Assembly (NCBI GenBank): GCA_902761735.1
Contig: CACWLL010000006.1
Location: forward strand, 1 to 64,000
From: an uncultured bacterium
Lineage (GTDB): Bacteria > Cyanobacteriota > Vampirovibrionia > Gastranaerophilales > Gastranaerophilaceae
Length of the DNA stretch: 64,000 nucleotides
Direction of reading: 5' to 3'
This document shows, piece after piece, positions 1 through 64,000 of the stretch. The notes beneath the pieces are model-generated. The model searched no databases and was not told where the DNA came from. It saw only the letters and a list, made by a program, of their open reading frames with translations. Position 1 is the stretch's first letter; each line of letters opens with the position of its first letter. Position numbers and translations under genes: made by a program.

Positions 1-174
1 CCCTTCAATACGGTTTGAAGATCCAACACTTTCTATCGTTGCAACTTTTTTTAATGCTCTCAATTTTTCAGGAGCCATTTTACCTAATAACTTCCATGAG
101 CCCTTAAATTCATCAATCTCAGAGATTATTGAAAGCATTTGATTATTGATTTTGATATCGATATTTTCTAACAT
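1..174 (-). CDS. Fic family protein, N-terminal fragment (cut by window edge)
   Basis: Fifty-eight codons are open from an ATG at 174 to the window edge. The fragment ends with a segment reading ATIESVGSSNRIEG, typical of the N-terminal (Fic_N) domain of class II Fic proteins. The SNRIEG stretch fits the known autoinhibitory motif (S/T)xxxE(G/N), whose Glu blocks ATP binding until relieved. Fic enzymes usually AMPylate a target hydroxyl at a catalytic HPFxxGNGR motif, which would lie beyond the edge and is not visible. The gene follows the transposition module on the same strand and has its own strong promoter, so it may be cargo of that element. This placement is inference. Confidence 0.72.
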   Translation of the reverse strand, partial: MLENIDIKINNQMLSIISEIDEFKGSWKLLGKMAPEKLRALKKVATIESVGSSNRIEG

Positions 175-183
175 ATTTATACC

Positions 184-234
184 CAATTAGACCTAATATG
201 ACCTAATAATATATTATTTTTATCTAATTGTCAA
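184..234 (-). promoter_or_regulatory. Promoter of the Fic gene with tandem operator-like repeats
   Basis: Reading the minus strand, a TTGACA -35 box (229-234) and a TATTAT -10 box (206-211) are separated by 17 nt. Directly after the -10 lie two copies of ATTAGGTC in 10-bp register and a third, weaker copy (ATTGGGT). Tandem repeats at the transcription start look like repressor sites. An 8-bp inverted repeat (CAATTAGA 184-191, TCTAATTG 223-230) brackets the region. The -35 box lies inside the 3' end of the recombinase-like gene. Confidence 0.6.
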
Positions 235-925
235 GATTGCTAAATCTTAAATCTTCAAACATATAATTAGTTAAACCAAGTTCCCGTTTGATTTTATAAA
301 AATCTTTTCTGATTTTTCGTTTCTGAGATTTCTTCTGTTGTTCACTACCCGTTAAAATGATGTTCAAAGGCTGTTTTAATGTAATCAAATTTTTAATAAT
401 TGGAGTAAGATAAGGATATTTTTTGTTTATAATTTTAAAAAGTTGCGTTAATTGCTCCGGAGTCAGAATTTGTATCTGTCTCTTTGGAATATAAGCAATT
501 CTTTTAACTTCAAAAATGCAAGTTTTATCAATATAACCTTCATTTTGAAAATGTTTTATTATCTGATTTAAAAGAGTCAGAATGTTTTTTATTCTGCGTT
601 CGGATATTTGTTTGTGCTGCATACACTTTCTGAAGCTCTCAGCATCAGAAACAGTAATATCCTTAAGTGCAAAACCTTTAAAATACGGAATAATATGAAC
701 ATTTATAAAAGTTTTGTAGGCTTTAACAGTATTTTGTTTTATATTTCGGCTTTGACTTACATTTAAAAATGAAATACAGGCATCCGTTACTGTAATATCT
801 GAATTTTTATTCTCTGATTCTAGCAAAAAACTTTCGGCGGTTTCCGCATCAATCTCGCAGAACATAACAATATCTTCAAGAGTAAATGTTTTCAATCTTT
901 TTACGACTTTTAATATTTTATCCAT
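224..925 (-). CDS. Degenerate tyrosine-recombinase-like protein of the transposition module
   Basis: The protein has 233 residues. Residues about 45-130 look like the SAM-like core-binding domain of phage integrases. Residues about 150-185 resemble the start of a catalytic domain (LTPEQLTQLFKII). The Box I arginine region is missing. The end of the protein (FEDLRFSNL) recalls the Box II HxLRH segment with Glu in place of His, and no catalytic Tyr follows. It is probably a non-catalytic DNA-binding relic. Its start overlaps the end of the MuB-like gene by 8 nt, which implies co-translation as third gene of the transposase operon. The fold assignment is by eye. Confidence 0.6.
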   Translation of the reverse strand: MDKILKVVKRLKTFTLEDIVMFCEIDAETAESFLLESENKNSDITVTDACISFLNVSQSRNIKQNTVKAYKTFINVHIIPYFKGFALKDITVSDAESFRKCMQHKQISERRIKNILTLLNQIIKHFQNEGYIDKTCIFEVKRIAYIPKRQIQILTPEQLTQLFKIINKKYPYLTPIIKNLITLKQPLNIILTGSEQQKKSQKRKIRKDFYKIKRELGLTNYMFEDLRFSNLDN

Positions 926-1604
926 TTAAAATCTCCTGTGCTATGTTTTCATCAATTTGACTAAGTCCGTTTGCCTGTGCGACCTTTTCAAAAGCATCAA
1001 TTGTATTTACGATTTGTCTGAAACTTTTGGCTTTGTTGTGTATTAAATGTACTGCATCTTTTGTAATTTCAACTTCCGAGATTTCTTCTGTTATCTGCCT
1101 GATATCCACATATTCAAACTCGCTAAATTTGTATATTTCTGAAATCCTGTCAAACAAATGAGTATGCTTTTTTAGTTTGTGTTTAGCGAGCTGCATACCG
1201 ACCAGAATTATCGGAACACCTGTTTCATCGTGCAAATCTCTCAATGTTTCAATAGTCCTGAAATCTTTTAACAGATAATCAATTTCATCGACTATTATCA
1301 TCTGCGGATTTGATTTTAGAGCATTAACACATTGTCTGAAAATATCTGCCGTATAAAATCTTGGAATTTCATCAAGTTCTTTTGCGATTTCTTCAAGCAA
1401 CCACTTCGGACTCATTGAATTTGTTGCCCTGACATAAATTGCATCATATTGTATAGATAAATAAAGTGCGGTTTTTGTTTTGCCTAGTCCTGCGTTTCCA
1501 TAAACCAGACCTATTTTTGATATATTATCAGGCTTATTTTTCAGGTTGTGAATAAGGTTAATAAAACCTTTAACATTTTTAGTTAAGACAAATTTAGGTT
1601 TCAT
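918..1604 (-). CDS. MuB/TniB-type transposition ATPase
   Basis: This 228-residue AAA-type ATPase has a Walker A motif GNAGLGKT at residues 36-43 and a Walker B segment MIIVDEID ending near residue 109. In the family, MuB/TnsC/TniB proteins coat target DNA in an ATP-dependent way and recruit and activate the DDE transposase. The start overlaps the stop of the upstream transposase gene by 4 nt, and its end overlaps the next gene by 8 nt. The three products are therefore likely made in a coupled ratio. The length is short compared with phage MuB (about 310), nearer to compact transposon B proteins. Confidence 0.85.
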   Translation of the reverse strand: MKPKFVLTKNVKGFINLIHNLKNKPDNISKIGLVYGNAGLGKTKTALYLSIQYDAIYVRATNSMSPKWLLEEIAKELDEIPRFYTADIFRQCVNALKSNPQMIIVDEIDYLLKDFRTIETLRDLHDETGVPIILVGMQLAKHKLKKHTHLFDRISEIYKFSEFEYVDIRQITEEISEVEITKDAVHLIHNKAKSFRQIVNTIDAFEKVAQANGLSQIDENIAQEILNG

Positions 1605-3649
1605 AGTTTATTCCTTTCTTGGTTGCCGGCGTTAAACGGGCACGCTGACGCTTCAGCCCTCTGCCGGCAATCCGCAAAATCGGTTTCATATTGCTTATAC
1701 TCCTTTGATTCTTTATATGCTTTAAGCCAGATTCTATCGTCATAACAAGTGCAGCCGTGTTCCATCAGGTATTCATATCTTTCTCTGCTTGTTTTGAATA
1801 ATGGCTTAACAGCAGGGTTATATTTTCCCGGCTTTTCTTTTTTAATTCCAATTTTTGGAACAATCGGCAGGGGTAATTTCTTTTCTTCTTTATCTTCTAG
1901 CTCGCACTCTAATATTTCCAAATCTTCAATATTCAAGAATTCCTTACAAGCCTTTATTGTCTTATTTTTAAGCTGCTTTTGTTTTTGGATTTTCTGCTTG
2001 TAATCTTCTATATCCTTAACTTCGCCTGTGTAATGAGCAAGCGGATGAGTTAGTGTAATTCTATCTGCTCTGCATAGAAACTTACCGGATACTGTATAGA
2101 CATTGATATAACTCAAATCAAACAGGCTGTATTTTATTATTACTTTCTGCCTCAAACCATAAAGTGCGTCATTATAATAATCAGATTTCAAGAATCTTAT
2201 TCCCTGACTTGTTATAGTTTTAATTTCCTGCGCTAGCATTAAATCGTCTAACTCTCTTGGATTTATTTCTTGTTTTTCTATGCTATCCAACATTTCTTTA
2301 ATACTTTTTGTTTTATCATTTGGACACGGCAAAGAATTTTTATACTCAAGCCAGCTGTTTATCATCTGAATTGTTTGCTGAATAGTCGGTATGTATTCCT
2401 GATGAATTTCGGAGTGGAATTTTTCGTTTCTTCTTAATCTTGCCGGTTTGTTTTCAATATTTGTACCGATATAACTCGGCAGCAGTTTTTCAAAACTTTC
2501 CTGCATTTCTAAAAAGAATCGTTCAATTACTTTTGCTCTTGCATTGTACGGATTTGCAAAAACTGTTGTTATCCCAAGTTTTTCATAAATGCCTTTTAAA
2601 CCTATTTCACTAAAATTTGCACTACCTATGAAATATTTACCCCTGAAAGCTCTGCCGTTATCTAAATAAACAAATTTTGGAATTTTACCCAAATTCAATA
2701 TTGCATTTCTTAAAGCAGATGCAATATTCTGCGTATTTTCTTCTATCATTATCTCGTATCCAACTAGTGCGGTTGATTTCCAATCCAAGAACCCGATTAA
2801 TGTGGCTCGACAGGGTTTGCCTGTAAACGGATTTATTACCTGAAAATTTAATCTTTTTCCATCTGCTACTAAGACTTCTCCGACTTCAATTTTGGAAATA
2901 TCTCTTTTAATATGCGGAATAACATCTTCTTTAAGTGCTTTTTCGCCGTCACGCAGAAGTGTCCACTTGTCAAAATAATTTGCTTTATACCAGTTCGCAA
3001 ACCTTCTGAAAGTCGGAGTCGCAGGAATGTATTCTGCACCCTGAGTTTTTAAAACATACTGAGTTAAAGATATTGCTTTTCCGATACTGAATTTATTAGG
3101 ATGCAGGAGCAGTTTCAAAAATATCTGCTTTTCGTGTTCAGTAAGGCAAGTTCTTGAACAATCTTCGTAATGGTAATTTGGTATTAAAAGTTCATAATTA
3201 TTGCTGTTCCCCAAAATCCGTTTCCATCTTTGAAGTGTTCCGATTGAGACATTTCCGAGTTTTGCATAAATCTCCGGATACAGTACTTGTGCATTGTATG
3301 CCCCTAAAAAATCATTATCAAACTGCGTTTTATTCTGTTGATTTTTGCGTTCATTTTTCCATAGATTTAATAAATCCAAGCGAGCCAGTGCAATTACTTT
3401 CGCTTTATCCGGTTTATGAAAATCTATAGGTGCCGGAAGTTGTTTAACTTCATAAGTCGGGACAATTTTTGAGTAATACTTTTCCTGAAGCTCCGATTCA
3501 ATGCTTGATAGCAGAATCTCAAAACTTTTTCCGCCTTTAACTGTAATTTCTCTGGTAATGTATTTTTCCTTTGATAACCGAATAGCACGGGTACTCACAC
3601 CTTTTAGTTCTGCTAATTCTTTGATTGTAATGTATTTTTCATTATCCAT
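1601..3649 (-). CDS. Mu-like DDE transposase (MuA family)
   Basis: The product has 682 residues. Residues 5-60 form a small helix-turn-helix like the Mu end-binding domain (ITIKELAELKGVS). A middle helical region follows. The rve/RNase H-like core spans about 255-420, with the catalytic triad visible as D263 (VADGK), D330 (YLDNGR) and E376 (KVIERFF). A Mu-type C-terminal region follows and ends in a basic, Cys-containing tail. The enzyme should cut and join transposon ends. The ATG at 3649 is preceded by GGTGG. The last codons lie in an unusually GC-rich stretch that has an inverted partial copy upstream of the gene. Confidence 0.9.
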   Translation of the reverse strand: MDNEKYITIKELAELKGVSTRAIRLSKEKYITREITVKGGKSFEILLSSIESELQEKYYSKIVPTYEVKQLPAPIDFHKPDKAKVIALARLDLLNLWKNERKNQQNKTQFDNDFLGAYNAQVLYPEIYAKLGNVSIGTLQRWKRILGNSNNYELLIPNYHYEDCSRTCLTEHEKQIFLKLLLHPNKFSIGKAISLTQYVLKTQGAEYIPATPTFRRFANWYKANYFDKWTLLRDGEKALKEDVIPHIKRDISKIEVGEVLVADGKRLNFQVINPFTGKPCRATLIGFLDWKSTALVGYEIMIEENTQNIASALRNAILNLGKIPKFVYLDNGRAFRGKYFIGSANFSEIGLKGIYEKLGITTVFANPYNARAKVIERFFLEMQESFEKLLPSYIGTNIENKPARLRRNEKFHSEIHQEYIPTIQQTIQMINSWLEYKNSLPCPNDKTKSIKEMLDSIEKQEINPRELDDLMLAQEIKTITSQGIRFLKSDYYNDALYGLRQKVIIKYSLFDLSYINVYTVSGKFLCRADRITLTHPLAHYTGEVKDIEDYKQKIQKQKQLKNKTIKACKEFLNIEDLEILECELEDKEEKKLPLPIVPKIGIKKEKPGKYNPAVKPLFKTSRERYEYLMEHGCTCYDDRIWLKAYKESKEYKQYETDFADCRQRAEASACPFNAGNQERNKL
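1629..1664 (-). repeat. GC-rich segment, inverted partial copy of 3730-3767
   Basis: On the minus strand this piece starts with GCAGAGGG and ends with CCCGTTTAACGC, with 16 nt between. The same 8-mer and 12-mer occur on the plus strand at 3730-3767 with 18 partly matching nt between them. This copy encodes the last residues of the transposase. The two copies flank the transposase gene in inverted orientation. Confidence 0.5.
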
Positions 3650-3668
3650 ACCACCATTAATGACTCTG

Positions 3669-3698
3669 AACTCGGAAGAATGGAACTGTTTCCGAGTT
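3669..3698. promoter_or_regulatory. 9-bp inverted repeat in the divergent control region
   Basis: AACTCGGAA (3669-3677) and TTCCGAGTT (3690-3698) form a perfect inverted repeat with a 12-nt spacer. It lies 20 nt upstream of the transposase start, between the transposase operon and the divergent HTH gene. It could be an operator for the HTH protein or a transposase-binding site. The sequence does not decide between them. Confidence 0.4.
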
Positions 3699-3729
3699 GT
3701 TTTGTATCATTTCGACACAGCGCGAGTGA

Positions 3730-3767
3730 GCAGAGGGTGAAAGCCGTGAGGTGCACCCGTTTAACGC
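3730..3767 (+). repeat. GC-rich segment, inverted partial copy of 1629-1664
   Basis: This segment holds the plus-strand partner of the GC-rich end of the transposase gene, sharing GCAGAGGG and CCCGTTTAACGC. It sits in the 223-bp gap between the transposase and the HTH gene. The gap otherwise holds the inverted repeat at 3669-3698 and a Shine-Dalgarno sequence for the HTH gene. Confidence 0.5.
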
Positions 3768-3872
3768 GAACGAAGCAAGAACAGTCGGAAGTGAATTAGG
3801 ACTTGATGTTTCTGAAAACAGAGTTAAAATGTGTGTACCCTAATGTTTATCCGTTAATTTTAAGGAGTTTTT

Positions 3873-4148
3873 ATGCGTAAAGAACTAAGGAAACAAATCG
3901 AACTGCTTGAACAAAAAATGTCAAAAAGTCCAAATAATATTAAAGATGGCGGAAGCCATTTTCTGTACCGCAGAGAAAGGATGATACGATTCAAAATGCT
4001 GCAGAAAAATATGCCACAAAAAATGCTTGCAAAAAGAATGAATCTAACAGAAAGCTATATCTCAAAACTCATTACCGGTGAACGCTACAACCAAGATTTT
4101 GAAAGATATATTATTCATGTCTTAGATGTGAATTATTGTTGTATTTAG
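3873..4148 (+). CDS. Small helix-turn-helix (XRE/Cro-like) regulator
   Basis: The product has 91 residues with a basic N-terminal half. Residues about 45-80 read as a Cro/C1-type HTH: MPQKMLAKRMNLTESYISKLITGE, in which Q-xx-LA-xx-x-LTESYIS-L fits the turn between helices 2 and 3. TAAGGAG sits 8 nt before the ATG. Its divergent position next to the transposase operon is where the repressor of a Mu-like element usually lies, so control of transposition is a reasonable inference. The 9-bp inverted repeat at 3669-3698 and the palindrome at 4173-4188 are candidate binding sites. Confidence 0.7.
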   Translation: MRKELRKQIELLEQKMSKSPNNIKDGGSHFLYRRERMIRFKMLQKNMPQKMLAKRMNLTESYISKLITGERYNQDFERYIIHVLDVNYCCI

Positions 4149-4172
4149 TTTGTCTTATACATTTCAAACTCT

Positions 4173-4188
4173 TAATGTATATACATTA
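4173..4188. promoter_or_regulatory. 16-bp perfect palindrome upstream of the autotransporter gene
   Basis: TAATGTATATACATTA is a perfect 16-bp palindrome located 25 nt after the HTH gene and about 140 nt before the autotransporter start. It has the size of a dimeric repressor site. I see no consensus -35/-10 pair that would fix its relation to a promoter. The rest of the 4149-4329 gap shows nothing else clear. Confidence 0.4.
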
Positions 4189-4329
4189 CAGCAAAAATAT
4201 GGTAGAATTTTTGATTGGAATAAGTGTGAATCTTTAACAATACTCTAAAATAACGATACAAGTTAAAATGTTTAAGAAACGCATATTTCGGGTACAAAGA
4301 AAATAAAAAATAGAGTGAATATAGAAGTG

Positions 4330-7300
4330 ATGAGAGATAAAAGCGGAAAAAGGAATTTATTATTAGCGGCAACGATAGTGGGTTTAGGGTTGTCAGCATC
4401 AATAAATCCTGCACATGCGGATGATTTGTGGGATGCTATTAACACTGCTGCAAGTGCAGGACTATATACATTAAATAGTGATTATACATTACCGGACGGC
4501 AAAAGCTCTTTGGGTAATTTAAAAGTAGGTGTTTTTGTTCTTGAAGGGAATAATAAAACTATTGAATTGAATAAGAAAAGGGGTGTTTCTATTGATGATG
4601 ATAAATCTATGACTATTAGAAATGCTATTATAAAAAATGCCAAAAATTCCTCTGAAGGCGGCGCTATATATAATGAAGGTAAGTTAGAAATTACAGGTTC
4701 TCAATTCAATGATGACCATGCAGATGATGATGCCGGTGCAATATGGAATGAAGGCACAATATCTGAAATATCTGCAGATTTTAACAATAACGGAGCAACC
4801 GATAACGGCGGTGCGATTTATAACAAAGGTACAATAACTACAATTACCGGAAATTTTATCGGTAACAGGGCAGAAGACGATGGCGGTGCAATTTATAACA
4901 AAGGTACAATATCTTCAATATCCGGAAGGTTTCATCGTAACACCTCAGGTGATGACGGCGGTGCGATTTGTAATAAAAGCGGTGCAACGATTAATGAAAT
5001 AAACGCCACTTTTTGGGGAAATCAATTAAGAAACGATCAAGGCGGTGCGATTTATAACGATGGTACAATAGGCACAATTAAAGGAAGTTTTGAACATAAC
5101 TGGGTATTGGATAGTAATAAAGGTCCTCATGACGGTAAAGATAACGCTTCTTGGAAAAACCAGGGCGGAGCCGTTTATAACCATGGAAAAATAACTTCTA
5201 TTGATGCGGATTTTATAAATAATACAGTAATGGGGGAGAGATCAAGAGGCGGTGCGATTTGGAATGATGGTACAATAGGCTCTATTCATGGTAATTTTAA
5301 GGGAAACATTGACTTAATGAGAGCCGGCTATAGCCGTTATGTAGCCTATGGCGGCGGTGCAATTTATAATGATGATGACGGTCGTATAGGTTCAATTACA
5401 GGTACTTTTACAGAAAACGCAGGACAATCTAAACTCCAATCGATGCTAGATAATGATGGCGGTGCAATTCTAAACACCGGTAATATAACATCAATTAACG
5501 CAGATTTTTACAGAAACTCAACTGTCACGAATGGCGGTGCAATTTTTAATTTTCAAAAAGCTCATATAGGTTCAATTACAGGTACTTTTGAGGGAAACAT
5601 TGTAACACCTGATGAATATAAGGAGGGCTGGTACGAGGAAGATTCTGCCCATGAATGGGGAGGCAAAGGCGGTGCAATTTATAATAGAGGAACAATAGAT
5701 TCAATATCAGGAAAATTTACAAATAATAAGGCAACATATTTCACAGGCGGTGCAATTCAAAATCATGCCAATGTCGATAATGCCGGAACTATAAAATATA
5801 TTAATGCCGATTTTATAGGAAATAGGGCTTTTTATGCAGGTGGTGCTATTGCCAACGATCATCGTGGTTTTGAACACCGCATTCCCTTTATAGCAGTAAT
5901 AAAAGGTAATTTTAAAAATAATTGGGTATATGGCTTATATCAACCTTATAAGGATCAGGATCCCTGGAAAGACAAAGGCGGTGCGATTTGGAATAATATG
6001 GGTGCAATAGCAGAAATTTCGGGATATTTCGAGGGCAACAGTTCACAAGGTCAAGGCGGTGCGATTTGGGAGAATCTTCATAGTAGCTTACCGACAAGAA
6101 TTAGTGCCAGTTTTAAAAACAACTATGCATACCATCTGGGCGGTGCAATATATCATGATGACGGCGATTTAATTATTACAACCGAGGATAACACTGACAC
6201 TATTTTTAGTGGCAACATGCAATTCGTACATGACGTTCAAAGAGATGATCAGGGAAATATTACATCTATTCTTGACGGAGTATCAAACGCTATATTTAAT
6301 AATGATTATGTAGAGTTTAACGTAAAAGACGGCAGAACTATATGGATGTATGACAGCCTTGCCGGTAACGACGGTGCAGGTTGGGACTGGAAAAAAACAG
6401 GCGCCGGAACTCTGGCTCTGGGGGAAGATAATAAGGGCGTAAAGGGTGATGTTCTTATAGAACAAGGTATAATAAAACTTGTTCAAAACGACAGAAACCC
6501 ATCCACCTACGGTAAAGGATTTTCCTCTGCGAATGTAACTTATAAAAATAATACATATATAGATTCGCAAAACAATCATATTGAAGATGTTTGTCTAGGG
6601 TCTGCTATAGTTTTAGACGGTACATTACATTCCCTAATTGACGTGAATCTTGCCGAACAGAAAGGGGATAAACTTGTAATTTATGATGATAGTGTTGACC
6701 GTGTATCCGGCAGCGGAAGTATTGTTATTGATTCCATAAAGATTATTACAGGTGGCGGCACATATGATGAATCCACGAAAAATATTTTAATTGCAGGTGA
6801 GCAGACAAAAGGGAAAATTTCGCTCGGCAGCAATTTAAAGATTACGGGCGAAGGCTTTAAAAACTGGGTTTTAAGCTATATTCCGACTACAGGTATATTG
6901 AATTTCCAAAGGGGCTTGTCTCTTAAAGAGGTTACAAATTTAACTGAACCTGAGTCAAGAGTATTTAATGCGCCGGATGATGAAATCGTAAACGATAATA
7001 TCGGGAATATTGGTCATGACAATGCCACTTTGGTTGTTAATATGAACAATTATGCAATAAACGGTAAAAAGAACGATACTTATCACAGCGGTTTTGTAAC
7101 AACGGCAGGCGATCAAATTTTAACCGTTAACGATGCAGAAGTTATAAACTTTAAAGGTTCAAACGGTTCATTTATTTATGATGACTATGGTGCTGAGATT
7201 AATATTAATAATTCAACAATTAAGAATAATGAGGCAACTAATGGCGGTATTATATATTCAAGAGGTCAATTAACCCTTACTGATTCAAACTTTATGGATA

Positions 7301-10300
7301 ACAAGATATCAGGCTTAGGCGGTGCAATATATTCTAAAGGGAATGTTACTGTTAATGCAATAAACAATGAAGTTCAATTTGCAGGCAATTATAAGGAAGT
7401 CGGTGGTGATATTATAACTACAAATGCTATTTATATGGAAGGAACGGCAGAAAATCCTATCACTCTGACGCTAAATTCAAAAGACAGCACACATGCCGTA
7501 TCAATCGGCGACAAAGTTGACGGCAGTTATTATAATATTGTAATTAACGATACTGAAGATAGCCTCGGTAATATATTATTCGGCAATAGCGTCAATACGG
7601 GTTCTCTGACACTTAATAATGGTGTATTGGAAAATAACGGAGTTGTAACCGTCACCAGCGGAACAAATAACGGTACTATTACCTATGACAGCACTTTGGG
7701 TTTGAAAGGTGATTTTATACTTGATGACAAAGGAAGTACATTAGAATTCAATAATAACGGAAGTTTTGTACAAAATTCATTAACAATAAAAAGCGGTGAA
7801 TTTAAAACCGATTCAAGTAATTTACATATATCAAGTGATATTGTTAACGACGGCACTTTAGTATTTAACAATACAACTAACGGTTCAATCAATCAAAATA
7901 TTAAAGGTTCAACCACTTCAAGTAACGGTATTGTTGAAATTGCAGCCTCAGATAAGGTTACAGTTGACCTTAACGGTTACACAATTACCAATAACGACGT
8001 TAAACTCACAAGCGGTATATTTGACGTAACAAAAAGTGCCGATACTGACGGTAATATTGATATTTCATCAATGGGACTTGTTACAGGCAACGGTACATTA
8101 AATCTTCAGGATAACAAAGCAGGTGAAATTAATCTCGGGGATATTAAAACAGGGACAGGTACTAATGCTAAAAACTTGAATGTTGCTATTGATATGCATT
8201 TTGTAACAGATACGGATGATCCTGCTATTATAAACGAATATGCAGATATTATCAGTGCTAATTCACTAACAGGTGACGGTAAAATACATGTAAACGATAT
8301 TAAAATGTCAAAAGATGATAGTACAGAACCTGTTACTCCGTCTTCAACAATAACATCAATGTCTGTAGAGGTTGCAAGAGGTGCTGTTGCAATAGCAAAT
8401 ATGGATTTTACAGGTACAACCATAACAAATATAGATAAAACCTTCAGTTCCGTAATGTTAACATACGGTAGCGGTTGGTTGACTGTTACAAGTACTACTC
8501 CAACTTTAGAAAAAGCAATTACTTCATATGTAAGTACCAAGTTATACGCAATGGGTGTAGACGGAACAGGTGCAGGTATAGATGAAAACATTGACAATTT
8601 GGTATTGAACGGAGTACATTTGGCAGTTACAACAAACGGGGCAGATATTTTGAGTACATCAGGGGATAATTCAGAGGACGGTATTCATTTAGCAGACGGA
8701 GAAGAGACATTAACATTATATGGTAAGCTTGATGAATCGGGCAATCTTGAAACTAAAATCAGCGGATTTAAGACTGCTATTGATAATTTGGCAGGCGGAG
8801 AAGTTCATCTTGAAAATATAGAAATGAGCGGAAACACAACAGATGTTTTAAATGCCGGAAAATTAAACTTAGACGGTAAAAACATTATTAATACAATAGC
8901 TGATAACACCACCGAGCCTATGGGTTCAACTAATATCGTTGGCGGAACTTCTACTATTGGCAGTATTGTTCAAAAAGCCGTAAATATTCTTCCTGATGCT
9001 GAATTAAATATTCGTGCGGATAAATTGTCTGCCACAGATGGCGTAGATAACTGGGGTACATTAAATCTTGGCGACGGCGATTTAGCATCAAATATTTTTG
9101 AATCACAATTAGATACTAAACAGGGCGTTACAAATATTGTAGGGGATGTAACAAATACATCAGATAAAACAATTGCACAAAAATCGGTAACTATTGCTAA
9201 TACTGCAAGTTTAACAACAGATGCCGACAAAGTAACCGCAGATGACGGTATAGCTAACTCAGGAAATTTAAACCTTACAGGCGGTGAGCTTGCATCATCT
9301 GTTAATGGTACAGGTACTACAAATATTAAAGGTGATGTAACAAATTTATCACGCAATATAATTAATCAAAAATCAATAGTCATAGATAGTACGTCAAGTT
9401 TAACTTCACTTGCGGGTAAATTAATTGCAGAAGACGGTATAACTAACGAAGGAACTTTAAACCTTACAAACGGGAATCTTGCATCATCTGTTAGCGGCAC
9501 AGGTACTACAAACATTGAAACTTATGTTGAAACTAACGGCAATAATATTACTCAACCAACCGTAAATGTCGGACAAAACGGAACAGAGGAAGCAGGAGGA
9601 TACTTATTAAATGATGCTATTATCAACGCTACAAATATTAATGTAACAAAAGAAGGCGAGTTTGATAATGTTGGTACTATTTCAGCAACAACAATAGCAA
9701 ATGCAGGAAATACGGACATTGAAGCCGGTAATGTTAATGTTACGAGTATCACAACAGCTGCAAATGCAACAACAAATATTTATGGCGGAAATGTTAATGC
9801 GGATAATATTACAAATAACGGAGAAACAAATATTACAGGCGGAACCGTTGTCGCAGATATAATAGAAAATACAGGCGGAGGTACAACAACTATAGCCGGA
9901 GGTGATGTAGTTGCAAATACATCAATAACAAACTCCGGTACAGGTGACACCGATATATATTCCGTTGTTAAGACACCTTTGGTTTCTGCAACAAACGGAG
10001 ATATTAATATTTATGCAACAAACGGTCAAACAGCTACAAGTAATTTGTTGAGAGACGTGGCAGGTACAGGTCTTGCTGAGGTTACAACATCCGCAGGCAG
10101 TACGGTTTCCGTTAATACAAATTCAAAAGCACTTGTTGTTGATAACAATGTTTCAGGAACAGGAACATTATCTCTTAACGGAAGTGCAGGTTCTGAATTT
10201 TATGTAGGGCCTAATGCTACGGTATCTTCTGCGCTTAATATAGCGGCAGGTCAGTTGAATGCAGGAGACGGCTCAAATATTACGGGCCCGATTTCAGTAG

Positions 10301-11763
10301 CGGCTAATGCGACATTAAGTACAATGAACGACGATTATTCAACATTTAATAACATAACGTTCGCTGACGGTTCTAATTTAAAAGTTGATGTTAATGCAAT
10401 ATCGAATCAAACAGATAAATTTGTATCACCTGTTGAACCTGTAGGCGGAAGTATTTTCTTAAAGGATTTAAGCATTCAAGATATAAGTAAAACTGGTTCG
10501 AACGATACATCAATTAACCTGTCTCAGGCAATCGGATTAAATAATTTACAATCATCTGATGACTTGATGGCTAATTTAAACGCTAAATATAGTTTAACAC
10601 CAATCAGAAGGCGATATCTCAATGTTCAGATGACACCTGAAGGTTTGATGTTGAACATTGCAGGTATGGGAAATAAATATAAAGACTTTAACCCTGCTGT
10701 AATGGCATCACCTGTCGCAGCACAAATGGGCGGGTATTTGACACAATTAAACAGCTATGACGAAGCATTCCGCAATATGGATATGTACATGTTGATGACT
10801 GCTCAACAAAGACAAGCATTGAAATTTAAGAATAAGTATGCAGCTTCTAACAGCGGTTTATTATACGATTCAACTCTATTAAGACAAGAAAGAGCGGAAG
10901 GTTGGTTCAGACCATACGTAACGTTTGAAAAAGTCGGATTGAAAAACGGCCCGAAAGTAGAAAACCAAGCCTATGGGACTTTCGTGGGCGGAGATTCCCA
11001 AATGTATGACTTAGGTCATGGTTGGGACGGCATGTGGGGAGCATACGTTGGTTACAACGGCTCTCACCAAAATTATGACGGTGTTTCTATTTACCAAAAC
11101 GGCGGAACACTTGGCTTAACCGGTATGGCATATAAAGGCAACTTCTTTACAGGTTTAACGATAAACGCAGGTGCAAGTGCAGCAGAAGCAAGCACAATGT
11201 ATGGTCATGAAGATTTAACAATGCTTATGGCAGGTATTGCATCAAAAACAGGTTATAACTGGGAACTAGCTAACGGCAAATTCATTATTCAGCCAAGTTG
11301 GTTAATGAGTTATTCATTTGTTAATACATTTGATTATACAAATGCAGCAGGTGTAAGAATGCACTCAAGCCCGTTGAATGCAATACAATTACAACCTGAA
11401 TTGAAGTTTATCGGAAATCTCAAAAACGGTTGGCAGCCATACGCAAGTGTAGCTATGGTATGGAACATTATGGATGACACAAAATTCAAAGCAAACGATG
11501 TAACACTTCCTGAATTATCCGTTAAACCTTACGTCAAATACGGAGTAGGTTTAAGAAAGATTTGGGGTGAAAGATTTACAGGATTCTTCCAAACATATTT
11601 AACTAACGGCGGACGAAACGGTGTAGGCTTGCAAGCTGGATTCACCTGGGCTTTAGGCGGCGGAAAAGATAAAAAAGCAGATGAACAAAAAATTCAGAAA
11701 TCACTAAAGAAAACACCTGTATTAAAGAAAACAGAAATTACTTTGAACGATAGTAATGCGTAA
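4330..11763 (+). CDS. Giant autotransporter with GGAI/FxxN repeats
   Basis: From ATG 4330 the product is 2,477 residues. GTG 4315 in the same frame is an alternative start, and neither has a good Shine-Dalgarno. A signal peptide of 30 residues ends PAHA. The first quarter of the passenger repeats GGAIYNxGTIxxIxGxFxxN about every 20-45 residues, the GGA(I/L/V) plus FxxN pattern known from chlamydial Pmp proteins and typical of a right-handed beta-helix. A low-complexity Asn/Thr/Gly-rich middle follows, including three tandem 62-69 residue repeats. The last roughly 280 residues are an autotransporter beta-barrel. The barrel ends FTWALG, but about 35 Lys-rich residues follow, which is unusual. 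Likely role: surface adhesin or interaction protein, by inference. Confidence 0.9.
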   Translation: MRDKSGKRNLLLAATIVGLGLSASINPAHADDLWDAINTAASAGLYTLNSDYTLPDGKSSLGNLKVGVFVLEGNNKTIELNKKRGVSIDDDKSMTIRNAIIKNAKNSSEGGAIYNEGKLEITGSQFNDDHADDDAGAIWNEGTISEISADFNNNGATDNGGAIYNKGTITTITGNFIGNRAEDDGGAIYNKGTISSISGRFHRNTSGDDGGAICNKSGATINEINATFWGNQLRNDQGGAIYNDGTIGTIKGSFEHNWVLDSNKGPHDGKDNASWKNQGGAVYNHGKITSIDADFINNTVMGERSRGGAIWNDGTIGSIHGNFKGNIDLMRAGYSRYVAYGGGAIYNDDDGRIGSITGTFTENAGQSKLQSMLDNDGGAILNTGNITSINADFYRNSTVTNGGAIFNFQKAHIGSITGTFEGNIVTPDEYKEGWYEEDSAHEWGGKGGAIYNRGTIDSISGKFTNNKATYFTGGAIQNHANVDNAGTIKYINADFIGNRAFYAGGAIANDHRGFEHRIPFIAVIKGNFKNNWVYGLYQPYKDQDPWKDKGGAIWNNMGAIAEISGYFEGNSSQGQGGAIWENLHSSLPTRISASFKNNYAYHLGGAIYHDDGDLIITTEDNTDTIFSGNMQFVHDVQRDDQGNITSILDGVSNAIFNNDYVEFNVKDGRTIWMYDSLAGNDGAGWDWKKTGAGTLALGEDNKGVKGDVLIEQGIIKLVQNDRNPSTYGKGFSSANVTYKNNTYIDSQNNHIEDVCLGSAIVLDGTLHSLIDVNLAEQKGDKLVIYDDSVDRVSGSGSIVIDSIKIITGGGTYDESTKNILIAGEQTKGKISLGSNLKITGEGFKNWVLSYIPTTGILNFQRGLSLKEVTNLTEPESRVFNAPDDEIVNDNIGNIGHDNATLVVNMNNYAINGKKNDTYHSGFVTTAGDQILTVNDAEVINFKGSNGSFIYDDYGAEININNSTIKNNEATNGGIIYSRGQLTLTDSNFMDNKISGLGGAIYSKGNVTVNAINNEVQFAGNYKEVGGDIITTNAIYMEGTAENPITLTLNSKDSTHAVSIGDKVDGSYYNIVINDTEDSLGNILFGNSVNTGSLTLNNGVLENNGVVTVTSGTNNGTITYDSTLGLKGDFILDDKGSTLEFNNNGSFVQNSLTIKSGEFKTDSSNLHISSDIVNDGTLVFNNTTNGSINQNIKGSTTSSNGIVEIAASDKVTVDLNGYTITNNDVKLTSGIFDVTKSADTDGNIDISSMGLVTGNGTLNLQDNKAGEINLGDIKTGTGTNAKNLNVAIDMHFVTDTDDPAIINEYADIISANSLTGDGKIHVNDIKMSKDDSTEPVTPSSTITSMSVEVARGAVAIANMDFTGTTITNIDKTFSSVMLTYGSGWLTVTSTTPTLEKAITSYVSTKLYAMGVDGTGAGIDENIDNLVLNGVHLAVTTNGADILSTSGDNSEDGIHLADGEETLTLYGKLDESGNLETKISGFKTAIDNLAGGEVHLENIEMSGNTTDVLNAGKLNLDGKNIINTIADNTTEPMGSTNIVGGTSTIGSIVQKAVNILPDAELNIRADKLSATDGVDNWGTLNLGDGDLASNIFESQLDTKQGVTNIVGDVTNTSDKTIAQKSVTIANTASLTTDADKVTADDGIANSGNLNLTGGELASSVNGTGTTNIKGDVTNLSRNIINQKSIVIDSTSSLTSLAGKLIAEDGITNEGTLNLTNGNLASSVSGTGTTNIETYVETNGNNITQPTVNVGQNGTEEAGGYLLNDAIINATNINVTKEGEFDNVGTISATTIANAGNTDIEAGNVNVTSITTAANATTNIYGGNVNADNITNNGETNITGGTVVADIIENTGGGTTTIAGGDVVANTSITNSGTGDTDIYSVVKTPLVSATNGDINIYATNGQTATSNLLRDVAGTGLAEVTTSAGSTVSVNTNSKALVVDNNVSGTGTLSLNGSAGSEFYVGPNATVSSALNIAAGQLNAGDGSNITGPISVAANATLSTMNDDYSTFNNITFADGSNLKVDVNAISNQTDKFVSPVEPVGGSIFLKDLSIQDISKTGSNDTSINLSQAIGLNNLQSSDDLMANLNAKYSLTPIRRRYLNVQMTPEGLMLNIAGMGNKYKDFNPAVMASPVAAQMGGYLTQLNSYDEAFRNMDMYMLMTAQQRQALKFKNKYAASNSGLLYDSTLLRQERAEGWFRPYVTFEKVGLKNGPKVENQAYGTFVGGDSQMYDLGHGWDGMWGAYVGYNGSHQNYDGVSIYQNGGTLGLTGMAYKGNFFTGLTINAGASAAEASTMYGHEDLTMLMAGIASKTGYNWELANGKFIIQPSWLMSYSFVNTFDYTNAAGVRMHSSPLNAIQLQPELKFIGNLKNGWQPYASVAMVWNIMDDTKFKANDVTLPELSVKPYVKYGVGLRKIWGERFTGFFQTYLTNGGRNGVGLQAGFTWALGGGKDKKADEQKIQKSLKKTPVLKKTEITLNDSNA
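8971..9552 (+). repeat. Three tandem repeats inside the autotransporter passenger
   Basis: Units start at 8971, 9178 and 9367, each with a QK(A/S)V-like start, and are 69, 63 and 62 codons long. Each carries the order AxxLxxxADKL, DGIxNxGxLNL, LASS, GTTNI. A fourth, degenerate start appears at 9553 (QPTV). They probably each add turns to the passenger helix and can change in number by recombination. Confidence 0.75.
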
Positions 11764-11789
11764 TAAATTAGTATGCATAAAATTTTAGT

Positions 11790-11822
11790 AAAGAGCGGAC
11801 TAGAAAATCCGCTCTTTACTTT
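11790..11822 (+). terminator. Rho-independent terminator after the autotransporter gene
   Basis: AAAGAGCGGA (11790-11799) pairs perfectly with TCCGCTCTTT (11808-11817) around an 8-nt loop and is followed by ACTTTTTG. It lies 27 nt after the autotransporter stop. Confidence 0.85.
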
Positions 11823-11867
11823 TTGTTTTGATTGAGTGATGAATACGACAAATTAAAGGAGGTCATT

Positions 11868-12089
11868 ATGGAAAAAGTTGGATTAAATATCACTCCAAAA
11901 GAGTTTAAGCAATTGAGCAAGTGGTCGGAGAATATTTATAACACAGCAGTTGTTGTAGATTATTTTTGCGAAACTCAACCGGATAAGGAGGAATGTTACA
12001 ACTTAGCTCCAGTCATTAAATATTTGCATCGTGAAGCAGATTTATTAAATGCATTTTTTATTGACCACGAAAAAGATGTTGATTTTTAA
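11868..12089 (+). CDS. Small acidic protein, paralogue of the 27802 gene
   Basis: The product has 73 residues. ATG 11868 is chosen because AAAGGAGG lies 5 nt before it, although the frame is open further upstream. It matches the product of the gene at 27802 along its whole length: both start ME(K/E)VG, share KEFKQ(L/I)SKW, continue with VVVDYF and EECYNLAPVIK, and end with ADLLNAFFID. I do not recognise the family. The two genes are 16 kb apart, each beside a copy of a dispersed 338-bp repeat, which suggests a recurring accessory unit. Confidence 0.75.
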   Translation: MEKVGLNITPKEFKQLSKWSENIYNTAVVVDYFCETQPDKEECYNLAPVIKYLHREADLLNAFFIDHEKDVDF

Positions 12090-12228
12090 AGTACGTTCAA
12101 GTGCTGTTTAAGAGCTGTTCAATCGGTGTTTACAAAATAAATATGTCTAAATGATACAAAATCCGGACATTACACTTGAGATTTTCCCAAACACAATCGA
12201 TTAATGTTCATAACGAAAGGAATACATT

Positions 12229-12429
12229 ATGGTTGAAAAAGATTACAAACTATATGGAACAAAGATTTTAAACTTGAAAACGCAAGAAATTGGACTGCTA
12301 ATTTGTTTATGGGAGAACAAATTTGCAGATAAAACTGTAGATTTTGCGACTTGCGTTGATAAAACCGGTAAGCGATACGAGATTGAACTTGATAATATCA
12401 GAGGTTTTGAAGATGATTTTGAAAAATAA
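12229..12429 (+). CDS. Hypothetical small protein
   Basis: The product has 66 residues, with GAAAGGA 8 nt before ATG 12229. It looks like a small beta-rich fold (LYGTKILNLKTQEIGLLI, then DFATCVDKTGKRYEIEL). I cannot assign a family. The next gene starts inside its last codons, so the two are probably co-translated. The 139-bp gap before it has no clear promoter. Confidence 0.6.
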   Translation: MVEKDYKLYGTKILNLKTQEIGLLICLWENKFADKTVDFATCVDKTGKRYEIELDNIRGFEDDFEK

Positions 12430-12646
12430 ATTAACGAAAGAAATATTGGACATTACGTATTCTGAATTCAGGACAAAATTTGCAAAAGAAACTCAAGACG
12501 CATTTGAAAGCTATCGAAATACTCAACTCAATAAATATTATTTGAATTTCAAAGATGACAATTCTTTGGAGTTTAATTTTTATTTTGAATTACATTGGAA
12601 TTTTAATCATTTTGGAATGTCCAACTGGTATATCGAAAGAATGTAA
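12413..12646 (+). CDS. Hypothetical small protein, translationally coupled
   Basis: The product has 77 residues from ATG 12413, which overlaps the previous gene by 17 nt and has AGAGG upstream. The frame is open further upstream, but only inside the previous gene. The protein is rich in aromatic residues and Asn at its C-terminal end (FYFELHWNFNHFGMSNWY). No family is recognised. An intrinsic terminator follows 37 nt later, so the 12229-12646 pair forms a short transcription unit. Confidence 0.5.
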   Translation: MILKNKLTKEILDITYSEFRTKFAKETQDAFESYRNTQLNKYYLNFKDDNSLEFNFYFELHWNFNHFGMSNWYIERM

Positions 12647-12682
12647 TTTCGAACATCTGTAAATATCTTTTAAACAGCAATT

Positions 12683-12716
12683 AAACGCCGATTGAATATT
12701 TTCGGTGTTTTTATTT
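12683..12716 (+). terminator. Rho-independent terminator
   Basis: AAACGCCGA (12683-12691) pairs with TCGGTGTTT (12702-12710), with one G-T pair and a 10-nt loop, followed by TTATTTATTT. It closes the small two-gene unit. Confidence 0.65.
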
Positions 12717-12732
12717 ATTTATATACTAAACT

Positions 12733-13070
12733 TCCGACTAATGTACATTATCTTGCAGGTTGATAATTAGTAACACCTATATTGAGTATTTATTGGGAGC
12801 GACGACGAAAAACGAACCCGATAATTTAGATTATGATTAATCGAAAAACTTTGTTTTTCAAAAAATATTTTTTACATTAGCACTTTAACTCTGTTTTAAT
12901 CACATTTCAAGGCTATTTGAGCATACTTAATAATTTTTAGTAAATTTGTTTAAAAATGCTGTTTGCCAAACACTCACTATAATTGAGGCTAATTTTGCAA
13001 AATTTCAAGAGCCGGAAAGTATTGATTTTTCGTTCAAAATTTTAAACAAGTTTACGAAGAAATGTTGCAC
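12733..13070. repeat. Dispersed 338-bp repeat, copy A
   Basis: This segment aligns over its whole length with 25066-25403 in the same orientation. The start (ACTAATGTAC), GACGAAAAACGAAC, a block of about 27 identical bases around TTAACTCTGTTTTAATCACA, and AGAGCCGGAAAG near the end are shared. It has no long open frame. Its right end lies 14 nt from the stop of a minus-strand XRE remnant. Copy B ends 17 nt from the stop of the nuclease gene. It is therefore a 3'-flanking element in both places. Confidence 0.8.
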
Positions 13071-13083
13071 ATATACTAGCAAA

Positions 13084-13269
13084 CTACTCAAAAAATACTT
13101 TAACTGGCTTATTGAAATATTCAGCCATTTCAATTAGTTTTTTTAAACTGATGTATCGTTCAAATCTTTCAACATGTCCAACAAATTTAGAATTAACATT
13201 TAAAATATCAGACAAACTTTCTTGAGATAGATTAGCTTCTAATCTAAATTTCTTAACATTTTTGCCAAT
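13084..13269 (-). pseudogene. XRE-family regulator remnant without a start codon
   Basis: Sixty-one codons read as a typical Cro/C1 HTH domain: VKKFRLEANLSQESLSDIL, then VERFERYIS and LKKLIEMAEYFNKPV. The frame is blocked by a TAA one codon before the I-G that opens the domain, and no ATG, GTG or TTG is available. The 5' end seems lost or shifted. An ATT start would be needed for expression. The gene is followed on its 3' side by repeat copy A. Nothing else is seen between 13270 and the glnA promoter. Confidence 0.6.
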
Positions 13270-13459
13270 TTATAGATTTTGCTAAATATTATTGTTAATA
13301 TTACAAAATGTAAAGTATATGGAAAATTTATTCTTCGCTCATAAAAAATCAATTTTAAACAAAAATTTTTATTATAATTTTGAAAAAATTAGAAAAATGA
13401 TGATATTTAAAATACAAAATCAACATTTTGGTCCGTTTTTGAAAAAACTTTACAATTCC

Positions 13460-13506
13460 GTGTAATACACAGTTTTTTGACATACAAAAACGGCCCAATA
13501 TATAAT
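13460..13506 (+). promoter_or_regulatory. glnA promoter with adjacent palindrome
   Basis: TTGACA (13477-13482) and TATAAT (13501-13506) match the sigma-70-type consensus exactly with an 18-nt spacer. The ATG follows 35 nt later. GTGTAATACAC (13460-13470) just before the -35 is an odd-centred palindrome, a possible regulator site. It fits neither the NtcA (GTA-N8-TAC) nor the GlnR/TnrA spacing. Confidence 0.75.
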
Positions 13507-13541
13507 TTACAACATAAACAGAAAATGGGAGAAAATGAAAT

Positions 13542-14903
13542 ATGGAAACACGAAGCATTATCGATTACAAAAAAACTTTGACTAAAGATGAAATTATCAA
13601 AATAGTTGAAGAAAACAACATTGAATTTATAAAACTTGAATTTTGCGACATAAACGGAACAATGAAAAACTTATCAATTCCATCCGAGCAATTGGAAAGT
13701 GCAATGAATAATGAAATAATGCTTGATGGCTCTTCTATTAAAGGTTTTAGAAGTATTGAAACATCTGATATGTATTTTTATCCCGACCTTAAAACGTTTG
13801 CGATTATCCCTTGGAGAAGTGATGATGACACAAAGGTTGCAAGATTTATTTGCGATATTCATAACGCAGACGGAACCCCTTTTGAAGGGTGCCCTAGATG
13901 TAATCTTAAAAAGATGATAGCCCGAGCTGAAAAATTAGGCTACACAATGAACGTAGGTCCTGAAGCAGAATTTTTTATTTTTAAACAAGATGAAAACGGT
14001 TTTGCAACAACGGATACTTTTGATAAAGCCGGTTATTACAGCGCAGCCCCCGTTGATAAAGGTGAAAACCTAAGAAGAATAATGGTTAAAACTCTGAAAG
14101 AAATGGGATTTGAAGTTGAAGCAAGCCACCACGAAGTAGCAAGAGGACAACACGAAATCGATTTTAAATACGCCGATGCTCTTACAACAGCTGATAATAT
14201 TATGACTTTTAAGTATGCAGTTACTGCAATAGCTGAACAAAATGGAGCAGTTGCTTCGTTTATGCCGAAACCGATTTTTGGTATAAACGGCTCAGGTATG
14301 CATTGCAACATTTCCCTATTTAAAAACGGTAAAAATTTATTCTTTGATTCTGAAAAAACTTATCAATTATCAAAAGAGGCATTGTATTCAATAGGAGGAT
14401 TACTAAAACACGTTAAATCTTTTACGGCTATAACAAATCCAATTATAAACAGTTACAAAAGACTAGTTCCCGGATATGAAGCTCCTGTGTATTTAGCATG
14501 GAGTTTGGCAAATAGGTCTGCTCTAATCAGAGTTCCTGCTAAACGAGGCAATTCAACTCGTGTTGAGCTTCGCTCACCAGACCCGAGTTGTAATCCTTAT
14601 TTAGCTTTAGCTGTCATATTGGGTGCAATCTTAGACGGTGTTGAAAATAAAATTGAACCACCATTACAAGTTGAAGAAAATATTTATCACATGACTAAAA
14701 AGGAAAGAAAAAGAGCCAAAATTGATTCACTTCCTGCAAGTTTAAGCGAAGCTCTTGATTTGCTGGATGATGATGAAATTATTAAAGATGCATTGGGTGA
14801 ACATATTTATGAAGAATTTGTTTCTGCAAAAGAAAAAGAATGTGATAAATTCAGAACTTATGTGACACCTCTTGAAGTAGATATGTATCTTAATATGCAA
14901 TAA
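13542..14903 (+). CDS. glnA: Glutamine synthetase, type I alpha
   Basis: The product has 453 residues. It condenses glutamate and ammonia to glutamine with ATP. Visible signatures are LDGSSIKGF near residue 62, GPEAEFFIF (metal-binding Glu residues), NGSGMHCN and the RVELRSPDPS segment. The length and the C-terminal part (ALGEHIYEEF) match the alpha subtype of Firmicutes, which lacks the insertion and the adenylylated Tyr region of the beta type. Feedback control rather than adenylylation is therefore expected. GGGAG precedes the start. It converges on the glutamate synthase operon across a shared terminator, so the GS-GOGAT cycle is encoded here. Confidence 0.95.
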   Translation: METRSIIDYKKTLTKDEIIKIVEENNIEFIKLEFCDINGTMKNLSIPSEQLESAMNNEIMLDGSSIKGFRSIETSDMYFYPDLKTFAIIPWRSDDDTKVARFICDIHNADGTPFEGCPRCNLKKMIARAEKLGYTMNVGPEAEFFIFKQDENGFATTDTFDKAGYYSAAPVDKGENLRRIMVKTLKEMGFEVEASHHEVARGQHEIDFKYADALTTADNIMTFKYAVTAIAEQNGAVASFMPKPIFGINGSGMHCNISLFKNGKNLFFDSEKTYQLSKEALYSIGGLLKHVKSFTAITNPIINSYKRLVPGYEAPVYLAWSLANRSALIRVPAKRGNSTRVELRSPDPSCNPYLALAVILGAILDGVENKIEPPLQVEENIYHMTKKERKRAKIDSLPASLSEALDLLDDDEIIKDALGEHIYEEFVSAKEKECDKFRTYVTPLEVDMYLNMQ

Positions 14904-14928
14904 TTGAAAGTTATATTTGGAACATATT

Positions 14929-14957
14929 AAAAAAAGGTGCATTACGCACCTTTTTTT
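14929..14957. terminator. Bidirectional terminator between glnA and the glt operon
   Basis: A-rich sequence plus GGTGC (ending 14940) pairs with GCACC plus a T run (from 14946) around a 5-nt loop. A and T tracts flank both sides, so it can end transcripts from both convergent units. Confidence 0.85.
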
Positions 14958-14981
14958 AATTCAATAAATATAGAGAGACAA

Positions 14982-17291
14982 TTATTTATTATCTTCCATT
15001 TCCCAAATACCGCATGGGCATAGACCTGCACAAATTCCACAACCTATACATTTGTTTGGGTCTGAAACGTATTCAAATTTGTTATCTTCATGTTCAACTC
15101 TTGATATTGCGTTTTGAGGACAACTTTGTTTGCACAATCCGCAATCTCTGCAATAACCGCAAGACATACACCTATTTTGTTCATTATCGCAATTTGAATT
15201 ATAGCATTCGTAATATTCTGATTTAATTCTTTTTGCAGGAATTAACTCTTTTTCCTTAATTGGAGTTAATTCTTCATTGTTTAGAAATTTAACTATATTT
15301 TCAGCTGCATGTTTTCCGTCTGCTATTGCATTTGTAAATAATCCGGGTTTTATGGCATCACCAATAGCGAAAACTTTAGGGTTCGGCGTTTGCATAAATT
15401 CGTTTATTTGAATTCTTGATTTTTCATCTAAATAATCTTTTGGTACAAAATCAAAGATGGGTCTATCGCCAACAGATATAATGACACTATCAGCTTCTAA
15501 GAATCTTCCGTCTTTTAATAATACACCTTTGTCGGTTATTTTCTGCGTAAAACAGGGGTACATTATTTTTGCGCCAAGTTTCTCTGCCGCTTTGATTTCT
15601 TTATCAAAAGCACTTGGTTCTTGAATGTCTATTGCTGTAACACTTTCGATACCATCTTGTTTATAGACTTCTGTTATAACATCCATTGCAGCATTTCCTG
15701 CGCCAATAACCACAACTTTTTTACCTAAATCATATTTTTTACCGTTTTTGCAATCTTTTAAAAAGTTTAGACCTTTAATTAATCTTTCATACCCTTCAAA
15801 CGGTATCACCACAGGGTTATGTCCGCCTATTGCTAAAACTATTGCATCAAAATTTTGTTCCAGCTTATTAAACAATTCAGGCGTAATTTTTGTTGAGGTA
15901 TGAATTTTACCTTCCCCGTTTACTCCCTTAAATCTTTCTAACTCTGTTTCTAATATTTCTTTATGCAGTCTTTCTTCAGGTATTACTTGATAAAGTTTTC
16001 CGCCAATTTTTTCATCTGCTTCAAATATTTCTATATCATATCCTTTTCTTAATAACTGCCAAGCTGTTGAAATTCCTGCAACTCCGCTGCCTATTATTGC
16101 AATACGTTCTTTATGCGTTATTTGAGCAGGTTTTATTTTTATATCTTTAGATAAACTACCGAGCATTTTGACATCTAAGGGTTCATCAAAACTTCCTCTT
16201 GAACAATTATTTAAACATAAATTCGGACACACCTGACCACAAACTGAAGCTGGAAAAGGGCTATAATCTAAAACTAATTCAAGAGCTTCTTTAACACGCC
16301 CTGAGCGAAGAAGTGAAAATCTTTTTTGTGTTGGAATTTTTATCGGGCAGTTGTACTCACAAGGTGCTGAATACGCATAATTTTTCCAATGAGGCTTGCG
16401 CAATCTTGAAACACCTGTTTGAACCAAATCATACGATTTAAAATCATCCTGAATTAAATCCGAAAATATTGAACCGCCAATTTCTTCAAACCATTTGTTT
16501 ATCCTAAATGTTCTTAAAGAAATATCATTGTGTTTTTGCCTTTCTTCATAGGTTTTAGCGACTATCTTATGCCATTTGGTAAAGTTTATCAGTTCATCAT
16601 AGTATTCATCTTTTTTAACTTCTAATAGAAATGTTTTAAGCCCGTTTTCAAGAAAACTAATATCATTTTCATCTAAATCAAGTAAATAAACATCTTCAGA
16701 AAGATTTTTTATATTACCTCTGACATAAACAATTCCGCCAACCATACCGACACAGGCTCTGTCACCCAAAACAGATTGCATATCTTCACAATTTAAACCA
16801 CAAACAACGGCAATTCCGCCGCCCATAAATTCAAAAGAAAAAGAGCCTGTTGAACCCAATACCCAAAGTTCTGGAGCAACAAACTTGGGGTCTTTTTTCA
16901 TTAAAGCACCGGACCTTGTACCTACATTTCCGCCTATATAAATTTTTCCTGATGCCGCACAATGTCCTGTTGTGTCACCACTATCGCCATTTACAACGAT
17001 TTTAGCACCGCTGTTTAACCAACCTGTATCAGCAGGAGCAGAGCCTTCCACATAAATATTTGTTCCTCTTGCCCCCATTGCTCCAACACGTTGTCCGGGG
17101 TTTTTGATATAAAAGTTTAAATCATCACCGGTTTTAGACCAAATGGAACCTCCTATGTTATGCTGTCCACAGGCATTTATTTCAAAATCGGTAACACCAT
17201 TTTCGATTGCGCTCCAAATTTCCTGCATTAAATTTTGCGTGGAAGTTCTTTTGTCGTTTTCAATTGTATTTATAACTTTTTTATTTTTCAC
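14982..17291 (-). CDS. Glutamate synthase GXGXG domain fused to GltD-type reductase and ferredoxin domain
   Basis: The product has 769 residues in three parts. Residues about 20-240 are the GXGXG beta-helix domain that ends large glutamate synthase subunits. Residues about 300-670 resemble the small subunit GltD: Cys clusters (CEYNCPIKIP, CGQVCPNLCLNNC) and two Rossmann motifs, IIGSGVAG (FAD) and VIGAGNAA (NAD(P)H). The last 70 residues bind 4Fe-4S clusters (CRDCGLCKQSCP and CIGCGICAGLCP). It should pass electrons to the FMN subunit encoded just upstream (gap 21 nt). This fusion differs from standard gltB/gltD but fits split, archaeal-like GOGATs. No break is seen in this gene. Confidence 0.85.
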   Translation of the reverse strand: MKNKKVINTIENDKRTSTQNLMQEIWSAIENGVTDFEINACGQHNIGGSIWSKTGDDLNFYIKNPGQRVGAMGARGTNIYVEGSAPADTGWLNSGAKIVVNGDSGDTTGHCAASGKIYIGGNVGTRSGALMKKDPKFVAPELWVLGSTGSFSFEFMGGGIAVVCGLNCEDMQSVLGDRACVGMVGGIVYVRGNIKNLSEDVYLLDLDENDISFLENGLKTFLLEVKKDEYYDELINFTKWHKIVAKTYEERQKHNDISLRTFRINKWFEEIGGSIFSDLIQDDFKSYDLVQTGVSRLRKPHWKNYAYSAPCEYNCPIKIPTQKRFSLLRSGRVKEALELVLDYSPFPASVCGQVCPNLCLNNCSRGSFDEPLDVKMLGSLSKDIKIKPAQITHKERIAIIGSGVAGISTAWQLLRKGYDIEIFEADEKIGGKLYQVIPEERLHKEILETELERFKGVNGEGKIHTSTKITPELFNKLEQNFDAIVLAIGGHNPVVIPFEGYERLIKGLNFLKDCKNGKKYDLGKKVVVIGAGNAAMDVITEVYKQDGIESVTAIDIQEPSAFDKEIKAAEKLGAKIMYPCFTQKITDKGVLLKDGRFLEADSVIISVGDRPIFDFVPKDYLDEKSRIQINEFMQTPNPKVFAIGDAIKPGLFTNAIADGKHAAENIVKFLNNEELTPIKEKELIPAKRIKSEYYECYNSNCDNEQNRCMSCGYCRDCGLCKQSCPQNAISRVEHEDNKFEYVSDPNKCIGCGICAGLCPCGIWEMEDNK

Positions 17292-17312
17292 TTTTCTTTT
17301 TTCCGTTTTAGA

Positions 17313-18921
17313 TTAACAAGAGTATTGTATTTGAAGTCTTTCTGCCACATTTTTATCAACGCAAACAAGTGCATCAGATCTTCCAATCGGCAGAGTTGAA
17401 TTACCCACAGGTGCAAGAAGTTTTTTAAGTTCAATATCAGTTGCTAAAATATAATTAACAATATTTTCGGCAACCCTATCAACATCAAGCCTTTGCATTA
17501 ATTTTGGATTTTGCGTTGTAATTCCGATTGGACATTTGCCTGTATTACAACCGTTACACTTACCGAAATCATTTCCAACACACCCTGCAATTTGAAGTAT
17601 CAATTTACCTATAAACACTCCGCTTGCGCCTAAACATATCATTTTAAAAGTATCTGCCGCAAGATTCCCGTTCATTCCGATTCCACCACCTGCGAAAATA
17701 GGGATTTGACCTTGTTTTAGGATGACCTGTGTGGTTTAAAGAAATCTCGTGAGCTGCACCCGTTCCGCCTTGCAGACCGTCAATAAAGAAACCGCCTACA
17801 ATATTATACGGGTCACGAAGAAGATTATTATATACACTTACACTTGTTGAAGATGCCGCAACCTTAATTGCAACAGGAACTTTAAATTTAAAAGCACAGT
17901 TCATGGATAAAAACATCTTCTGAACACTTTCTTCTATCGAATAAAGCCCCTGATGATTAGGGGGAGAAAGTAAATCTGCTTTTGGAACTCCTCTTATTTC
18001 CTGAATTAGTTTTACATTCTTTTCTGCCATCAAGAGTCCGCCGTCACCCGGTTTTGCTCCCTGACCGATTTTGATTAATATTCCTGCCGGATCTTCCTGC
18101 ATATATGGCATAGAATTTATAATTCTGTTCCAACCAAAATGACCCGAAGCTATTTGAAGTATCATATATTTTAAATATTTTGACCTTAAAAGTTTGTCAG
18201 GAATTCCGCCTTCTCCTGTTGCCATTCTTATCGGGATTCCTTTAACTTCATTTAAGTACGCTGTTGCTATTGCTATAGCCTCCCACATTCTTGGAGATAA
18301 CGCGCCGATTGACATATCGGAAAACATTATTGGGTAAATTGATGTATTAATGGGTAAATGTTCATTCTTCTTTTCCTGTAACTCTCCATTTACTAAATCA
18401 AAATCAAGATTATCCGCGCTTACGACTCTGCCTAAATTAGTTCTTAAATCAAATGTATGACGAAGAGCGTCTAAAGAAGGGTCTGTCATTTGAGAGATTC
18501 TGCCGACTTTAATTTTGTCTAAGGTTCGCCCTTCAGTATGCAAATTGCTTCTTCCGCCTCTTTTTACTGATTGAGATGTTTTAGCTCTGTATCTTGTTCC
18601 AAAGATTTCCGTTTGATTTCGAGTAACTTTTATAGCACCATTCGGACAAACTTTTGTGCAAATTCCACACCCTCTGCAAAAGTTGTTGGCATCAATGACT
18701 TGCCTTATTACAGGTATTGCTTTTTGATCTTCATCTATTTGAAAACCTTCTTCGTTGGAAATTGCTCTAACCTTTTTTCTTTTTTGAACATCAACTTTAA
18801 TTGCACCAAATGAACAAGCTGCAACACAATGTCCGCAAAGCATACATCTATCACTATCGTATTCAATAATCCATGGCAAGTCATCTTTTGAAATACTGTT
18901 TATATTAATTTCTTTTGTCAT
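17313..18921 (-). pseudogene. Glutamate synthase FMN/4Fe-4S subunit, frameshifted
   Basis: The N-terminal 400 codons (from 18921) carry two 4Fe-4S motifs (CMLCGHCVAACS, CRGCGICTKVCP) and the FMN-binding synthase core up to QGGTGAAHEIS. The frame then changes near 17715-17726 and continues in the next frame as KQGQIPIFAGGGIGMNGN to a stop at 17313. One extra A in an AAAA run (TTTT 17715-17718 on the plus strand) would explain it. Loss of one copy of an 8-bp repeat (AGGATGAC, 17719-17726) is the alternative. The start overlaps the amidotransferase stop by 4 nt. The rest of the sequence is undamaged, so this may be a recent mutation or an assembly error. Confidence 0.8.
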
Positions 18922-20024
18922 TGAGCAATCCTTTGAATATTTAAATCATTATCCACAACGACAAGTTCTCTTTCGTTTGTGTAAATGTCTTTAGCAATAT
19001 CTCTATCGGGTAATATTTCATTAGCCCCTGTTACTTCGCTTGTCATAATGACAATATCTTTGTCTTTGCAGATAACGGTAGGTCTTAATTTTTTTGAATC
19101 TATAACATTAAACATTGTGCCGTCAGGAAGAACACCGATAGTTGTGTTTGGTCCGTTTATTTCAAGATTTGATAATGATGCTTTAATTCTTTCTAAAACA
19201 TTTTTGTTATCACGTTTTTCCATTTCATCAAACGGAAGTGGTGTTAAAACGTGCTTATAATATTTTAGTGGCCACTTTAAAATTTTATGAATATAATGAA
19301 GTGTGTATAAAAAGCATTGTGAATCACTTTCAAAACCAATGTAACCTTTATGAAGTTTTTTCTGCATTAGTTTATTTTTTTCATAGAATGTATTTTCGCC
19401 GTTTGTAAGAGTTGTGTACCCTTGCAAAAAAAAGGGGTGTGCCGCATAACGAACAATATCATAGTTTGTATTTTGTCTGCATTGCGCCGTTATAATTTTA
19501 GCTTTTAGATTAACTTCTTCGCTCCAGAGATTAAAATATGTTCCGATATCATTAGGGTCGCCGATTTCTTTTAGAGATATAACATCTTCCCAAAAAGAAT
19601 AAACAAAGCCTTCTTCATTCTTTTCTAAATATGAGCGAAGTTTAAGTCTTGTATCCAGCAACAATTCTTCTTTTTCTTCTTTTGGTGCGGTTTTATAGTT
19701 TTTTGGATATTGAAACACCTCAAAAACATAGTTTGGCATTGTTTCTATTCTTAATTTTTTATCGGGATAAACTTCGGGAGTATATTGAAAAACCCTTACA
19801 AATCCGATTTTATGAAGCAAGTCTTCAGCGTACTTCATACCTTCATCAGTTACCGCCATAGATAAAATCGGCAAATCCTTATAATTTTCAAAAATACCGC
19901 CCAAATCCTGCATAATAAATGCAAAACCTGAATTATCATGTCCTTTTTGCTGTGAACGCATCAATTTTAAAGCAAGAGATGGATGTATATAATGTTTTGA
20001 CTTGATTGAACCTATTCTGCACAT
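18918..20024 (-). CDS. Glutamate synthase amidotransferase subunit (class II GATase)
   Basis: The product has 368 residues and begins MCRIGSI, placing the N-terminal nucleophile Cys at position 2 as in class II (Ntn) amidotransferases. It also shows GHDNSGFAF and YAAHPFFLQGYTTLTNGEN, matching the glutamine-binding region. It should hydrolyse glutamine and pass ammonia to the FMN subunit, whose gene overlaps its stop by 4 nt. Together with the following two genes it makes a three-polypeptide GOGAT. The ATG has no Shine-Dalgarno and lies 6 nt after a -10 box, so the mRNA is probably leaderless. Confidence 0.85.
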   Translation of the reverse strand: MCRIGSIKSKHYIHPSLALKLMRSQQKGHDNSGFAFIMQDLGGIFENYKDLPILSMAVTDEGMKYAEDLLHKIGFVRVFQYTPEVYPDKKLRIETMPNYVFEVFQYPKNYKTAPKEEKEELLLDTRLKLRSYLEKNEEGFVYSFWEDVISLKEIGDPNDIGTYFNLWSEEVNLKAKIITAQCRQNTNYDIVRYAAHPFFLQGYTTLTNGENTFYEKNKLMQKKLHKGYIGFESDSQCFLYTLHYIHKILKWPLKYYKHVLTPLPFDEMEKRDNKNVLERIKASLSNLEINGPNTTIGVLPDGTMFNVIDSKKLRPTVICKDKDIVIMTSEVTGANEILPDRDIAKDIYTNERELVVVDNDLNIQRIAQ

Positions 20025-20059
20025 AGTACAATTATCTATCAGGTACTATATGCCGTCAA
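20023..20059 (-). promoter_or_regulatory. glt operon promoter overlapping an inverted repeat and the start codon
   Basis: On the minus strand, TTGACG (20054-20059) and GATAAT (20031-20036) are spaced 17 nt. Six nt later comes ATG (20022-20024). A perfect 7-bp inverted repeat, ATAGTAC and GTACTAT (20043-20049 and 20023-20029, 13-nt spacer), covers the region from just after the -35 to the ATG. A protein bound there would block initiation. Confidence 0.7.
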
Positions 20060-20108
20060 TTTTAAGGGTTTATTAAGTTTTCTAAAGTTTTTTATTTTTA
20101 GATAATTT

Positions 20109-20137
20109 TTGACAATTTTTAGGTGAATTTATAATAT
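20109..20137 (+). promoter_or_regulatory. Possible upstream nadE promoter
   Basis: TTGACA (20109-20114) and TAATAT (20132-20137) have a 17-nt spacer, pointing toward nadE, whose start is 147 nt further on. A second -10 (TATAAT 20272-20277) lies exactly 6 nt before the nadE ATG but has no good -35. Either or both may be used. Confidence 0.45.
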
Positions 20138-20283
20138 TTTGATTAAAAATTTAGAAATTTTTGAAAATTAAGTTAAAAATATGACATAAAACTTTCAAAA
20201 AAATTGCGGGGTTTACAGTTATTAATATTTCAATAAGGTTACTGCTTTCTTAAAATTAAATAATTATTACTTATAATTTTCTT

Positions 20284-22251
20284 ATGACAGAATTATTTAC
20301 AAACGAACTAAAAGATAAAATATTGTCACATAAAAGAGGATCAATCGGCATTGCTCAAATTAATCCTATTGCAGGAGATATAGAATATAATGCAAAAAAG
20401 GTTCTTAAATACATAAATCTTGCTCAAAATATAGGACTTGATTTAGTAGTATTTCCTGAATTAACGCTAATGGGATACCCTATTGAAGATACAATAGACC
20501 GCTATCCGATTATTGTTGAAGATAATATAAAATGGCTGAAAGAAATTGCAAAAATTACAACAAAAACTGCTGCAATTATAGGTTTTATCGAAACAAGAAA
20601 TGATAATATTTCAGGAAAAAAATATTACAACGCTGTTGCAATTATTCAAAACGGAAAAGTTGAAAGTATCGTAAGAAAGTCGCTACTACCAACTTATTGC
20701 GAATTTAATGATTACAGATATTTTGAACCATCACCTGTTGTTGGGTGTCAAAGTGCAAATACATTATGCAATTTTGATGAAAGTAAAATTGAAAACCACC
20801 CTAAAACAATTATAATAAACGGTATTAAATATGGAATTTCAATTTGTGAGGACTGCTGGAACAATAAAGAATTTTTTAACAGCAATGTTCTTTATTCAAA
20901 AGATCCTATCGAAGAATTATCAAAAGAAAAACCCGATGTATTTATAAACTGCTCGGCATCTCCAACAAGAGCAAAAAAGGAACAGCTGAAATATAATATG
21001 CTCTCTTTTATTTCAAAAAAATATAAAACTCCTTTTGTGTATGTTAATCAAGTCGGTGCAATAGACAACAGTTCATTTGACGGCTCAAGCAAAGTATTTG
21101 ATAGTGATGGGAAATTGATTGCAAGAGCAAAATCATTTGAAGAACAGTTTTTGATAGTTAATCCAATTAAAAATATTGGAGAGATTTATCCTTTAACTAA
21201 TGGTCCTGAAAAAACCTTAGCAGAAGTAAAAGAATACACGCTTGAATATGACTCTGATTTAGAAAGAACATACAAAACAATTCTTCAGGGGATAAAAGAT
21301 TATTTTAAAAAAACAGGTTTTAAAAAGGCGGTTATTGGTTTATCGGGCGGTCTTGATTCAAGTGTGTGTGCTGTCTTATTAGCCGATGCTCTTGGCAAGG
21401 ATAATGTTTTTGGTATAAGTATGCCATCTGAAATAACATCTTTAGAAAGTAAAAATGATGCAATAGATTTGGCAAAAAATTTAGGAATAAATTTCCTTGA
21501 AGCACCAGTAAAAGATGTGGTTGATTGTATTGATAATTCCTTAAAAGGTATATTTAAAAAAGTTGAAAGCAAATGGGATAACAGATTTGAAGACTCTTTT
21601 ACAATGGATAACATTCAGGCAAGGTCAAGAGCAATATTTTTATGGGGAATAAGTAATGAATTTTCCAAAACTTTGCCTATTGCAACATCTGATAAATCTG
21701 AATTATATATGGGATATGCAACAATAAACGGTGATATGTCAGGTGGCTTCGCACCTATTGCAGATGTTACAAAAACGAAACTTTTTTCACTTGCAAAATG
21801 GTTAAATGAAAACAGAGCACAGAAAAATACAATCCCACAAAGTGTTATTAATAAAAAACCGGGGGCAGAACTTGCAATAAACAGTGAAACAGGAGAACCG
21901 TTAACAGCTGAAGATGCATTGATGCCCTACGAATTTTTAGATGAAATAATTTGGCGAATTGAAAACAAAAAAGAAAATTATTATGATATGTTAAACACGA
22001 AATTTTTATATGAGAAACACAAAAACCTGCTAAAAGAACAAAAAATCGAATGGCTTGATAAATTTTATCGCAGAATGTCAAATGCACTTTATAAATGGTC
22101 TATAATGCCACCTTCCATAATTGTTGATTCACGTTCTATTAATAAGTATGATTATAAGCAACCGATTACATCATCAAAAATTAATTATAAAGGAATAAGC
22201 GAGAAAGAAATTTCTAAAAAATTAAAGGAGTTTTTATTATGCCAAAAATAA
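20284..22251 (+). CDS. nadE: Glutamine-dependent NAD+ synthetase
   Basis: The product has 655 residues. The N-terminal nitrilase-type glutaminase domain (about 18-295) shows its triad as E59 (FPELTLMG), K132 (VRKSLLP) and C188 (SICEDCW). The C-terminal synthetase carries the PP-loop SGGLDSS at 354-360. It amidates nicotinic acid adenine dinucleotide using glutamine-derived ammonia. No Shine-Dalgarno precedes ATG 20284. TATAAT ends 6 nt before it, so a leaderless transcript is likely. The stop overlaps the start of dapF by 13 nt, so the two are co-transcribed. Confidence 0.93.
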   Translation: MTELFTNELKDKILSHKRGSIGIAQINPIAGDIEYNAKKVLKYINLAQNIGLDLVVFPELTLMGYPIEDTIDRYPIIVEDNIKWLKEIAKITTKTAAIIGFIETRNDNISGKKYYNAVAIIQNGKVESIVRKSLLPTYCEFNDYRYFEPSPVVGCQSANTLCNFDESKIENHPKTIIINGIKYGISICEDCWNNKEFFNSNVLYSKDPIEELSKEKPDVFINCSASPTRAKKEQLKYNMLSFISKKYKTPFVYVNQVGAIDNSSFDGSSKVFDSDGKLIARAKSFEEQFLIVNPIKNIGEIYPLTNGPEKTLAEVKEYTLEYDSDLERTYKTILQGIKDYFKKTGFKKAVIGLSGGLDSSVCAVLLADALGKDNVFGISMPSEITSLESKNDAIDLAKNLGINFLEAPVKDVVDCIDNSLKGIFKKVESKWDNRFEDSFTMDNIQARSRAIFLWGISNEFSKTLPIATSDKSELYMGYATINGDMSGGFAPIADVTKTKLFSLAKWLNENRAQKNTIPQSVINKKPGAELAINSETGEPLTAEDALMPYEFLDEIIWRIENKKENYYDMLNTKFLYEKHKNLLKEQKIEWLDKFYRRMSNALYKWSIMPPSIIVDSRSINKYDYKQPITSSKINYKGISEKEISKKLKEFLLCQK

Positions 22252-23084
22252 AATTTACCAAAATGAACGGCCTTGGTAACGACTTTGTTATACTTGATTA
22301 TGATGAATATAAAAAGGCTAATATACCTGCCGACAAATTGGCACTTAAACTATGCAACAGAAACTTTTCAATAGGAGCAGACGGACTTATTATAGTTAAT
22401 CCAAATACCGATAAAGCTGATATCTCCTGGATTTTTTATAATTCAGACGGCTCAATGGCTCAAATGTGCGGAAACGGTATGAGGTGTTTTGCAAGGTATA
22501 TTTATGATAATAAAATAATTGATAAAAAAGAATTTTCCGTTGAAACCAAAGCGGGAATTATAGTTCCAAAAATAATTTCTAAAAACGAAGTTTGTGTAAA
22601 TATGGGAACACCCGTTTTAGAACCAAATAAAATACCTTGTAAAACCAAAACGAACTTAAATATACCTTATGTTATTGATAATAAAGAATTTTTATTAAAT
22701 ACGGTAAGCATGGGAAACCCCCATTGTGTTATTTTTGTTGAAAAGGGAAGTAAAAAGCTTGCTAAAAAATACGGTTCAATAATCGAAAATGATAAACTTT
22801 TCCCTGAAAAAACAAACGTTGAATTTGTTGAAATTTTATCAAAAAATGAAGTTATTATTAATGTTTGGGAAAGAGGATGCGGAATAACGTCTGCTTGTGG
22901 AACAGGAGCTTGTGCAACAGTTGTTGCAGGGATTTTAAACGGTTATTTGAATAATAGTATAAAAGTAAATCTCCCCGGCGGAGAGTTAAAAATCGAATGG
23001 AAAGGAAGCTCAGATGACATAAAACATTCGGTTTTTATGACAGGCAGGGCTGATTATTCTTTTTTTGGAGAAGTTATTATTTAA
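22239..23084 (+). CDS. dapF: Diaminopimelate epimerase
   Basis: The product has 281 residues and converts LL- to meso-diaminopimelate for peptidoglycan and lysine. The two catalytic cysteines are visible as C77 (AQMCGNGMRC) and C220 (SACGTGAC). AAGGAG inside the end of nadE serves as ribosome binding site for ATG 22239. Its 3' end overlaps the convergent dapL gene by 8 bp, so the two consecutive enzymes of the DapL pathway are encoded tail to tail and their transcripts can pair. Confidence 0.95.
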   Translation: MPKIKFTKMNGLGNDFVILDYDEYKKANIPADKLALKLCNRNFSIGADGLIIVNPNTDKADISWIFYNSDGSMAQMCGNGMRCFARYIYDNKIIDKKEFSVETKAGIIVPKIISKNEVCVNMGTPVLEPNKIPCKTKTNLNIPYVIDNKEFLLNTVSMGNPHCVIFVEKGSKKLAKKYGSIIENDKLFPEKTNVEFVEILSKNEVIINVWERGCGITSACGTGACATVVAGILNGYLNNSIKVNLPGGELKIEWKGSSDDIKHSVFMTGRADYSFFGEVII

Positions 23085-24258
23085 AAAAATTATAGAATCT
23101 TTCCATTGCTTTGGTTGTATTTTCAATTGTATTAAAAGAGGTTAATCTGAACCAATTTTCGCCGTTTTTGCCAAAACCGCTGCCCGGAGTTCCAACAATA
23201 CCGATTTTAGTTAATAATAAATCAAAGAAATCCCAAGAATTCATATTATTTGGACATTTTAACCAGATGTACGGTGAATTTTTACCGCCCGTATATTTTA
23301 TATTCAGTTTATCAAGAGTATCACTTATAATTTTAGCGTTGTGCTTGTAGTAATTTAGATTTTCCTGAATTTGTTTTTGTCCGATTTCGCTAAATACTGC
23401 ATTTGCTCCCCTTTGCACAATGTAAGGAACACCATTGAATTTTGTCGTTTGACGACGAAGCCACATTTTATTGAGATTCATATTGTCATAATTTAAATTA
23501 TCGGGAACAATTGTATAACCGCATCTTGTGCCGGTAAAACCTGCTGTTTTAGATAGAGAACAAAATTCTATTGCACAAGACTTGGCACCTTCTATTTCAT
23601 AAATACTTCTTGGAAATTCATCTCCTGATATAAAACTTTCGTAAGCAGAATCGAAAAGAATAACGGCATTATTTAAAATTGCATAATCTACCCATTTTTT
23701 AAGTTGTTTTCTATTATATACAGATCCTGTCGGATTATTAGGAGAACAAATATAGATTATATCCGCCCTGACCTTATCATCAGGTAAGGGTAAAAAATCA
23801 TTTTCTTCGTTTGCATTAATATAAACTATTGTTCTTCCTGCCATAAGGTTTGTATCAACATAAACGGGATAAACAGGGTCAGGTATTAAACAAATATTGT
23901 TTTTGGAGAATAAATCCAAAATGTTCCCCAAATCACTTTTAGCGCCATCCGATATAAAGATTTCATTGAGTTTAAGCGAAACATTAAAATTTTTATAATA
24001 ATTTTGAATTGAAGTTTTTAAAAAATCATAACCTTGTTCGGGGCCATAACCTTTAAAGGTTTCTTTACATCTCATTTCATTAACCGCATTATGTAATTCT
24101 TCAATTACAACAGGACAAAGAGGCAACGTAACATCCCCAATGCCTAATTTTATTATTTCCATATTCGGGGTTTTTGAAGAAAAATCACTAACTTTCTTAG
24201 CAATAGTTGAAAAAAGATAACTCTCGTTTAAATTTTTATAATTTTCATTAATGTTCAT
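23077..24258 (-). CDS. dapL: LL-diaminopimelate aminotransferase
   Basis: The product is a 393-residue fold-type I PLP enzyme. The PLP-binding Lys is K238 in SLSKTAGFTGTR. SPNNPTGS (near 172) and the final Arg region (NWFRLTSF) are also present. DapL makes LL-diaminopimelate directly from tetrahydrodipicolinate and is characteristic of Cyanobacteria, Chlamydiae, plants and some anaerobes. GTGAGGT precedes the start. Assignment as DapL rather than another class I aminotransferase is supported by KGYGPEQGYDFL near residue 69 and by the adjacent dapF. Confidence 0.9.
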   Translation of the reverse strand: MNINENYKNLNESYLFSTIAKKVSDFSSKTPNMEIIKLGIGDVTLPLCPVVIEELHNAVNEMRCKETFKGYGPEQGYDFLKTSIQNYYKNFNVSLKLNEIFISDGAKSDLGNILDLFSKNNICLIPDPVYPVYVDTNLMAGRTIVYINANEENDFLPLPDDKVRADIIYICSPNNPTGSVYNRKQLKKWVDYAILNNAVILFDSAYESFISGDEFPRSIYEIEGAKSCAIEFCSLSKTAGFTGTRCGYTIVPDNLNYDNMNLNKMWLRRQTTKFNGVPYIVQRGANAVFSEIGQKQIQENLNYYKHNAKIISDTLDKLNIKYTGGKNSPYIWLKCPNNMNSWDFFDLLLTKIGIVGTPGSGFGKNGENWFRLTSFNTIENTTKAMERFYNFFK

Positions 24259-25065
24259 ATTTACCTCACTTAAATCTAACTTAATTTGTGCAGAATAAGC
24301 TCATTTAAGTTTGGTTATTTTAATTCTAACATAAACATTTAAAATATAATATATAGTTGTGCTTTTATTCATAAATATAAAAATTAAACTTCAAAGAATG
24401 GTCGTTCTTTAAGTTCCAAGAGTATTTATTTAGTTATGTTTTACGGAAATTTCCAAGAATACCCGTTCGATTATTTGAGATTTCGGCACTCTGCCGAACA
24501 AAAACATCCAGTGAATGTTTTTGCAAGAGGTAATATGTCCGACTGGTATCTTACGGGCTTGCTTTATTACGTTTGACATCGTCCTACCAAAATCCGCTCC
24601 TGTATTTCTGGTTCTAAAGAAATAATGAGTAAATATGAGCAAATCGGTTTTTATCACAGTGCAATAGTTGAGCTTCCGACCTTTTATAAAAAATTTCCGA
24701 CCAAGAAAAATTTGAACACAAAAAACAAGAAAATTTTAATACAACAAAACCAACGAATAATACTTTCAAGCGTACAAAATGCGCTAGAAAGGTGCAAAAT
24801 CGCTAAAATTCTTTTGTGGACAGAATTAGGACACAACTTACAAAAATTTAGACTTGTAGGTTCAAATTTTGGACTCTTAGGACTTTAGATATGGTTATTC
24901 GCAAGGTATCTTCCTGCCGCTAAACCCTTTACACACAGCGGATTGAGGCAAAAATAATCATTTCAACCGAATAATCAACTGTCCTGAAAACCTATAACTA
25001 AAATGTCAAACTTGCGATACTTTATGTCAAAATCCCTGATACAGAACAGCTCCGTTTCTTCGCTA
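24259..25065. other. Gene-poor stretch
   Basis: No convincing gene lies in these 800 bp. Two open frames of 75 codons (24430-24657, minus) and 87 codons (24625-24888, plus) overlap each other, lack clear ribosome binding sites and resemble nothing I know. The stretch holds a pair of adjacent hairpins (24482-24523) and leads into repeat copy B. It may be decayed accessory DNA. Confidence 0.5.
24482..24523. other. Two adjacent perfect hairpins
   Basis: TTCGGCA-CTC-TGCCGAA (24482-24498) is followed without any spacer by CAAAAACAT-N7-ATGTTTTTG (24499-24523). The stems are 7 and 9 bp. No T tract follows a GC-rich stem, so neither is a standard terminator on the plus strand. They could belong to a structured RNA or a recombination site. 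Confidence 0.5.
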
Positions 25066-25403
25066 TCCGGACTAATGTACCAAGACTTGCAGTTTGATCT
25101 ATTATCACAGTTAGTATGACTCTTTTATGTGGGGAAGACGAAAAACGAACTCATATCCTTTGTTTATGATTAATTGAAAACTTAAAAATTTTCAAAAAAT
25201 ATTTTTTACATTAACACATTAACTCTGTTTTAATCACATTTCAAGTCCCTGAACATCTTTTTAATATCTTTCCTGAATAATTATGCAAATCGTAGTTTGT
25301 CAAACACTCACAATAATAGAGGCTAATTTTACAAAAATTTTAGAGCCGGAAAGCATTGATTTTTCGTTCTAAATTTGCATAATTATTACAAAGAAATGTT
25401 ACA
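25066..25403. repeat. Dispersed 338-bp repeat, copy B
   Basis: This is the counterpart of 12733-13070, same orientation and same length, and clearly diverged, with conserved blocks rather than uniform identity. It ends 17 nt before the stop codon (minus strand) of the zinc-ribbon/nuclease gene. The blocks stay conserved although no reading frame is shared, which hints at a functional RNA or DNA element. Confidence 0.8.
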
Positions 25404-25419
25404 AAAATATAGCAATATT

Positions 25420-27693
25420 TTATTTTAGCTTATTATTTTTTCTCTTATTTTTATAACATTCAGGGCAACCTGAACCCTTGTTCCTTGCTTTTACTTGTGC
25501 CAGCCATTCATGTCCGCATTTAGAACACTTCCAATATGCCTTATAATTATTATTGGCAGAAGTATTGTCTGGAGTCCTATAAATATTTTTTTTCGAATCA
25601 AAATTTTTTTCGGGGTCAGGATGCCATTCTTTTGCTAATTCGGGATTTACAATAGATAATTCTTTTCCTTTTGTCAATTTTTCCCGCAAATTCGCATTTT
25701 TACGCTTTTGCACACAATTATTACAACCTATACCTTCTCTTTGCAACTTTCTTTTTGCAGTCAAAGAATATTTGGAATTGCAAATAGGACATTTCCACAA
25801 AATTTGTTCTTTATTATCAGAATATCTAATATCTTTTGGTGTGATTTTGTTATCCTCATGCCATTCATCAAGCGTAGACAGTAATTCTTTATTGAACTTT
25901 TCCTTATACTTTTTTTGATTTTCAATATTTTTGCAATATGTTTCCAAGTCATTATATCCGACCAATAATTCTCTATTACTGCATATTGAACAGCATATAT
26001 GTTTGTTACCAGTTCTATCATTTGGGGTTGCCTTGTAATGATGCCCTTTTTCGCATATCCACCATACTGGCTTGTTATAACCATGACTTGTATTATATTT
26101 TGTTCTATTAAATTCTTTTAAATTTTTCTCATCATCCCATTGAGCTGCAATTTCAGGATGTGTTGTATTTATATCATTGATTCCTTCTGAAACAATTTTT
26201 CCGCCACAAACAGGACAGCCAATACCACTTATAGTTCTTCTTTTTAATGGAGTAATCCATTTGTCTTTTTTTGACCCATATCTGCATTTCGGATTTGAAC
26301 AAATCCAATGTACTTCATCGCCACTTCCAAATGTTATATTATCTTTTGTTAATGGGTTGCCGTTTTTAGCTATTATTTTTGAATTGAATTCTTCATTCCA
26401 TTCCTCAAGAAGTAATTTTAAGTCTTTATTATATTTCCTCTTGTATTCTTTTTGATATTCTTCATCGTTACAACGTGTTTCAAAGTCATTATAACCTTTA
26501 TTTAATTCTATTCCAGCACATGAAGGACAACCATTTACTTTGTTGTTTTCAATTCTGGCATTAGGCGAAACAATCCAATTTTGTCCTTCAGGTAATCCAT
26601 ATCCACATTTTTTACATCTCCAATAACGAGGGATATTGCTTTGAGCTGGAACTCTATCAGGTGTTATATTTCCATTTTTAGTCGGATGCCATTGTTCTTT
26701 GAGTAACGGATAATTTGCAACAGAGTTTTCTTTTATTGATAAATCAATTAATTCTTCTGCTTTGTGGATGTCACGTTTCCAGTTGATATCTGGTATTTCA
26801 AACGTTTTATTTGTTAAAGTTTTTATACAATCAAATAAAAACCGTACTGCATTATTTAAATCTTTATTGTTTTCTTGCTTTAAGTAATAACAAATATCTG
26901 CAATATTTTCTATTTGTTGACATTGTTTTTCTCTTATTCTAACTAGTTTTATATTATTTTCTTTGCAAATTTCGTATTTTTTTATATCTTTTTTCAAATT
27001 CCTATTATGCCAAAAACCATCATATTCAATACCTAATGATAACTCTTTTATATAAATATCTAATTCAAGACCGCTGGTTTTAGGTATTTTATAATTGTCA
27101 AAAGCATTAGGAAATACTTGTTTTATGTAATAAAAAACCGTTTTTTCGGCTTTTGATTTTCTTCTTTCGTCGGAACATTGTTTGCAACCATTGCCAGTAT
27201 TAATTCTGCTATTTGGCGAAGCTGTCCATTGATGTCCGTTTTTGCATTTCCAATTTACATCTTTTGTGTAATTACTAGCAATAAGACTTGGGCTACTTGG
27301 GAAATCAGGTTTTATGTTTTTATCATAATCCCATTCATCAAGTAAATATTTAAATTCTTTATTTTGCAAACAAAATGTTTCTAAATCATTAACACCTGAA
27401 ACGACTCCGTTTTTACCTCTACAACTACAAATTCTACATTTGTTGTTTTGTATTGTCTTTTTTTGAACTTCGTATTCTTGTATGTAGAATTTCGGCAACT
27501 TAGGGTTAGTTTTAATTAATTCATCATATTTATTCTTACAGTCTTGACAGAAAAAAGGTAATATTATTTTCTTGCTTGCATAAGGAGTTGTTTTTAAAGT
27601 TTCAATACTAACCCCTGCGTTTAATAGGGAATCTAATAAATCTTGTCTGTTATTTTCAATGCACCACTCATATAAATATTTCTTTTCTTTCAT
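25420..27693 (-). CDS. Zinc-ribbon array protein with embedded PD-(D/E)XK-like nuclease domain
   Basis: From ATG 27693 the product has 757 residues. About six zinc-ribbon repeats of the pattern WxCxxGHxWxAxxxxRxxxGxGCPxC occur, one before and five after a central domain. They are separated by LLxEWxxxxN linkers and resemble Pfam DUF4379 repeats. The central domain (VFPNAFDNYKI, then LELDIYI and LGIEYDGFWHN) looks like Vsr/DUF559 nucleases with metal-binding D and E residues. Nuclease plus nucleic-acid-binding ribbons suggests DNA targeting or defence, by inference. Upstream codons are open to 27915 but would overlap the divergent 27802 gene. A -10-like box 6 nt before ATG 27693 supports the shorter form. 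Confidence 0.75.
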   Translation of the reverse strand: MKEKKYLYEWCIENNRQDLLDSLLNAGVSIETLKTTPYASKKIILPFFCQDCKNKYDELIKTNPKLPKFYIQEYEVQKKTIQNNKCRICSCRGKNGVVSGVNDLETFCLQNKEFKYLLDEWDYDKNIKPDFPSSPSLIASNYTKDVNWKCKNGHQWTASPNSRINTGNGCKQCSDERRKSKAEKTVFYYIKQVFPNAFDNYKIPKTSGLELDIYIKELSLGIEYDGFWHNRNLKKDIKKYEICKENNIKLVRIREKQCQQIENIADICYYLKQENNKDLNNAVRFLFDCIKTLTNKTFEIPDINWKRDIHKAEELIDLSIKENSVANYPLLKEQWHPTKNGNITPDRVPAQSNIPRYWRCKKCGYGLPEGQNWIVSPNARIENNKVNGCPSCAGIELNKGYNDFETRCNDEEYQKEYKRKYNKDLKLLLEEWNEEFNSKIIAKNGNPLTKDNITFGSGDEVHWICSNPKCRYGSKKDKWITPLKRRTISGIGCPVCGGKIVSEGINDINTTHPEIAAQWDDEKNLKEFNRTKYNTSHGYNKPVWWICEKGHHYKATPNDRTGNKHICCSICSNRELLVGYNDLETYCKNIENQKKYKEKFNKELLSTLDEWHEDNKITPKDIRYSDNKEQILWKCPICNSKYSLTAKRKLQREGIGCNNCVQKRKNANLREKLTKGKELSIVNPELAKEWHPDPEKNFDSKKNIYRTPDNTSANNNYKAYWKCSKCGHEWLAQVKARNKGSGCPECYKNKRKNNKLK

Positions 27694-27699
27694 AAAATG

Positions 27700-27708
27700 A
27701 TAATAACA
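27700..27708 (-). promoter_or_regulatory. Extended -10 for leaderless nuclease mRNA
   Basis: On the minus strand TGTTATTAT (TGn plus TATTAT, box 27700-27705) ends 6 nt before ATG 27693. There is no Shine-Dalgarno. The layout is identical to that of the UDG and YuiF genes. Confidence 0.55.
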
Positions 27709-27801
27709 TAAAATTAATATGTCTTTTTGTAAAATTCTTCCTGTTTTTTCGCTTTTTTGAGTTCTTTCATGTATTGTGTTTCGTGATAGACGGAGGAGAT
27801 T

Positions 27802-28011
27802 ATGGAAGAAGTAGGATACAATATTACAAATAAAGAATTTAAACAGATTAGCAAATGGGCAGAGAATGTTTATAATATTGCTGTCGTGGTTGATTATTTC
27901 GTTAGCAATCAGCATGAAATAGAGGAATGTTACAACCTCGCACCTGTTATTAAAAATTTAAGAGATAACGCAGATTTATTAAATGCATTTTTTATTGATA
28001 ATGAAAAATGA
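27802..28011 (+). CDS. Small acidic protein, paralogue of the 11868 gene
   Basis: The product has 69 residues, with GGAGGAG 5 nt before ATG 27802. It is close to the 73-residue product at 11868 and differs mainly in a central EECYNLAPVI-flanking segment and the tail. It is divergent from the nuclease gene with 108 bp between the starts, so both may share control. Function is unknown. The copy next to a nuclease raises the possibility of an accessory or inhibitor role, but the other copy has no nuclease beside it. Confidence 0.7.
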   Translation: MEEVGYNITNKEFKQISKWAENVYNIAVVVDYFVSNQHEIEECYNLAPVIKNLRDNADLLNAFFIDNEK

Positions 28012-28034
28012 TTTTTTTATTTTCACATCGCCGT

Positions 28035-28132
28035 AAAATATCAAACTAACCGTAAACTAGTATTGAAAATAAAGTGAAAGTACGAGCAGTTAAAATGCAG
28101 ATAAAGTGCAAGAAAGATTAGTTTGATATTTT
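28035..28132 (+). terminator. 15-bp inverted repeat with long loop and T tract
   Basis: AAAATATCAAACTAA (28035-28049) pairs perfectly with TTAGTTTGATATTTT (28118-28132), with a 68-nt loop, and T residues continue afterwards. TATCAAACTAACC recurs at 28192-28204. It may end the small gene's transcript, though the long loop is atypical. Between here and the tRNA (28205-28326) I see nothing else. Confidence 0.45.
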
Positions 28133-28326
28133 TTTAATCAACCTGCTTCCGACCGCCAAAAGTCCTACAACGAGGGGACTTTGCTAAAAATTATCAAACT
28201 AACCATCTCTGTCAAACTGATTGTCTTACTACAACTAACTCACCTAAATTATTATTGTTCGTGTCGTCCGTACGGAAATCCGCCGAACTCGCAATAAGCG
28301 TTTCTCGCCACTATCATTCAGCCATT

Positions 28327-28350
28327 AAAAAAGAACCCATAAAGGGTTCT
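28327..28350 (-). terminator. Terminator of tRNA-Asp
   Basis: On the minus strand AGAACCC-N5-GGGTTCT is followed by a T run, 8 nt after the tRNA 3' end. The pairing extends further outward (GCCATTAAAA with TTTTAATGGC, 28321-28361) into the CCA end of the tRNA. Confidence 0.8.
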
Positions 28351-28357
28351 CTTTTAA

Positions 28358-28435
28358 TGGCGGGAACGACGAGGCTCGAACTCGCGACCTCATGCGTGAC
28401 AGGCATGCGCTCTAACCAAACTGAGCTACGCTCCC
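28358..28435 (-). tRNA. tRNA-Asp (GUC)
   Basis: The cloverleaf folds completely: acceptor GGGAGCG/CGTTCCC with one G-T pair, D arm GCTC/GAGC, anticodon arm CATGC-CTGTCAC-GCATG with anticodon GTC, and T arm GCGAG-TTCGAGC-CTCGT. The 3' CCA is encoded. Confidence 0.97.
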
Positions 28436-28560
28436 ATATTCTATTGTCATTTTGTCTTTGCCTATCAGGTTCCGACAGTTCTTATTATAAAACGCTGATT
28501 TTTTTTTTGCAATACTTTTTTTAATATTTGGCTTATATACTTCATTATGCTTTATAAAAG

Positions 28561-28932
28561 CTACTTCAGAGCTTCTTTTAAGGCTTTTTCCAACACTTCT
28601 ACTTTTGCCTGTAAAACCTTTACTTGAGAACTGCTGTTATCGGTTTTGATTGAACTTTTTTCCAATTCCCTTTTATACGCATATAATTGTTCGGTCTGCG
28701 CCAAATAAAACGGTACAAATAAACATATTCCGGATATGAGTCCTGCGCCCAATATTGAAAGTATGAAAAATGCCATATTTAATGTTTTTGTAGAATGTAT
28801 AACAATCTGTTCTACCGCATCATAGCTGCCGGGAAGTACCTCTAAAGTTATTGAATTGTTGTAATTCATTATTACAAGATATATCACGCCAAATATAGCT
28901 AAAAACGCAAAAGCCTGCATTAAAAATTTCAT
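28561..28932 (-). CDS. LapA-like (DUF1049) membrane protein
   Basis: The product has 123 residues. Two membrane helices (about 5-25 and 50-75) are joined by a short loop and followed by a charged coiled coil (about 78-122) that would face the cytoplasm. This is the layout of LapA-domain proteins, linked in some Gram-negatives to lipopolysaccharide assembly. The start overlaps the rluD-like stop by 4 nt, so it is the last gene of the lspA-rluD unit. The family call rests on topology and length more than on motifs. Confidence 0.6.
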   Translation of the reverse strand: MKFLMQAFAFLAIFGVIYLVIMNYNNSITLEVLPGSYDAVEQIVIHSTKTLNMAFFILSILGAGLISGICLFVPFYLAQTEQLYAYKRELEKSSIKTDNSSSQVKVLQAKVEVLEKALKEALK

Positions 28933-29840
28933 TTTTCTCTGCCCTCAAAATAATTTTGTACTTTTAAATATTTCTCATCCATAGGAATTTCTAATGATAT
29001 TATCTCATCAGAATATGGTTTTGTAAAGCGTAATCCGAATGATTGCAATACCTGTTCTTCGGTATTAACTTTTCCCTTGCCTGCACCATACAGGCTATCA
29101 TTGTATATGGGATGTCCAAAATGACTTAAATGTACTCTTATCTGATGAGTTCGTCCTGTTATTATCTTAACCTCAAGTGCCGTGGCATCTTTGTAGCGTT
29201 TGATAACCCGTACAATACTTTTTGCAGGTTTACCGCTTTCTGTTACCATCATTTTGTGAGGTTGTTTCGGATTTCTTCCTATCGGTAAATCTATTACACT
29301 TTCATCCTCTTTCCATACCCCTTTAACTATTGTCCGGTACGTTTTTTCAATTTTATGTTCCTGAATCTGTGACTTCAAATATTCATGAGTTTCATTGTTT
29401 TTTGCAATCATCAGTAATCCGGAGGTATTTCTGTCCAAGCGGTGGACAATTCCCCTTCTGTATGCACCGTTTATGTCTGATAGATTATCTCCATATTTAT
29501 TTAAAAGTGCATTTACAAGTGTATTTGATTTTTCAAGATTTGTCGGATGGGTTAACATCCCTGACGGTTTATTTACGACTGCCATATTATTGTCTTCCCA
29601 TACAATATCCAGAGGAATGTTTTCGGGTTGAATTTCAACGACTTCGCCATCTTCTTCCGATATAAATATTTCATCATCTTCTTTCAAACTGTATGATGAT
29701 TTTTGGATTTCTTTGTTTACTGTAATGTTTCCGCTTTTAATTTTGGATTGAATTTTTGAACGGGAAATATCCGTGAGAATTTCGGTTAATCTCACGTCTA
29801 AACGTTTTCCGCTGTCATTTTCATCTGCAATATAAATCAT
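28929..29840 (-). CDS. rluD: RluD-family 23S rRNA pseudouridine synthase
   Basis: The product has 303 residues. An S4 RNA-binding domain occupies about 12-60. The pseudouridine synthase core follows, with the catalytic Asp at D136 in HRLDRNTSGL. Closely related enzymes RluA, RluC and RluD share this motif. The S4 domain excludes RluA, and the site specificity (U1911/1915/1917 for RluD) is inferred. The start lies 3 nt after the lspA stop, so the genes are coupled. Confidence 0.85.
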   Translation of the reverse strand: MIYIADENDSGKRLDVRLTEILTDISRSKIQSKIKSGNITVNKEIQKSSYSLKEDDEIFISEEDGEVVEIQPENIPLDIVWEDNNMAVVNKPSGMLTHPTNLEKSNTLVNALLNKYGDNLSDINGAYRRGIVHRLDRNTSGLLMIAKNNETHEYLKSQIQEHKIEKTYRTIVKGVWKEDESVIDLPIGRNPKQPHKMMVTESGKPAKSIVRVIKRYKDATALEVKIITGRTHQIRVHLSHFGHPIYNDSLYGAGKGKVNTEEQVLQSFGLRFTKPYSDEIISLEIPMDEKYLKVQNYFEGREK

Positions 29841-29843
29841 TTT

Positions 29844-30308
29844 TTACTTTGTTTTTTTTAGTAATATTATTATCACCAGCGCAATAACCGCTATATTTAT
29901 ATATATATCAGAAATATTAAATACAGGGAAATTTATAATTTTGCAGTGGAAAAAATCTCTCACATATCCAAGAACAATTCTTTCATGCAAATTTCCCGAA
30001 ATACCTGCACATAGCAAGGTAATGAAAAATATTTCTTTCATCCAAATGGATTTTAAATTTTTTATCATGTACAAAAATAATAGTGTAAGTACAATTGCTG
30101 CAAGTATAATTAAAAATTCTCTTGCATCCGGCAATAAATTAAACGCCGCACCGGTATTTTTTACAAACGTTATATCAAACAATTTCCCTGAGTATGTAAA
30201 TCCGCCTGAAATACTATGGTATAACATTCTTGTAAAAAATAAATCAGTAAAAAGGAAAAAGCCGAAACATACTATAAGATAGATTAGTTTACTTAGTTTG
30301 TTGTTCAT
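29844..30308 (-). CDS. lspA: Lipoprotein signal peptidase (signal peptidase II)
   Basis: From ATG 30308 the product has 154 residues. This start has AAGGGGAA upstream, and the earlier in-frame ATG at 30344 would place a basic extension before the first helix. Four membrane helices are visible. The conserved NTGAAFN segment and the two aspartyl-protease regions VRDFF and FNISD are present. It cuts prolipoprotein signal peptides in the inner membrane. The start overlaps the end of the upstream NTF2-like gene by 20 nt. Confidence 0.92.
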   Translation of the reverse strand: MNNKLSKLIYLIVCFGFFLFTDLFFTRMLYHSISGGFTYSGKLFDITFVKNTGAAFNLLPDAREFLIILAAIVLTLLFLYMIKNLKSIWMKEIFFITLLCAGISGNLHERIVLGYVRDFFHCKIINFPVFNISDIYINIAVIALVIIILLKKTK

Positions 30309-31209
30309 TCTTTTCCCCTTCAGGCTTTTTATCAACTTTTGCAAAATTATTCTTTGGGATAACGTTAACTCTTGACATTACAAAAGCCAATCCGTTCATA
30401 TATACTCTCACTTTACCGTTCGGGGCATTCTCTATTGCCGTAATACCGACAGATGCAACATTATATTCATTTACGTTATCTGTATTTGCCGTGAAAATTC
30501 TTGCTAATGTTTGGTCTTCTTTCATCTTCATAAAATTGTCTTCCGGTTTTTTAGCCGGGTTAATAATTTTTTCTTGATTTATAGAAGATACAACAACGTA
30601 ATTAGAAGGTAAATCTACTTTTAGTGTTGCGGTATAATCCTGTCCCGCTCCGATTGATTTGGGAGTTTCCAGAACCATATTTACATATCTTGCATCTCCG
30701 TATTTAAGAGTTGAAACTTCTTCTAAAACATTTTCTCCGGTTATTTCCCAATTGTTTGCGAATCTTTGTAACTGGTATATGCAACTTGATTTTGAATTAA
30801 GTTCTCCGACAATCTTTTTATCCAAATCATCAGATGTTGCTACTGCAGTTTCTTCAGTTTCAACTGTGGCATAATCACCGTTGAGTTTTATGTCTTTAAT
30901 TTTTGTTGTGTATGTAATATCCGGATAAGTCTGCCATGTCTCTTCAACTAAACTGAAATAGACATCTTTGTTGTACCCGTCATTGTCCATAAAAGATTTG
31001 CTATATAAAGATTTTAGTCCATTGATGTCATATTTTTTTGCATATTTATCAACTTTATCAAAAACAGCAATTATATCTTTTTTACAATTTTTCTCATATT
31101 TTGCCTGTTGCATAGCAGCTTTTTTGTCAGCTATGTAGCCTGCGTTTGCAGGGGTGACGGCTGATAGTGCCAATGCTATACTTAATACGATAAAAATAAC
31201 TCTCTTCAT
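30289..31209 (-). CDS. Secreted NTF2/SnoaL-like protein
   Basis: The product has 306 residues with a signal peptide ending PANAG near residue 24. Residues about 40-165 look like an NTF2-like cone fold (alpha helices, then YTTKIKDIKLNGDYATVETEE). The rest is beta-rich and unassigned, and the tail is Lys/Glu/Gln-rich. No catalytic motif is evident. It likely acts in the periplasm or on the envelope, a view supported by the overlap with lspA. Confidence 0.6.
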   Translation of the reverse strand: MKRVIFIVLSIALALSAVTPANAGYIADKKAAMQQAKYEKNCKKDIIAVFDKVDKYAKKYDINGLKSLYSKSFMDNDGYNKDVYFSLVEETWQTYPDITYTTKIKDIKLNGDYATVETEETAVATSDDLDKKIVGELNSKSSCIYQLQRFANNWEITGENVLEEVSTLKYGDARYVNMVLETPKSIGAGQDYTATLKVDLPSNYVVVSSINQEKIINPAKKPEDNFMKMKEDQTLARIFTANTDNVNEYNVASVGITAIENAPNGKVRVYMNGLAFVMSRVNVIPKNNFAKVDKKPEGEKNEQQTK

Positions 31210-31254
31210 GGTTACTATTATATTAAAAAGTTAAATTTCTTGCAAGGGTAAAGT

Positions 31255-32253
31255 TTATTCGTAAATACGTTTTTCGGATTCTTTATCAAATAAGTAAATA
31301 TCATCAGCATTTACCGAAATTTCTATAGAGTCCTTAATCTCAGTCGTAGCCGGAAGTTTTGCGGAGCATTTGTTGTTTCCGATATTAAAATATACGATTT
31401 TTTCTGAGCCTAACAATTCTGTTATATCAACATTATAAGACTTTTTTATTTCCCCGCCGGTAATCATTTTTTCGGGTCTTATTCCAACGGTTAATCCTTT
31501 ATATTTCTCGTCTAACAGTTCTCCGTCTATAAAATTCATCTGTGGTGAACCTACAAATCCTGCAACAAACGTATTTTGAGGATTATTATAAATTTCTTCA
31601 GGCGTATCAACCTGTTGAATATGCCCTTTATCTAAAACTACAATTCTATCACCCATTGTAAGAGCTTCGGTTTGGTCATGTGTTACATAAATGAATGTAG
31701 TTTGTAATTTTTCGTGTAATTTTTTTATTTCAGAACGCATCTGTACTCTTAATTTCGCATCAAGATTTGATAACGGTTCGTCCATTAAAAATACTTTAGG
31801 ATTTCTTACGATTGCTCTGCCCAAAGCTACACGCTGTCTTTGCCCGCCTGATAATTGTTTTGGGCGTCTGTCGAGGTATTCCGTTAAGTCCAAAATTTCT
31901 GCAGCCTCTTGAACTTTTTTCTCAATAGTGGCTTTATCGACTTTTCTCATTTTTAATCCGAAAGCTATATTTTCTCTAACCGTCATATGAGGGTATAATG
32001 CGTAACTTTGAAAAACAAAAGCTATATCTCTGTCTTTTGGGTGAATGTTATTTACTTTTTTATCTCCAATAAGAATTTCTCCCTCGGAAATTTCCTCTAA
32101 TCCGGCAATCATCCTAAGAATAGTAGATTTTCCGCAACCGGAAGCTCCGACAAGAACAATAAATTCTTTGTCTTTAATCTCTAAATCAACGCCATCAATA
32201 ACAACCTTTTTATCATATATTTTTTTGACGTTTTTTAATACAACACTACTCAT
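31255..32253 (-). CDS. ABC transporter ATPase, MalK/UgpC type
   Basis: The product has 332 residues. Walker A is GASGCGKST (36-44), the signature is LSGGQRQRVALGRA, Walker B is VFLMDEPLSNLD and the switch His is in THDQTEA. A C-terminal TOBE-like domain (about 245-325) completes the CUT1-type ATPase. No permease or binding protein gene is nearby, so it may energise several sugar permeases encoded elsewhere, as MsmK does in streptococci. The start overlaps the histidine-kinase-like gene by 8 nt. Confidence 0.9.
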   Translation of the reverse strand: MSSVVLKNVKKIYDKKVVIDGVDLEIKDKEFIVLVGASGCGKSTILRMIAGLEEISEGEILIGDKKVNNIHPKDRDIAFVFQSYALYPHMTVRENIAFGLKMRKVDKATIEKKVQEAAEILDLTEYLDRRPKQLSGGQRQRVALGRAIVRNPKVFLMDEPLSNLDAKLRVQMRSEIKKLHEKLQTTFIYVTHDQTEALTMGDRIVVLDKGHIQQVDTPEEIYNNPQNTFVAGFVGSPQMNFIDGELLDEKYKGLTVGIRPEKMITGGEIKKSYNVDITELLGSEKIVYFNIGNNKCSAKLPATTEIKDSIEISVNADDIYLFDKESEKRIYE

Positions 32254-33388
32254 CTTGTTGAACAGCTCCGTTTTCTACCGGTATAACAACGCTGAATATA
32301 GTTCCTTTCATAACTTCCGTTTCAAGCCATATAGCACCGTTCAGTGCTCTTACAAGTTCTTTTGCACTTCCTAATGAAATAGAACGTACCAAATTCTTCT
32401 TGTTGGTTTTATCAAGCTGTGTATAAGGTTCAAAAATTCCTTCTACATCTGCTTCTTGAAGCCCTATCCCGTTGTCGCTTATTCTAATCATTAAATATGA
32501 ATTTTCGGTAGCACCCTTAATCGGGGTTATACCCATTTCAATAACACCTTCGATAGGAGGGTTAAATAAATCTATAGATATATTACCTATTTCAGTGAGT
32601 CTTATTGAAATTTCTATGATATTTTGCAAGATAACTTTCAAGGCGCTTTCATCGCTGTATATCATTTTGCTGGATATATTATCATAATTTGTGCTTACGT
32701 TTAACTTTTTAGTTGCGATTGTAACTTCATTTTCTCTTATTACGTTTTGTATTAACTCTGTTACATCAAACATTTGCATATTTTTTTGATAAAGTTGAGA
32801 CTCAACCTGTGCAAATTCAAAGAATTTTTCCATAAAATACAATAATTCGGTTGCATTTTTGTTTATAATTCTTACATATTTTCTCTGTTTATCATTTATT
32901 TCTCCGCCCAAACCATCGTTAAGAGCTTGAGAAAACCCCAATATTGACTGAACCGGCGATTTAAATTCGCTGGATAATTTTGTAAGCATTAAGTTTTTGT
33001 CTTTATTTAACCTTCCGGTTTTTTCTGCTTGAGTCAGCACATGTGTCATTTCGGTTACGTCACGAATAGTAATGAAATACTGAGTATCAAGAAGGTTTGC
33101 GCTCAATTCAACAAAAAATTCTTTTTCATTAACCGTAGCCCCACCGATTACGGATATATCTTTAACCGATGACTGGTATGCCAAATTCATTCCCTGGTCA
33201 ACTAAATCGTTAAAAACAAGACTTTCGAGTTCTTCTTTTTCTATTTCAAATAATCTGTAGGCTCTATGATTTGCCCATAATATTTTTCCGGAGTCCTCTT
33301 CAACGACAAATACTGCATCCGGCAAGTACAGGAGAACTTCTTTCATATTTAGTCCGTTAAATAAGTTAAATAAATTCATATATTGCAT
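32246..33388 (-). CDS. PAS-containing pseudo-histidine kinase
   Basis: The product has 380 residues: a PAS domain (about 15-118), a dimerisation helix pair (about 130-200) and a HATPase-like domain (about 240-372). The H-box that normally reads SHELRTP here reads SSEFKSP, with S140 at the phospho-acceptor position. The N-box reads NIIEISIRLT, losing the second Asn. The G1 motif DNGIG is intact, but the G2 box has RSISLG instead of GxGLGL. Autophosphorylation on His is therefore unlikely. It may sense a signal and act by protein contact. No response regulator is adjacent; the ABC ATPase gene overlaps its end. Confidence 0.8.
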   Translation of the reverse strand: MQYMNLFNLFNGLNMKEVLLYLPDAVFVVEEDSGKILWANHRAYRLFEIEKEELESLVFNDLVDQGMNLAYQSSVKDISVIGGATVNEKEFFVELSANLLDTQYFITIRDVTEMTHVLTQAEKTGRLNKDKNLMLTKLSSEFKSPVQSILGFSQALNDGLGGEINDKQRKYVRIINKNATELLYFMEKFFEFAQVESQLYQKNMQMFDVTELIQNVIRENEVTIATKKLNVSTNYDNISSKMIYSDESALKVILQNIIEISIRLTEIGNISIDLFNPPIEGVIEMGITPIKGATENSYLMIRISDNGIGLQEADVEGIFEPYTQLDKTNKKNLVRSISLGSAKELVRALNGAIWLETEVMKGTIFSVVIPVENGAVQQDE

Positions 33389-33580
33389 TACTTCCTATTA
33401 TAATATATAATAAATGATAACATAAATTTGTAATAGGAAATTTCAATATTAACTTTTGTAATTTTTTTTTTACAAATTAGCAAAAAATATAATATTAGTG
33501 TTTTATAACTAAATGCGAATAAGAGAATGTATTCAGATGACCTTTGGGAGTAAAGGGTCACGGTAGAAAGAGGTCCAACT

Positions 33581-33946
33581 ATGAGAGAAATTAACGGCAA
33601 TCAAAACAATTTAAGTTTCCCAAAAGTTGAAATCAAAAAAGATGTTCCGCAGTCAGTGGAAATTACGGAGCAAGAGGGTGAATTGAAAAAACCTGTAACC
33701 GAAGACCTATCTCTTTCTCCTGAAGCGGTAATCGGACGTTCTCAGGTACAAATGACGGATAAAGCTTCCGTCGCAAAAAATGTGGAGGCGGATATGAAAG
33801 CTATGCTTGAAAATCCAAAAGCAATTCAAAAAGCAGCAGACTTCTTCGATATAGCATATGCTCGCCTGCAAGAAAACGGCTCCGAGGATGCTTATGAAAA
33901 AGCTGCCGTTCTTACCAATGCATTTAAAGAAGACTTTTTGAATTAG
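33581..33946 (+). CDS. Hypothetical soluble protein
   Basis: The product has 121 residues and is acidic and helical in its second half (DKASVAKNVEADMKAML, then AYEKAAVLTNAF). GAAAGAGG lies 7 nt before ATG 33581. A small hairpin (33538-33560, TGACCTTT with AAAGGGTCA) sits in the 5' leader. No family is recognised. The style (Asn-rich N-terminus, helical tail) matches other short proteins in this window at 34046 and 49579, which I take to be lineage-specific. Confidence 0.65.
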   Translation: MREINGNQNNLSFPKVEIKKDVPQSVEITEQEGELKKPVTEDLSLSPEAVIGRSQVQMTDKASVAKNVEADMKAMLENPKAIQKAADFFDIAYARLQENGSEDAYEKAAVLTNAFKEDFLN

Positions 33947-34045
33947 TTTTTCTGTTTAGTGATTTACATTTGTTAACATGATAGCAATTACTGTTATTAG
34001 AAAACCTTTATATATGTAGGTTAGTAATAATGGTGGTTATCAATT

Positions 34046-34396
34046 ATGAGTTACGGTAATGTAGACAATTCAAGCAACAGATTTATCACAACAGCTTTAC
34101 CTCTTGGTGCTGTTACGACAGCAGGTTGTGTTGCGGCTCGTGCTCTTGTCAATGAAAATCGTGCCGATACTTTTGAGAAAACAGCAAAACAATGTGCAAA
34201 AGCTTTCACAAAAGAAAATCGTCAAACAATCATGACTTTTGTAAAAGACATTTTGAAAAAAGACAAATGGGCTGAACAAATTGCAAAAGTCAGTGACAAG
34301 AGAATGTTTGCTATCCTTGCAGCCGGCGGGGCAATAATAAATGCACTTGCATTTGACGGTTTTGCAAGACTTGTTAACAGTTATAGGGACAGATAA
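34046..34396 (+). CDS. Hypothetical protein with one or two hydrophobic segments
   Basis: The product has 116 residues. A hydrophobic, Ala-rich stretch near 16-33 and another near 88-105 (FAILAAGGAIINALAF) flank a charged helical middle. GGTGG lies 11 nt before the ATG. It ends 3 nt from the stop of the convergent AAA ATPase gene. No family is recognised. Confidence 0.65.
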   Translation: MSYGNVDNSSNRFITTALPLGAVTTAGCVAARALVNENRADTFEKTAKQCAKAFTKENRQTIMTFVKDILKKDKWAEQIAKVSDKRMFAILAAGGAIINALAFDGFARLVNSYRDR

Positions 34397-34399
34397 AAT

Positions 34400-36025
34400 C
34401 TATTGCCTAAAACCTTTAATAACAATTCTGTCAGAATTTATGTTGGCCTTTTTAAGTTTTTCTTCTTCTGTTGAAAGTGCCTTATATACATCTGCGTCTG
34501 TAATTACAACATTATCAGCATCTTTTTTTATTTCTGATTTAGCTCTTTTATCTTCAAGTAAATCTGTATAAATATTCTTTTTTCTTCTTGCAAATTTTTG
34601 GGCATTTTCTAACGTGATTGCAATAGTTGAACCTGTGCCTTTTATTTTAACAATGTGTTTTATAAATTTATCAACATCAAAATCAGGCGATATGTTGTAT
34701 GGTGCTGATATTTTCTGATAAATTTCGGTTGCTTCATCATAATTTGGCGCAGGAACGGAAATTACGTTTCCGAATCTGCCGCCTCTGAGCATAGCAGGGT
34801 CAATTGCATCAATCCGGTTTGTCATTCCTATTATACGAACCATGTGATCGCTTTTTTCTAAATCGCTCAGTAATGTTAAGAGCTGATTAACAACGGCATT
34901 ATCAAAGCGGGCATTGCTTGAACCGTCACGTTTTTGGGTGCAGGCATCCATTTCATCAATAACAATTATTGCAGGTTGATTTCTAATTGCCTTGTCGAAT
35001 GCTTCTCTCCAAGCTGCTTCACTCCCGCCAACTGCAGGGTTTTGCATTGCAGCACCGCTTATAGTTTGCATATGAACTCTTTGTCCCAAGCGTTTTGACA
35101 ATTCGTTGCATAATGCTATTCCAAGCATTGATTTACCTGTTCCGGAAGGTCCTTCCAGTATTGTACCTTTGTTCATCTGATGTCCGAAGATATCAGGAAA
35201 AGCCATTGGTGCATATATATCTTCTATTACACGTTGAATAGCTTCTTTGTTTCCGCCGATATCCTTGAACATAGGATAATTCCCCGGAGTATAAACGTGT
35301 TCCGGATGTTCTGCTGCACTAAACCTGTCCGCAATTATGTTTCCTGTTTTTTCAAACCCGTCTTCAAGAACTTCTTCAATATCAAAGCATTTTATATTTT
35401 TTAAATCTCCTCTATACGGATATTCTGCCAAGGATATTGGTTGTAAATCGGTATTAGGGAATAATATACTATCATTATCGATTGCAATTAAAGTTTTTTC
35501 GTTTTTGTGAATATGTTCTCTATATTTGGTTTCTTTTTCTTCAATAATTGCATCGCCAATAGCGTAAATGAGCCCGTTTTCAGTATCGGTATAGAACATA
35601 ATCGGTTCATCAAGAATTCTGTCATCCTCTACAAAAATAATTTGATTTAAGTCTTCATCTCCTGTAAAAATGTCACTTTTAAAAACTTCGTTTATAAAAT
35701 CCACGGATTCTTTTCTGTTTGAACTGCCAAGAACAACGAGTCTGTTGGGTTGAATGTAGCTGAGAGCCGTAGATACTATACCGGAAAGTTTTTTTGTGTG
35801 TCTGCCTTTTTCATTTACCGGATTACATTCTGAAATGTTGTTTTGCTCTAAATCAAACGGCATGGAAGAAGACTTGCGTCCTAAAAACGGTATCATATAA
35901 TTTTGAGGATTATATAATATATTTGTTTTAATCGGATTAGAGTATTCAATTTTTGGTGTGTTATTAATTCTGTTATTCGAAGTGTATTTGGCATTCGAAA
36001 CCAAATCGACTTTTTGTATTTTCAC
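34400..36025 (-). CDS. AAA ATPase with long N-terminal extension
   Basis: A GTG start at 36025 is chosen because AGGAG lies 10 nt upstream. The product has 541 residues. The N-terminal 250 residues are unassigned. The AAA module shows Walker A GPSGTGKS (292-299), Walker B IIVIDEMDA (D357, E358), sensor 1 TN and an arginine-finger-like RGGRFG segment, as in FtsH/CDC48-type ATPases. No protease or membrane segment is seen, so it is probably a remodelling ATPase whose substrate is unknown. It lies beside two small lineage-type proteins. Confidence 0.8.
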   Translation of the reverse strand: MKIQKVDLVSNAKYTSNNRINNTPKIEYSNPIKTNILYNPQNYMIPFLGRKSSSMPFDLEQNNISECNPVNEKGRHTKKLSGIVSTALSYIQPNRLVVLGSSNRKESVDFINEVFKSDIFTGDEDLNQIIFVEDDRILDEPIMFYTDTENGLIYAIGDAIIEEKETKYREHIHKNEKTLIAIDNDSILFPNTDLQPISLAEYPYRGDLKNIKCFDIEEVLEDGFEKTGNIIADRFSAAEHPEHVYTPGNYPMFKDIGGNKEAIQRVIEDIYAPMAFPDIFGHQMNKGTILEGPSGTGKSMLGIALCNELSKRLGQRVHMQTISGAAMQNPAVGGSEAAWREAFDKAIRNQPAIIVIDEMDACTQKRDGSSNARFDNAVVNQLLTLLSDLEKSDHMVRIIGMTNRIDAIDPAMLRGGRFGNVISVPAPNYDEATEIYQKISAPYNISPDFDVDKFIKHIVKIKGTGSTIAITLENAQKFARRKKNIYTDLLEDKRAKSEIKKDADNVVITDADVYKALSTEEEKLKKANINSDRIVIKGFRQ

Positions 36026-36101
36026 GTGATTAATTCTCCTGACAGGTACAAAAAGCAAAAATAAAAAAATTTGTTATCTGATTTGTTTAATGTTACAAAA
36101 T

Positions 36102-37412
36102 TTAAAAAACAGTCATTTTATTAAGGATTTCAATTGAGCGTTTTGAAATCAATTCGGCTTTAAGTTTTTTATTCTTCTTTTCTTTTTTAGGTAATTCGAC
36201 AGGTGGAACAAGTCCCCAGTTCGAGTTTATAGGTTGAAATTTTTCTTGTACGGAATCCGTAATGTAATGAGTCAACGCCCCCAGCATTGTTTCTTTTGGC
36301 AAATCAAGAAGTTCTTCATTATTTACATATTTTGCAGCGTTTATACCGGCTAAAAGTCCTGATGCAATTGATTCGGTATATCCTTCTGTTCCCGTAATTT
36401 GTCCCGCAAAGAAAAGCCCTTTTCTTGTGCGTGTTTGTAATGTCGGCTCAAGTAATTGCGGAGAATTTATAAAAGTGTTTCTGTGCATAACTCCGTATCG
36501 GGCAATTGTTGCGTTTTCTAATCCCGGTATTGAATGGAGTAATTCTTTTTGTGCTCCCCATTTTAGGTTTGTTTGAAAACCTACGAGATTATATAAAGTT
36601 TTTGCCGAATTATCCTGACGAAGTTGAACGACTGCGTAGTTTTTTTCGCCGGTTCTTTTATCAATCAGTCCGACAGGCTTCATTGGTCCAAATCTTAAGG
36701 TATCAACCCCTCTTGATGCAAGGACTTCTATCGGTAAACAACTTTCAAAAAATTTTGCATCTTTTTCAAATTCTTTTAATTCAATTTTAGGTGCATTAAT
36801 TAGGATATTATAAAACTTTTCATATTCTTCCTTATTCATTGGGCAATTGATATAAGAAGCTTCCCCTTTATCATAGCGGCTTGCAATAAATGCTTTATCA
36901 AAATTTATACTTTCAACTTCAACGATAGGTGCGATGGCATCAAAAAAGTGAAGATGTTCTTTTTTAGTGAATATTTTGATATCATCTGCGAGTTTTTCAC
37001 TTGTTAAAGGACCTGACGCTACTATTATAACCCCCTCTTTTGGAATTTCCGTAATTTCTTCTCTTATAACAGTAATATTTTCATCAGAGTTAATTCTGTC
37101 CGTAACTCTTTGTGAAAACAATTCTCTATCGATAGCCAACGCTCCGCCGGCGGGTACGGATGTTTCAAATGCTATGTTTATAAGTTCTCCGCCTAATATT
37201 TGCATTTCTTTTTTTAATAGCCCTGAGGCATTAGTGCAATCTGCTGCACCAAGACTGTTTGAGCATACAAATTCTGCAAATTTCTCGGTAACGTGTGCTC
37301 CCGTTGTTTTTTTAGGACGCATTTCGTATAATTTTACTTTAATCCCTCTTTTGGAGAGTTGCAGTGCGGCTTCCGAACCGGCAAGTCCTGCTCCTATTAC
37401 CGTAACTTCCAT
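36102..37412 (-). CDS. trmFO: Folate/FAD-dependent tRNA m5U54 methyltransferase
   Basis: The product has 436 residues. The FAD-binding motif VIGAGLAGSEAA opens the protein, followed by YEMRPKKTTGAH and FVCSNSLG, hallmark segments of TrmFO (GidA-related). It makes 5-methyluridine at position 54 of tRNA using methylenetetrahydrofolate, the form used by Firmicutes, Cyanobacteria and others in place of TrmA. AAGGAGC precedes the start. A terminator follows upstream in the map at 37459, separating it from the 37488 gene. Confidence 0.95.
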   Translation of the reverse strand: MEVTVIGAGLAGSEAALQLSKRGIKVKLYEMRPKKTTGAHVTEKFAEFVCSNSLGAADCTNASGLLKKEMQILGGELINIAFETSVPAGGALAIDRELFSQRVTDRINSDENITVIREEITEIPKEGVIIVASGPLTSEKLADDIKIFTKKEHLHFFDAIAPIVEVESINFDKAFIASRYDKGEASYINCPMNKEEYEKFYNILINAPKIELKEFEKDAKFFESCLPIEVLASRGVDTLRFGPMKPVGLIDKRTGEKNYAVVQLRQDNSAKTLYNLVGFQTNLKWGAQKELLHSIPGLENATIARYGVMHRNTFINSPQLLEPTLQTRTRKGLFFAGQITGTEGYTESIASGLLAGINAAKYVNNEELLDLPKETMLGALTHYITDSVQEKFQPINSNWGLVPPVELPKKEKKNKKLKAELISKRSIEILNKMTVF

Positions 37413-37458
37413 TTTTGCTCCTTCTGATAATAATTATACCATAAGCTAAATTTTAAAT

Positions 37459-37489
37459 AAAAAAGGACGGTTTAACCGTCCCTTTTTTT
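37459..37489 (-). terminator. Terminator after the Cys-rich secreted protein gene
   Basis: GGACGGTT and AACCGTCC (37465-37481) form a tight hairpin between A and T tracts. On the minus strand it follows the stop codon of the 37488 gene directly and lies upstream of trmFO. Confidence 0.8.
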
Positions 37490-37799
37490 AACGCATGTGG
37501 TTGTAATAATACGTATTTGTTTTGCATCCGCATGACGGCATTTCTTCAATAAATGCTCTCTGGCATGATGAACAGCGTACCGGTTCTGCCATAACCTCAC
37601 GTTCACATTTTTTAACCCTTTTACAAGGTTCACAATTTTTAAATCCCTTAAACGGGTTTAAACTGAATTTTGTTTGATTACAACCTATACCGATGTACGG
37701 AAGCGGATTGAGGTAGCTGATATCCCAGGCTTGTGCCATACCGCTTGCAGGAACAGACAAAAATGCAATTAAACCTAAATACATTAAAAATTTTTTCAT
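37488..37799 (-). CDS. Small secreted cysteine-rich protein
   Basis: The product has 103 residues with a signal peptide ending about residue 23 (GMAQA). The mature part has eight cysteines, several as CxxC (CEPC, CSSC) and a CGC near the end, which suggests disulfides or metal binding. No family is recognised. It has its own terminator and lies between trmFO and miaB in opposite orientation to miaB. Confidence 0.65.
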   Translation of the reverse strand: MKKFLMYLGLIAFLSVPASGMAQAWDISYLNPLPYIGIGCNQTKFSLNPFKGFKNCEPCKRVKKCEREVMAEPVRCSSCQRAFIEEMPSCGCKTNTYYYNHMR

Positions 37800-37989
37800 A
37801 CATTCCTTCTCCTATTATTCTGGTAACGAAAACATTTTTTGATATTTTGATTTTATAAATTTTAAAAGGTATTGTCATTATCCGATTGTTCAATATATCT
37901 AATAATTTGATTTAACCTGAACCGATTATTTTTTTGTGATAAAATTTTTTAAGCGGAAGTGAAAATATAATAAATACAAGGATAACACT

Positions 37990-39318
37990 ATGCCAAAAGT
38001 ATATATAGAAACAATGGGTTGCCAGATGAATAAATCAGATACCGAAAGAATGCTCGGTATGCTTGAACATTTTGGTTATGAAGAAACAAAAGAACCCAAA
38101 ACGGCGGATTTATTAATGGTTAATACTTGTTCAATAAGACAGTTAAGCGAAGATAAAGCTTTTAGTCTTTTAGGACTGTGGGGTAAGTGGAAAAAAGAAT
38201 CACGTCCGCACATAAAAATAGGTATTTGCGGATGTGTTGCACAGCAAAAAGCCGAACAAGTATTTAAACGTGCTAATTATGTTGATTTTGTTTTGGGTAC
38301 CCACAAGATATATTCTTTACCTGAAATAATCAAAAAAATTAATAACGGCGAAAAGGTTTGTGAGTGTACGGAAACAAATGCCACTGAAGATGAAAAAGCA
38401 AATCAATATGAAATAGATAGAGTAAAATCCGTAAACGCTTGGATTCCGATTACTGAAGGTTGTAACAATTTCTGTACATATTGTATAGTTCCTTATACAA
38501 GAGGCAGAGAACGCTCTCGCCAACCTGAAACGATTATAAAAGAAGTTAAAGATGCTCTAAATTCAGGATTTAAAGAAATTACTCTTTTGGGGCAAAATGT
38601 TGACAGTTATGGTAAAGATTTTAAGGATAAAAATTACAGATTATCAGACTTATTGAAAGAAATAAATTCTATTGAGGGTAAATTCAGAATCCGATTTGTA
38701 ACTTCATATCCTACGGATATTACCGATGAACTTATTGAAACGGCAAGGGATTTGGATAAAGTTTGCGAATATTTTCATATCCCGATGCAATCAGGAAATT
38801 CTGAAGTATTAAAGAAAATGAACCGCAGATATGACCGTGAAACATACGGAAAAATTGTTGAAAAAGTTCGTTTAATGGTGCCGGATGTTACTATTACAAG
38901 CGATTTTATTGCAGGATTTCCCGGCGAAACGGAAGAACAATTTTTAGATACACTTAGTGCTATCGATGAATTTGAACTTGATTATTCTAATACTGCAGCG
39001 TACTCTCCAAGGGAAAAGACTGTTGCTGCAAAGTGGGTGGATAAGTATATTCCTGACGAAGAAAAAACAGAGCGTCTTGCAAGGTTAAATAAAAAAGTAA
39101 GTGAAAATTGTCTTAAATCAAATAAAAAATATTTAGGACGTGGAATGGAAGTTCTAATTGAGGGCTTTGAAAATCACAAGGGAAAAAATATTATTACCGG
39201 ACGTACCAGAAATAATAAATTAGTCCATATACCTTGTGATATCGATAGAACAGGTGAATTTTTGAATGTGAAAATTACCGGATGTAAAACTTGGTATCTT
39301 AACGGGGAATTAATTTAA
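37990..39318 (+). CDS. miaB: tRNA-2-methylthio-N6-dimethylallyladenosine synthase
   Basis: The product has 442 residues with the three expected parts: UPF0004 domain (first Cys in MGCQMNKSD), radical-SAM core with CxxxCxxC in GCNNFCTYC, and a C-terminal TRAM domain. It methylthiolates A37 of tRNAs reading UNN codons, using two 4Fe-4S clusters. AAGGATAA precedes ATG 37990, and TATAAT lies about 30 nt upstream. The end overlaps the convergent pflA gene by 9 bp. Confidence 0.95.
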   Translation: MPKVYIETMGCQMNKSDTERMLGMLEHFGYEETKEPKTADLLMVNTCSIRQLSEDKAFSLLGLWGKWKKESRPHIKIGICGCVAQQKAEQVFKRANYVDFVLGTHKIYSLPEIIKKINNGEKVCECTETNATEDEKANQYEIDRVKSVNAWIPITEGCNNFCTYCIVPYTRGRERSRQPETIIKEVKDALNSGFKEITLLGQNVDSYGKDFKDKNYRLSDLLKEINSIEGKFRIRFVTSYPTDITDELIETARDLDKVCEYFHIPMQSGNSEVLKKMNRRYDRETYGKIVEKVRLMVPDVTITSDFIAGFPGETEEQFLDTLSAIDEFELDYSNTAAYSPREKTVAAKWVDKYIPDEEKTERLARLNKKVSENCLKSNKKYLGRGMEVLIEGFENHKGKNIITGRTRNNKLVHIPCDIDRTGEFLNVKITGCKTWYLNGELI

Positions 39319-40047
39319 GGAATCATTTAGTCCTTGTAATATGTATTCTCTTGCGGTTAAGGCTTCATCTTTTGTAAGCGGGGGTATGTTTTCAAGCGGA
39401 TATTTTATTCCCAATTCATTGTATTTTGGGATTGCCATATTGTGATAGGATAATACATCAAGCGCTTTTATATTTTTTAGTTTTGCCATAAATTGTCCGA
39501 GTTTAATAAGGTATTCTTTATTATATGTAATTGTTGGAACAACAACGTGCCTAAGCCATATTGGAATATTTTTATCGGATAGGTATCGAGCAAACTTAAG
39601 AATGTTTTTATTTGAATGTCCTGTTAACTTTTTATGTTCTTCATCATCTATATGTTTAATGTCCAAAAGTACAATGTCTGTGTAATTCATTAATATATCA
39701 ATTGCGGTGGTGTCTTTTGGATTGAACAAAATTCCCGAAGTGTCGAGAGCGGTATTTATATTTTTTTCTTTGGCGGCTTTGAATAATTCCGTCACAAAAT
39801 CAATTTGCATGAGCGGTTCTCCGCCGGTTACGGTTATTCCGCCTTTTGCAAATTCTTTCACTCCGTCATATTGTTTTAAGATTTCATCAACAGATATTTT
39901 TTTGTTTTCACCGGTTTCCCAGGTATCGGGATTGTGACAATATAAGCAGCGCATAGGACAACCCTGTAAAAATACTACAAATCTGATTCCGGGGCCGTCA
40001 ACCGTACCGCATGTTTCTATTGAGTGGATATTTCCTTGTATTTCCAT
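39310..40047 (-). CDS. pflA: Pyruvate formate-lyase activating enzyme
   Basis: The product has 245 residues. This radical-SAM enzyme has its 4Fe-4S ligands at C30, C34 and C37 (GCPMRCLYC) and a TGGEPLMQ segment. It abstracts H from the glycyl-radical Gly of pyruvate formate-lyase. It is the third gene after pflB and the separate glycyl-radical gene. A terminator-like hairpin (40063-40111) stands directly before it and would lower its expression relative to the lyase. Confidence 0.93.
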   Translation of the reverse strand: MEIQGNIHSIETCGTVDGPGIRFVVFLQGCPMRCLYCHNPDTWETGENKKISVDEILKQYDGVKEFAKGGITVTGGEPLMQIDFVTELFKAAKEKNINTALDTSGILFNPKDTTAIDILMNYTDIVLLDIKHIDDEEHKKLTGHSNKNILKFARYLSDKNIPIWLRHVVVPTITYNKEYLIKLGQFMAKLKNIKALDVLSYHNMAIPKYNELGIKYPLENIPPLTKDEALTAREYILQGLNDSLN

Positions 40048-40062
40048 TGACTTTATAAAACA

Positions 40063-40111
40063 AAATAGGACAATAATTCCTCTATATAATAAAGGTACTG
40101 TTGTCCTATTT
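40063..40111 (-). promoter_or_regulatory. Intercistronic hairpin before pflA
   Basis: AAATAGGACAA (40063-40073) and TTGTCCTATTT (40101-40111) pair over 11 bp with a 27-nt loop. On the minus strand TTTTGTTTT follows. It may act as a partial terminator or mRNA stabiliser between the glycyl-radical gene and pflA. Confidence 0.55.
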
Positions 40112-40134
40112 CCTTATTCCTTTATTTTCTCTCA

Positions 40135-40374
40135 TTAAATCTTATTGTGAAAAGTTCTTGATATAACATCATCCTGTTGTTCTTTTGTCAGTTTTGTGAA
40201 GTTTACGGCGTAACCTGAAACTCTAACCGTAAGTTGAGGATATTTTTCAGGATGAGCTTGAGCGTCAAGTAATGTTTCACGATTAAATACGTTAACGTTT
40301 AAATGGTGTCCGCCTTTTTCAACGTATCCGTCAAGTAAGCTTATTAAATTGTCCTCTTGCATTGTTGATGCCAT
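40135..40374 (-). CDS. Stand-alone glycyl-radical domain of pyruvate formate-lyase
   Basis: The product has 79 residues and corresponds to the C-terminal part of standard Pfl[32 protein letters not shown] and a final [13 protein letters not shown] match the known E. coli sequence nearly throughout. Gly54 in RVSGYAV is the radical site. It has its own AGGAG and ATG, so this is an evolved split rather than a read error. In E. coli the related YfiD/GrcA protein repairs damaged PFL; here the catalytic subunit lacks the domain altogether, so this protein should be required. Confidence 0.9.
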
Positions 40375-40412
40375 AATTTTCTCCTATATATTTATCGCCT
40401 TATATTTAAAAT

Positions 40413-42530
40413 TTATTGTTCTTTAGATTTACTGATAAACACAAAATCATCAGAATTTCCGGAGCAGCAGCCCGGGTCAAAGTTTACACTCAAATCGCCC
40501 ATAAATACTTCGTCTTTACCCAAAGCATTAGGAATTATGGAGAAAGTATTAGATATACCGTCTTGAGCATCTTTGAACGGAAGTTTAGCAACTGAAGCCA
40601 ATGATGCAACTGCACCGTTCTTATCACGTCCGTGCATCGGATTAGCCCCCGGAGCAAGCGGAATACCGGCCTTTCTTCCGTCAGGGGTATTGCCTGTTTT
40701 CTTTCCGTAAACAACATTTGACGTGATTGTCAATATTGACATTGTAGGTATTGAATCTCTGTAAGTATTATGAGTTCTTATCATATTCATAAATTTATGA
40801 ACAATATCAACAGCAATAGAATCAACTCTGTCGTCGTTATTTCCGTATTTTGGATAATCCCCCTCAACTTCATAATCGACTACAATACCGTTTTCATCAC
40901 GAATTGTTTTTACTTTCGCATATTTAATAGCGGAAAGCGAGTCTGCAACAACTGATAACCCAGCAATACCTGTTGCAAAATAACGTTTTACATCCCTGTC
41001 GTGAAGTGCCATTTGAGCACGTTCATAACAATATTTGTCGTGCATATAATGAATTACGTTTAAAGTATTTGTGTATAGCCAAGAAAGCCAATCAAGCATG
41101 CTTTCATACTTTTCCATAACTTCATCATAATCAAGATATTCTGAAGTAATAGGTCTGTATTTAGGACCTACCTGTTCTTTCAACTTTTCATCCACTCCGC
41201 CGTTAATTGCATATAATAAGCATTTTGCAAGATTAGCACGAGCCCCGAAGAATTGCATTTCTTTACCTACAACCATTGATGAAACACAACATGCAATAGC
41301 ATAATCATCTCCGTGAGTTACTCTCATCATATCGTCATTTTCATATTGGATAGACGATGTTGTTATTGAAATATGAGCAGCATAATGCTTAAAATTATCA
41401 GGTAATCTCGTTGACCAAAGTACCGTCAAATTAGGTTCGGGTGCTGTCCCAAGGTTTTCCAATGTATGTAAATATCTGAAAGAATTTTTTGTAACAAGCG
41501 TTCTTCCGTCAACGCCCATACCGCCAATTGACTCCGTTACCCAAGTCGGGTCACCCGAGAATAGAGAATTATATTCAGGGGTTCTTGCGAATTTCACAAG
41601 TCTTAATTTCATAATAAAGTGGTCAATTAATTCTTGTGCTTCGGATTCTGTTATTATGCCTGATTTTAAATCTCTTTCAATGTATATATCCAAGAACGTC
41701 GAAGTCCTTCCTATACTCATAGCGGCACCGTTTTGCTCTTTAACTGCACACAAGTAACCGAAGTATAACCATTGAACAGCCTCTTTGGCATTTCTTGCAG
41801 GTTGTGAAATATCAAAACCATATATATTACCGAGTTCTTTCATTTCTTCAAGAGCTCTAATTTGTTCTGCAAGTTCTTCTTTTAATTGAATTTTATCGGT
41901 AGTCATTGTGCCATGAACAGATGCGTGCTGTTCTTTTTTATCTTCAATCAGTCTGTCAATACCATACAGAGCGACTCTTCTGTAGTCGCCGATTATTCTT
42001 CCTCTGCCGTATGCATCAGGAAGTCCGGTTAATATGCCGGCGTGGCGAGCTGCGCGCATTTCTGGTGTATAAACATCAAATACTCCTTGGTTATGAGTCT
42101 TTCTGTATTTTGTGAAGATTTCGGTTACTTCAGGGTCAACTTCGTATCCGTATGACTTGCAGGAGGTTTGTGCCATTCTGATACCGCCAAATGGTTGCAG
42201 GGAACGCTTTAACGGTTTATCTGTTTGTAAGCCGACAATTTTTTCTAAATTCTTATCAATATAGCCTGCTCCGTGAGAAGTGATTGTAGATATAATTTGA
42301 GTGTCCATATCAAGAACGCCGCCATTAGCTCGTTCTTGTTCAAATAAATTAAGACATTCATTCCATAATTTTTTGGTAGCATCCGTAGGCGCTGCTAAAA
42401 AACTCGAATCCCCTTCGTATGGAGTATAATTGCGTTGAATAAAATCTCTGACATTTATTTCATTGCACCATTTCCCTTCAACGAATGGTACATCAGAATA
42501 AATCTTGCTCGTTTCCTGCGTTTCTAACAT
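40413..42530 (-). CDS. pflB: Pyruvate formate-lyase catalytic subunit lacking the glycyl-radical domain
   Basis: The product has 705 residues. The catalytic Cys pair is C414-C415 ([12 protein letters not shown]). The sequence follows standard PflB to [18 protein letters not shown], then ends in an unrelated tail with a Cys pair ([12 protein letters not shown]) where the glycyl-radical domain should begin. That domain is the next gene, 38 nt downstream. The pair would make acetyl-CoA and formate from pyruvate under anaerobic conditions. AGGAGG precedes the start; TGTTATAAT lies about 55 nt upstream as a likely -10. Confidence 0.93.
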
Positions 42531-42692
42531 CTTTCCTCCTGAGTCTGTTTATTTTTATTTATAAATATCCCTATAATCTGTCCCATTATTATAACAAATA
42601 AAATATTTTTCGCTACATATGTAAACAAAGTTCATTAAGTTTGTTAAGTTGTATAAAAAGTATATAAACAGTACTTTCCCGCCGAATTTTTG

Positions 42693-42701
42693 TGTTATAA
42701 T
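42693..42701 (+). promoter_or_regulatory. Extended -10 of the UDG gene
   Basis: TGTTATAAT (TGn plus TATAAT, box 42696-42701) lies exactly 6 nt before ATG 42708. No Shine-Dalgarno is present, which predicts a leaderless mRNA. Confidence 0.65.
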
Positions 42702-42707
42702 TCTTCT

Positions 42708-43289
42708 ATGGGTGTTCAGGAAGATTTAGATGAATTAAAAGAGCTGTGTGAAATGTGCGAGAACTGTTCTTTGTGTAAGACTCGTACAAATGTAGTTTTC
42801 TCAAGCGGCGTTCCAAACAATAAACTGATGTTGATAGGTGAGGCTCCTGGATTTAATGAAGATAAGCAGGGGGAGCCGTTTGTTGGGAAAGCAGGGCAAT
42901 TATTGGATAAAATATTTGAATCGGTTGGTTTGTCAAGGCAGAAAAATATATATATATGTAATACAATTAAATGTCGCCCGCCCGAAAACAGAGATCCCTT
43001 ACCCGAAGAAAAAGAGGCATGCAGGGCTTTTTTGGATGCTCAAATTGATATCTTAAAGCCAAAGATAATTCTTTTGTGCGGGAAAGTTGCATTGACCTCT
43101 ATGCTGGATATCAAATCAGGTATAACAAAAGTCAGAGGGCAGTGGTTTGAAGGTCCGTACGGGAGTCGGATGATGCCGATATTTCACCCTTCTTATCTGT
43201 TGAGGAACGATTCGCACGAAAAAGACAGTCCTAAATGGTTGATGTGGCAGGATATTAAAGAAGTTAAAAGAGTTTATGACAGTCTGTAA
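42708..43289 (+). CDS. Family 4 uracil-DNA glycosylase
   Basis: From ATG 42708 the product has 193 residues. Motif A reads GEAPGFNEDKQGEPFVG and the C-terminal motif HPSYLLRN, both typical of Fe-S family 4 UDGs. Cluster ligands are provided by CxxC near the N-terminus (CENCSLC) and by CNTIKC. It removes uracil arising from cytosine deamination. The next gene starts 23 nt after its stop, but that gene carries its own promoter in the gap. Confidence 0.88.
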   Translation: MGVQEDLDELKELCEMCENCSLCKTRTNVVFSSGVPNNKLMLIGEAPGFNEDKQGEPFVGKAGQLLDKIFESVGLSRQKNIYICNTIKCRPPENRDPLPEEKEACRAFLDAQIDILKPKIILLCGKVALTSMLDIKSGITKVRGQWFEGPYGSRMMPIFHPSYLLRNDSHEKDSPKWLMWQDIKEVKRVYDSL

Positions 43290-43297
43290 AATTTTTA

Positions 43298-43306
43298 TGT
43301 TATAAT
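43298..43306 (+). promoter_or_regulatory. Extended -10 of the YuiF-like gene
   Basis: TGTTATAAT (box 43301-43306) again lies exactly 6 nt before ATG 43313. The intervening six bases CTCTCT hold no ribosome binding site. Confidence 0.65.
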
Positions 43307-43312
43307 CTCTCT

Positions 43313-44629
43313 ATGAATATAATTTTTAACCCTGTAATAGTATCTGTAATATTGCTTTGCGTGTTATGTTTACGTAAGGTTAATGTTCTGCTTGCGATAA
43401 TTATTTCTGCTATTGTGGCAGGTCTTGTCAGTGGTATGCCCATAGGACAGGTTATGGATACATTTATTTCCGGTATGGGAGGGAATGCGGAAACTGCATT
43501 AAGTTATATTTTATTGGGAACTTTTGCTGCTGCGATGACGCATACGGGATTGGCAACAATATTGGCAAAGAAAATAGCTTCCGTGATAGAAGGCAAAAAA
43601 TTTATTTTGATTTTTATAATTACAATAATTGCTATGTTATCTCAAAATTTAATTCCTGTTCATATAGCGTTTATTCCGATATTGATACCTCCATTGCTAC
43701 ATGTTATGAACAGACTTAAAATTGACAGACGAGCAATAGCGTGTTCTTTATCGTTTGGATTAAAAGCTCCTTATATTATGATTCCTGCGGGATTCGGGTT
43801 GATATTTCAGGGGTTGATTGCGGAAAATATGACTCTCAACGGAATGGCTGTCATAAAAAATGATATTTGGAAATCAACTTGGATTTTGGGATTGGGTATG
43901 TTTATCGGTTTATTGGTTGCAATACTGATTTCATACAGAAAACCTCGTGAGTACGCAGATATTGAATTTGCAAAAAATAAAATTGAAGAAGATGATGAAG
44001 AAGCTTTGAAACTCAATAAAAATCACTATATAACATTGATAGGTGCTTTTGCTACTCTTGTTGTTCAACTGCTTACCAAATCTCTTCCGCTCGGTGCTTT
44101 GGTCGGTTTGGGAATAGTATTTGGTGGAGGGGCTGTAAGCCATAAAAAAATGGACAAACTTATAAATGAAGGCATCGGATTAATGGGTTACGTTGCATTT
44201 GTAATGCTTGTTGCGGCCGGTTTTGCATTAGTATTAAAACAAACTGGAGGTATTGAAGTCCTTATAAATGCAATGCTTCCGTTTATGCAAAACAGCAGAT
44301 TTATAGCTGTCGGACTTATGCTTGTCATCGGCTTATTTGTAACAATGGGTATAGGGACTTCATTTGGTACTATTCCTATTTTAGCGGTTTTATTTATTCC
44401 CGTTTGTTCTCATTTAGGGTTTTCCCCTGCGGCATCAATTGTAATTCTTGCGGCGGCTGCAGCTTTGGGCGATGCTGGTTCTCCCGCTTCCGATACAACT
44501 TTAGGACCTACTGCGGGTTTAAATGCCGATAATCAACACAATCATATATCGGATACATGCATTCCGACATTTTTACATTTTAATATACCGCTAATAATTT
44601 TTGCAATCTTAGCGGCATATATATTATAA
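43313..44629 (+). CDS. YuiF-type Na+/H+ antiporter family (COG2056) transporter
   Basis: The product has 438 residues and about ten to twelve membrane helices. ALSYILLGTFAAAMTHTGLA, IPVHIAFIPILIPPLL and the C-terminal GDAGSPASDTTLGPT are segments I associate with the YuiF/COG2056 family in the ion transporter superfamily. Members are annotated as Na+/H+ antiporters or as histidine/amino-acid permeases, so the substrate is open. The gene is likely transcribed from its own leaderless promoter. Confidence 0.75.
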   Translation: MNIIFNPVIVSVILLCVLCLRKVNVLLAIIISAIVAGLVSGMPIGQVMDTFISGMGGNAETALSYILLGTFAAAMTHTGLATILAKKIASVIEGKKFILIFIITIIAMLSQNLIPVHIAFIPILIPPLLHVMNRLKIDRRAIACSLSFGLKAPYIMIPAGFGLIFQGLIAENMTLNGMAVIKNDIWKSTWILGLGMFIGLLVAILISYRKPREYADIEFAKNKIEEDDEEALKLNKNHYITLIGAFATLVVQLLTKSLPLGALVGLGIVFGGGAVSHKKMDKLINEGIGLMGYVAFVMLVAAGFALVLKQTGGIEVLINAMLPFMQNSRFIAVGLMLVIGLFVTMGIGTSFGTIPILAVLFIPVCSHLGFSPAASIVILAAAAALGDAGSPASDTTLGPTAGLNADNQHNHISDTCIPTFLHFNIPLIIFAILAAYIL

Positions 44630-44631
44630 AT

Positions 44632-45276
44632 TTATTTTATATTAGGAAACAGATATTTAACTCCGTCATCACTTCTCCAACGGATGTATCCAGTTTTTGG
44701 AGTTTTGTCGGCATCAACAACCGTAACAAGCATCCAATTACCTCTGATTAAATTAAGGTTAATTAATTCAGGGCGATTTATATGTGATATTGCTTTATCC
44801 GGATTGTCTGTTGAACCGTACAGGTTTGATACGTTTTGCGGAGCCCCTTTTAAAATTTCAAGTCCGTATTTACGCCCGTACATGCTATAGAAATTAACCC
44901 AGGTATTAAATTTATACGGGTCATCTTTTCTTATCCAGCCTCGTTCACCTGTTTTGTTGTTATATATTACTTCTACCCAGTCTTCAGTTTCATCTGTTAC
45001 TGCCATAAGAGCAAAATCTTTATCTTCTATATACACGGTGAATAAATCTGCCAAAGCTAAATTTTGAGGGATTACGTTTTCACTGTCCCATACAATTTTT
45101 TGTTTTATCTGAGATGTTTCATCAGGTTCACTGTATATAATAATGGAATGTCCTACCTGATATACTCCGAAAGTGTTTGTTCCCTCCGTCATAACACTAT
45201 CAGGCATAACATTGCTTGCATATACTCCTGCTGTCAGTATTAAAGAACATAAAATTGTACAAAGAAATTTTTTCAT
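44632..45276 (-). CDS. Secreted SH3-like domain protein
   Basis: From ATG 45276 (GGGAG upstream) the product has 214 residues. An earlier in-frame ATG lies inside pheT. A signal peptide ends near residue 20 (GVYAS). Residues about 35-125 resemble a bacterial SH3 fold (IIYSEPDE, then WVEVIYNNKTGERGWI). A second part (about 130-210) with GNWMLVTVVD and TGYIRW looks like another SH3-like repeat. Such domains often bind peptidoglycan. The start is 4 nt from the pheT stop, so it is co-transcribed with pheT. Confidence 0.65.
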   Translation of the reverse strand: MKKFLCTILCSLILTAGVYASNVMPDSVMTEGTNTFGVYQVGHSIIIYSEPDETSQIKQKIVWDSENVIPQNLALADLFTVYIEDKDFALMAVTDETEDWVEVIYNNKTGERGWIRKDDPYKFNTWVNFYSMYGRKYGLEILKGAPQNVSNLYGSTDNPDKAISHINRPELINLNLIRGNWMLVTVVDADKTPKTGYIRWRSDDGVKYLFPNIK

Positions 45277-45280
45277 AATA

Positions 45281-47761
45281 TTACTCCCTGAAAGATATAT
45301 CAGCGTACGTTTTTTGTAATTTTTCTCTAACCGATTGCATGTTTCTTTCAATAACATCATCGGTCAATGTCGCATTTTCGTCCAACATTTTTATTCTGAA
45401 AGCTAAACTTTTGTATCCTTTTTCAATGTTTTCACCTTGATATACGTCAAAAACTTCACTTCCGCAATATATGTTTTGCTGAACGCCGCTCTTTATAACT
45501 CTTTGAATTTCTTCATAAGAAACTTTATCACTTATAACAAAAGCTAAATCACGCTTTACTTCAGGGAACTGCGGAAGATGTTTAAATCTTGGCACATTCT
45601 CTTTTACAATCGATATAAGTACATCAATATCAATACTGAATATGAAGGCTTCCTGTTTAAATTTCATCTTGTCTTTTAATACAGGATGAATTTGTCCCAT
45701 ATATCCGATTGTTGACAGTTGTTTACCGAGTATGCATATAGCGGCACTTCTGTACGGATGAAGAATTGTATTTGTTTCTTTTAATGAAGATTCTTCAAGC
45801 GGAACAATCTTAATACGTTTGGTAATACCGAATTCTTCAAATAAATTTTCGATTATACCTTTTACTGTATAGAAATCAGGAGATGTCTTAATTTGCCATT
45901 TGGAATTTTCTACTTCTCCGGTTATAATGCCTGCTAACACCTGAGTTTCTTTTACCCCTGATTCTTTTAAATCTGCAGGTTTTTCAACCTCATAAGTTTT
46001 TCCTATTTCATAAGCCCAGAAGTTTTTTTGTCCGTTGTCATAATTATACTTCATACAATTCAATACTGACACTGCAAGATTTTGTCTTAACATTGTGCAT
46101 TCTTCGCTCACCGGATTCATAACATTTACGGCTTTTGCTTCGTCATAGAGCATCATATATTTGTCAAGCATAGGTTTGCCGATAAGAGAACTTGTAATTA
46201 TTTCATTAAGTCCTGCCGATTGCATAAGGTAGTGAATTTTCTTTATAACTCTTTCTTCTAAAGAGATGGTTGGAGTCATCATTTTTTGAGGAAGAGTCGG
46301 AGAAATTTTGTCATATCCGTTAATTCTTGCAATTTCTTCGATTAAATCAACTTCACGGGTAACGTCATACGCTCTGAATGACGGTACTAAAAATTTTGCG
46401 GCTGCAATATTGCCACCCAACTTTTCAAACCCTAATTTTTCAAGAATAGCATCGCATCTTTCAGGGGAAATTTCACATCCTAATAACTTTGTAACCTGAT
46501 TATATCTTAGTGTAATTTCAATCGGGTCTAATTTATTTTTGCCGTCTTCAACAACACCTATGACTTCAGCGTCTGCATATTCTATCAAAAGTTGTATAGC
46601 ACGCATTAATGCCGGCTTAACGGCTTCTATGTCAATTCCGCGTTCAAATCTTGCGCATGCTTCGCTTCTGTAACCTACGCTGCGAGAACTTTTTCTGTTT
46701 GTTGCCGGAGTAAAATATGCAGCCTCTAATGCTATGGATGTTGTATTATTATCTATTTCCGAATTCAAACCTCCGAAAACACCGCCTAAGCATACCGGTT
46801 TATCTTTTGTTGCTATAACTACCGTATCATGTGTTAATTCTCGTTCAACTTCATCAAGCGTAACTAATTTTTCACCTTCATTTGCACGTCTAACACAAAG
46901 GTATCCGTCTAATTTGTCATAATCAAATGCGTGCATTGGGCAGCCGTATTCAAGCATTACGTAATTTGTAATATCTACTACGTTGTTTATGGCTCTTACG
47001 CCTGACGCAAGCAATCTTTTTTGCATCCAATCAGGTGACGGTTTAATTTTTATATTTTTCAAAATTCCGATAGAATAATATTTACAAACATCATTATCTA
47101 AAATCTCAACTTTAAATTTATCTGTTGATAAATCTCTTGTTGCCTCAATCGGATTAAATTTAAGAGGAGTGTTAAACAGCGAACTTAACTCTCTTGCAAC
47201 TCCTATAACAGACATTTGGTCCCCTCTGTTTGCCGTAGGTGCAACATCTATAACCGTATCTTTTTCAAACCCCAAAACATCTTGAACATTTTCCCCTAAC
47301 TTTACATCAGGAAATATTCTGTTTAGGATTAAAATGCCGTCTTCTTCCTGATAGTTTCTTTCTGAAACACCGAGTTCATCAGCAGAACATAGCATGCCCT
47401 GAGATTCAACACCTCTGATTACAGCCGGTGTAAGCTCGAATTGTTCACCTGTTTTTCTGTCCAGAACTTTACTGCCTACACTTGCGTAGGGAACAATTTG
47501 TCCGACTTGTATGTTTTGAGCTCCGCACACAACGGTTTTTGTTGAGGAACCGGTATTAACGGTTACAAGATGTAAATGGTCAGAATTTGGGTGGTTGTCG
47601 ATTTTTTCGATTTTTACCGTAATAATATTTGAAAATTGCGGTTTAACTTCTTCTATACTCTCAACTTCCAATCCGCTCATAGTTAATTCGTGAGCAATTT
47701 GTGAATCTTCTATATTTGATAAATCTACAAATTCGTTTAACCAATTTACTGATACTTGCAT
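45281..47761 (-). CDS. pheT: Phenylalanyl-tRNA synthetase beta subunit
   Basis: The product has 826 residues. An EMAP/tRNA-binding domain (about 40-150, with CGAQNIQVGQIVPYA) is followed by B3/B4 (about 210-390, RSVGYRSEACARFERG), B5 (about 400-470, DLIEEIARINGY) and the anticodon-binding FDX-ACB end (about 730-825, FKHLPQFPEVKRDLAF). pheS is not in the window, which is unusual since the two are often adjacent. AGAGGGG precedes the start. Confidence 0.96.
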   Translation of the reverse strand: MQVSVNWLNEFVDLSNIEDSQIAHELTMSGLEVESIEEVKPQFSNIITVKIEKIDNHPNSDHLHLVTVNTGSSTKTVVCGAQNIQVGQIVPYASVGSKVLDRKTGEQFELTPAVIRGVESQGMLCSADELGVSERNYQEEDGILILNRIFPDVKLGENVQDVLGFEKDTVIDVAPTANRGDQMSVIGVARELSSLFNTPLKFNPIEATRDLSTDKFKVEILDNDVCKYYSIGILKNIKIKPSPDWMQKRLLASGVRAINNVVDITNYVMLEYGCPMHAFDYDKLDGYLCVRRANEGEKLVTLDEVERELTHDTVVIATKDKPVCLGGVFGGLNSEIDNNTTSIALEAAYFTPATNRKSSRSVGYRSEACARFERGIDIEAVKPALMRAIQLLIEYADAEVIGVVEDGKNKLDPIEITLRYNQVTKLLGCEISPERCDAILEKLGFEKLGGNIAAAKFLVPSFRAYDVTREVDLIEEIARINGYDKISPTLPQKMMTPTISLEERVIKKIHYLMQSAGLNEIITSSLIGKPMLDKYMMLYDEAKAVNVMNPVSEECTMLRQNLAVSVLNCMKYNYDNGQKNFWAYEIGKTYEVEKPADLKESGVKETQVLAGIITGEVENSKWQIKTSPDFYTVKGIIENLFEEFGITKRIKIVPLEESSLKETNTILHPYRSAAICILGKQLSTIGYMGQIHPVLKDKMKFKQEAFIFSIDIDVLISIVKENVPRFKHLPQFPEVKRDLAFVISDKVSYEEIQRVIKSGVQQNIYCGSEVFDVYQGENIEKGYKSLAFRIKMLDENATLTDDVIERNMQSVREKLQKTYADISFRE

Positions 47762-47988
47762 TTATATTCCCCTCTACTGTCTTAATTCATAATATGATAG
47801 TATAACAAACAGAGCTTTATGTAAATATAACGAAAATAAATAACGGATGTTCAATATATTTTACAATATTTGTCAAAATTTCCGCTTGAAAACGAATTAT
47901 GCTCGTGGTAGTCTAAGAATTACAGGCGAGTTGTGCATGTACCCTTATCGCCTCGTTTATTAAATTTAATAAAAGGAAAGAAGGAAAT

Positions 47989-49464
47989 ATGTCAGAAGTA
48001 AGAGTCAGAATAGCTCCGTCCCCAAGCGGTAATTTACACGTAGGGACTGCAAGAACAGCTTTATTCAACTATTTATTTGCAAAAAAGAATAACGGGAAAT
48101 TTGTTTTAAGGATTGAGGATACTGACGCGGAAAGAACAAGTCAGGCATATATTGATAATATTTTTGACAGTTTGAAAGCATTAGGTTTAATTTGGGATGA
48201 AGGTCCTGATGTAGGCGGTGATTACGGTCCTTACACTCAATCTGAAAGGTTTGATATTTATCCTAAATATGCACAAATTCTTTTGGAAAAAGGTTTTGCG
48301 TATGAATGCTTCTGTACTCCGGAAGAACTTGAAGCCGAAAAACAAGAAGCTCACGATAATAAAAAGCCTTATGTGTATACAAAAAGGTGTGAAAATCTAA
48401 CGGAAGAAGAAAAAGCAAAATTTATGGCAGAAGGCAGAAAACCTGCTATAAGATTTAACATTGCAAAAGCTCAAAAAGCCTTCCATGAAACTTCAATTTT
48501 AACTTTTAATGATATGGTTAAAGGCGAATTGCATGTAGATACAAATTTGTTGGGTGATTTTGTAATTATGAAATCTAATGGTACTCCTACATACAATTTT
48601 GCAGTTGTAATTGATGATATGTTGATGAAAATTTCTCATATTATTCGTGGTGAAGACCATATTTCAAATACTTATAAACAAATATTGATTTACGAAGCTT
48701 TAGGTGCAGAAGTTCCTCAATTTGGACATTTAGGAATGATTCTTGCTCCTGACAGAAGTAAATTATCAAAACGCCACGGTGCAACCGCTGTTTCTGAATT
48801 TGTTGAAAAAGGTTATTTAACGGATGCGTTGATAAACTTTGTTGCACTATTAGGATGGGCTCCGTCAGATGGTGTTGAAATTAAGACTGTTGATGAAATT
48901 GCACAAGATTTTAGAATCCACGAAGTTTCATCTTCAAATTCAATATTTGAATATGATAAATTAAACTGGATGAACAGTCATTATATAAAAATGTTGGATA
49001 TAGAAGACTTAAAAGAAAGATTAAAGCCATACTTAACAAAGTATGATTTAACGGAATTAAGTGATGCTCAATATACAAGAATGGTAGAAGTTACCCGTGA
49101 ACCCCTTACCCTGTTATCCGATATAACTGATGCGGTTCCGTACTTCTTTGGAGAAGATGTAGAAATTGAGCCGAAAGCACAGGAAGAAATATTGGATACG
49201 GAGGTAGCGCAGGATGTTTTGGAAGAGTTTGCACGACAAGCTCAAGAGTGGGAATTTTCGGAAGAAGAGTTGCACCACAAGCTGGAAATATTTAGAGGAC
49301 AATATAAAGAAAAAGGAATCAAGCCAAAAGTTACAATGTGGGCAATCCGTGCAGCGGTAACGGGTAGAACATGCGGTGCAGATATGGCAGCTATTCTTGC
49401 AATACTCGGTAAAGATAAATCTTTACGCAGAGTTAATAAATGTATTAAATCGGTTAAAGCTTAA
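47989..49464 (+). CDS. gltX: Glutamyl-tRNA synthetase
   Basis: The product has 491 residues. The HIGH-equivalent is in PSPSGNLHVGTARTA and the KMSKS-equivalent in DRSKLSKRHGAT. It is a class I enzyme with a C-terminal helical anticodon-binding region. Whether it is discriminating or also charges tRNA-Gln cannot be told here. AAGAAGGAAA precedes the ATG. The 227-bp region before it contains a small hairpin (AGGCGA 47924-47929 with TCGCCT 47948-47953) but no T-box. A strong terminator follows. Confidence 0.95.
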   Translation: MSEVRVRIAPSPSGNLHVGTARTALFNYLFAKKNNGKFVLRIEDTDAERTSQAYIDNIFDSLKALGLIWDEGPDVGGDYGPYTQSERFDIYPKYAQILLEKGFAYECFCTPEELEAEKQEAHDNKKPYVYTKRCENLTEEEKAKFMAEGRKPAIRFNIAKAQKAFHETSILTFNDMVKGELHVDTNLLGDFVIMKSNGTPTYNFAVVIDDMLMKISHIIRGEDHISNTYKQILIYEALGAEVPQFGHLGMILAPDRSKLSKRHGATAVSEFVEKGYLTDALINFVALLGWAPSDGVEIKTVDEIAQDFRIHEVSSSNSIFEYDKLNWMNSHYIKMLDIEDLKERLKPYLTKYDLTELSDAQYTRMVEVTREPLTLLSDITDAVPYFFGEDVEIEPKAQEEILDTEVAQDVLEEFARQAQEWEFSEEELHHKLEIFRGQYKEKGIKPKVTMWAIRAAVTGRTCGADMAAILAILGKDKSLRRVNKCIKSVKA

Positions 49465-49495
49465 TGTAATCAATTTAATGAATATTAAAAATTAT

Positions 49496-49526
49496 AAAAG
49501 GTGAAGCTTTTTCTTCACCTTTTATT
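49496..49526 (+). terminator. gltX terminator
   Basis: AAAAGGTGAAG (49496-49506) pairs perfectly with CTTCACCTTTT (49513-49523) and TATTTTG follows. Confidence 0.85.
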
Positions 49527-49578
49527 TTGTCAAAAATTATGTTATATTTAATTTATTCAGTAGAAAGAGGGAGAGATT

Positions 49579-49878
49579 ATGATTGTAAATTCCGTATCGG
49601 TATTAAGTTGTAAAAAGCCACACTTTATGGCTGCCCCAAGAAAGGTTGATAATTTGAATAAAAAGGCAACCTTGCAAGATTTATATAGTTCTGAAGATAG
49701 AATTATGGAACATAATGAGGAGTTAATCCGAAAGCAAAACGAATTATTATCTGTTGCTCTTATGTCTATGGCAAGACATGTTAATTCTCCTTCTCCGGGT
49801 ACATATGATAAATTTCAAGCTGATTTAATAGAACTTGGTACAAACGGAAATTTTAAAAATTTGTTTGATGAACAATAG
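49579..49878 (+). CDS. Hypothetical protein
   Basis: The product has 99 residues, with GAGGGAGAG 6 nt before ATG 49579. It is a mostly helical, charged protein (EDRIMEHNEELIRKQNELL). A short Cys-containing N-terminus (VLSCKKPHFM) precedes. No family is recognised. It resembles in style the small proteins at 33581 and 34046 and ends at a terminator shared with gap. Confidence 0.6.
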   Translation: MIVNSVSVLSCKKPHFMAAPRKVDNLNKKATLQDLYSSEDRIMEHNEELIRKQNELLSVALMSMARHVNSPSPGTYDKFQADLIELGTNGNFKNLFDEQ

Positions 49879-49891
49879 AATTAAACTCAAT

Positions 49892-49926
49892 AAAAAAGAG
49901 GTTATCTGTTCGGATAACCTCTTTTT
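49892..49926. terminator. Bidirectional terminator between the 49579 gene and gap
   Basis: GAGGTTATC (49898-49906) and GATAACCTC (49913-49921) form a perfect 9-bp stem with A and T tracts on both sides. Confidence 0.88.
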
Positions 49927-49947
49927 CAAAGTTTTCTAAATTAAGAA

Positions 49948-50952
49948 TTATAACTTAGATGCAACCATATAAGTTGTTTCAGCAAGTCTTGTTGAATAAC
50001 CCATTTCGTTATCATACCAAGAAATAATCTTAACTTGGTTTCCGCCCATTACACGAGTTAATAAAGCGTCAACTGTTGAAGATTGAGAAGTACCAACATA
50101 ATCTGATGATACTAACGGTTCTTCAGTATAGCAAAGAACGTGTCCGTCAGCACCTGCTTTTAATGCTGCATTAACTTCTTCTACGGTAACGTCTTTAGCA
50201 ACTTCAAATACAACGTCAACTAGAGAAACGTCAGGAGTAGGAACACGCATAGCGAAACCGTCCAATTTACCTTTCAATTGAGGTAAAACAAGAGCAACAG
50301 CTTTTGCAGCACCTGTTTTTGTAGGAACAATATTCAATGCGCCTGCTCTTGCACGACGAGGGTCTTTGTGGCCGGCGTCTAAGATTCTTTGGTCACCTGT
50401 GTAAGAGTGAACAGTTGTCATCAAACCTTTAACGATACCGAATTTTTCATCGATAACTTTAGCTACAGGAGCCAAGCAGTTTGTAGTACAAGATGCCATA
50501 GAAATTACATTGTGTTTAGCAGGATCATATTCTTTGTCGTTAACGCCAAGAACGATAGTCTTGTCTTCGTTAGTTGCAGGAGCAGAAATAATAACTTTCT
50601 TAGCGCCTGCATCAATGTGAGCATGAGCTTTAGTTGCATCAGTGAAGAAACCTGTAGATTCAACTACAACTTCAACACCCAAATCTTTCCAAGGAAGATT
50701 TGCAGGATCTTTTTCAGCAAAGAATTTGATTTTCTTACCGTTTACGATGATACCTTCATCATAAGCTTCAACGCTACCGTCAAATTTACCCATAACTGAG
50801 TCATATTTGAAGATTCTTGCAGCATCTTCCGGTTTCAAACCAGGGTCGTTGATTGCTACATAATTAATTTTGTCAAAAATACCTTCTCTGATAGCGGCAC
50901 GTAATGTATTTCTGCCGATTCTACCAAAGCCGTTAATAGCTACGTTTACCAT
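49948..50952 (-). CDS. gap: Glyceraldehyde-3-phosphate dehydrogenase
   Basis: The product has 334 residues. The NAD-binding motif INGFGRIGR opens it, and the catalytic Cys is in SMASCTTNCLAP. It is glycolytic GAPDH of the usual bacterial length. Codons are markedly uniform, consistent with high expression. AAGGAG lies 9 nt before the ATG. Upstream on the minus strand, TTGATT and TATAAA with a 17-nt spacer (near 50990-51030) form a plausible promoter. Confidence 0.97.
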   Translation of the reverse strand: MVNVAINGFGRIGRNTLRAAIREGIFDKINYVAINDPGLKPEDAARIFKYDSVMGKFDGSVEAYDEGIIVNGKKIKFFAEKDPANLPWKDLGVEVVVESTGFFTDATKAHAHIDAGAKKVIISAPATNEDKTIVLGVNDKEYDPAKHNVISMASCTTNCLAPVAKVIDEKFGIVKGLMTTVHSYTGDQRILDAGHKDPRRARAGALNIVPTKTGAAKAVALVLPQLKGKLDGFAMRVPTPDVSLVDVVFEVAKDVTVEEVNAALKAGADGHVLCYTEEPLVSSDYVGTSQSSTVDALLTRVMGGNQVKIISWYDNEMGYSTRLAETTYMVASKL

Positions 50953-51169
50953 AAGTTTTTACTCCTTCTTATTTTGTAAATCATACTTATACATGTCATT
51001 TATATCATCAACATAATTCTTAATCAAGTGGATTAGCCATGCCAATAGTTAAGAAAAAATTAAATTTTTGCGTAACGTTTTGTTACAAGGTTTAGTAAAA
51101 AATTAAAGAATAAGAAAAATTTGCCGATAACAAATATGTAATCAGATAAATAACAAGGAGTTATAGATA

Positions 51170-51325
51170 ATGTTAAAGAAGATTCAATCCCCATCGTCAA
51201 ATATTTGTGACAGTGTGGAATTCATATTAAGAGGAGCGAGAAAGCGCCGCTCTATGGCGATTCAATCCGCTCGGAGCATATCTTCCGAGTCAGGTGTAAA
51301 GACAACTTTTGCGGTTGTAAAATAG
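51170..51325 (+). CDS. Possible 51-residue basic, Ser-rich peptide
   Basis: An ATG at 51170 has AAGGAG 9 nt before it and 51 codons are open. The peptide starts MLKKIQSPSSN, has RGARKRRSMAIQSAR in the middle and ends TFAVVK. It contains the IQS motif twice, reflecting a direct DNA repeat GATTCAATCC. Arg codons CGC and CGG are used although they are rare in neighbours. The same DNA folds into several hairpins, so coding may be accidental to an RNA gene. No family is recognised. Confidence 0.4.
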   Translation: MLKKIQSPSSNICDSVEFILRGARKRRSMAIQSARSISSESGVKTTFAVVK

Positions 51326-51400
51326 GTACGCAAAAGGATATTAAGAAAAATGACCCTCTGGTGGTCGAATGAAACAATAAGAAAGAGAGCTAAGATAAAT

Positions 51401-51430
51401 AACCGGTTGAGACGTCAGCCGGTTTTTTGC
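51401..51430 (+). terminator. Terminator of the 51-kb transcript
   Basis: AACCGGTTGA (51401-51410) pairs with TCAGCCGGTT (51415-51424), 10 bp with one G-T pair and a 4-nt loop, followed by TTTT. Confidence 0.85.
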
Positions 51431-51448
51431 TATGCATAGTGCAATTAA

Positions 51449-51475
51449 AAACACCCGCCAATATGACGGGTGTTT
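51449..51475 (-). terminator. Ferredoxin terminator
   Basis: AAACACCCG (51449-51457) and CGGGTGTTT (51467-51475) form a perfect stem. On the minus strand it follows the ferredoxin stop and runs into TTTTTAATT. Confidence 0.8.
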
Positions 51476-51496
51476 CAAAGTATATTTCAAGAGTAA

Positions 51497-51673
51497 TTAC
51501 TCAACAACGATTGCTCCAACCGGGCAAGCATCAGCAGCTTCTTTAACTGCATCGATGTTATCAGCAACAGCAGATGCATCAACTACAGCTTTATCTTCAA
51601 TAGAAAATACTGCATCACAAATAGATTCGCATGCACCGCAAGCAATGCAATCATCACTAATAGTTACGCTCAT
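51497..51673 (-). CDS. [4Fe-4S] ferredoxin, single or 1.5-cluster type
   Basis: From ATG 51673 (AAGGAG 8 nt upstream) the product has 58 residues. One full ligand set is visible: CIACGACESIC plus a distal CP in ACPVGAI. The second half of a two-cluster clostridial ferredoxin is degenerate, because only the lone Cys before PVGAI remains. It is an electron carrier, possibly for pyruvate or GOGAT-linked redox reactions. This is inference. It is monocistronic. Confidence 0.85.
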   Translation of the reverse strand: MSVTISDDCIACGACESICDAVFSIEDKAVVDASAVADNIDAVKEAADACPVGAIVVE

Positions 51674-51896
51674 TTTAGTTCTCCTTTTTATAATTACAAT
51701 ACACACAGACTCTCGCCTGTAAAAAGATTATACAATAGAAAAACTAAAAACGCAATTAATTTAAATGGGTATTTATAATATCTGAATTGTTACATACTCT
51801 TGGTTAGTACACAGGCTTTTCTAAATTTTATCGCAGCAAAATATTTTTTTGTTGCGGTAATAAAAGATTACCAAAATTAACTTTAATAGTGTTATT

Positions 51897-53072
51897 TTAA
51901 AATATCCATTCTTTTACGAATTTTGCGACGTTGTCAAAGCCGATTAGCGTTCCGAGGGCTTCGCCATGCTCCTGTTTTGTATAGACAAGTACCGGCACTT
52001 TTTCTCTTGTATGGTCTGTACCTTCGACACACGGGTCGCAACCGTGGTCTGCGGTTATGATTAGCATATCATCAGGTGTCATTGCTTCCGTTATCGCAGG
52101 TAAATAGGTATCAATTTCTTCTATTGCCTTGCCGTATCCTGCCGCATCGTTACGGTGTCCGTACAACATGTCGGTATCAACCAAATTTGTAAATACCATT
52201 TCGTAAGGCATAGGTTTTTCCACATATTCGGGATATGCAATAGACGGCAAATCCAGTTCTCGTTTAACTGCTTTCAAAGTTAATTCCAAACCTTCCTTGT
52301 TTGAACCGGTATGAATTGCGTGGGTTATTCCGGATTTTGAAAATATATCTTCAATTTTTCCGATACCGATAACTTTTGCCCCACTGTCTTTTATGTCATT
52401 TAATAAGGTGTGTTTAGGTACCATTGAATAATCTCTTCTGTCTTTTGAAATTCTTGTCGGTTTACCGTCAATAATTTTATATGGTCTTGCAATTACTCTT
52501 GATACGTTATAATTGCCCTCATCAAGTATTTTCCTTGCGATTTCGCACCATTTGTATAATGTTTCAAGCGGAATTAAGTCTGTATCAAGAGCAATTTGGA
52601 ATACGCTGTCTGCACTTGTATAAACAATGGGAAATTTTGTTTCGTGATGTTCATTGTTTAATTTTTCTATAATCGCAGTGCCGCTTGCGGGTATGTTTGC
52701 CAATACTCCTCCGCAACCAGTTTCTTCTATAAATTTATCAATTAATTCCGAAGGAAACCCTTCCGGAAAAGTCGCAAAAGGCTTTTCGTTGATAAGCCCC
52801 ATAAATTCCCAGTGTCCTGTTGTAGTATCTTTGCCCTTTGATTTTTCAATCATTGTGCCGTATTTTGCGGTCGGGTTATTTGTAGGAGAAATTCCCATAA
52901 AATCCTGAATATTTCCCAGTCCCATTTTAGATAGGTTAGGAACGTTTAATCCGTTGTTAAATTCGCAAACATGTTTTAGGGTATTGCATTCCGGAATGTC
53001 ATTAAAATCCCGGCAATCATCCATTGCTCCTATACCCATTGAATCTATAACTACAACAATTGCTCTTTTCAT
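51897..53072 (-). CDS. deoB: Phosphopentomutase
   Basis: From ATG 53072 (GGGGAG upstream) the product has 391 residues, the usual DeoB length. It belongs to the alkaline phosphatase superfamily. DSMGIGAMDD near the N-terminus and TADHGCDPCVEGTDHTRE near the C-terminus supply the metal ligands; TTGHWEFMG holds the phosphorylated Thr region. It interconverts (deoxy)ribose-1- and 5-phosphates in nucleoside salvage. The gene stands alone. Confidence 0.95.
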   Translation of the reverse strand: MKRAIVVVIDSMGIGAMDDCRDFNDIPECNTLKHVCEFNNGLNVPNLSKMGLGNIQDFMGISPTNNPTAKYGTMIEKSKGKDTTTGHWEFMGLINEKPFATFPEGFPSELIDKFIEETGCGGVLANIPASGTAIIEKLNNEHHETKFPIVYTSADSVFQIALDTDLIPLETLYKWCEIARKILDEGNYNVSRVIARPYKIIDGKPTRISKDRRDYSMVPKHTLLNDIKDSGAKVIGIGKIEDIFSKSGITHAIHTGSNKEGLELTLKAVKRELDLPSIAYPEYVEKPMPYEMVFTNLVDTDMLYGHRNDAAGYGKAIEEIDTYLPAITEAMTPDDMLIITADHGCDPCVEGTDHTREKVPVLVYTKQEHGEALGTLIGFDNVAKFVKEWIF

Positions 53073-53226
53073 TATTTCAAACTCCCCTTTCGATATTGAT
53101 TTTAGCATATAATTAAAAATTTGAACAATCTATATTTATTTTGCAAGAAATTATGTTTATTATACAATATTGTTAAAGGCTGTATGCCATATTTTACCGA
53201 ACAAAAGAAAAGAGGAATAAAAGATT

Positions 53227-55830
53227 ATGCTAGGCGGAAATGAGATTAGAGATTTATATCTTAACTATTTCAAAGAAAAACATCAACATACAATCGTGGA
53301 GAGTTCAAGTCTTGTCCCTGATAACCCAACGGTTTTGTTGACAACTGCGGGAATGTTACAATTTTTACCGATATTTTTGGGTATACAAGATTGTCCGTAT
53401 GAACCCGCAAGAGCCGCCTCTTGTCAAAAATGTGCACGTGCCGGCGGTAAAGATTCCGATATTGAAAATGTAGGAAGAACTCCTCGCCATCATACTTTCT
53501 TCGAAATGTTAGGAAACTTTTCTTTCGGTGATTACTATAAAAAAGAAATTATTCCTTGGGCATGGGAATTTGTTACGGAAGTTTTAAAATTAGATAAAGA
53601 CAGATTATGGATTACAATTTTTGAAACTGATGACGAAGCTTTTGATATATGGAGAAGTGTCGGCGTTCCGGCAGAACGAATTAAACGCAAAGGAAAGAAA
53701 GATAATTTTTGGGGGCCTCCGGGAGCTTCGGGTTCTTGCGGTCCTTGTTCTGAAATTCATTATGATTTAGGAGAACAATACAAATGTGACCACCCGAATT
53801 GCGGTATAGATACTTGCGAATGTGACAGGTGGGTTGAAATTTGGAATTTGGTGTTTACCGAATTGTACCAAGACGAAGAGGGTAATCAATCTCCTTTGGG
53901 TAAGAAGAATGTTGATACCGGCATGGGATTAGAACGTATAACAATGGTTTGCCAAGGTGTAGCGTCTACGTTTGAAACAGATTTGCTGAAACCTATTATG
54001 GATAAGGTATGTGAGATGAGCGGTGTTTCGTATAAAAAATCAGAAAAAACGGATGTTTCGCTTCGCATAATTACAGACCATGCAAGATGTGTAACCTTCC
54101 TGATTTCAGACGGTGTTATTCCGGGTAATGAAGGAAGAAGCTACGTATTAAGAATGATTTTACGTCGTGCATTAAGACATGGAAAAATCTTAGGTATGGA
54201 TTTGCCGTTTTTATACAAACTCGTTGACGTTGTAGTTGACAGATACGGAAAAGCATATCCTGAATTGATTAAGAATAAAGAAAAAGTTATAGAAACAATA
54301 AAACGTGAAGAAGAAAGATTTGGACAAACTCTTGATAGAGGGTATAAACTTCTTGATGAATTTATTGAAAACAAAAAAGATATTGATGGTGAAAGTGCAT
54401 TCAGATTGTATGATACTTTCGGTTTTCCTCTTGAGCTGACAAAAGAAATTGCGGAAGAAAACGGCTTAAAAGTTGATGAAGCCGGTTATAAAGTTGCGAT
54501 GCAAGAGCAAAAAGACAGAGCAAAAGCTGCGACAGCAAAGATTTCTGTCACCGGTGATATGAAATATGCAAAGGTTGAAAAAGAAGTAGGTTCAACCGAA
54601 TTTATCGGATATGATAAAAATGAATGTGCTGATGCCAAAATTCTTGCCACAATCGACGGCGATGGATATGTTGATGTTGTTTTAAACAAAACTCCATTCT
54701 ACGCTGAATGCGGCGGGCAAATCGGTGATAGCGGTATTATTGAAAATAATAATGTTAAACTCGAAGTTTTAACTACATTTAAAGTAAATGACTTGTACGT
54801 TCACAGATGTACTGTTCTTAACGGAGATATCACAATTGGTGAAGCAGTTAAAGCTGCAATTGATGTGGAAAAAAGAGAAGAAATTCGAGTTCACCATACT
54901 TCAGCTCACCTATTGCAAGCGGCATTAATAAAAGTTGTCGGAGATGAGGTTAAACAGGCAGGTTCTTACGTTGATGACGAAAGAATGAGATTTGACTTTA
55001 CCTTCTCAAGAGCAATGACACCTGAGGAAATTAAAAGAACCGAAAACCTGATGAATAAGTGGATTGGTGAAGGTTATACTATTGATACAAAGGTTATGAG
55101 TATAGAAGAAGCAAAATTGACAGGTGCGACAGCATTGTTCGGCGAAAAATACGGTGATAATGTCCGTGTTGTATCTATTGAAAAGAACGGTGAAAGCATT
55201 TCAAAAGAATTTTGTGCTGGTACTCATGCAAGAGAACTCAAGGATTTGAGATTTATCAAAATTGTTTCAGAAAGTGCAATAGCTGCCGGTACAAGACGTA
55301 TTGAATGTGTAGTTTCTAAATCAGCTCTTAAGTTTGTAAACAATAAAGTTTCCGTAACGGATGAGTTGGCTTCAATATTTAAAGCTCATTCTGATGAAGT
55401 TGTTGAACGTGTTGAAAAACTTCAGGATGAAAATAAAGAACTTCAAAAAGAAATAGAAAAATTGCAGGAAGAAAATGCAAGAGCAAAATTTGCGACATTT
55501 GTTGACAGAGCTCAAATAATCGATGGTGGGAAGCTATTTATATCAAAAGTTTTGAACTTAAATCCGCTGGCTTTAAAAATCGGTTTGGAATTTCTGTCTA
55601 AAAAACTGGGTGAAAGTATTATTGTATTAGCCTCTGATAGAACCGTTGCGGTGAAAGTTTCCGATAATTTTGTTAAAAAAGGCGTGAATGCAGGAAAGAT
55701 TGTCGGAGATATTGCCAGAGCAACCGGCGCAAACGGTGGCGGCAGACCAAACTTTGCACAAGGCGGTATTAAAGATGCCTCTAAATTAGATGAAATTCTT
55801 CCTCAAATTGAGGTTGAACTAAAAAAATAA
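53227..55830 (+). CDS. alaS: Alanyl-tRNA synthetase
   Basis: The product has 867 residues. The class II catalytic core carries HHTFFEMLGNFSFGDY. The editing domain shows HHTSAHLLQAAL and CAGTHA, the Zn ligands that clear Ser/Gly mischarging. A C-Ala coiled coil (KLQDENKELQKEIEKLQ) and the final GGGRPNFAQGG segment follow. All expected domains are complete. AAGAGG precedes the ATG and a strong terminator follows. Confidence 0.97.
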   Translation: MLGGNEIRDLYLNYFKEKHQHTIVESSSLVPDNPTVLLTTAGMLQFLPIFLGIQDCPYEPARAASCQKCARAGGKDSDIENVGRTPRHHTFFEMLGNFSFGDYYKKEIIPWAWEFVTEVLKLDKDRLWITIFETDDEAFDIWRSVGVPAERIKRKGKKDNFWGPPGASGSCGPCSEIHYDLGEQYKCDHPNCGIDTCECDRWVEIWNLVFTELYQDEEGNQSPLGKKNVDTGMGLERITMVCQGVASTFETDLLKPIMDKVCEMSGVSYKKSEKTDVSLRIITDHARCVTFLISDGVIPGNEGRSYVLRMILRRALRHGKILGMDLPFLYKLVDVVVDRYGKAYPELIKNKEKVIETIKREEERFGQTLDRGYKLLDEFIENKKDIDGESAFRLYDTFGFPLELTKEIAEENGLKVDEAGYKVAMQEQKDRAKAATAKISVTGDMKYAKVEKEVGSTEFIGYDKNECADAKILATIDGDGYVDVVLNKTPFYAECGGQIGDSGIIENNNVKLEVLTTFKVNDLYVHRCTVLNGDITIGEAVKAAIDVEKREEIRVHHTSAHLLQAALIKVVGDEVKQAGSYVDDERMRFDFTFSRAMTPEEIKRTENLMNKWIGEGYTIDTKVMSIEEAKLTGATALFGEKYGDNVRVVSIEKNGESISKEFCAGTHARELKDLRFIKIVSESAIAAGTRRIECVVSKSALKFVNNKVSVTDELASIFKAHSDEVVERVEKLQDENKELQKEIEKLQEENARAKFATFVDRAQIIDGGKLFISKVLNLNPLALKIGLEFLSKKLGESIIVLASDRTVAVKVSDNFVKKGVNAGKIVGDIARATGANGGGRPNFAQGGIKDASKLDEILPQIEVELKK

Positions 55831-55849
55831 ATATAAGTCTGTATAATAT

Positions 55850-55882
55850 AAACACGCAGTGTTATTCGCTGCGTGTTTTTTC
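55850..55882 (+). terminator. alaS terminator
   Basis: AAACACGCAG (55850-55859) and CTGCGTGTTT (55869-55878) pair perfectly and TTTT follows. The stop of the downstream minus-strand remnant lies at its edge. Confidence 0.88.
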
Positions 55883-55988
55883 AATTTTTGTAATACCAAT
55901 CTATAAAATTTTTAATACCGTGTTCAAATGATATTTGAGAGTTGTAGTTTAATAAAGTCGAACCGTCGTCTACACAAACGATTTCATA
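55881..55988 (-). pseudogene. C-terminal remnant, probably of a sugar-nucleotide epimerase
   Basis: Thirty-five codons end in ISFEHGIKNFIDWYYKN and a stop. This is the usual look of the end of NAD-dependent epimerase/dehydratases (SFEEGIKxFxxWY). A TAA blocks the frame upstream and the hydrolase gene begins there, so the rest of the gene is gone. The first residues (EIVCVDDGST) alternatively resemble a GT2 glycosyltransferase motif, so the origin is not certain. Confidence 0.5.
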
Positions 55989-56000
55989 TTATTTGCAGTC

Positions 56001-57980
56001 CTATTTTTTTATTTTTCTATTAATTGTCTGGACAGGAGAAGATTTTCTTCTGTTATCCAAATATGGATCATATTTTGGAATTACAAATTTTTTGTTTTGG
56101 ACATAATATAAATTATTTTCATCATTTATCCTGTTTGATGAGTTTTTTGTTGCTGTCGAACTGTTCCAATTTATTGGAAAATCTTCCAAAGCGTTTTTTT
56201 TTATATTAGTTTTTCCGTCTGCGGAAAATACTCGGGCTGAGAGTGTTTGGATATACTTATTATCAAGGTGGGCAAAATCAAATAAAATAATCCCGTTAAC
56301 ATTAAGTTTTCTTGATTCGTGGATTTGCCTGATTAAGTCTTCTTCACTGCCGCCCATAAATGTTACAAATAATCCTGCAAAAATATCTGTTTCAGGCATT
56401 TTATAGTTTTGAACGGTACTGATTTGTGTGTTTAAAGTCTTGGAATCGCATGTCAAAAATAATGGAGTAAACCCTTGTACATAGTGGTTTTGTGACCAAG
56501 TTGCCCAATCTTGTAATTTTCTTGAATATGCAACATTTTTGTCAGGGAATATTACTGCACTGATATATATTTTATTTTTATTTCCCAATTCTCCTATTCT
56601 TTTTACGAAATTTGTAACCTGTTCCCTGCGGAAATTACCCCATGTATACCAAAGCGGATCTGTTGTTTTTAACGTAATAGGGTCTGTTTCATATTGTTCT
56701 TCAAACATTTTTCTGGCATTTTCCGTATAGCCCCAGTTTCCGGCAGGAGATGTTGAGATTGCCTGCGGATATCGGATATAATCAAGGTTGATTCCGTCAG
56801 GTCTATACTCGGTAATAATTTCTTTTATTAATTTCTCTAAAAAATCTTGAACTTCTGCATTTGAAGGGTCTAAGAAATATCCGTTATGTTCAGATACGGA
56901 TGGGGTTGCATTATCGGAAGCATATCCGTTTAAAGTTTTATTTCCCCATTCCGGTTTAACTGCTAAAATGTTATTCGGATGGGTGGATGGATGATTATTT
57001 CCTACATAAAAAGATTCAAACCAAATATGTACTTTTATGCCGTTCTTGTGGGCTTCATTAATCCATGTTTTTAGCGGGTCAAAACCTATAAATTTTTCAT
57101 TTTGAGAAACAAAACCGTAGTCTTCCATTGTTTTACTCGGGAATATTGTGCGGCCGTGAAAATATGTTTCAATAAAGATATTGTCAATTCCTGCTGATTT
57201 TATTCTTTTTACTGATTCTGCTATCGCTATCGGATTCGTTTCCGTTGGTCTTAGCCAAACTCCTTTAAATTCATTTGTTTTAAATGGTAAAACGCTTTTT
57301 ATTGCATTATTTGCCGAATTTATCGCAAGGCGAGAATAGTCTTTTATTTGTTTAGGGTTTTTTTCACCTTTTCTCATGAAATTTTGTGCATCCTTGATAA
57401 ATGCTGTTGGGACTTTCCAATCATAATTCGGATTATTTTTTCTATAATATTCAATCATGGCGTTGGCTTCATCAATTTTTTGCGTTGCTTCAAATACATA
57501 GCTCTGAGTTGTTGTATATGTAGTGATTGCACCGGTTAAATCATCATAGTATATTTTTGTACCAACGGATATATTGGAGCTTATCCAATTTTTAGCATTT
57601 CCGTGTCCGCTTAAGACCGCTCCGTTTGCTGGAATAAAAGAATCAGCACCGCTTAGTTCTACAACAGTATTGCCTTCTATTATTGCTTCTGTCCCAAACT
57701 CATTGGTATTTGTGCGTTCTCCATATGATGGAGTATATAGAATCAATTGATTTGCTCCTCTTGCTCCGGGGAATGCTTTTCCGGCGGGATTTGAGGATGC
57801 TGTTGGATTTACCGCATTTACTTGCCGTCTGGATTGAGCAAAAAGTGTTTCGTGTGTTTCAAATACAGGCGGTTGATATAGTGAATCTTTTATTGTTAAG
57901 TCTTCGTCAATATATGCGTTTGCCGGAATTATTATGCACATCATAAAAATTAGTGCAATAATTATATTTTTAAATTTCAT
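56001..57980 (-). CDS. Secreted GHL10/DUF187 family glycoside-hydrolase-like protein
   Basis: The product has 659 residues. A signal peptide ends PANAY near residue 23. Residues about 60-245 are unassigned. From about 243 a TIM-barrel-like domain of the GHL10 (DUF187) family begins: EFKGVWLRPTE, GIDNIFIETYFHGRTIFPS, GIKVHIWFESF and PDGINLDYIRYP are typical. Family members are thought to act on cell-envelope glycans, but the substrate is not established. GGAGAAA precedes the start. It is last in a run with the TPR and small secreted genes, suggesting an envelope-related unit. Confidence 0.82.
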   Translation of the reverse strand: MKFKNIIIALIFMMCIIIPANAYIDEDLTIKDSLYQPPVFETHETLFAQSRRQVNAVNPTASSNPAGKAFPGARGANQLILYTPSYGERTNTNEFGTEAIIEGNTVVELSGADSFIPANGAVLSGHGNAKNWISSNISVGTKIYYDDLTGAITTYTTTQSYVFEATQKIDEANAMIEYYRKNNPNYDWKVPTAFIKDAQNFMRKGEKNPKQIKDYSRLAINSANNAIKSVLPFKTNEFKGVWLRPTETNPIAIAESVKRIKSAGIDNIFIETYFHGRTIFPSKTMEDYGFVSQNEKFIGFDPLKTWINEAHKNGIKVHIWFESFYVGNNHPSTHPNNILAVKPEWGNKTLNGYASDNATPSVSEHNGYFLDPSNAEVQDFLEKLIKEIITEYRPDGINLDYIRYPQAISTSPAGNWGYTENARKMFEEQYETDPITLKTTDPLWYTWGNFRREQVTNFVKRIGELGNKNKIYISAVIFPDKNVAYSRKLQDWATWSQNHYVQGFTPLFLTCDSKTLNTQISTVQNYKMPETDIFAGLFVTFMGGSEEDLIRQIHESRKLNVNGIILFDFAHLDNKYIQTLSARVFSADGKTNIKKNALEDFPINWNSSTATKNSSNRINDENNLYYVQNKKFVIPKYDPYLDNRRKSSPVQTINRKIKK

Positions 57981-57996
57981 TATATTTCTCCATCGT

Positions 57997-58674
57997 CTAT
58001 TTACGGCTGTAATCGGATTTGCTGTAATAGACCTCTCTTAAAGATTTTATTTTATCTCCCAAGCCCGATATTTTCGGGTTTAATTTTTTTGTTTGAATAT
58101 AATGTTTCTGAGCTTTTTGAATATCCCCTAATTTTTCATATATAGTTGCCAATTTTAGGTTTACTTCATATGAATTTGCATATCCGTTGTTATATGCAAC
58201 AAGATAGTATTTTAATGCTTCATTATATTCTCTTCTTGAAAAATAATACTCCCCAAAATAAAAATTGGCAAATGGATTAAGATTTTCTAAGTTCACAGCT
58301 CTTGTAAAATAATCTTTTGCGGCTTCAGAATGCCCAAGATTATCATGAATTGCCCCGACTTGAGTGTTAATTGCTGCATCAAACGGGTTCTCAGATAAAA
58401 GAAGCATATACTTAGTCAATGCTTGATCAAGATATGCTTCTTTTGTTGTTCTATCTTCATTTTCCATTCCTGTATAAAAAAGAGCGTCGGCTTCTTTTTC
58501 AATTTTTTTATAATCAATTACAGGTTTAGTATATTTTGACATCACAGCAGATTCGACGTCCGCCGTATCTGTTTCAACAGAGACATCTTCCTCCGCTTTT
58601 ATTATTCCTGATTGCAGGCTTGCAATTATTATTGCAAGTATTACAATCAATAACTTGCTATTAGTATGTATCAT
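57997..58674 (-). CDS. TPR-repeat protein with signal anchor
   Basis: The product has 225 residues. A hydrophobic N-terminal segment (about 8-26) ends in IIKAEE and is either a signal peptide or an anchor. Residues about 75-205 hold four TPR motifs (SEAAKDYFTRAVNLEN, FGEYYFSRREYNEALKYY, KLATIYEKLGDIQKAQKHY). It is probably a scaffold in the periplasm. Its start overlaps the end of the upstream gene by 14 nt and the hydrolase gene starts 16 nt after its stop. Confidence 0.75.
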   Translation of the reverse strand: MIHTNSKLLIVILAIIIASLQSGIIKAEEDVSVETDTADVESAVMSKYTKPVIDYKKIEKEADALFYTGMENEDRTTKEAYLDQALTKYMLLLSENPFDAAINTQVGAIHDNLGHSEAAKDYFTRAVNLENLNPFANFYFGEYYFSRREYNEALKYYLVAYNNGYANSYEVNLKLATIYEKLGDIQKAQKHYIQTKKLNPKISGLGDKIKSLREVYYSKSDYSRK

Positions 58675-58996
58675 TCGTTGTAGAATAGAATTTTATGTCT
58701 TTGTTCAAAAAATTATCAGCATCTAAAGCCGGATCAATATAATCAAAGAAAGATCTTGTACCGTTGATTATGGTTTGGAATTTTCCTCGATAGTGTGCGC
58801 TTGGGTCAACGATATTTGCATAGTATTCTCTACCGTTAGACATAGCTTTTTGTTTTTGGATGTAAAGATTCGTTGCTTCAGAATATCCGTAATTTCTTAG
58901 ATACGGCACTGACATAGTTTCTTTTGCAGGAACAGCAGCAATAGCAGGTACTGTAGCCATAGCCAAAATTCCAACGATTAACATTAATTTTTTCAT
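58661..58996 (-). CDS. Small secreted protein
   Basis: From ATG 58996 (AGAGG upstream) the product has 111 residues. Earlier in-frame ATGs would add a basic tail before the signal peptide and lack ribosome binding sites. The signal peptide ends AIAA near residue 20. The mature part (YLRNYGYSEATNLYIQKQ, then ANIVDPSAHYRGKF) is not recognised. It heads the unit with the TPR protein and GHL10 hydrolase. Confidence 0.65.
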   Translation of the reverse strand: MKKLMLIVGILAMATVPAIAAVPAKETMSVPYLRNYGYSEATNLYIQKQKAMSNGREYYANIVDPSAHYRGKFQTIINGTRSFFDYIDPALDADNFLNKDIKFYSTTNDTY

Positions 58997-59086
58997 AGTA
59001 TCTATACCTCTGTTCATAACTATCATAACATTTTTTTTAATAGCTTGCAACATCATTATAATTTCTTTACACGAAAAAAAAATGTA

Positions 59087-60142
59087 TTATTCGTATGATT
59101 TTTTTATAACTTCTTCTAATTTTTCTAAAAGTTTATCTTCGGGAACTTTAGCGATTATCTCGCCTTTTTTAAATATATATCCTTCTCCAATTCCGCCGGC
59201 AATACCAAAATCAGCATGTCTTGCTTCCCCAGGCCCGTTAACTGCACAACCCATAGTTGCAATTGTTATTGGTAAATCTAAATTTTTAAATCTTTCTTCA
59301 ACTTTTTTTGCAAGTTCAATAAGTTTTATTTGAGTTCTTCCGCATGTCGGACATGAAATGAAATTTACTCCTTTTTCTTTTAGTCCTAATCCTTTTAATA
59401 TATCAATTCCAGCAGTTACTTCCTCTACCGGATTTTCGGTGAGTGAAACTCTTATTGTATCTCCGATTCCTTCTGCAAGCAATGTTCCTAATCCTATTGA
59501 AGATTTAATTAATCCCCCTCTCAAGGTTCCTGCTTCCGTTACTCCAAGATGCAGGGCATATGGAATTTTATTTGCAATTGAGCGATAAGCCTCAATTGTT
59601 GTCATAACATCCGATGATTTTAGTGAAACTTTTATTAAGTCGTAATCCAAATCTTCTAATATTTTTATGTGCCCCAGTGCACTTTCAACCATTTTTTCAG
59701 AAAGCGGTATATCTTTTTCCAATAAATTTTTTTCTAAAGAACCTGCGTTTACACCTATTCTGATTGGAATATTTTGTTGTTTCGCAAGTTTTACAACTTT
59801 TTCAACATTTTCACGTTTTCCGATGTTGCCGGGATTTATTCTCAAAGCACTGATACCGTTATTAATACATTCTAAAGCTAATCTGTAATCAAAATGTATA
59901 TCTGCTATAAGCGGTACTGATGAAAGTTTAACGATATCTTTAATTGCAGCAGCCGCATCTTTATTAAGAACTGCCAATCTGACCAAATCGCATCCTTTTT
60001 GGGCGAGTTCTTCTATTTGTGAACATGTTGCTTCAACATTGCGGGTATCTGTATTGCACATCGACTGTACGCTAATCGGTGCATCTCCGCCAATTTTTAC
60101 ATCACCTATTGTAATTTGTTTTGAAAATCTTCTTTTAATCAT
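59087..60142 (-). CDS. ispG: 4-Hydroxy-3-methylbut-2-enyl diphosphate synthase
   Basis: The product has 351 residues. The TIM-barrel part shows IGGDAPISVQSM and the C-terminal part carries the 4Fe-4S ligands SCPTCGR and MGCAVNGPGEA. It performs the sixth step of the MEP isoprenoid pathway, using reduced ferredoxin or flavodoxin. No Shine-Dalgarno precedes ATG 60142. On the minus strand TGCTAACAT ends 6 nt upstream, so it may be leaderless. Confidence 0.96.
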   Translation of the reverse strand: MIKRRFSKQITIGDVKIGGDAPISVQSMCNTDTRNVEATCSQIEELAQKGCDLVRLAVLNKDAAAAIKDIVKLSSVPLIADIHFDYRLALECINNGISALRINPGNIGKRENVEKVVKLAKQQNIPIRIGVNAGSLEKNLLEKDIPLSEKMVESALGHIKILEDLDYDLIKVSLKSSDVMTTIEAYRSIANKIPYALHLGVTEAGTLRGGLIKSSIGLGTLLAEGIGDTIRVSLTENPVEEVTAGIDILKGLGLKEKGVNFISCPTCGRTQIKLIELAKKVEERFKNLDLPITIATMGCAVNGPGEARHADFGIAGGIGEGYIFKKGEIIAKVPEDKLLEKLEEVIKKSYE

Positions 60143-60148
60143 AATTTT

Positions 60149-60157
60149 ATGTTAGCA
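60149..60157 (-). promoter_or_regulatory. Possible extended -10 of ispG
   Basis: TGCTAACAT (TGn plus TAACAT, box 60149-60154) lies 6 nt before the ispG ATG. The box matches consensus at four of six positions, the weakest of the six such cases here. Confidence 0.4.
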
Positions 60158-60183
60158 TAAAAATACGATAAGGAGAGATAAAA

Positions 60184-60921
60184 ATGAAAGTTGCAGTTAT
60201 ATCTGATATACATGGAAATTGGCAAGCACTTGAAAGTGTTATGGCAGATTATCAAATGCAAGGTTGTGAACGTGTTCTGTGTTTAGGAGATTTGGCAATG
60301 GCAGGACCTCAACCTGAAGTTGTCCTTGACTATATTATAAATAAAGTTCAAAACTGGACTATTATTAAAGGCAACACAGACAAAATGATTGCAGAATTTA
60401 ATTTAAAAATGTATGACAAGCTAAGCAAAGAATTTCCGGTGATGGCGAATGCCCTTCTTGATGATGTGGATGTTATAGATAAAGAGAAGAAAGAATTTCT
60501 TAATGACCTTTCCGAAAGGAAAGAATTGATGTTGGAAGGCGTTTCCGTTCTTATGGTGCATGGTTCGCCTCGAAGAATTAATGAAGATATTTTACCGAAT
60601 ATGAAAATATCTGATGTACAAGAAATGATATGCGGAGAAACTGCAAATTTGATTCTATGCGGACATACTCATGTCCCTTGCGGGTATCAAACCTTATCAA
60701 AGCAGACTATTGTAAATGTTGGCAGTGTTGGCAGACCTATGACAGGTGTGCCGAAAGCGAATTATGCAATAATAGATTTTAATAACAGTTCTTTTTCAGT
60801 TGAGCACAGACAAGTAGACTATGATTATAGCCTTGCGGCAGAAATCGTTAGAGCAAGAGGTTTTGAAGGCGCAAAAGAACTAGCGGAACAGATTACTAAT
60901 CCTACACAAAGACATATATAA
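60184..60921 (+). CDS. Calcineurin-like metallophosphoesterase
   Basis: The product has 245 residues. Metal-binding motifs of the family are all present: SDIHGN, LGDLAM, KGNTDKM, VHGSPR and CGHTHVP. The set resembles YfcE/MJ0936-type phosphodiesterases. The physiological substrate is unknown. AAGGAGA lies 7 nt before the ATG. The promoter region is shared divergently with ispG (41-bp gap). Confidence 0.85.
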   Translation: MKVAVISDIHGNWQALESVMADYQMQGCERVLCLGDLAMAGPQPEVVLDYIINKVQNWTIIKGNTDKMIAEFNLKMYDKLSKEFPVMANALLDDVDVIDKEKKEFLNDLSERKELMLEGVSVLMVHGSPRRINEDILPNMKISDVQEMICGETANLILCGHTHVPCGYQTLSKQTIVNVGSVGRPMTGVPKANYAIIDFNNSSFSVEHRQVDYDYSLAAEIVRARGFEGAKELAEQITNPTQRHI

Positions 60922-60936
60922 TTTTGTATGTTGAGT

Positions 60937-62754
60937 TTATGAATTTCTTTGAAACCAACCTGCAAGTTCTTTGTGAGAAATTATTTTATTAATCGGGCGT
61001 CCATGCGGGCATGTGTATGGCATTTTTGTGGTTCTCCATTTCTTTATAATTTCCTGCATTTGCCACAAAGATAGTTTTTGCCCTGCTTTTACGGAAGCTT
61101 TGCATGCCGTAGTTTTTAATATTTGTTCTTCAAGTCCGTCAATATTACCTTCAATGTTATTTAAAATATCGCTTAATATTTCTTTTGGATTAACTTTTGA
61201 GAGCAATTGCGGTACTTTTCTGAATACCAGTTCTGTTGGAGAAGTAAACTCTATCCCAAAGCCGAATTTTTCAAATTTATCTTTATTTTCTTTGATAAGT
61301 TCAGCTTCGGTTGCAGATACGGTAAGAACATCTGAAATAAATATCATTTGGGAGGCAACTTCTTTTTGCTCTTTAAGTTTTTCATAATTGTATCTTTCTT
61401 CTGCAATATGCTGGTCTACAATTTCCAAACCATCTTCCAATTCAATAAGAATATATGTATTTTTATACTGTCCGACGATAATATCTTCATTTTCCGGTTT
61501 ATCTTGTTTTATCTCAAATATTTGAGTTTGTTTTTCTTGTAACGATTTGTTGTAGTTAGGCAGAGGAATTTTAGATATATCCTCATCTTTTATGTACATT
61601 GCGTCTTGAGATTTATCATAAAACACGTTAAGAGGTTTTTCCTTCGCATTAAGCGGCAGAATATTATTTTTATGACTATCTTCATTTTGAAGATTGCCTT
61701 GTGTTTTTGGAAAAGGTATTACTTCAGGAGTTACCGGAATTGCTGCGAAAGGTTTATTTTCCTCTTTTACATTGGCAAGTCCGCCCACGATACCCGCCAT
61801 AATAAAATTAAAAACCTGATTTATATTTTTATATCGAACTTCTTTTTTTGTCGGATGAACATTTACATCGACTTCAGTCGGCGGAATTTGCAGATTTAGG
61901 ATTACAAACGGATATTTCCCGTTTGCAATCAAATTTTTGTATGCCATATCTATTGATTTTTGGAATATAGGACATTTTACGGTTCTTGAATTTATATAGA
62001 TGTGATAATCTTTTTTGCTGGAACGTGTAAAATCCGGAGTGCTTACGTAACCGTATATTTTTAGTCCTGCAAGTTCGTCTGTCTTGCACACTTCTTTCAG
62101 GTTGTCCGTAATTCCTGATGAAAAGATTTCTTTTATATTACGTTTTAAATCTTCTTGTGCAGTTGTTTTTAGTACTGTTTTACCGTTTTTTTTGAGTTCA
62201 AAGGAAATCTCGGGATGAATTATGGCAATAGCTTGAACTATTTCTTGAATATATGAAAACTCGGTATTAGGATTTCTCAAAAATTTTAAACGGGCAGGAA
62301 TATTATAAAATAAGTCCTTGATTTCCATTATTGTTCCGATAGCGCAGCCCGTAGGGACTTGTTTAACTTCGGAATTTTCGCATATTACCTTTGTTCCGTT
62401 TTCACATTCTTTTGTTCTTGTTGTACAGGTTAATTTTGAAATTGATATTATACTGGACAGAGCTTCTCCTCTGAATCCCAAGGTGTGAATGTCGTATAAG
62501 TCATCTTCATTTTGAATTTTGCTGGTTGCATGTTTTGAAAATGCAAGCATAATATCGTCGGGATGGATTCCGGAACCGTTGTCCGCAACTCTTATATCGC
62601 GACATTCATTTGTAATTTCAATACTTATTTTTCTTGCTCCGGCATCGACTGAATTTTCCACTAATTCCTTAACGACTGAAGCCGGTCTTTCGATAACTTC
62701 TCCCGCAGCAATTTGATTTATGAGATTTTTAGGTAATTGCTTAATTCTAACCAT
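60937..62754 (-). CDS. mutL: DNA mismatch repair protein MutL
   Basis: The product has 605 residues. The GHKL ATPase motifs are ENSVDAGA, DNGSGI and GFRGEALSSI. A transducer domain with DVNVHPTKKEVR follows, then a linker (about 350-420) and a C-terminal domain with QHIAEERYNYE and ACKASVKAGQKL, then CPHGRP. The C-terminal DQHIAEERY and CPHGRP segments are near the endonuclease motifs of MutL homologues that nick DNA, so nicking activity is possible. mutS is not in the window. AGGGGAA precedes the start. Confidence 0.96.
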   Translation of the reverse strand: MVRIKQLPKNLINQIAAGEVIERPASVVKELVENSVDAGARKISIEITNECRDIRVADNGSGIHPDDIMLAFSKHATSKIQNEDDLYDIHTLGFRGEALSSIISISKLTCTTRTKECENGTKVICENSEVKQVPTGCAIGTIMEIKDLFYNIPARLKFLRNPNTEFSYIQEIVQAIAIIHPEISFELKKNGKTVLKTTAQEDLKRNIKEIFSSGITDNLKEVCKTDELAGLKIYGYVSTPDFTRSSKKDYHIYINSRTVKCPIFQKSIDMAYKNLIANGKYPFVILNLQIPPTEVDVNVHPTKKEVRYKNINQVFNFIMAGIVGGLANVKEENKPFAAIPVTPEVIPFPKTQGNLQNEDSHKNNILPLNAKEKPLNVFYDKSQDAMYIKDEDISKIPLPNYNKSLQEKQTQIFEIKQDKPENEDIIVGQYKNTYILIELEDGLEIVDQHIAEERYNYEKLKEQKEVASQMIFISDVLTVSATEAELIKENKDKFEKFGFGIEFTSPTELVFRKVPQLLSKVNPKEILSDILNNIEGNIDGLEEQILKTTACKASVKAGQKLSLWQMQEIIKKWRTTKMPYTCPHGRPINKIISHKELAGWFQRNS

Positions 62755-62875
62755 AACGTATTCCCCTATGACTTAAATTTACATCAAATAAAAATTCCTC
62801 TAAATGTTTGATTACAAATTTGAAACATTTCTATAAGATTGTATGGTGATATAAATATAACAGGGAGAGGGATAA

Positions 62876-63748
62876 TTGGCAAGATTAAGAACTAATACAA
62901 AGTTGAAGCCGGCGAAGAAAGCTGATTTGCAAATCGTTAAACCGATTAAAACCACAAAATATAGCGATATAAATTTAAATGCGTGGAAAGATTACGGTCA
63001 TGTAAAAACAGATACCCTCTGGGAATTTCCGACAAGATTAAAAGAAGGCGGTCATTCAAATGAATATCATGGCAATTATATTCCCCAAATTGCCCAGCAG
63101 TTATATGAAAGATTTACAAAAAAGAATGATATAGTTCTCGATTTATTTTTTGGCTCAGGTACATCGGGTATCGAAGCGATAAATATGGGAAGACGTTGCA
63201 TAGGCGTTGAATTAAAAGATGATTTAGCGGAAAAAGTATCTGAGAAATTCACTCCTAAGCAGCTGGTAACAGATGTAAATATTATTTGTGCGGATTCTGC
63301 ATCTGATCTTGCTAAGCAAAAGGTAAAAGCAAGATTGGATATAATGGGAGAAGAAAAAGCTCAATTACTTATTCTTCATCCGCCTTATGATGATATTATT
63401 AAATTTTCGGACAAAAAAGAGGATTTATCTAATTGCAGTTCTACCGAAGAATTTTATGACTTGTTTGAAAAAGTTGCAAAGAACGGATATGATTTGCTTG
63501 AAAAGGGTCGTTTTGCGGCTTTAATCATTGGTGACAGCTATAAAAATTCTGAAGTACAACCTTTAGGGTTTATGTGTATGGCAAGAATGATGAATCTTGG
63601 TTTTAAATTAAAAGGAATTATAGTAAAAGATATCCAAGGAAACGAAAGAGCAAAAGGTAAAACAGCTAATTTATGGCGTTATAGAGCTCTTGCCGGCGGA
63701 TTTTATATCTTTAAGCATGAATATGTAATGATATTCCAAAAAGGTTAA
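62876..63748 (+). CDS. DNA methyltransferase with HPPY motif
   Basis: A TTG start at 62876 is chosen because GGGAGAGG lies 5 nt upstream and no ATG fits. The product has 290 residues. Motif I reads DLFFGSGTSG and motif IV HPPYDD, a variant of the (D/N/S)PP(Y/W) catalytic motif of amino-methyltransferases (N6-adenine or N4-cytosine). A C-terminal segment (EYVMIFQKG) is typical of the beta class. A basic 20-residue N-terminus precedes it. The gene after it begins 4 nt later and might be a partner, so a restriction-modification pair or orphan enzyme are both possible. Confidence 0.8.
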   Translation: MARLRTNTKLKPAKKADLQIVKPIKTTKYSDINLNAWKDYGHVKTDTLWEFPTRLKEGGHSNEYHGNYIPQIAQQLYERFTKKNDIVLDLFFGSGTSGIEAINMGRRCIGVELKDDLAEKVSEKFTPKQLVTDVNIICADSASDLAKQKVKARLDIMGEEKAQLLILHPPYDDIIKFSDKKEDLSNCSSTEEFYDLFEKVAKNGYDLLEKGRFAALIIGDSYKNSEVQPLGFMCMARMMNLGFKLKGIIVKDIQGNERAKGKTANLWRYRALAGGFYIFKHEYVMIFQKG

Positions 63749-63751
63749 TTT

Positions 63752-64000
63752 ATGCAAGAAGATAATTTTAAATATTTTTCGGACATTGTTACTCCTGAAA
63801 TTCGTGGTGAGATGCCAAATATGCGACGAGAAATGCAAAAGGAATATGAAGAAACTCTTGCTAAGATTGAATCTGGAAATGCTGATTCTTTTGATTTCAT
63901 AAATATGGCGCAAAATATGCGTTTGCTATTTAAGAAGTATGACAAAGCGATTTATAATGATTATTTGGAAAAAGCGTACGTAAAGGCTTCTCAAGAGATT
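63752..64000 (+). CDS. Hypothetical gene cut by window edge
   Basis: Eighty-three codons are open from ATG 63752 to the end, 4 nt after the methyltransferase stop, with AAAGGT upstream. The visible part is acidic and helical (GEMPNMRREMQKEYEETL, then MAQNMRLLFKKYDKAIYNDYL). The family is not recognised. Its tight linkage makes a role with the methyltransferase possible. Confidence 0.6.
   Translation, partial: MQEDNFKYFSDIVTPEIRGEMPNMRREMQKEYEETLAKIESGNADSFDFINMAQNMRLLFKKYDKAIYNDYLEKAYVKASQEI

Follow-up and report, generated by a model that had tools for sequence, protein, structure and literature searches.

The segment at positions 51170-51430 of the window (the whole 64,000-nucleotide stretch of DNA that was analysed) is, to judge by its conservation, mainly a gene for a basic protein of 51 amino acids that would be transcribed from a sigma-28-type promoter of its own. 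The window comes from a member of the Gastranaerophilales, an order of common, mostly uncultured cyanobacterial relatives found in animal guts, with aquatic members as well. Since FliA is common in the order, flagellin is often absent and no FlgM is recognizable, the gene seems to belong to the core of a sigma-28 regulon that has been retained after flagella were lost. We hold the reading of gene plus promoter as a whole with high confidence. A preliminary description of the segment had allowed for a small protein gene, an RNA gene or both; the protein gene stands, as does a conserved structured 3′ end, whereas an RNA gene with structure along the full length of the segment is not supported.

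A conserved gene for a small basic protein

The segment is flanked by gap (49948-50952, reverse strand) and a ferredoxin gene (51497-51706, reverse strand), as had been described, and its GC content of 41%, compared with 34% for the window, agrees with the enrichment noticed earlier. On the forward strand, direct reading places a Shine-Dalgarno sequence, AAGGAG, at 51155-51160, which is 9 nt before an ATG at 51170. From here, a 51-codon frame runs to a TAG at 51325, so that this part of the preliminary description is also correct. GGAG precedes the ATG in most homologues as well. The gene (51170-51325, forward strand) encodes a 5.6-kDa protein, MLKKIQSPSSNICDSVEFILRGARKRRSMAIQSARSISSESGVKTTFAVVK, with a pI of 11.0 and one predicted helix at residues 12-41.

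A DNA similarity search recovered the segment from every genome of the same genus and from many of the same family, and alignment of the homologues revealed that the conserved part is the reading frame. In this alignment, the length is exactly 51 amino acids in 79 of 81 homologues and 52 in the other two. Among same-genus relatives, dN/dS is approximately 0.05-0.19, with dS exceeding dN roughly 5- to 20-fold. A protein profile (A2) found matches in 337 of 383 Gastranaerophilales genomes, a non-random sample of draft assemblies, usually in a single copy and almost always 49-52 amino acids long. Many of the genomes that lack a profile match belong to one genus (g21), in which very divergent versions of the gene occur behind the same promoter. 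Because dN/dS is low, the length constant and the profile matches order-wide, the 51-codon frame is, on the evidence of its sequence evolution, a genuine protein-coding gene.

The family seems to be confined to this order. A broader profile (A3), run on sampled Cyanobacteria and on a small number of genomes from the same class but not the order, gave no credible match; the sole match outside the order contained internal stops and was rejected as chance. Most named records with the gene are labeled Gastranaerophilales or Melainabacteria. Records titled Brachyspira, Fusobacterium CAG:439 and Heliobacteriaceae (L073, L098 and L107) carry this order-specific gene too, and are probably Gastranaerophilales bins that were given the wrong title.

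A sigma-28-type promoter that moves with the gene

The consensus sequence recognized by sigma-28, or FliA, is TAAAGTTT-N11-GCCGATAA. A close counterpart that the preliminary description overlooked, TAAAGAAT-N11-GCCGATAA, is located at 51104-51130, 40-66 nt upstream of the ATG. Its −35 element (TAAAGAAT, 51104-51111, forward strand) begins with TAAAG in all 81 homologous upstream regions, with TTT as the usual continuation, and its −10 element (GCCGATAA, 51123-51130, forward strand) is of the CCGAT(A/T) type in all 81, at 28-51 nt before the ATG. The two elements are separated by 11 nt, the canonical FliA spacing, and the majority bases over the 81 regions are TAAAGTTTT and CCGATA. Even the most divergent homologues, in other families, retain this promoter. 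The gene neighbours differ among relatives, the gene following rplU-rpmA in many, residing elsewhere in others and lying between gap and ferredoxin in the window. As the promoter is constant while these neighbours vary, it evidently moves with the gene, and a promoter of the FliA/sigma-28 consensus has been conserved with the gene wherever the latter is located. The assignment to sigma-28 is built on the match to the consensus, on its conservation and on the FliA that these genomes encode.

Just downstream of the −10 element and around the putative transcription start is a further conserved stretch, ATATGTAATCAGA (51134-51146, forward strand), which contains the word TGTAA at a fixed distance. 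TGTAA follows the −10 element in 67 of the 81 homologues, its spacing from the CGA being identical in 64, and by direct reading the box recurs at other promoters of this kind in these genomes. A word resembling TTTGT(T/A)ACA (51080-51089 in the window) is present about 23 nt upstream of the −35 element in 54 of 81 homologues and is possibly the site of a regulator. At the other end, the terminator reported earlier is an intrinsic one (51401-51430, forward strand), made up of a 10-pair stem with a 4-nt loop at 51401-51424 and a T tail. With a promoter and a terminator of its own, the segment is in all likelihood a stand-alone transcription unit.

Structure at the 3′ end of the transcript

When the whole segment is folded and compared with shuffled sequences, it gives a z score of −2.35. 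This excess is located in the 3′ part (z −2.15), while the coding part alone folds in an ordinary manner (z −1.31, with 22 of 200 shuffles equally good). The successive stems described previously are present in the sequence. The main element is a hairpin at 51306-51336 (forward strand), in which an 8-bp stem, CUUUUGCG/CGCAAAAG (51306-51313/51329-51336), closes a 15-nt loop containing the stop codon. It includes the two 7-base words singled out in the preliminary description, TTTTGCG (51307-51313) and CGCAAAA (51329-51335), both of which are present. Their pairing had been taken as a potential pseudoknot; it is instead a nested hairpin that no other helix crosses in the minimum-energy and centroid folds, which come from programs that cannot predict crossing helices.

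The position of this helix shifts among relatives, being formed by CUUUUGCG/CGCAAAAG in the window and by AGACAAC/GUUGUCU in the relative L062, and for this reason an arm-swap test was used rather than a covariance model. The last 33 nt of the frame were paired with the start of the 3′ untranslated region (UTR) within and between genomes for 58 representatives. Own pairings averaged −11.23 kcal/mol compared with −8.68 (sd 0.31) kcal/mol for permuted ones, and 0 of 2000 permutations were as good. No such effect was seen for three other parts of the frame that served as controls. The hairpin arms thus co-evolve across the stop codon. The preliminary description had made its reading depend on the conservation of frame or stems in relatives, and both the order-wide frame and the co-evolving hairpin turned out to be kept.

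A second element, GAGAG (51385-51389, forward strand), precedes the terminator. It is found no more than 40 nt upstream of the terminator of this gene in 65 of 73 relatives, and of the 245 other terminators in those loci only 3 have it. GAGAG is limited to the family of the window and is missing from most homologues of other families. In one of these (f3; L169-L171, L173, L175 and L178), a different conserved 3′ UTR word, close to AGAT(C/T)TGGG(G/A)AA, takes its place before the terminator. Together, the hairpin and GAGAG are signs of selection on the mRNA end in addition to that on the protein.

Such features could also mean that the segment is mainly a regulatory RNA, its 3′ end being a sigma-28-dependent small RNA and the frame only its carrier. 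Small RNAs that depend on sigma-28 exist in E. coli, and both the co-evolving arms and the highly specific placing of GAGAG before the terminator would fit. Others are described for Campylobacter (PMC4626219). We nevertheless consider a primarily regulatory RNA quite unlikely: the frame is under strong selection throughout the order, GAGAG by contrast occurs in one family only, and the coding part folds ordinarily. The search of Rfam that had been suggested placed the segment in no known family, with no match at the gathering threshold and chance-level ones only at E values up to 10.

The protein and its possible partners

The protein family is defined by a conserved core, LRGA(K/R)KRRxxA, and a nearly invariant C-terminal ..(V/I)K. 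In the window, these appear as RGARKRR and a nearly fixed ..VVK. AlphaFold2 predicts a single helix, at the residues given above, with loose ends and at moderate confidence (mean pLDDT 73.5). Scans of all members against Pfam, NCBIfam and PHROGs gave no match, and the family is absent from these three collections. Searches of the PDB returned chance-level matches by sequence and no match by fold, and no match to the protein was found in phage records. The KRR motif led to a first guess of RNA polymerase omega (RpoZ), which was rejected as there is no PF01192 match and an omega-like gene sits elsewhere (G000:C6:88637). This gene, a diverged rpoZ candidate, is located at G000:C6:88592-88846 (L031:1456-1710) in the window's own genome, G000, and scores 19.1 of 26 bits, under the Pfam cut-off. 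The 51-residue protein may act in regulation as a basic helix, by binding nucleic acid or RNA polymerase, a reading put forward tentatively, as possible rather than probable.

A ribosomal role is highly unlikely. According to this explanation, the basic helix would resemble part of uS7, or the protein would be a rescue or hibernation factor with a truncating stop hairpin like that of arfA. hhalign places residues 14-42 in register on residues 98-128 of E. coli uS7 with 34% identity, an insignificant alignment (probability 6.4%, E 0.33); uS7 came first of 549 E. coli frames tested and uS7m was the best PDB match, again with insignificant scores. The gene also lies downstream of rplU-rpmA in many relatives, and the hairpin does cover the stop codon. 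However, none of the scores is significant and the uS7 comparison was picked after the fact. In addition, the stem of only about 8 bp is short for RNase III, and none of the known rescue-factor motifs is seen.

FliA without flagella

The window's genome encodes a FliA-family sigma factor (TIGR02479, 237.8 bits against a cut-off of 189.6) and has no flagellin over the cut-off. Across the order, FliA passes its cut-off in 370 of 383 genomes and flagellin in 168 of 383, including 0 of 12 in the genus of the window. Flagella are ancestral in the order and have been lost repeatedly (PMC4040986), and motility has been predicted for some members (PMC5877343). This history, together with the promoter type, would suit a small component of flagella, motility or chemotaxis that happens to persist in species without flagella. 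We give little credence to such a role, as the gene is under strong selection in genera without flagellin and, in the loci inspected, does not commonly neighbour any flagellar gene. The persistence of the gene after the loss of flagella makes it most likely that the protein works for the sigma-28 programme itself or for a cell state under its control.

The promoter pattern was also sought at the flagellin genes of flagellated relatives, where it was found in 4 of 20 compared with 0.25 expected by chance; two further sites are located about 245 nt upstream of flagellin clusters. Most of the sampled flagellins have no sigma-28 motif within about 600 nt even though FliA is present (L211, L215-L223 and L225-L229), and the flagellins of these relatives may use another promoter. 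As a result, the case for linking the promoter with flagella is made by its consensus, by FliA being present and by a minority of flagellins.

In the window's genome, where only a pattern search was used to sample the sigma-28 regulon, there are 19 sites with the promoter pattern against 4 for the reversed pattern. Several are just upstream of genes, among them genes for large undescribed proteins, some of which are apparently exported. The same sigma-28-type promoter precedes genes at L037, L040, L042, L046, L049, L050, L053 and L054, whose products include a repeat-rich, apparently exported protein (L049) and proteins of 485, 459 and 94 amino acids, as well as two near-identical contig ends starting with MGMAASQAR. 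By their promoters, these genes seem to form part of a sigma-28 regulon that exists without flagella. In a relative (L033, G029:C24, at about 1973), the promoter and TGTAA box stand before a 343-amino-acid protein that starts with MGLSASQARYLQLTARKSDKEYQ, similar to the MGMAASQAR ends.

The genes for FlgM proteins are often under sigma-28 control. FlgM was over the cut-off in 0 of 383 order genomes, and the one weak match inspected was another protein in a mobile-looking region. It is therefore worth asking if the 51-residue protein supplies the feedback on FliA that is otherwise missing in this order, working like FlgM as an anti-sigma factor that is induced by FliA, binds it and restrains it. 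The near-universal FliA without FlgM, the sigma-28-type promoter and a small, mostly single-copy protein nearly as widespread as FliA all agree with this. We consider it unlikely, however, as no member of the family matches FlgM (PF04316), a pI of 11 suggests a nucleic-acid or acidic-surface partner instead, and a diverged FlgM may have escaped the profile.

A proposed role in a retained sigma-28 programme

Returning to the gene as a core member of a retained regulon, the following mechanism can be proposed. RNA polymerase bearing FliA would start near 51137 and produce a short monocistronic transcript of about 290 nt. The protein would be made while sigma-28 is active, fold as a basic helix and serve the sigma-28 programme as a small regulator, binding nucleic acid or RNA polymerase. 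The stop hairpin and GAGAG may tune mRNA decay or processing. Order members without flagella would retain the programme for another purpose. Extended to the order as a whole, FliA without detectable FlgM, in a sample where more than half of the genomes lack flagellin, might run a different programme, with the 51-residue basic protein as its near-universal core gene product, acting as a FliA partner or nucleic-acid regulator and tuned by the co-evolving stop hairpin. We hold this wider proposal at somewhat less than even confidence.

That so small a protein is nearly universal, under strong selection and placed behind a flagellar-type promoter suggests that the sigma-28 circuit has been kept for something else. 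One gene and one promoter sequence would provide a direct handle on what that purpose is, and the structured 3′ end with its stop-codon hairpin is a candidate for mRNA control that can be tested.

Comparison with known systems

Late flagellar promoters of sigma-28 (FliA/sigma-D) share the TAAAGTTT-N11-GCCGATAA consensus and spacing with the one described here, and a FliA-family factor is present in the genome. Unlike those, the promoter here belongs to a stand-alone gene in bacteria without flagellin and has TGTAA as an additional box at constant spacing. With FlgM, the anti-sigma-28 factor, the present protein shares its small size, a gene apparently under sigma-28 control and a possible partnership with FliA, but it has 51 amino acids, a pI of 11 and no match to the profile PF04316. 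CjNC1 and CjNC4 of Campylobacter (PMC4626219) also combine a sigma-28 promoter, a structured transcript and a terminator of their own; the present segment differs in that it encodes a conserved protein, to which most of the conservation belongs. Many Gastranaerophilales are now without flagella (PMC4040986), and for this situation a parallel is found in Chlamydia, a non-flagellated bacterium in which the sigma-28 regulon (hctB, tsp) includes the histone-like protein HctB (PMC10597470). In both cases, sigma-28 has been kept without flagella and a basic protein appears to be under its control, a likeness that concerns the control of the genes.
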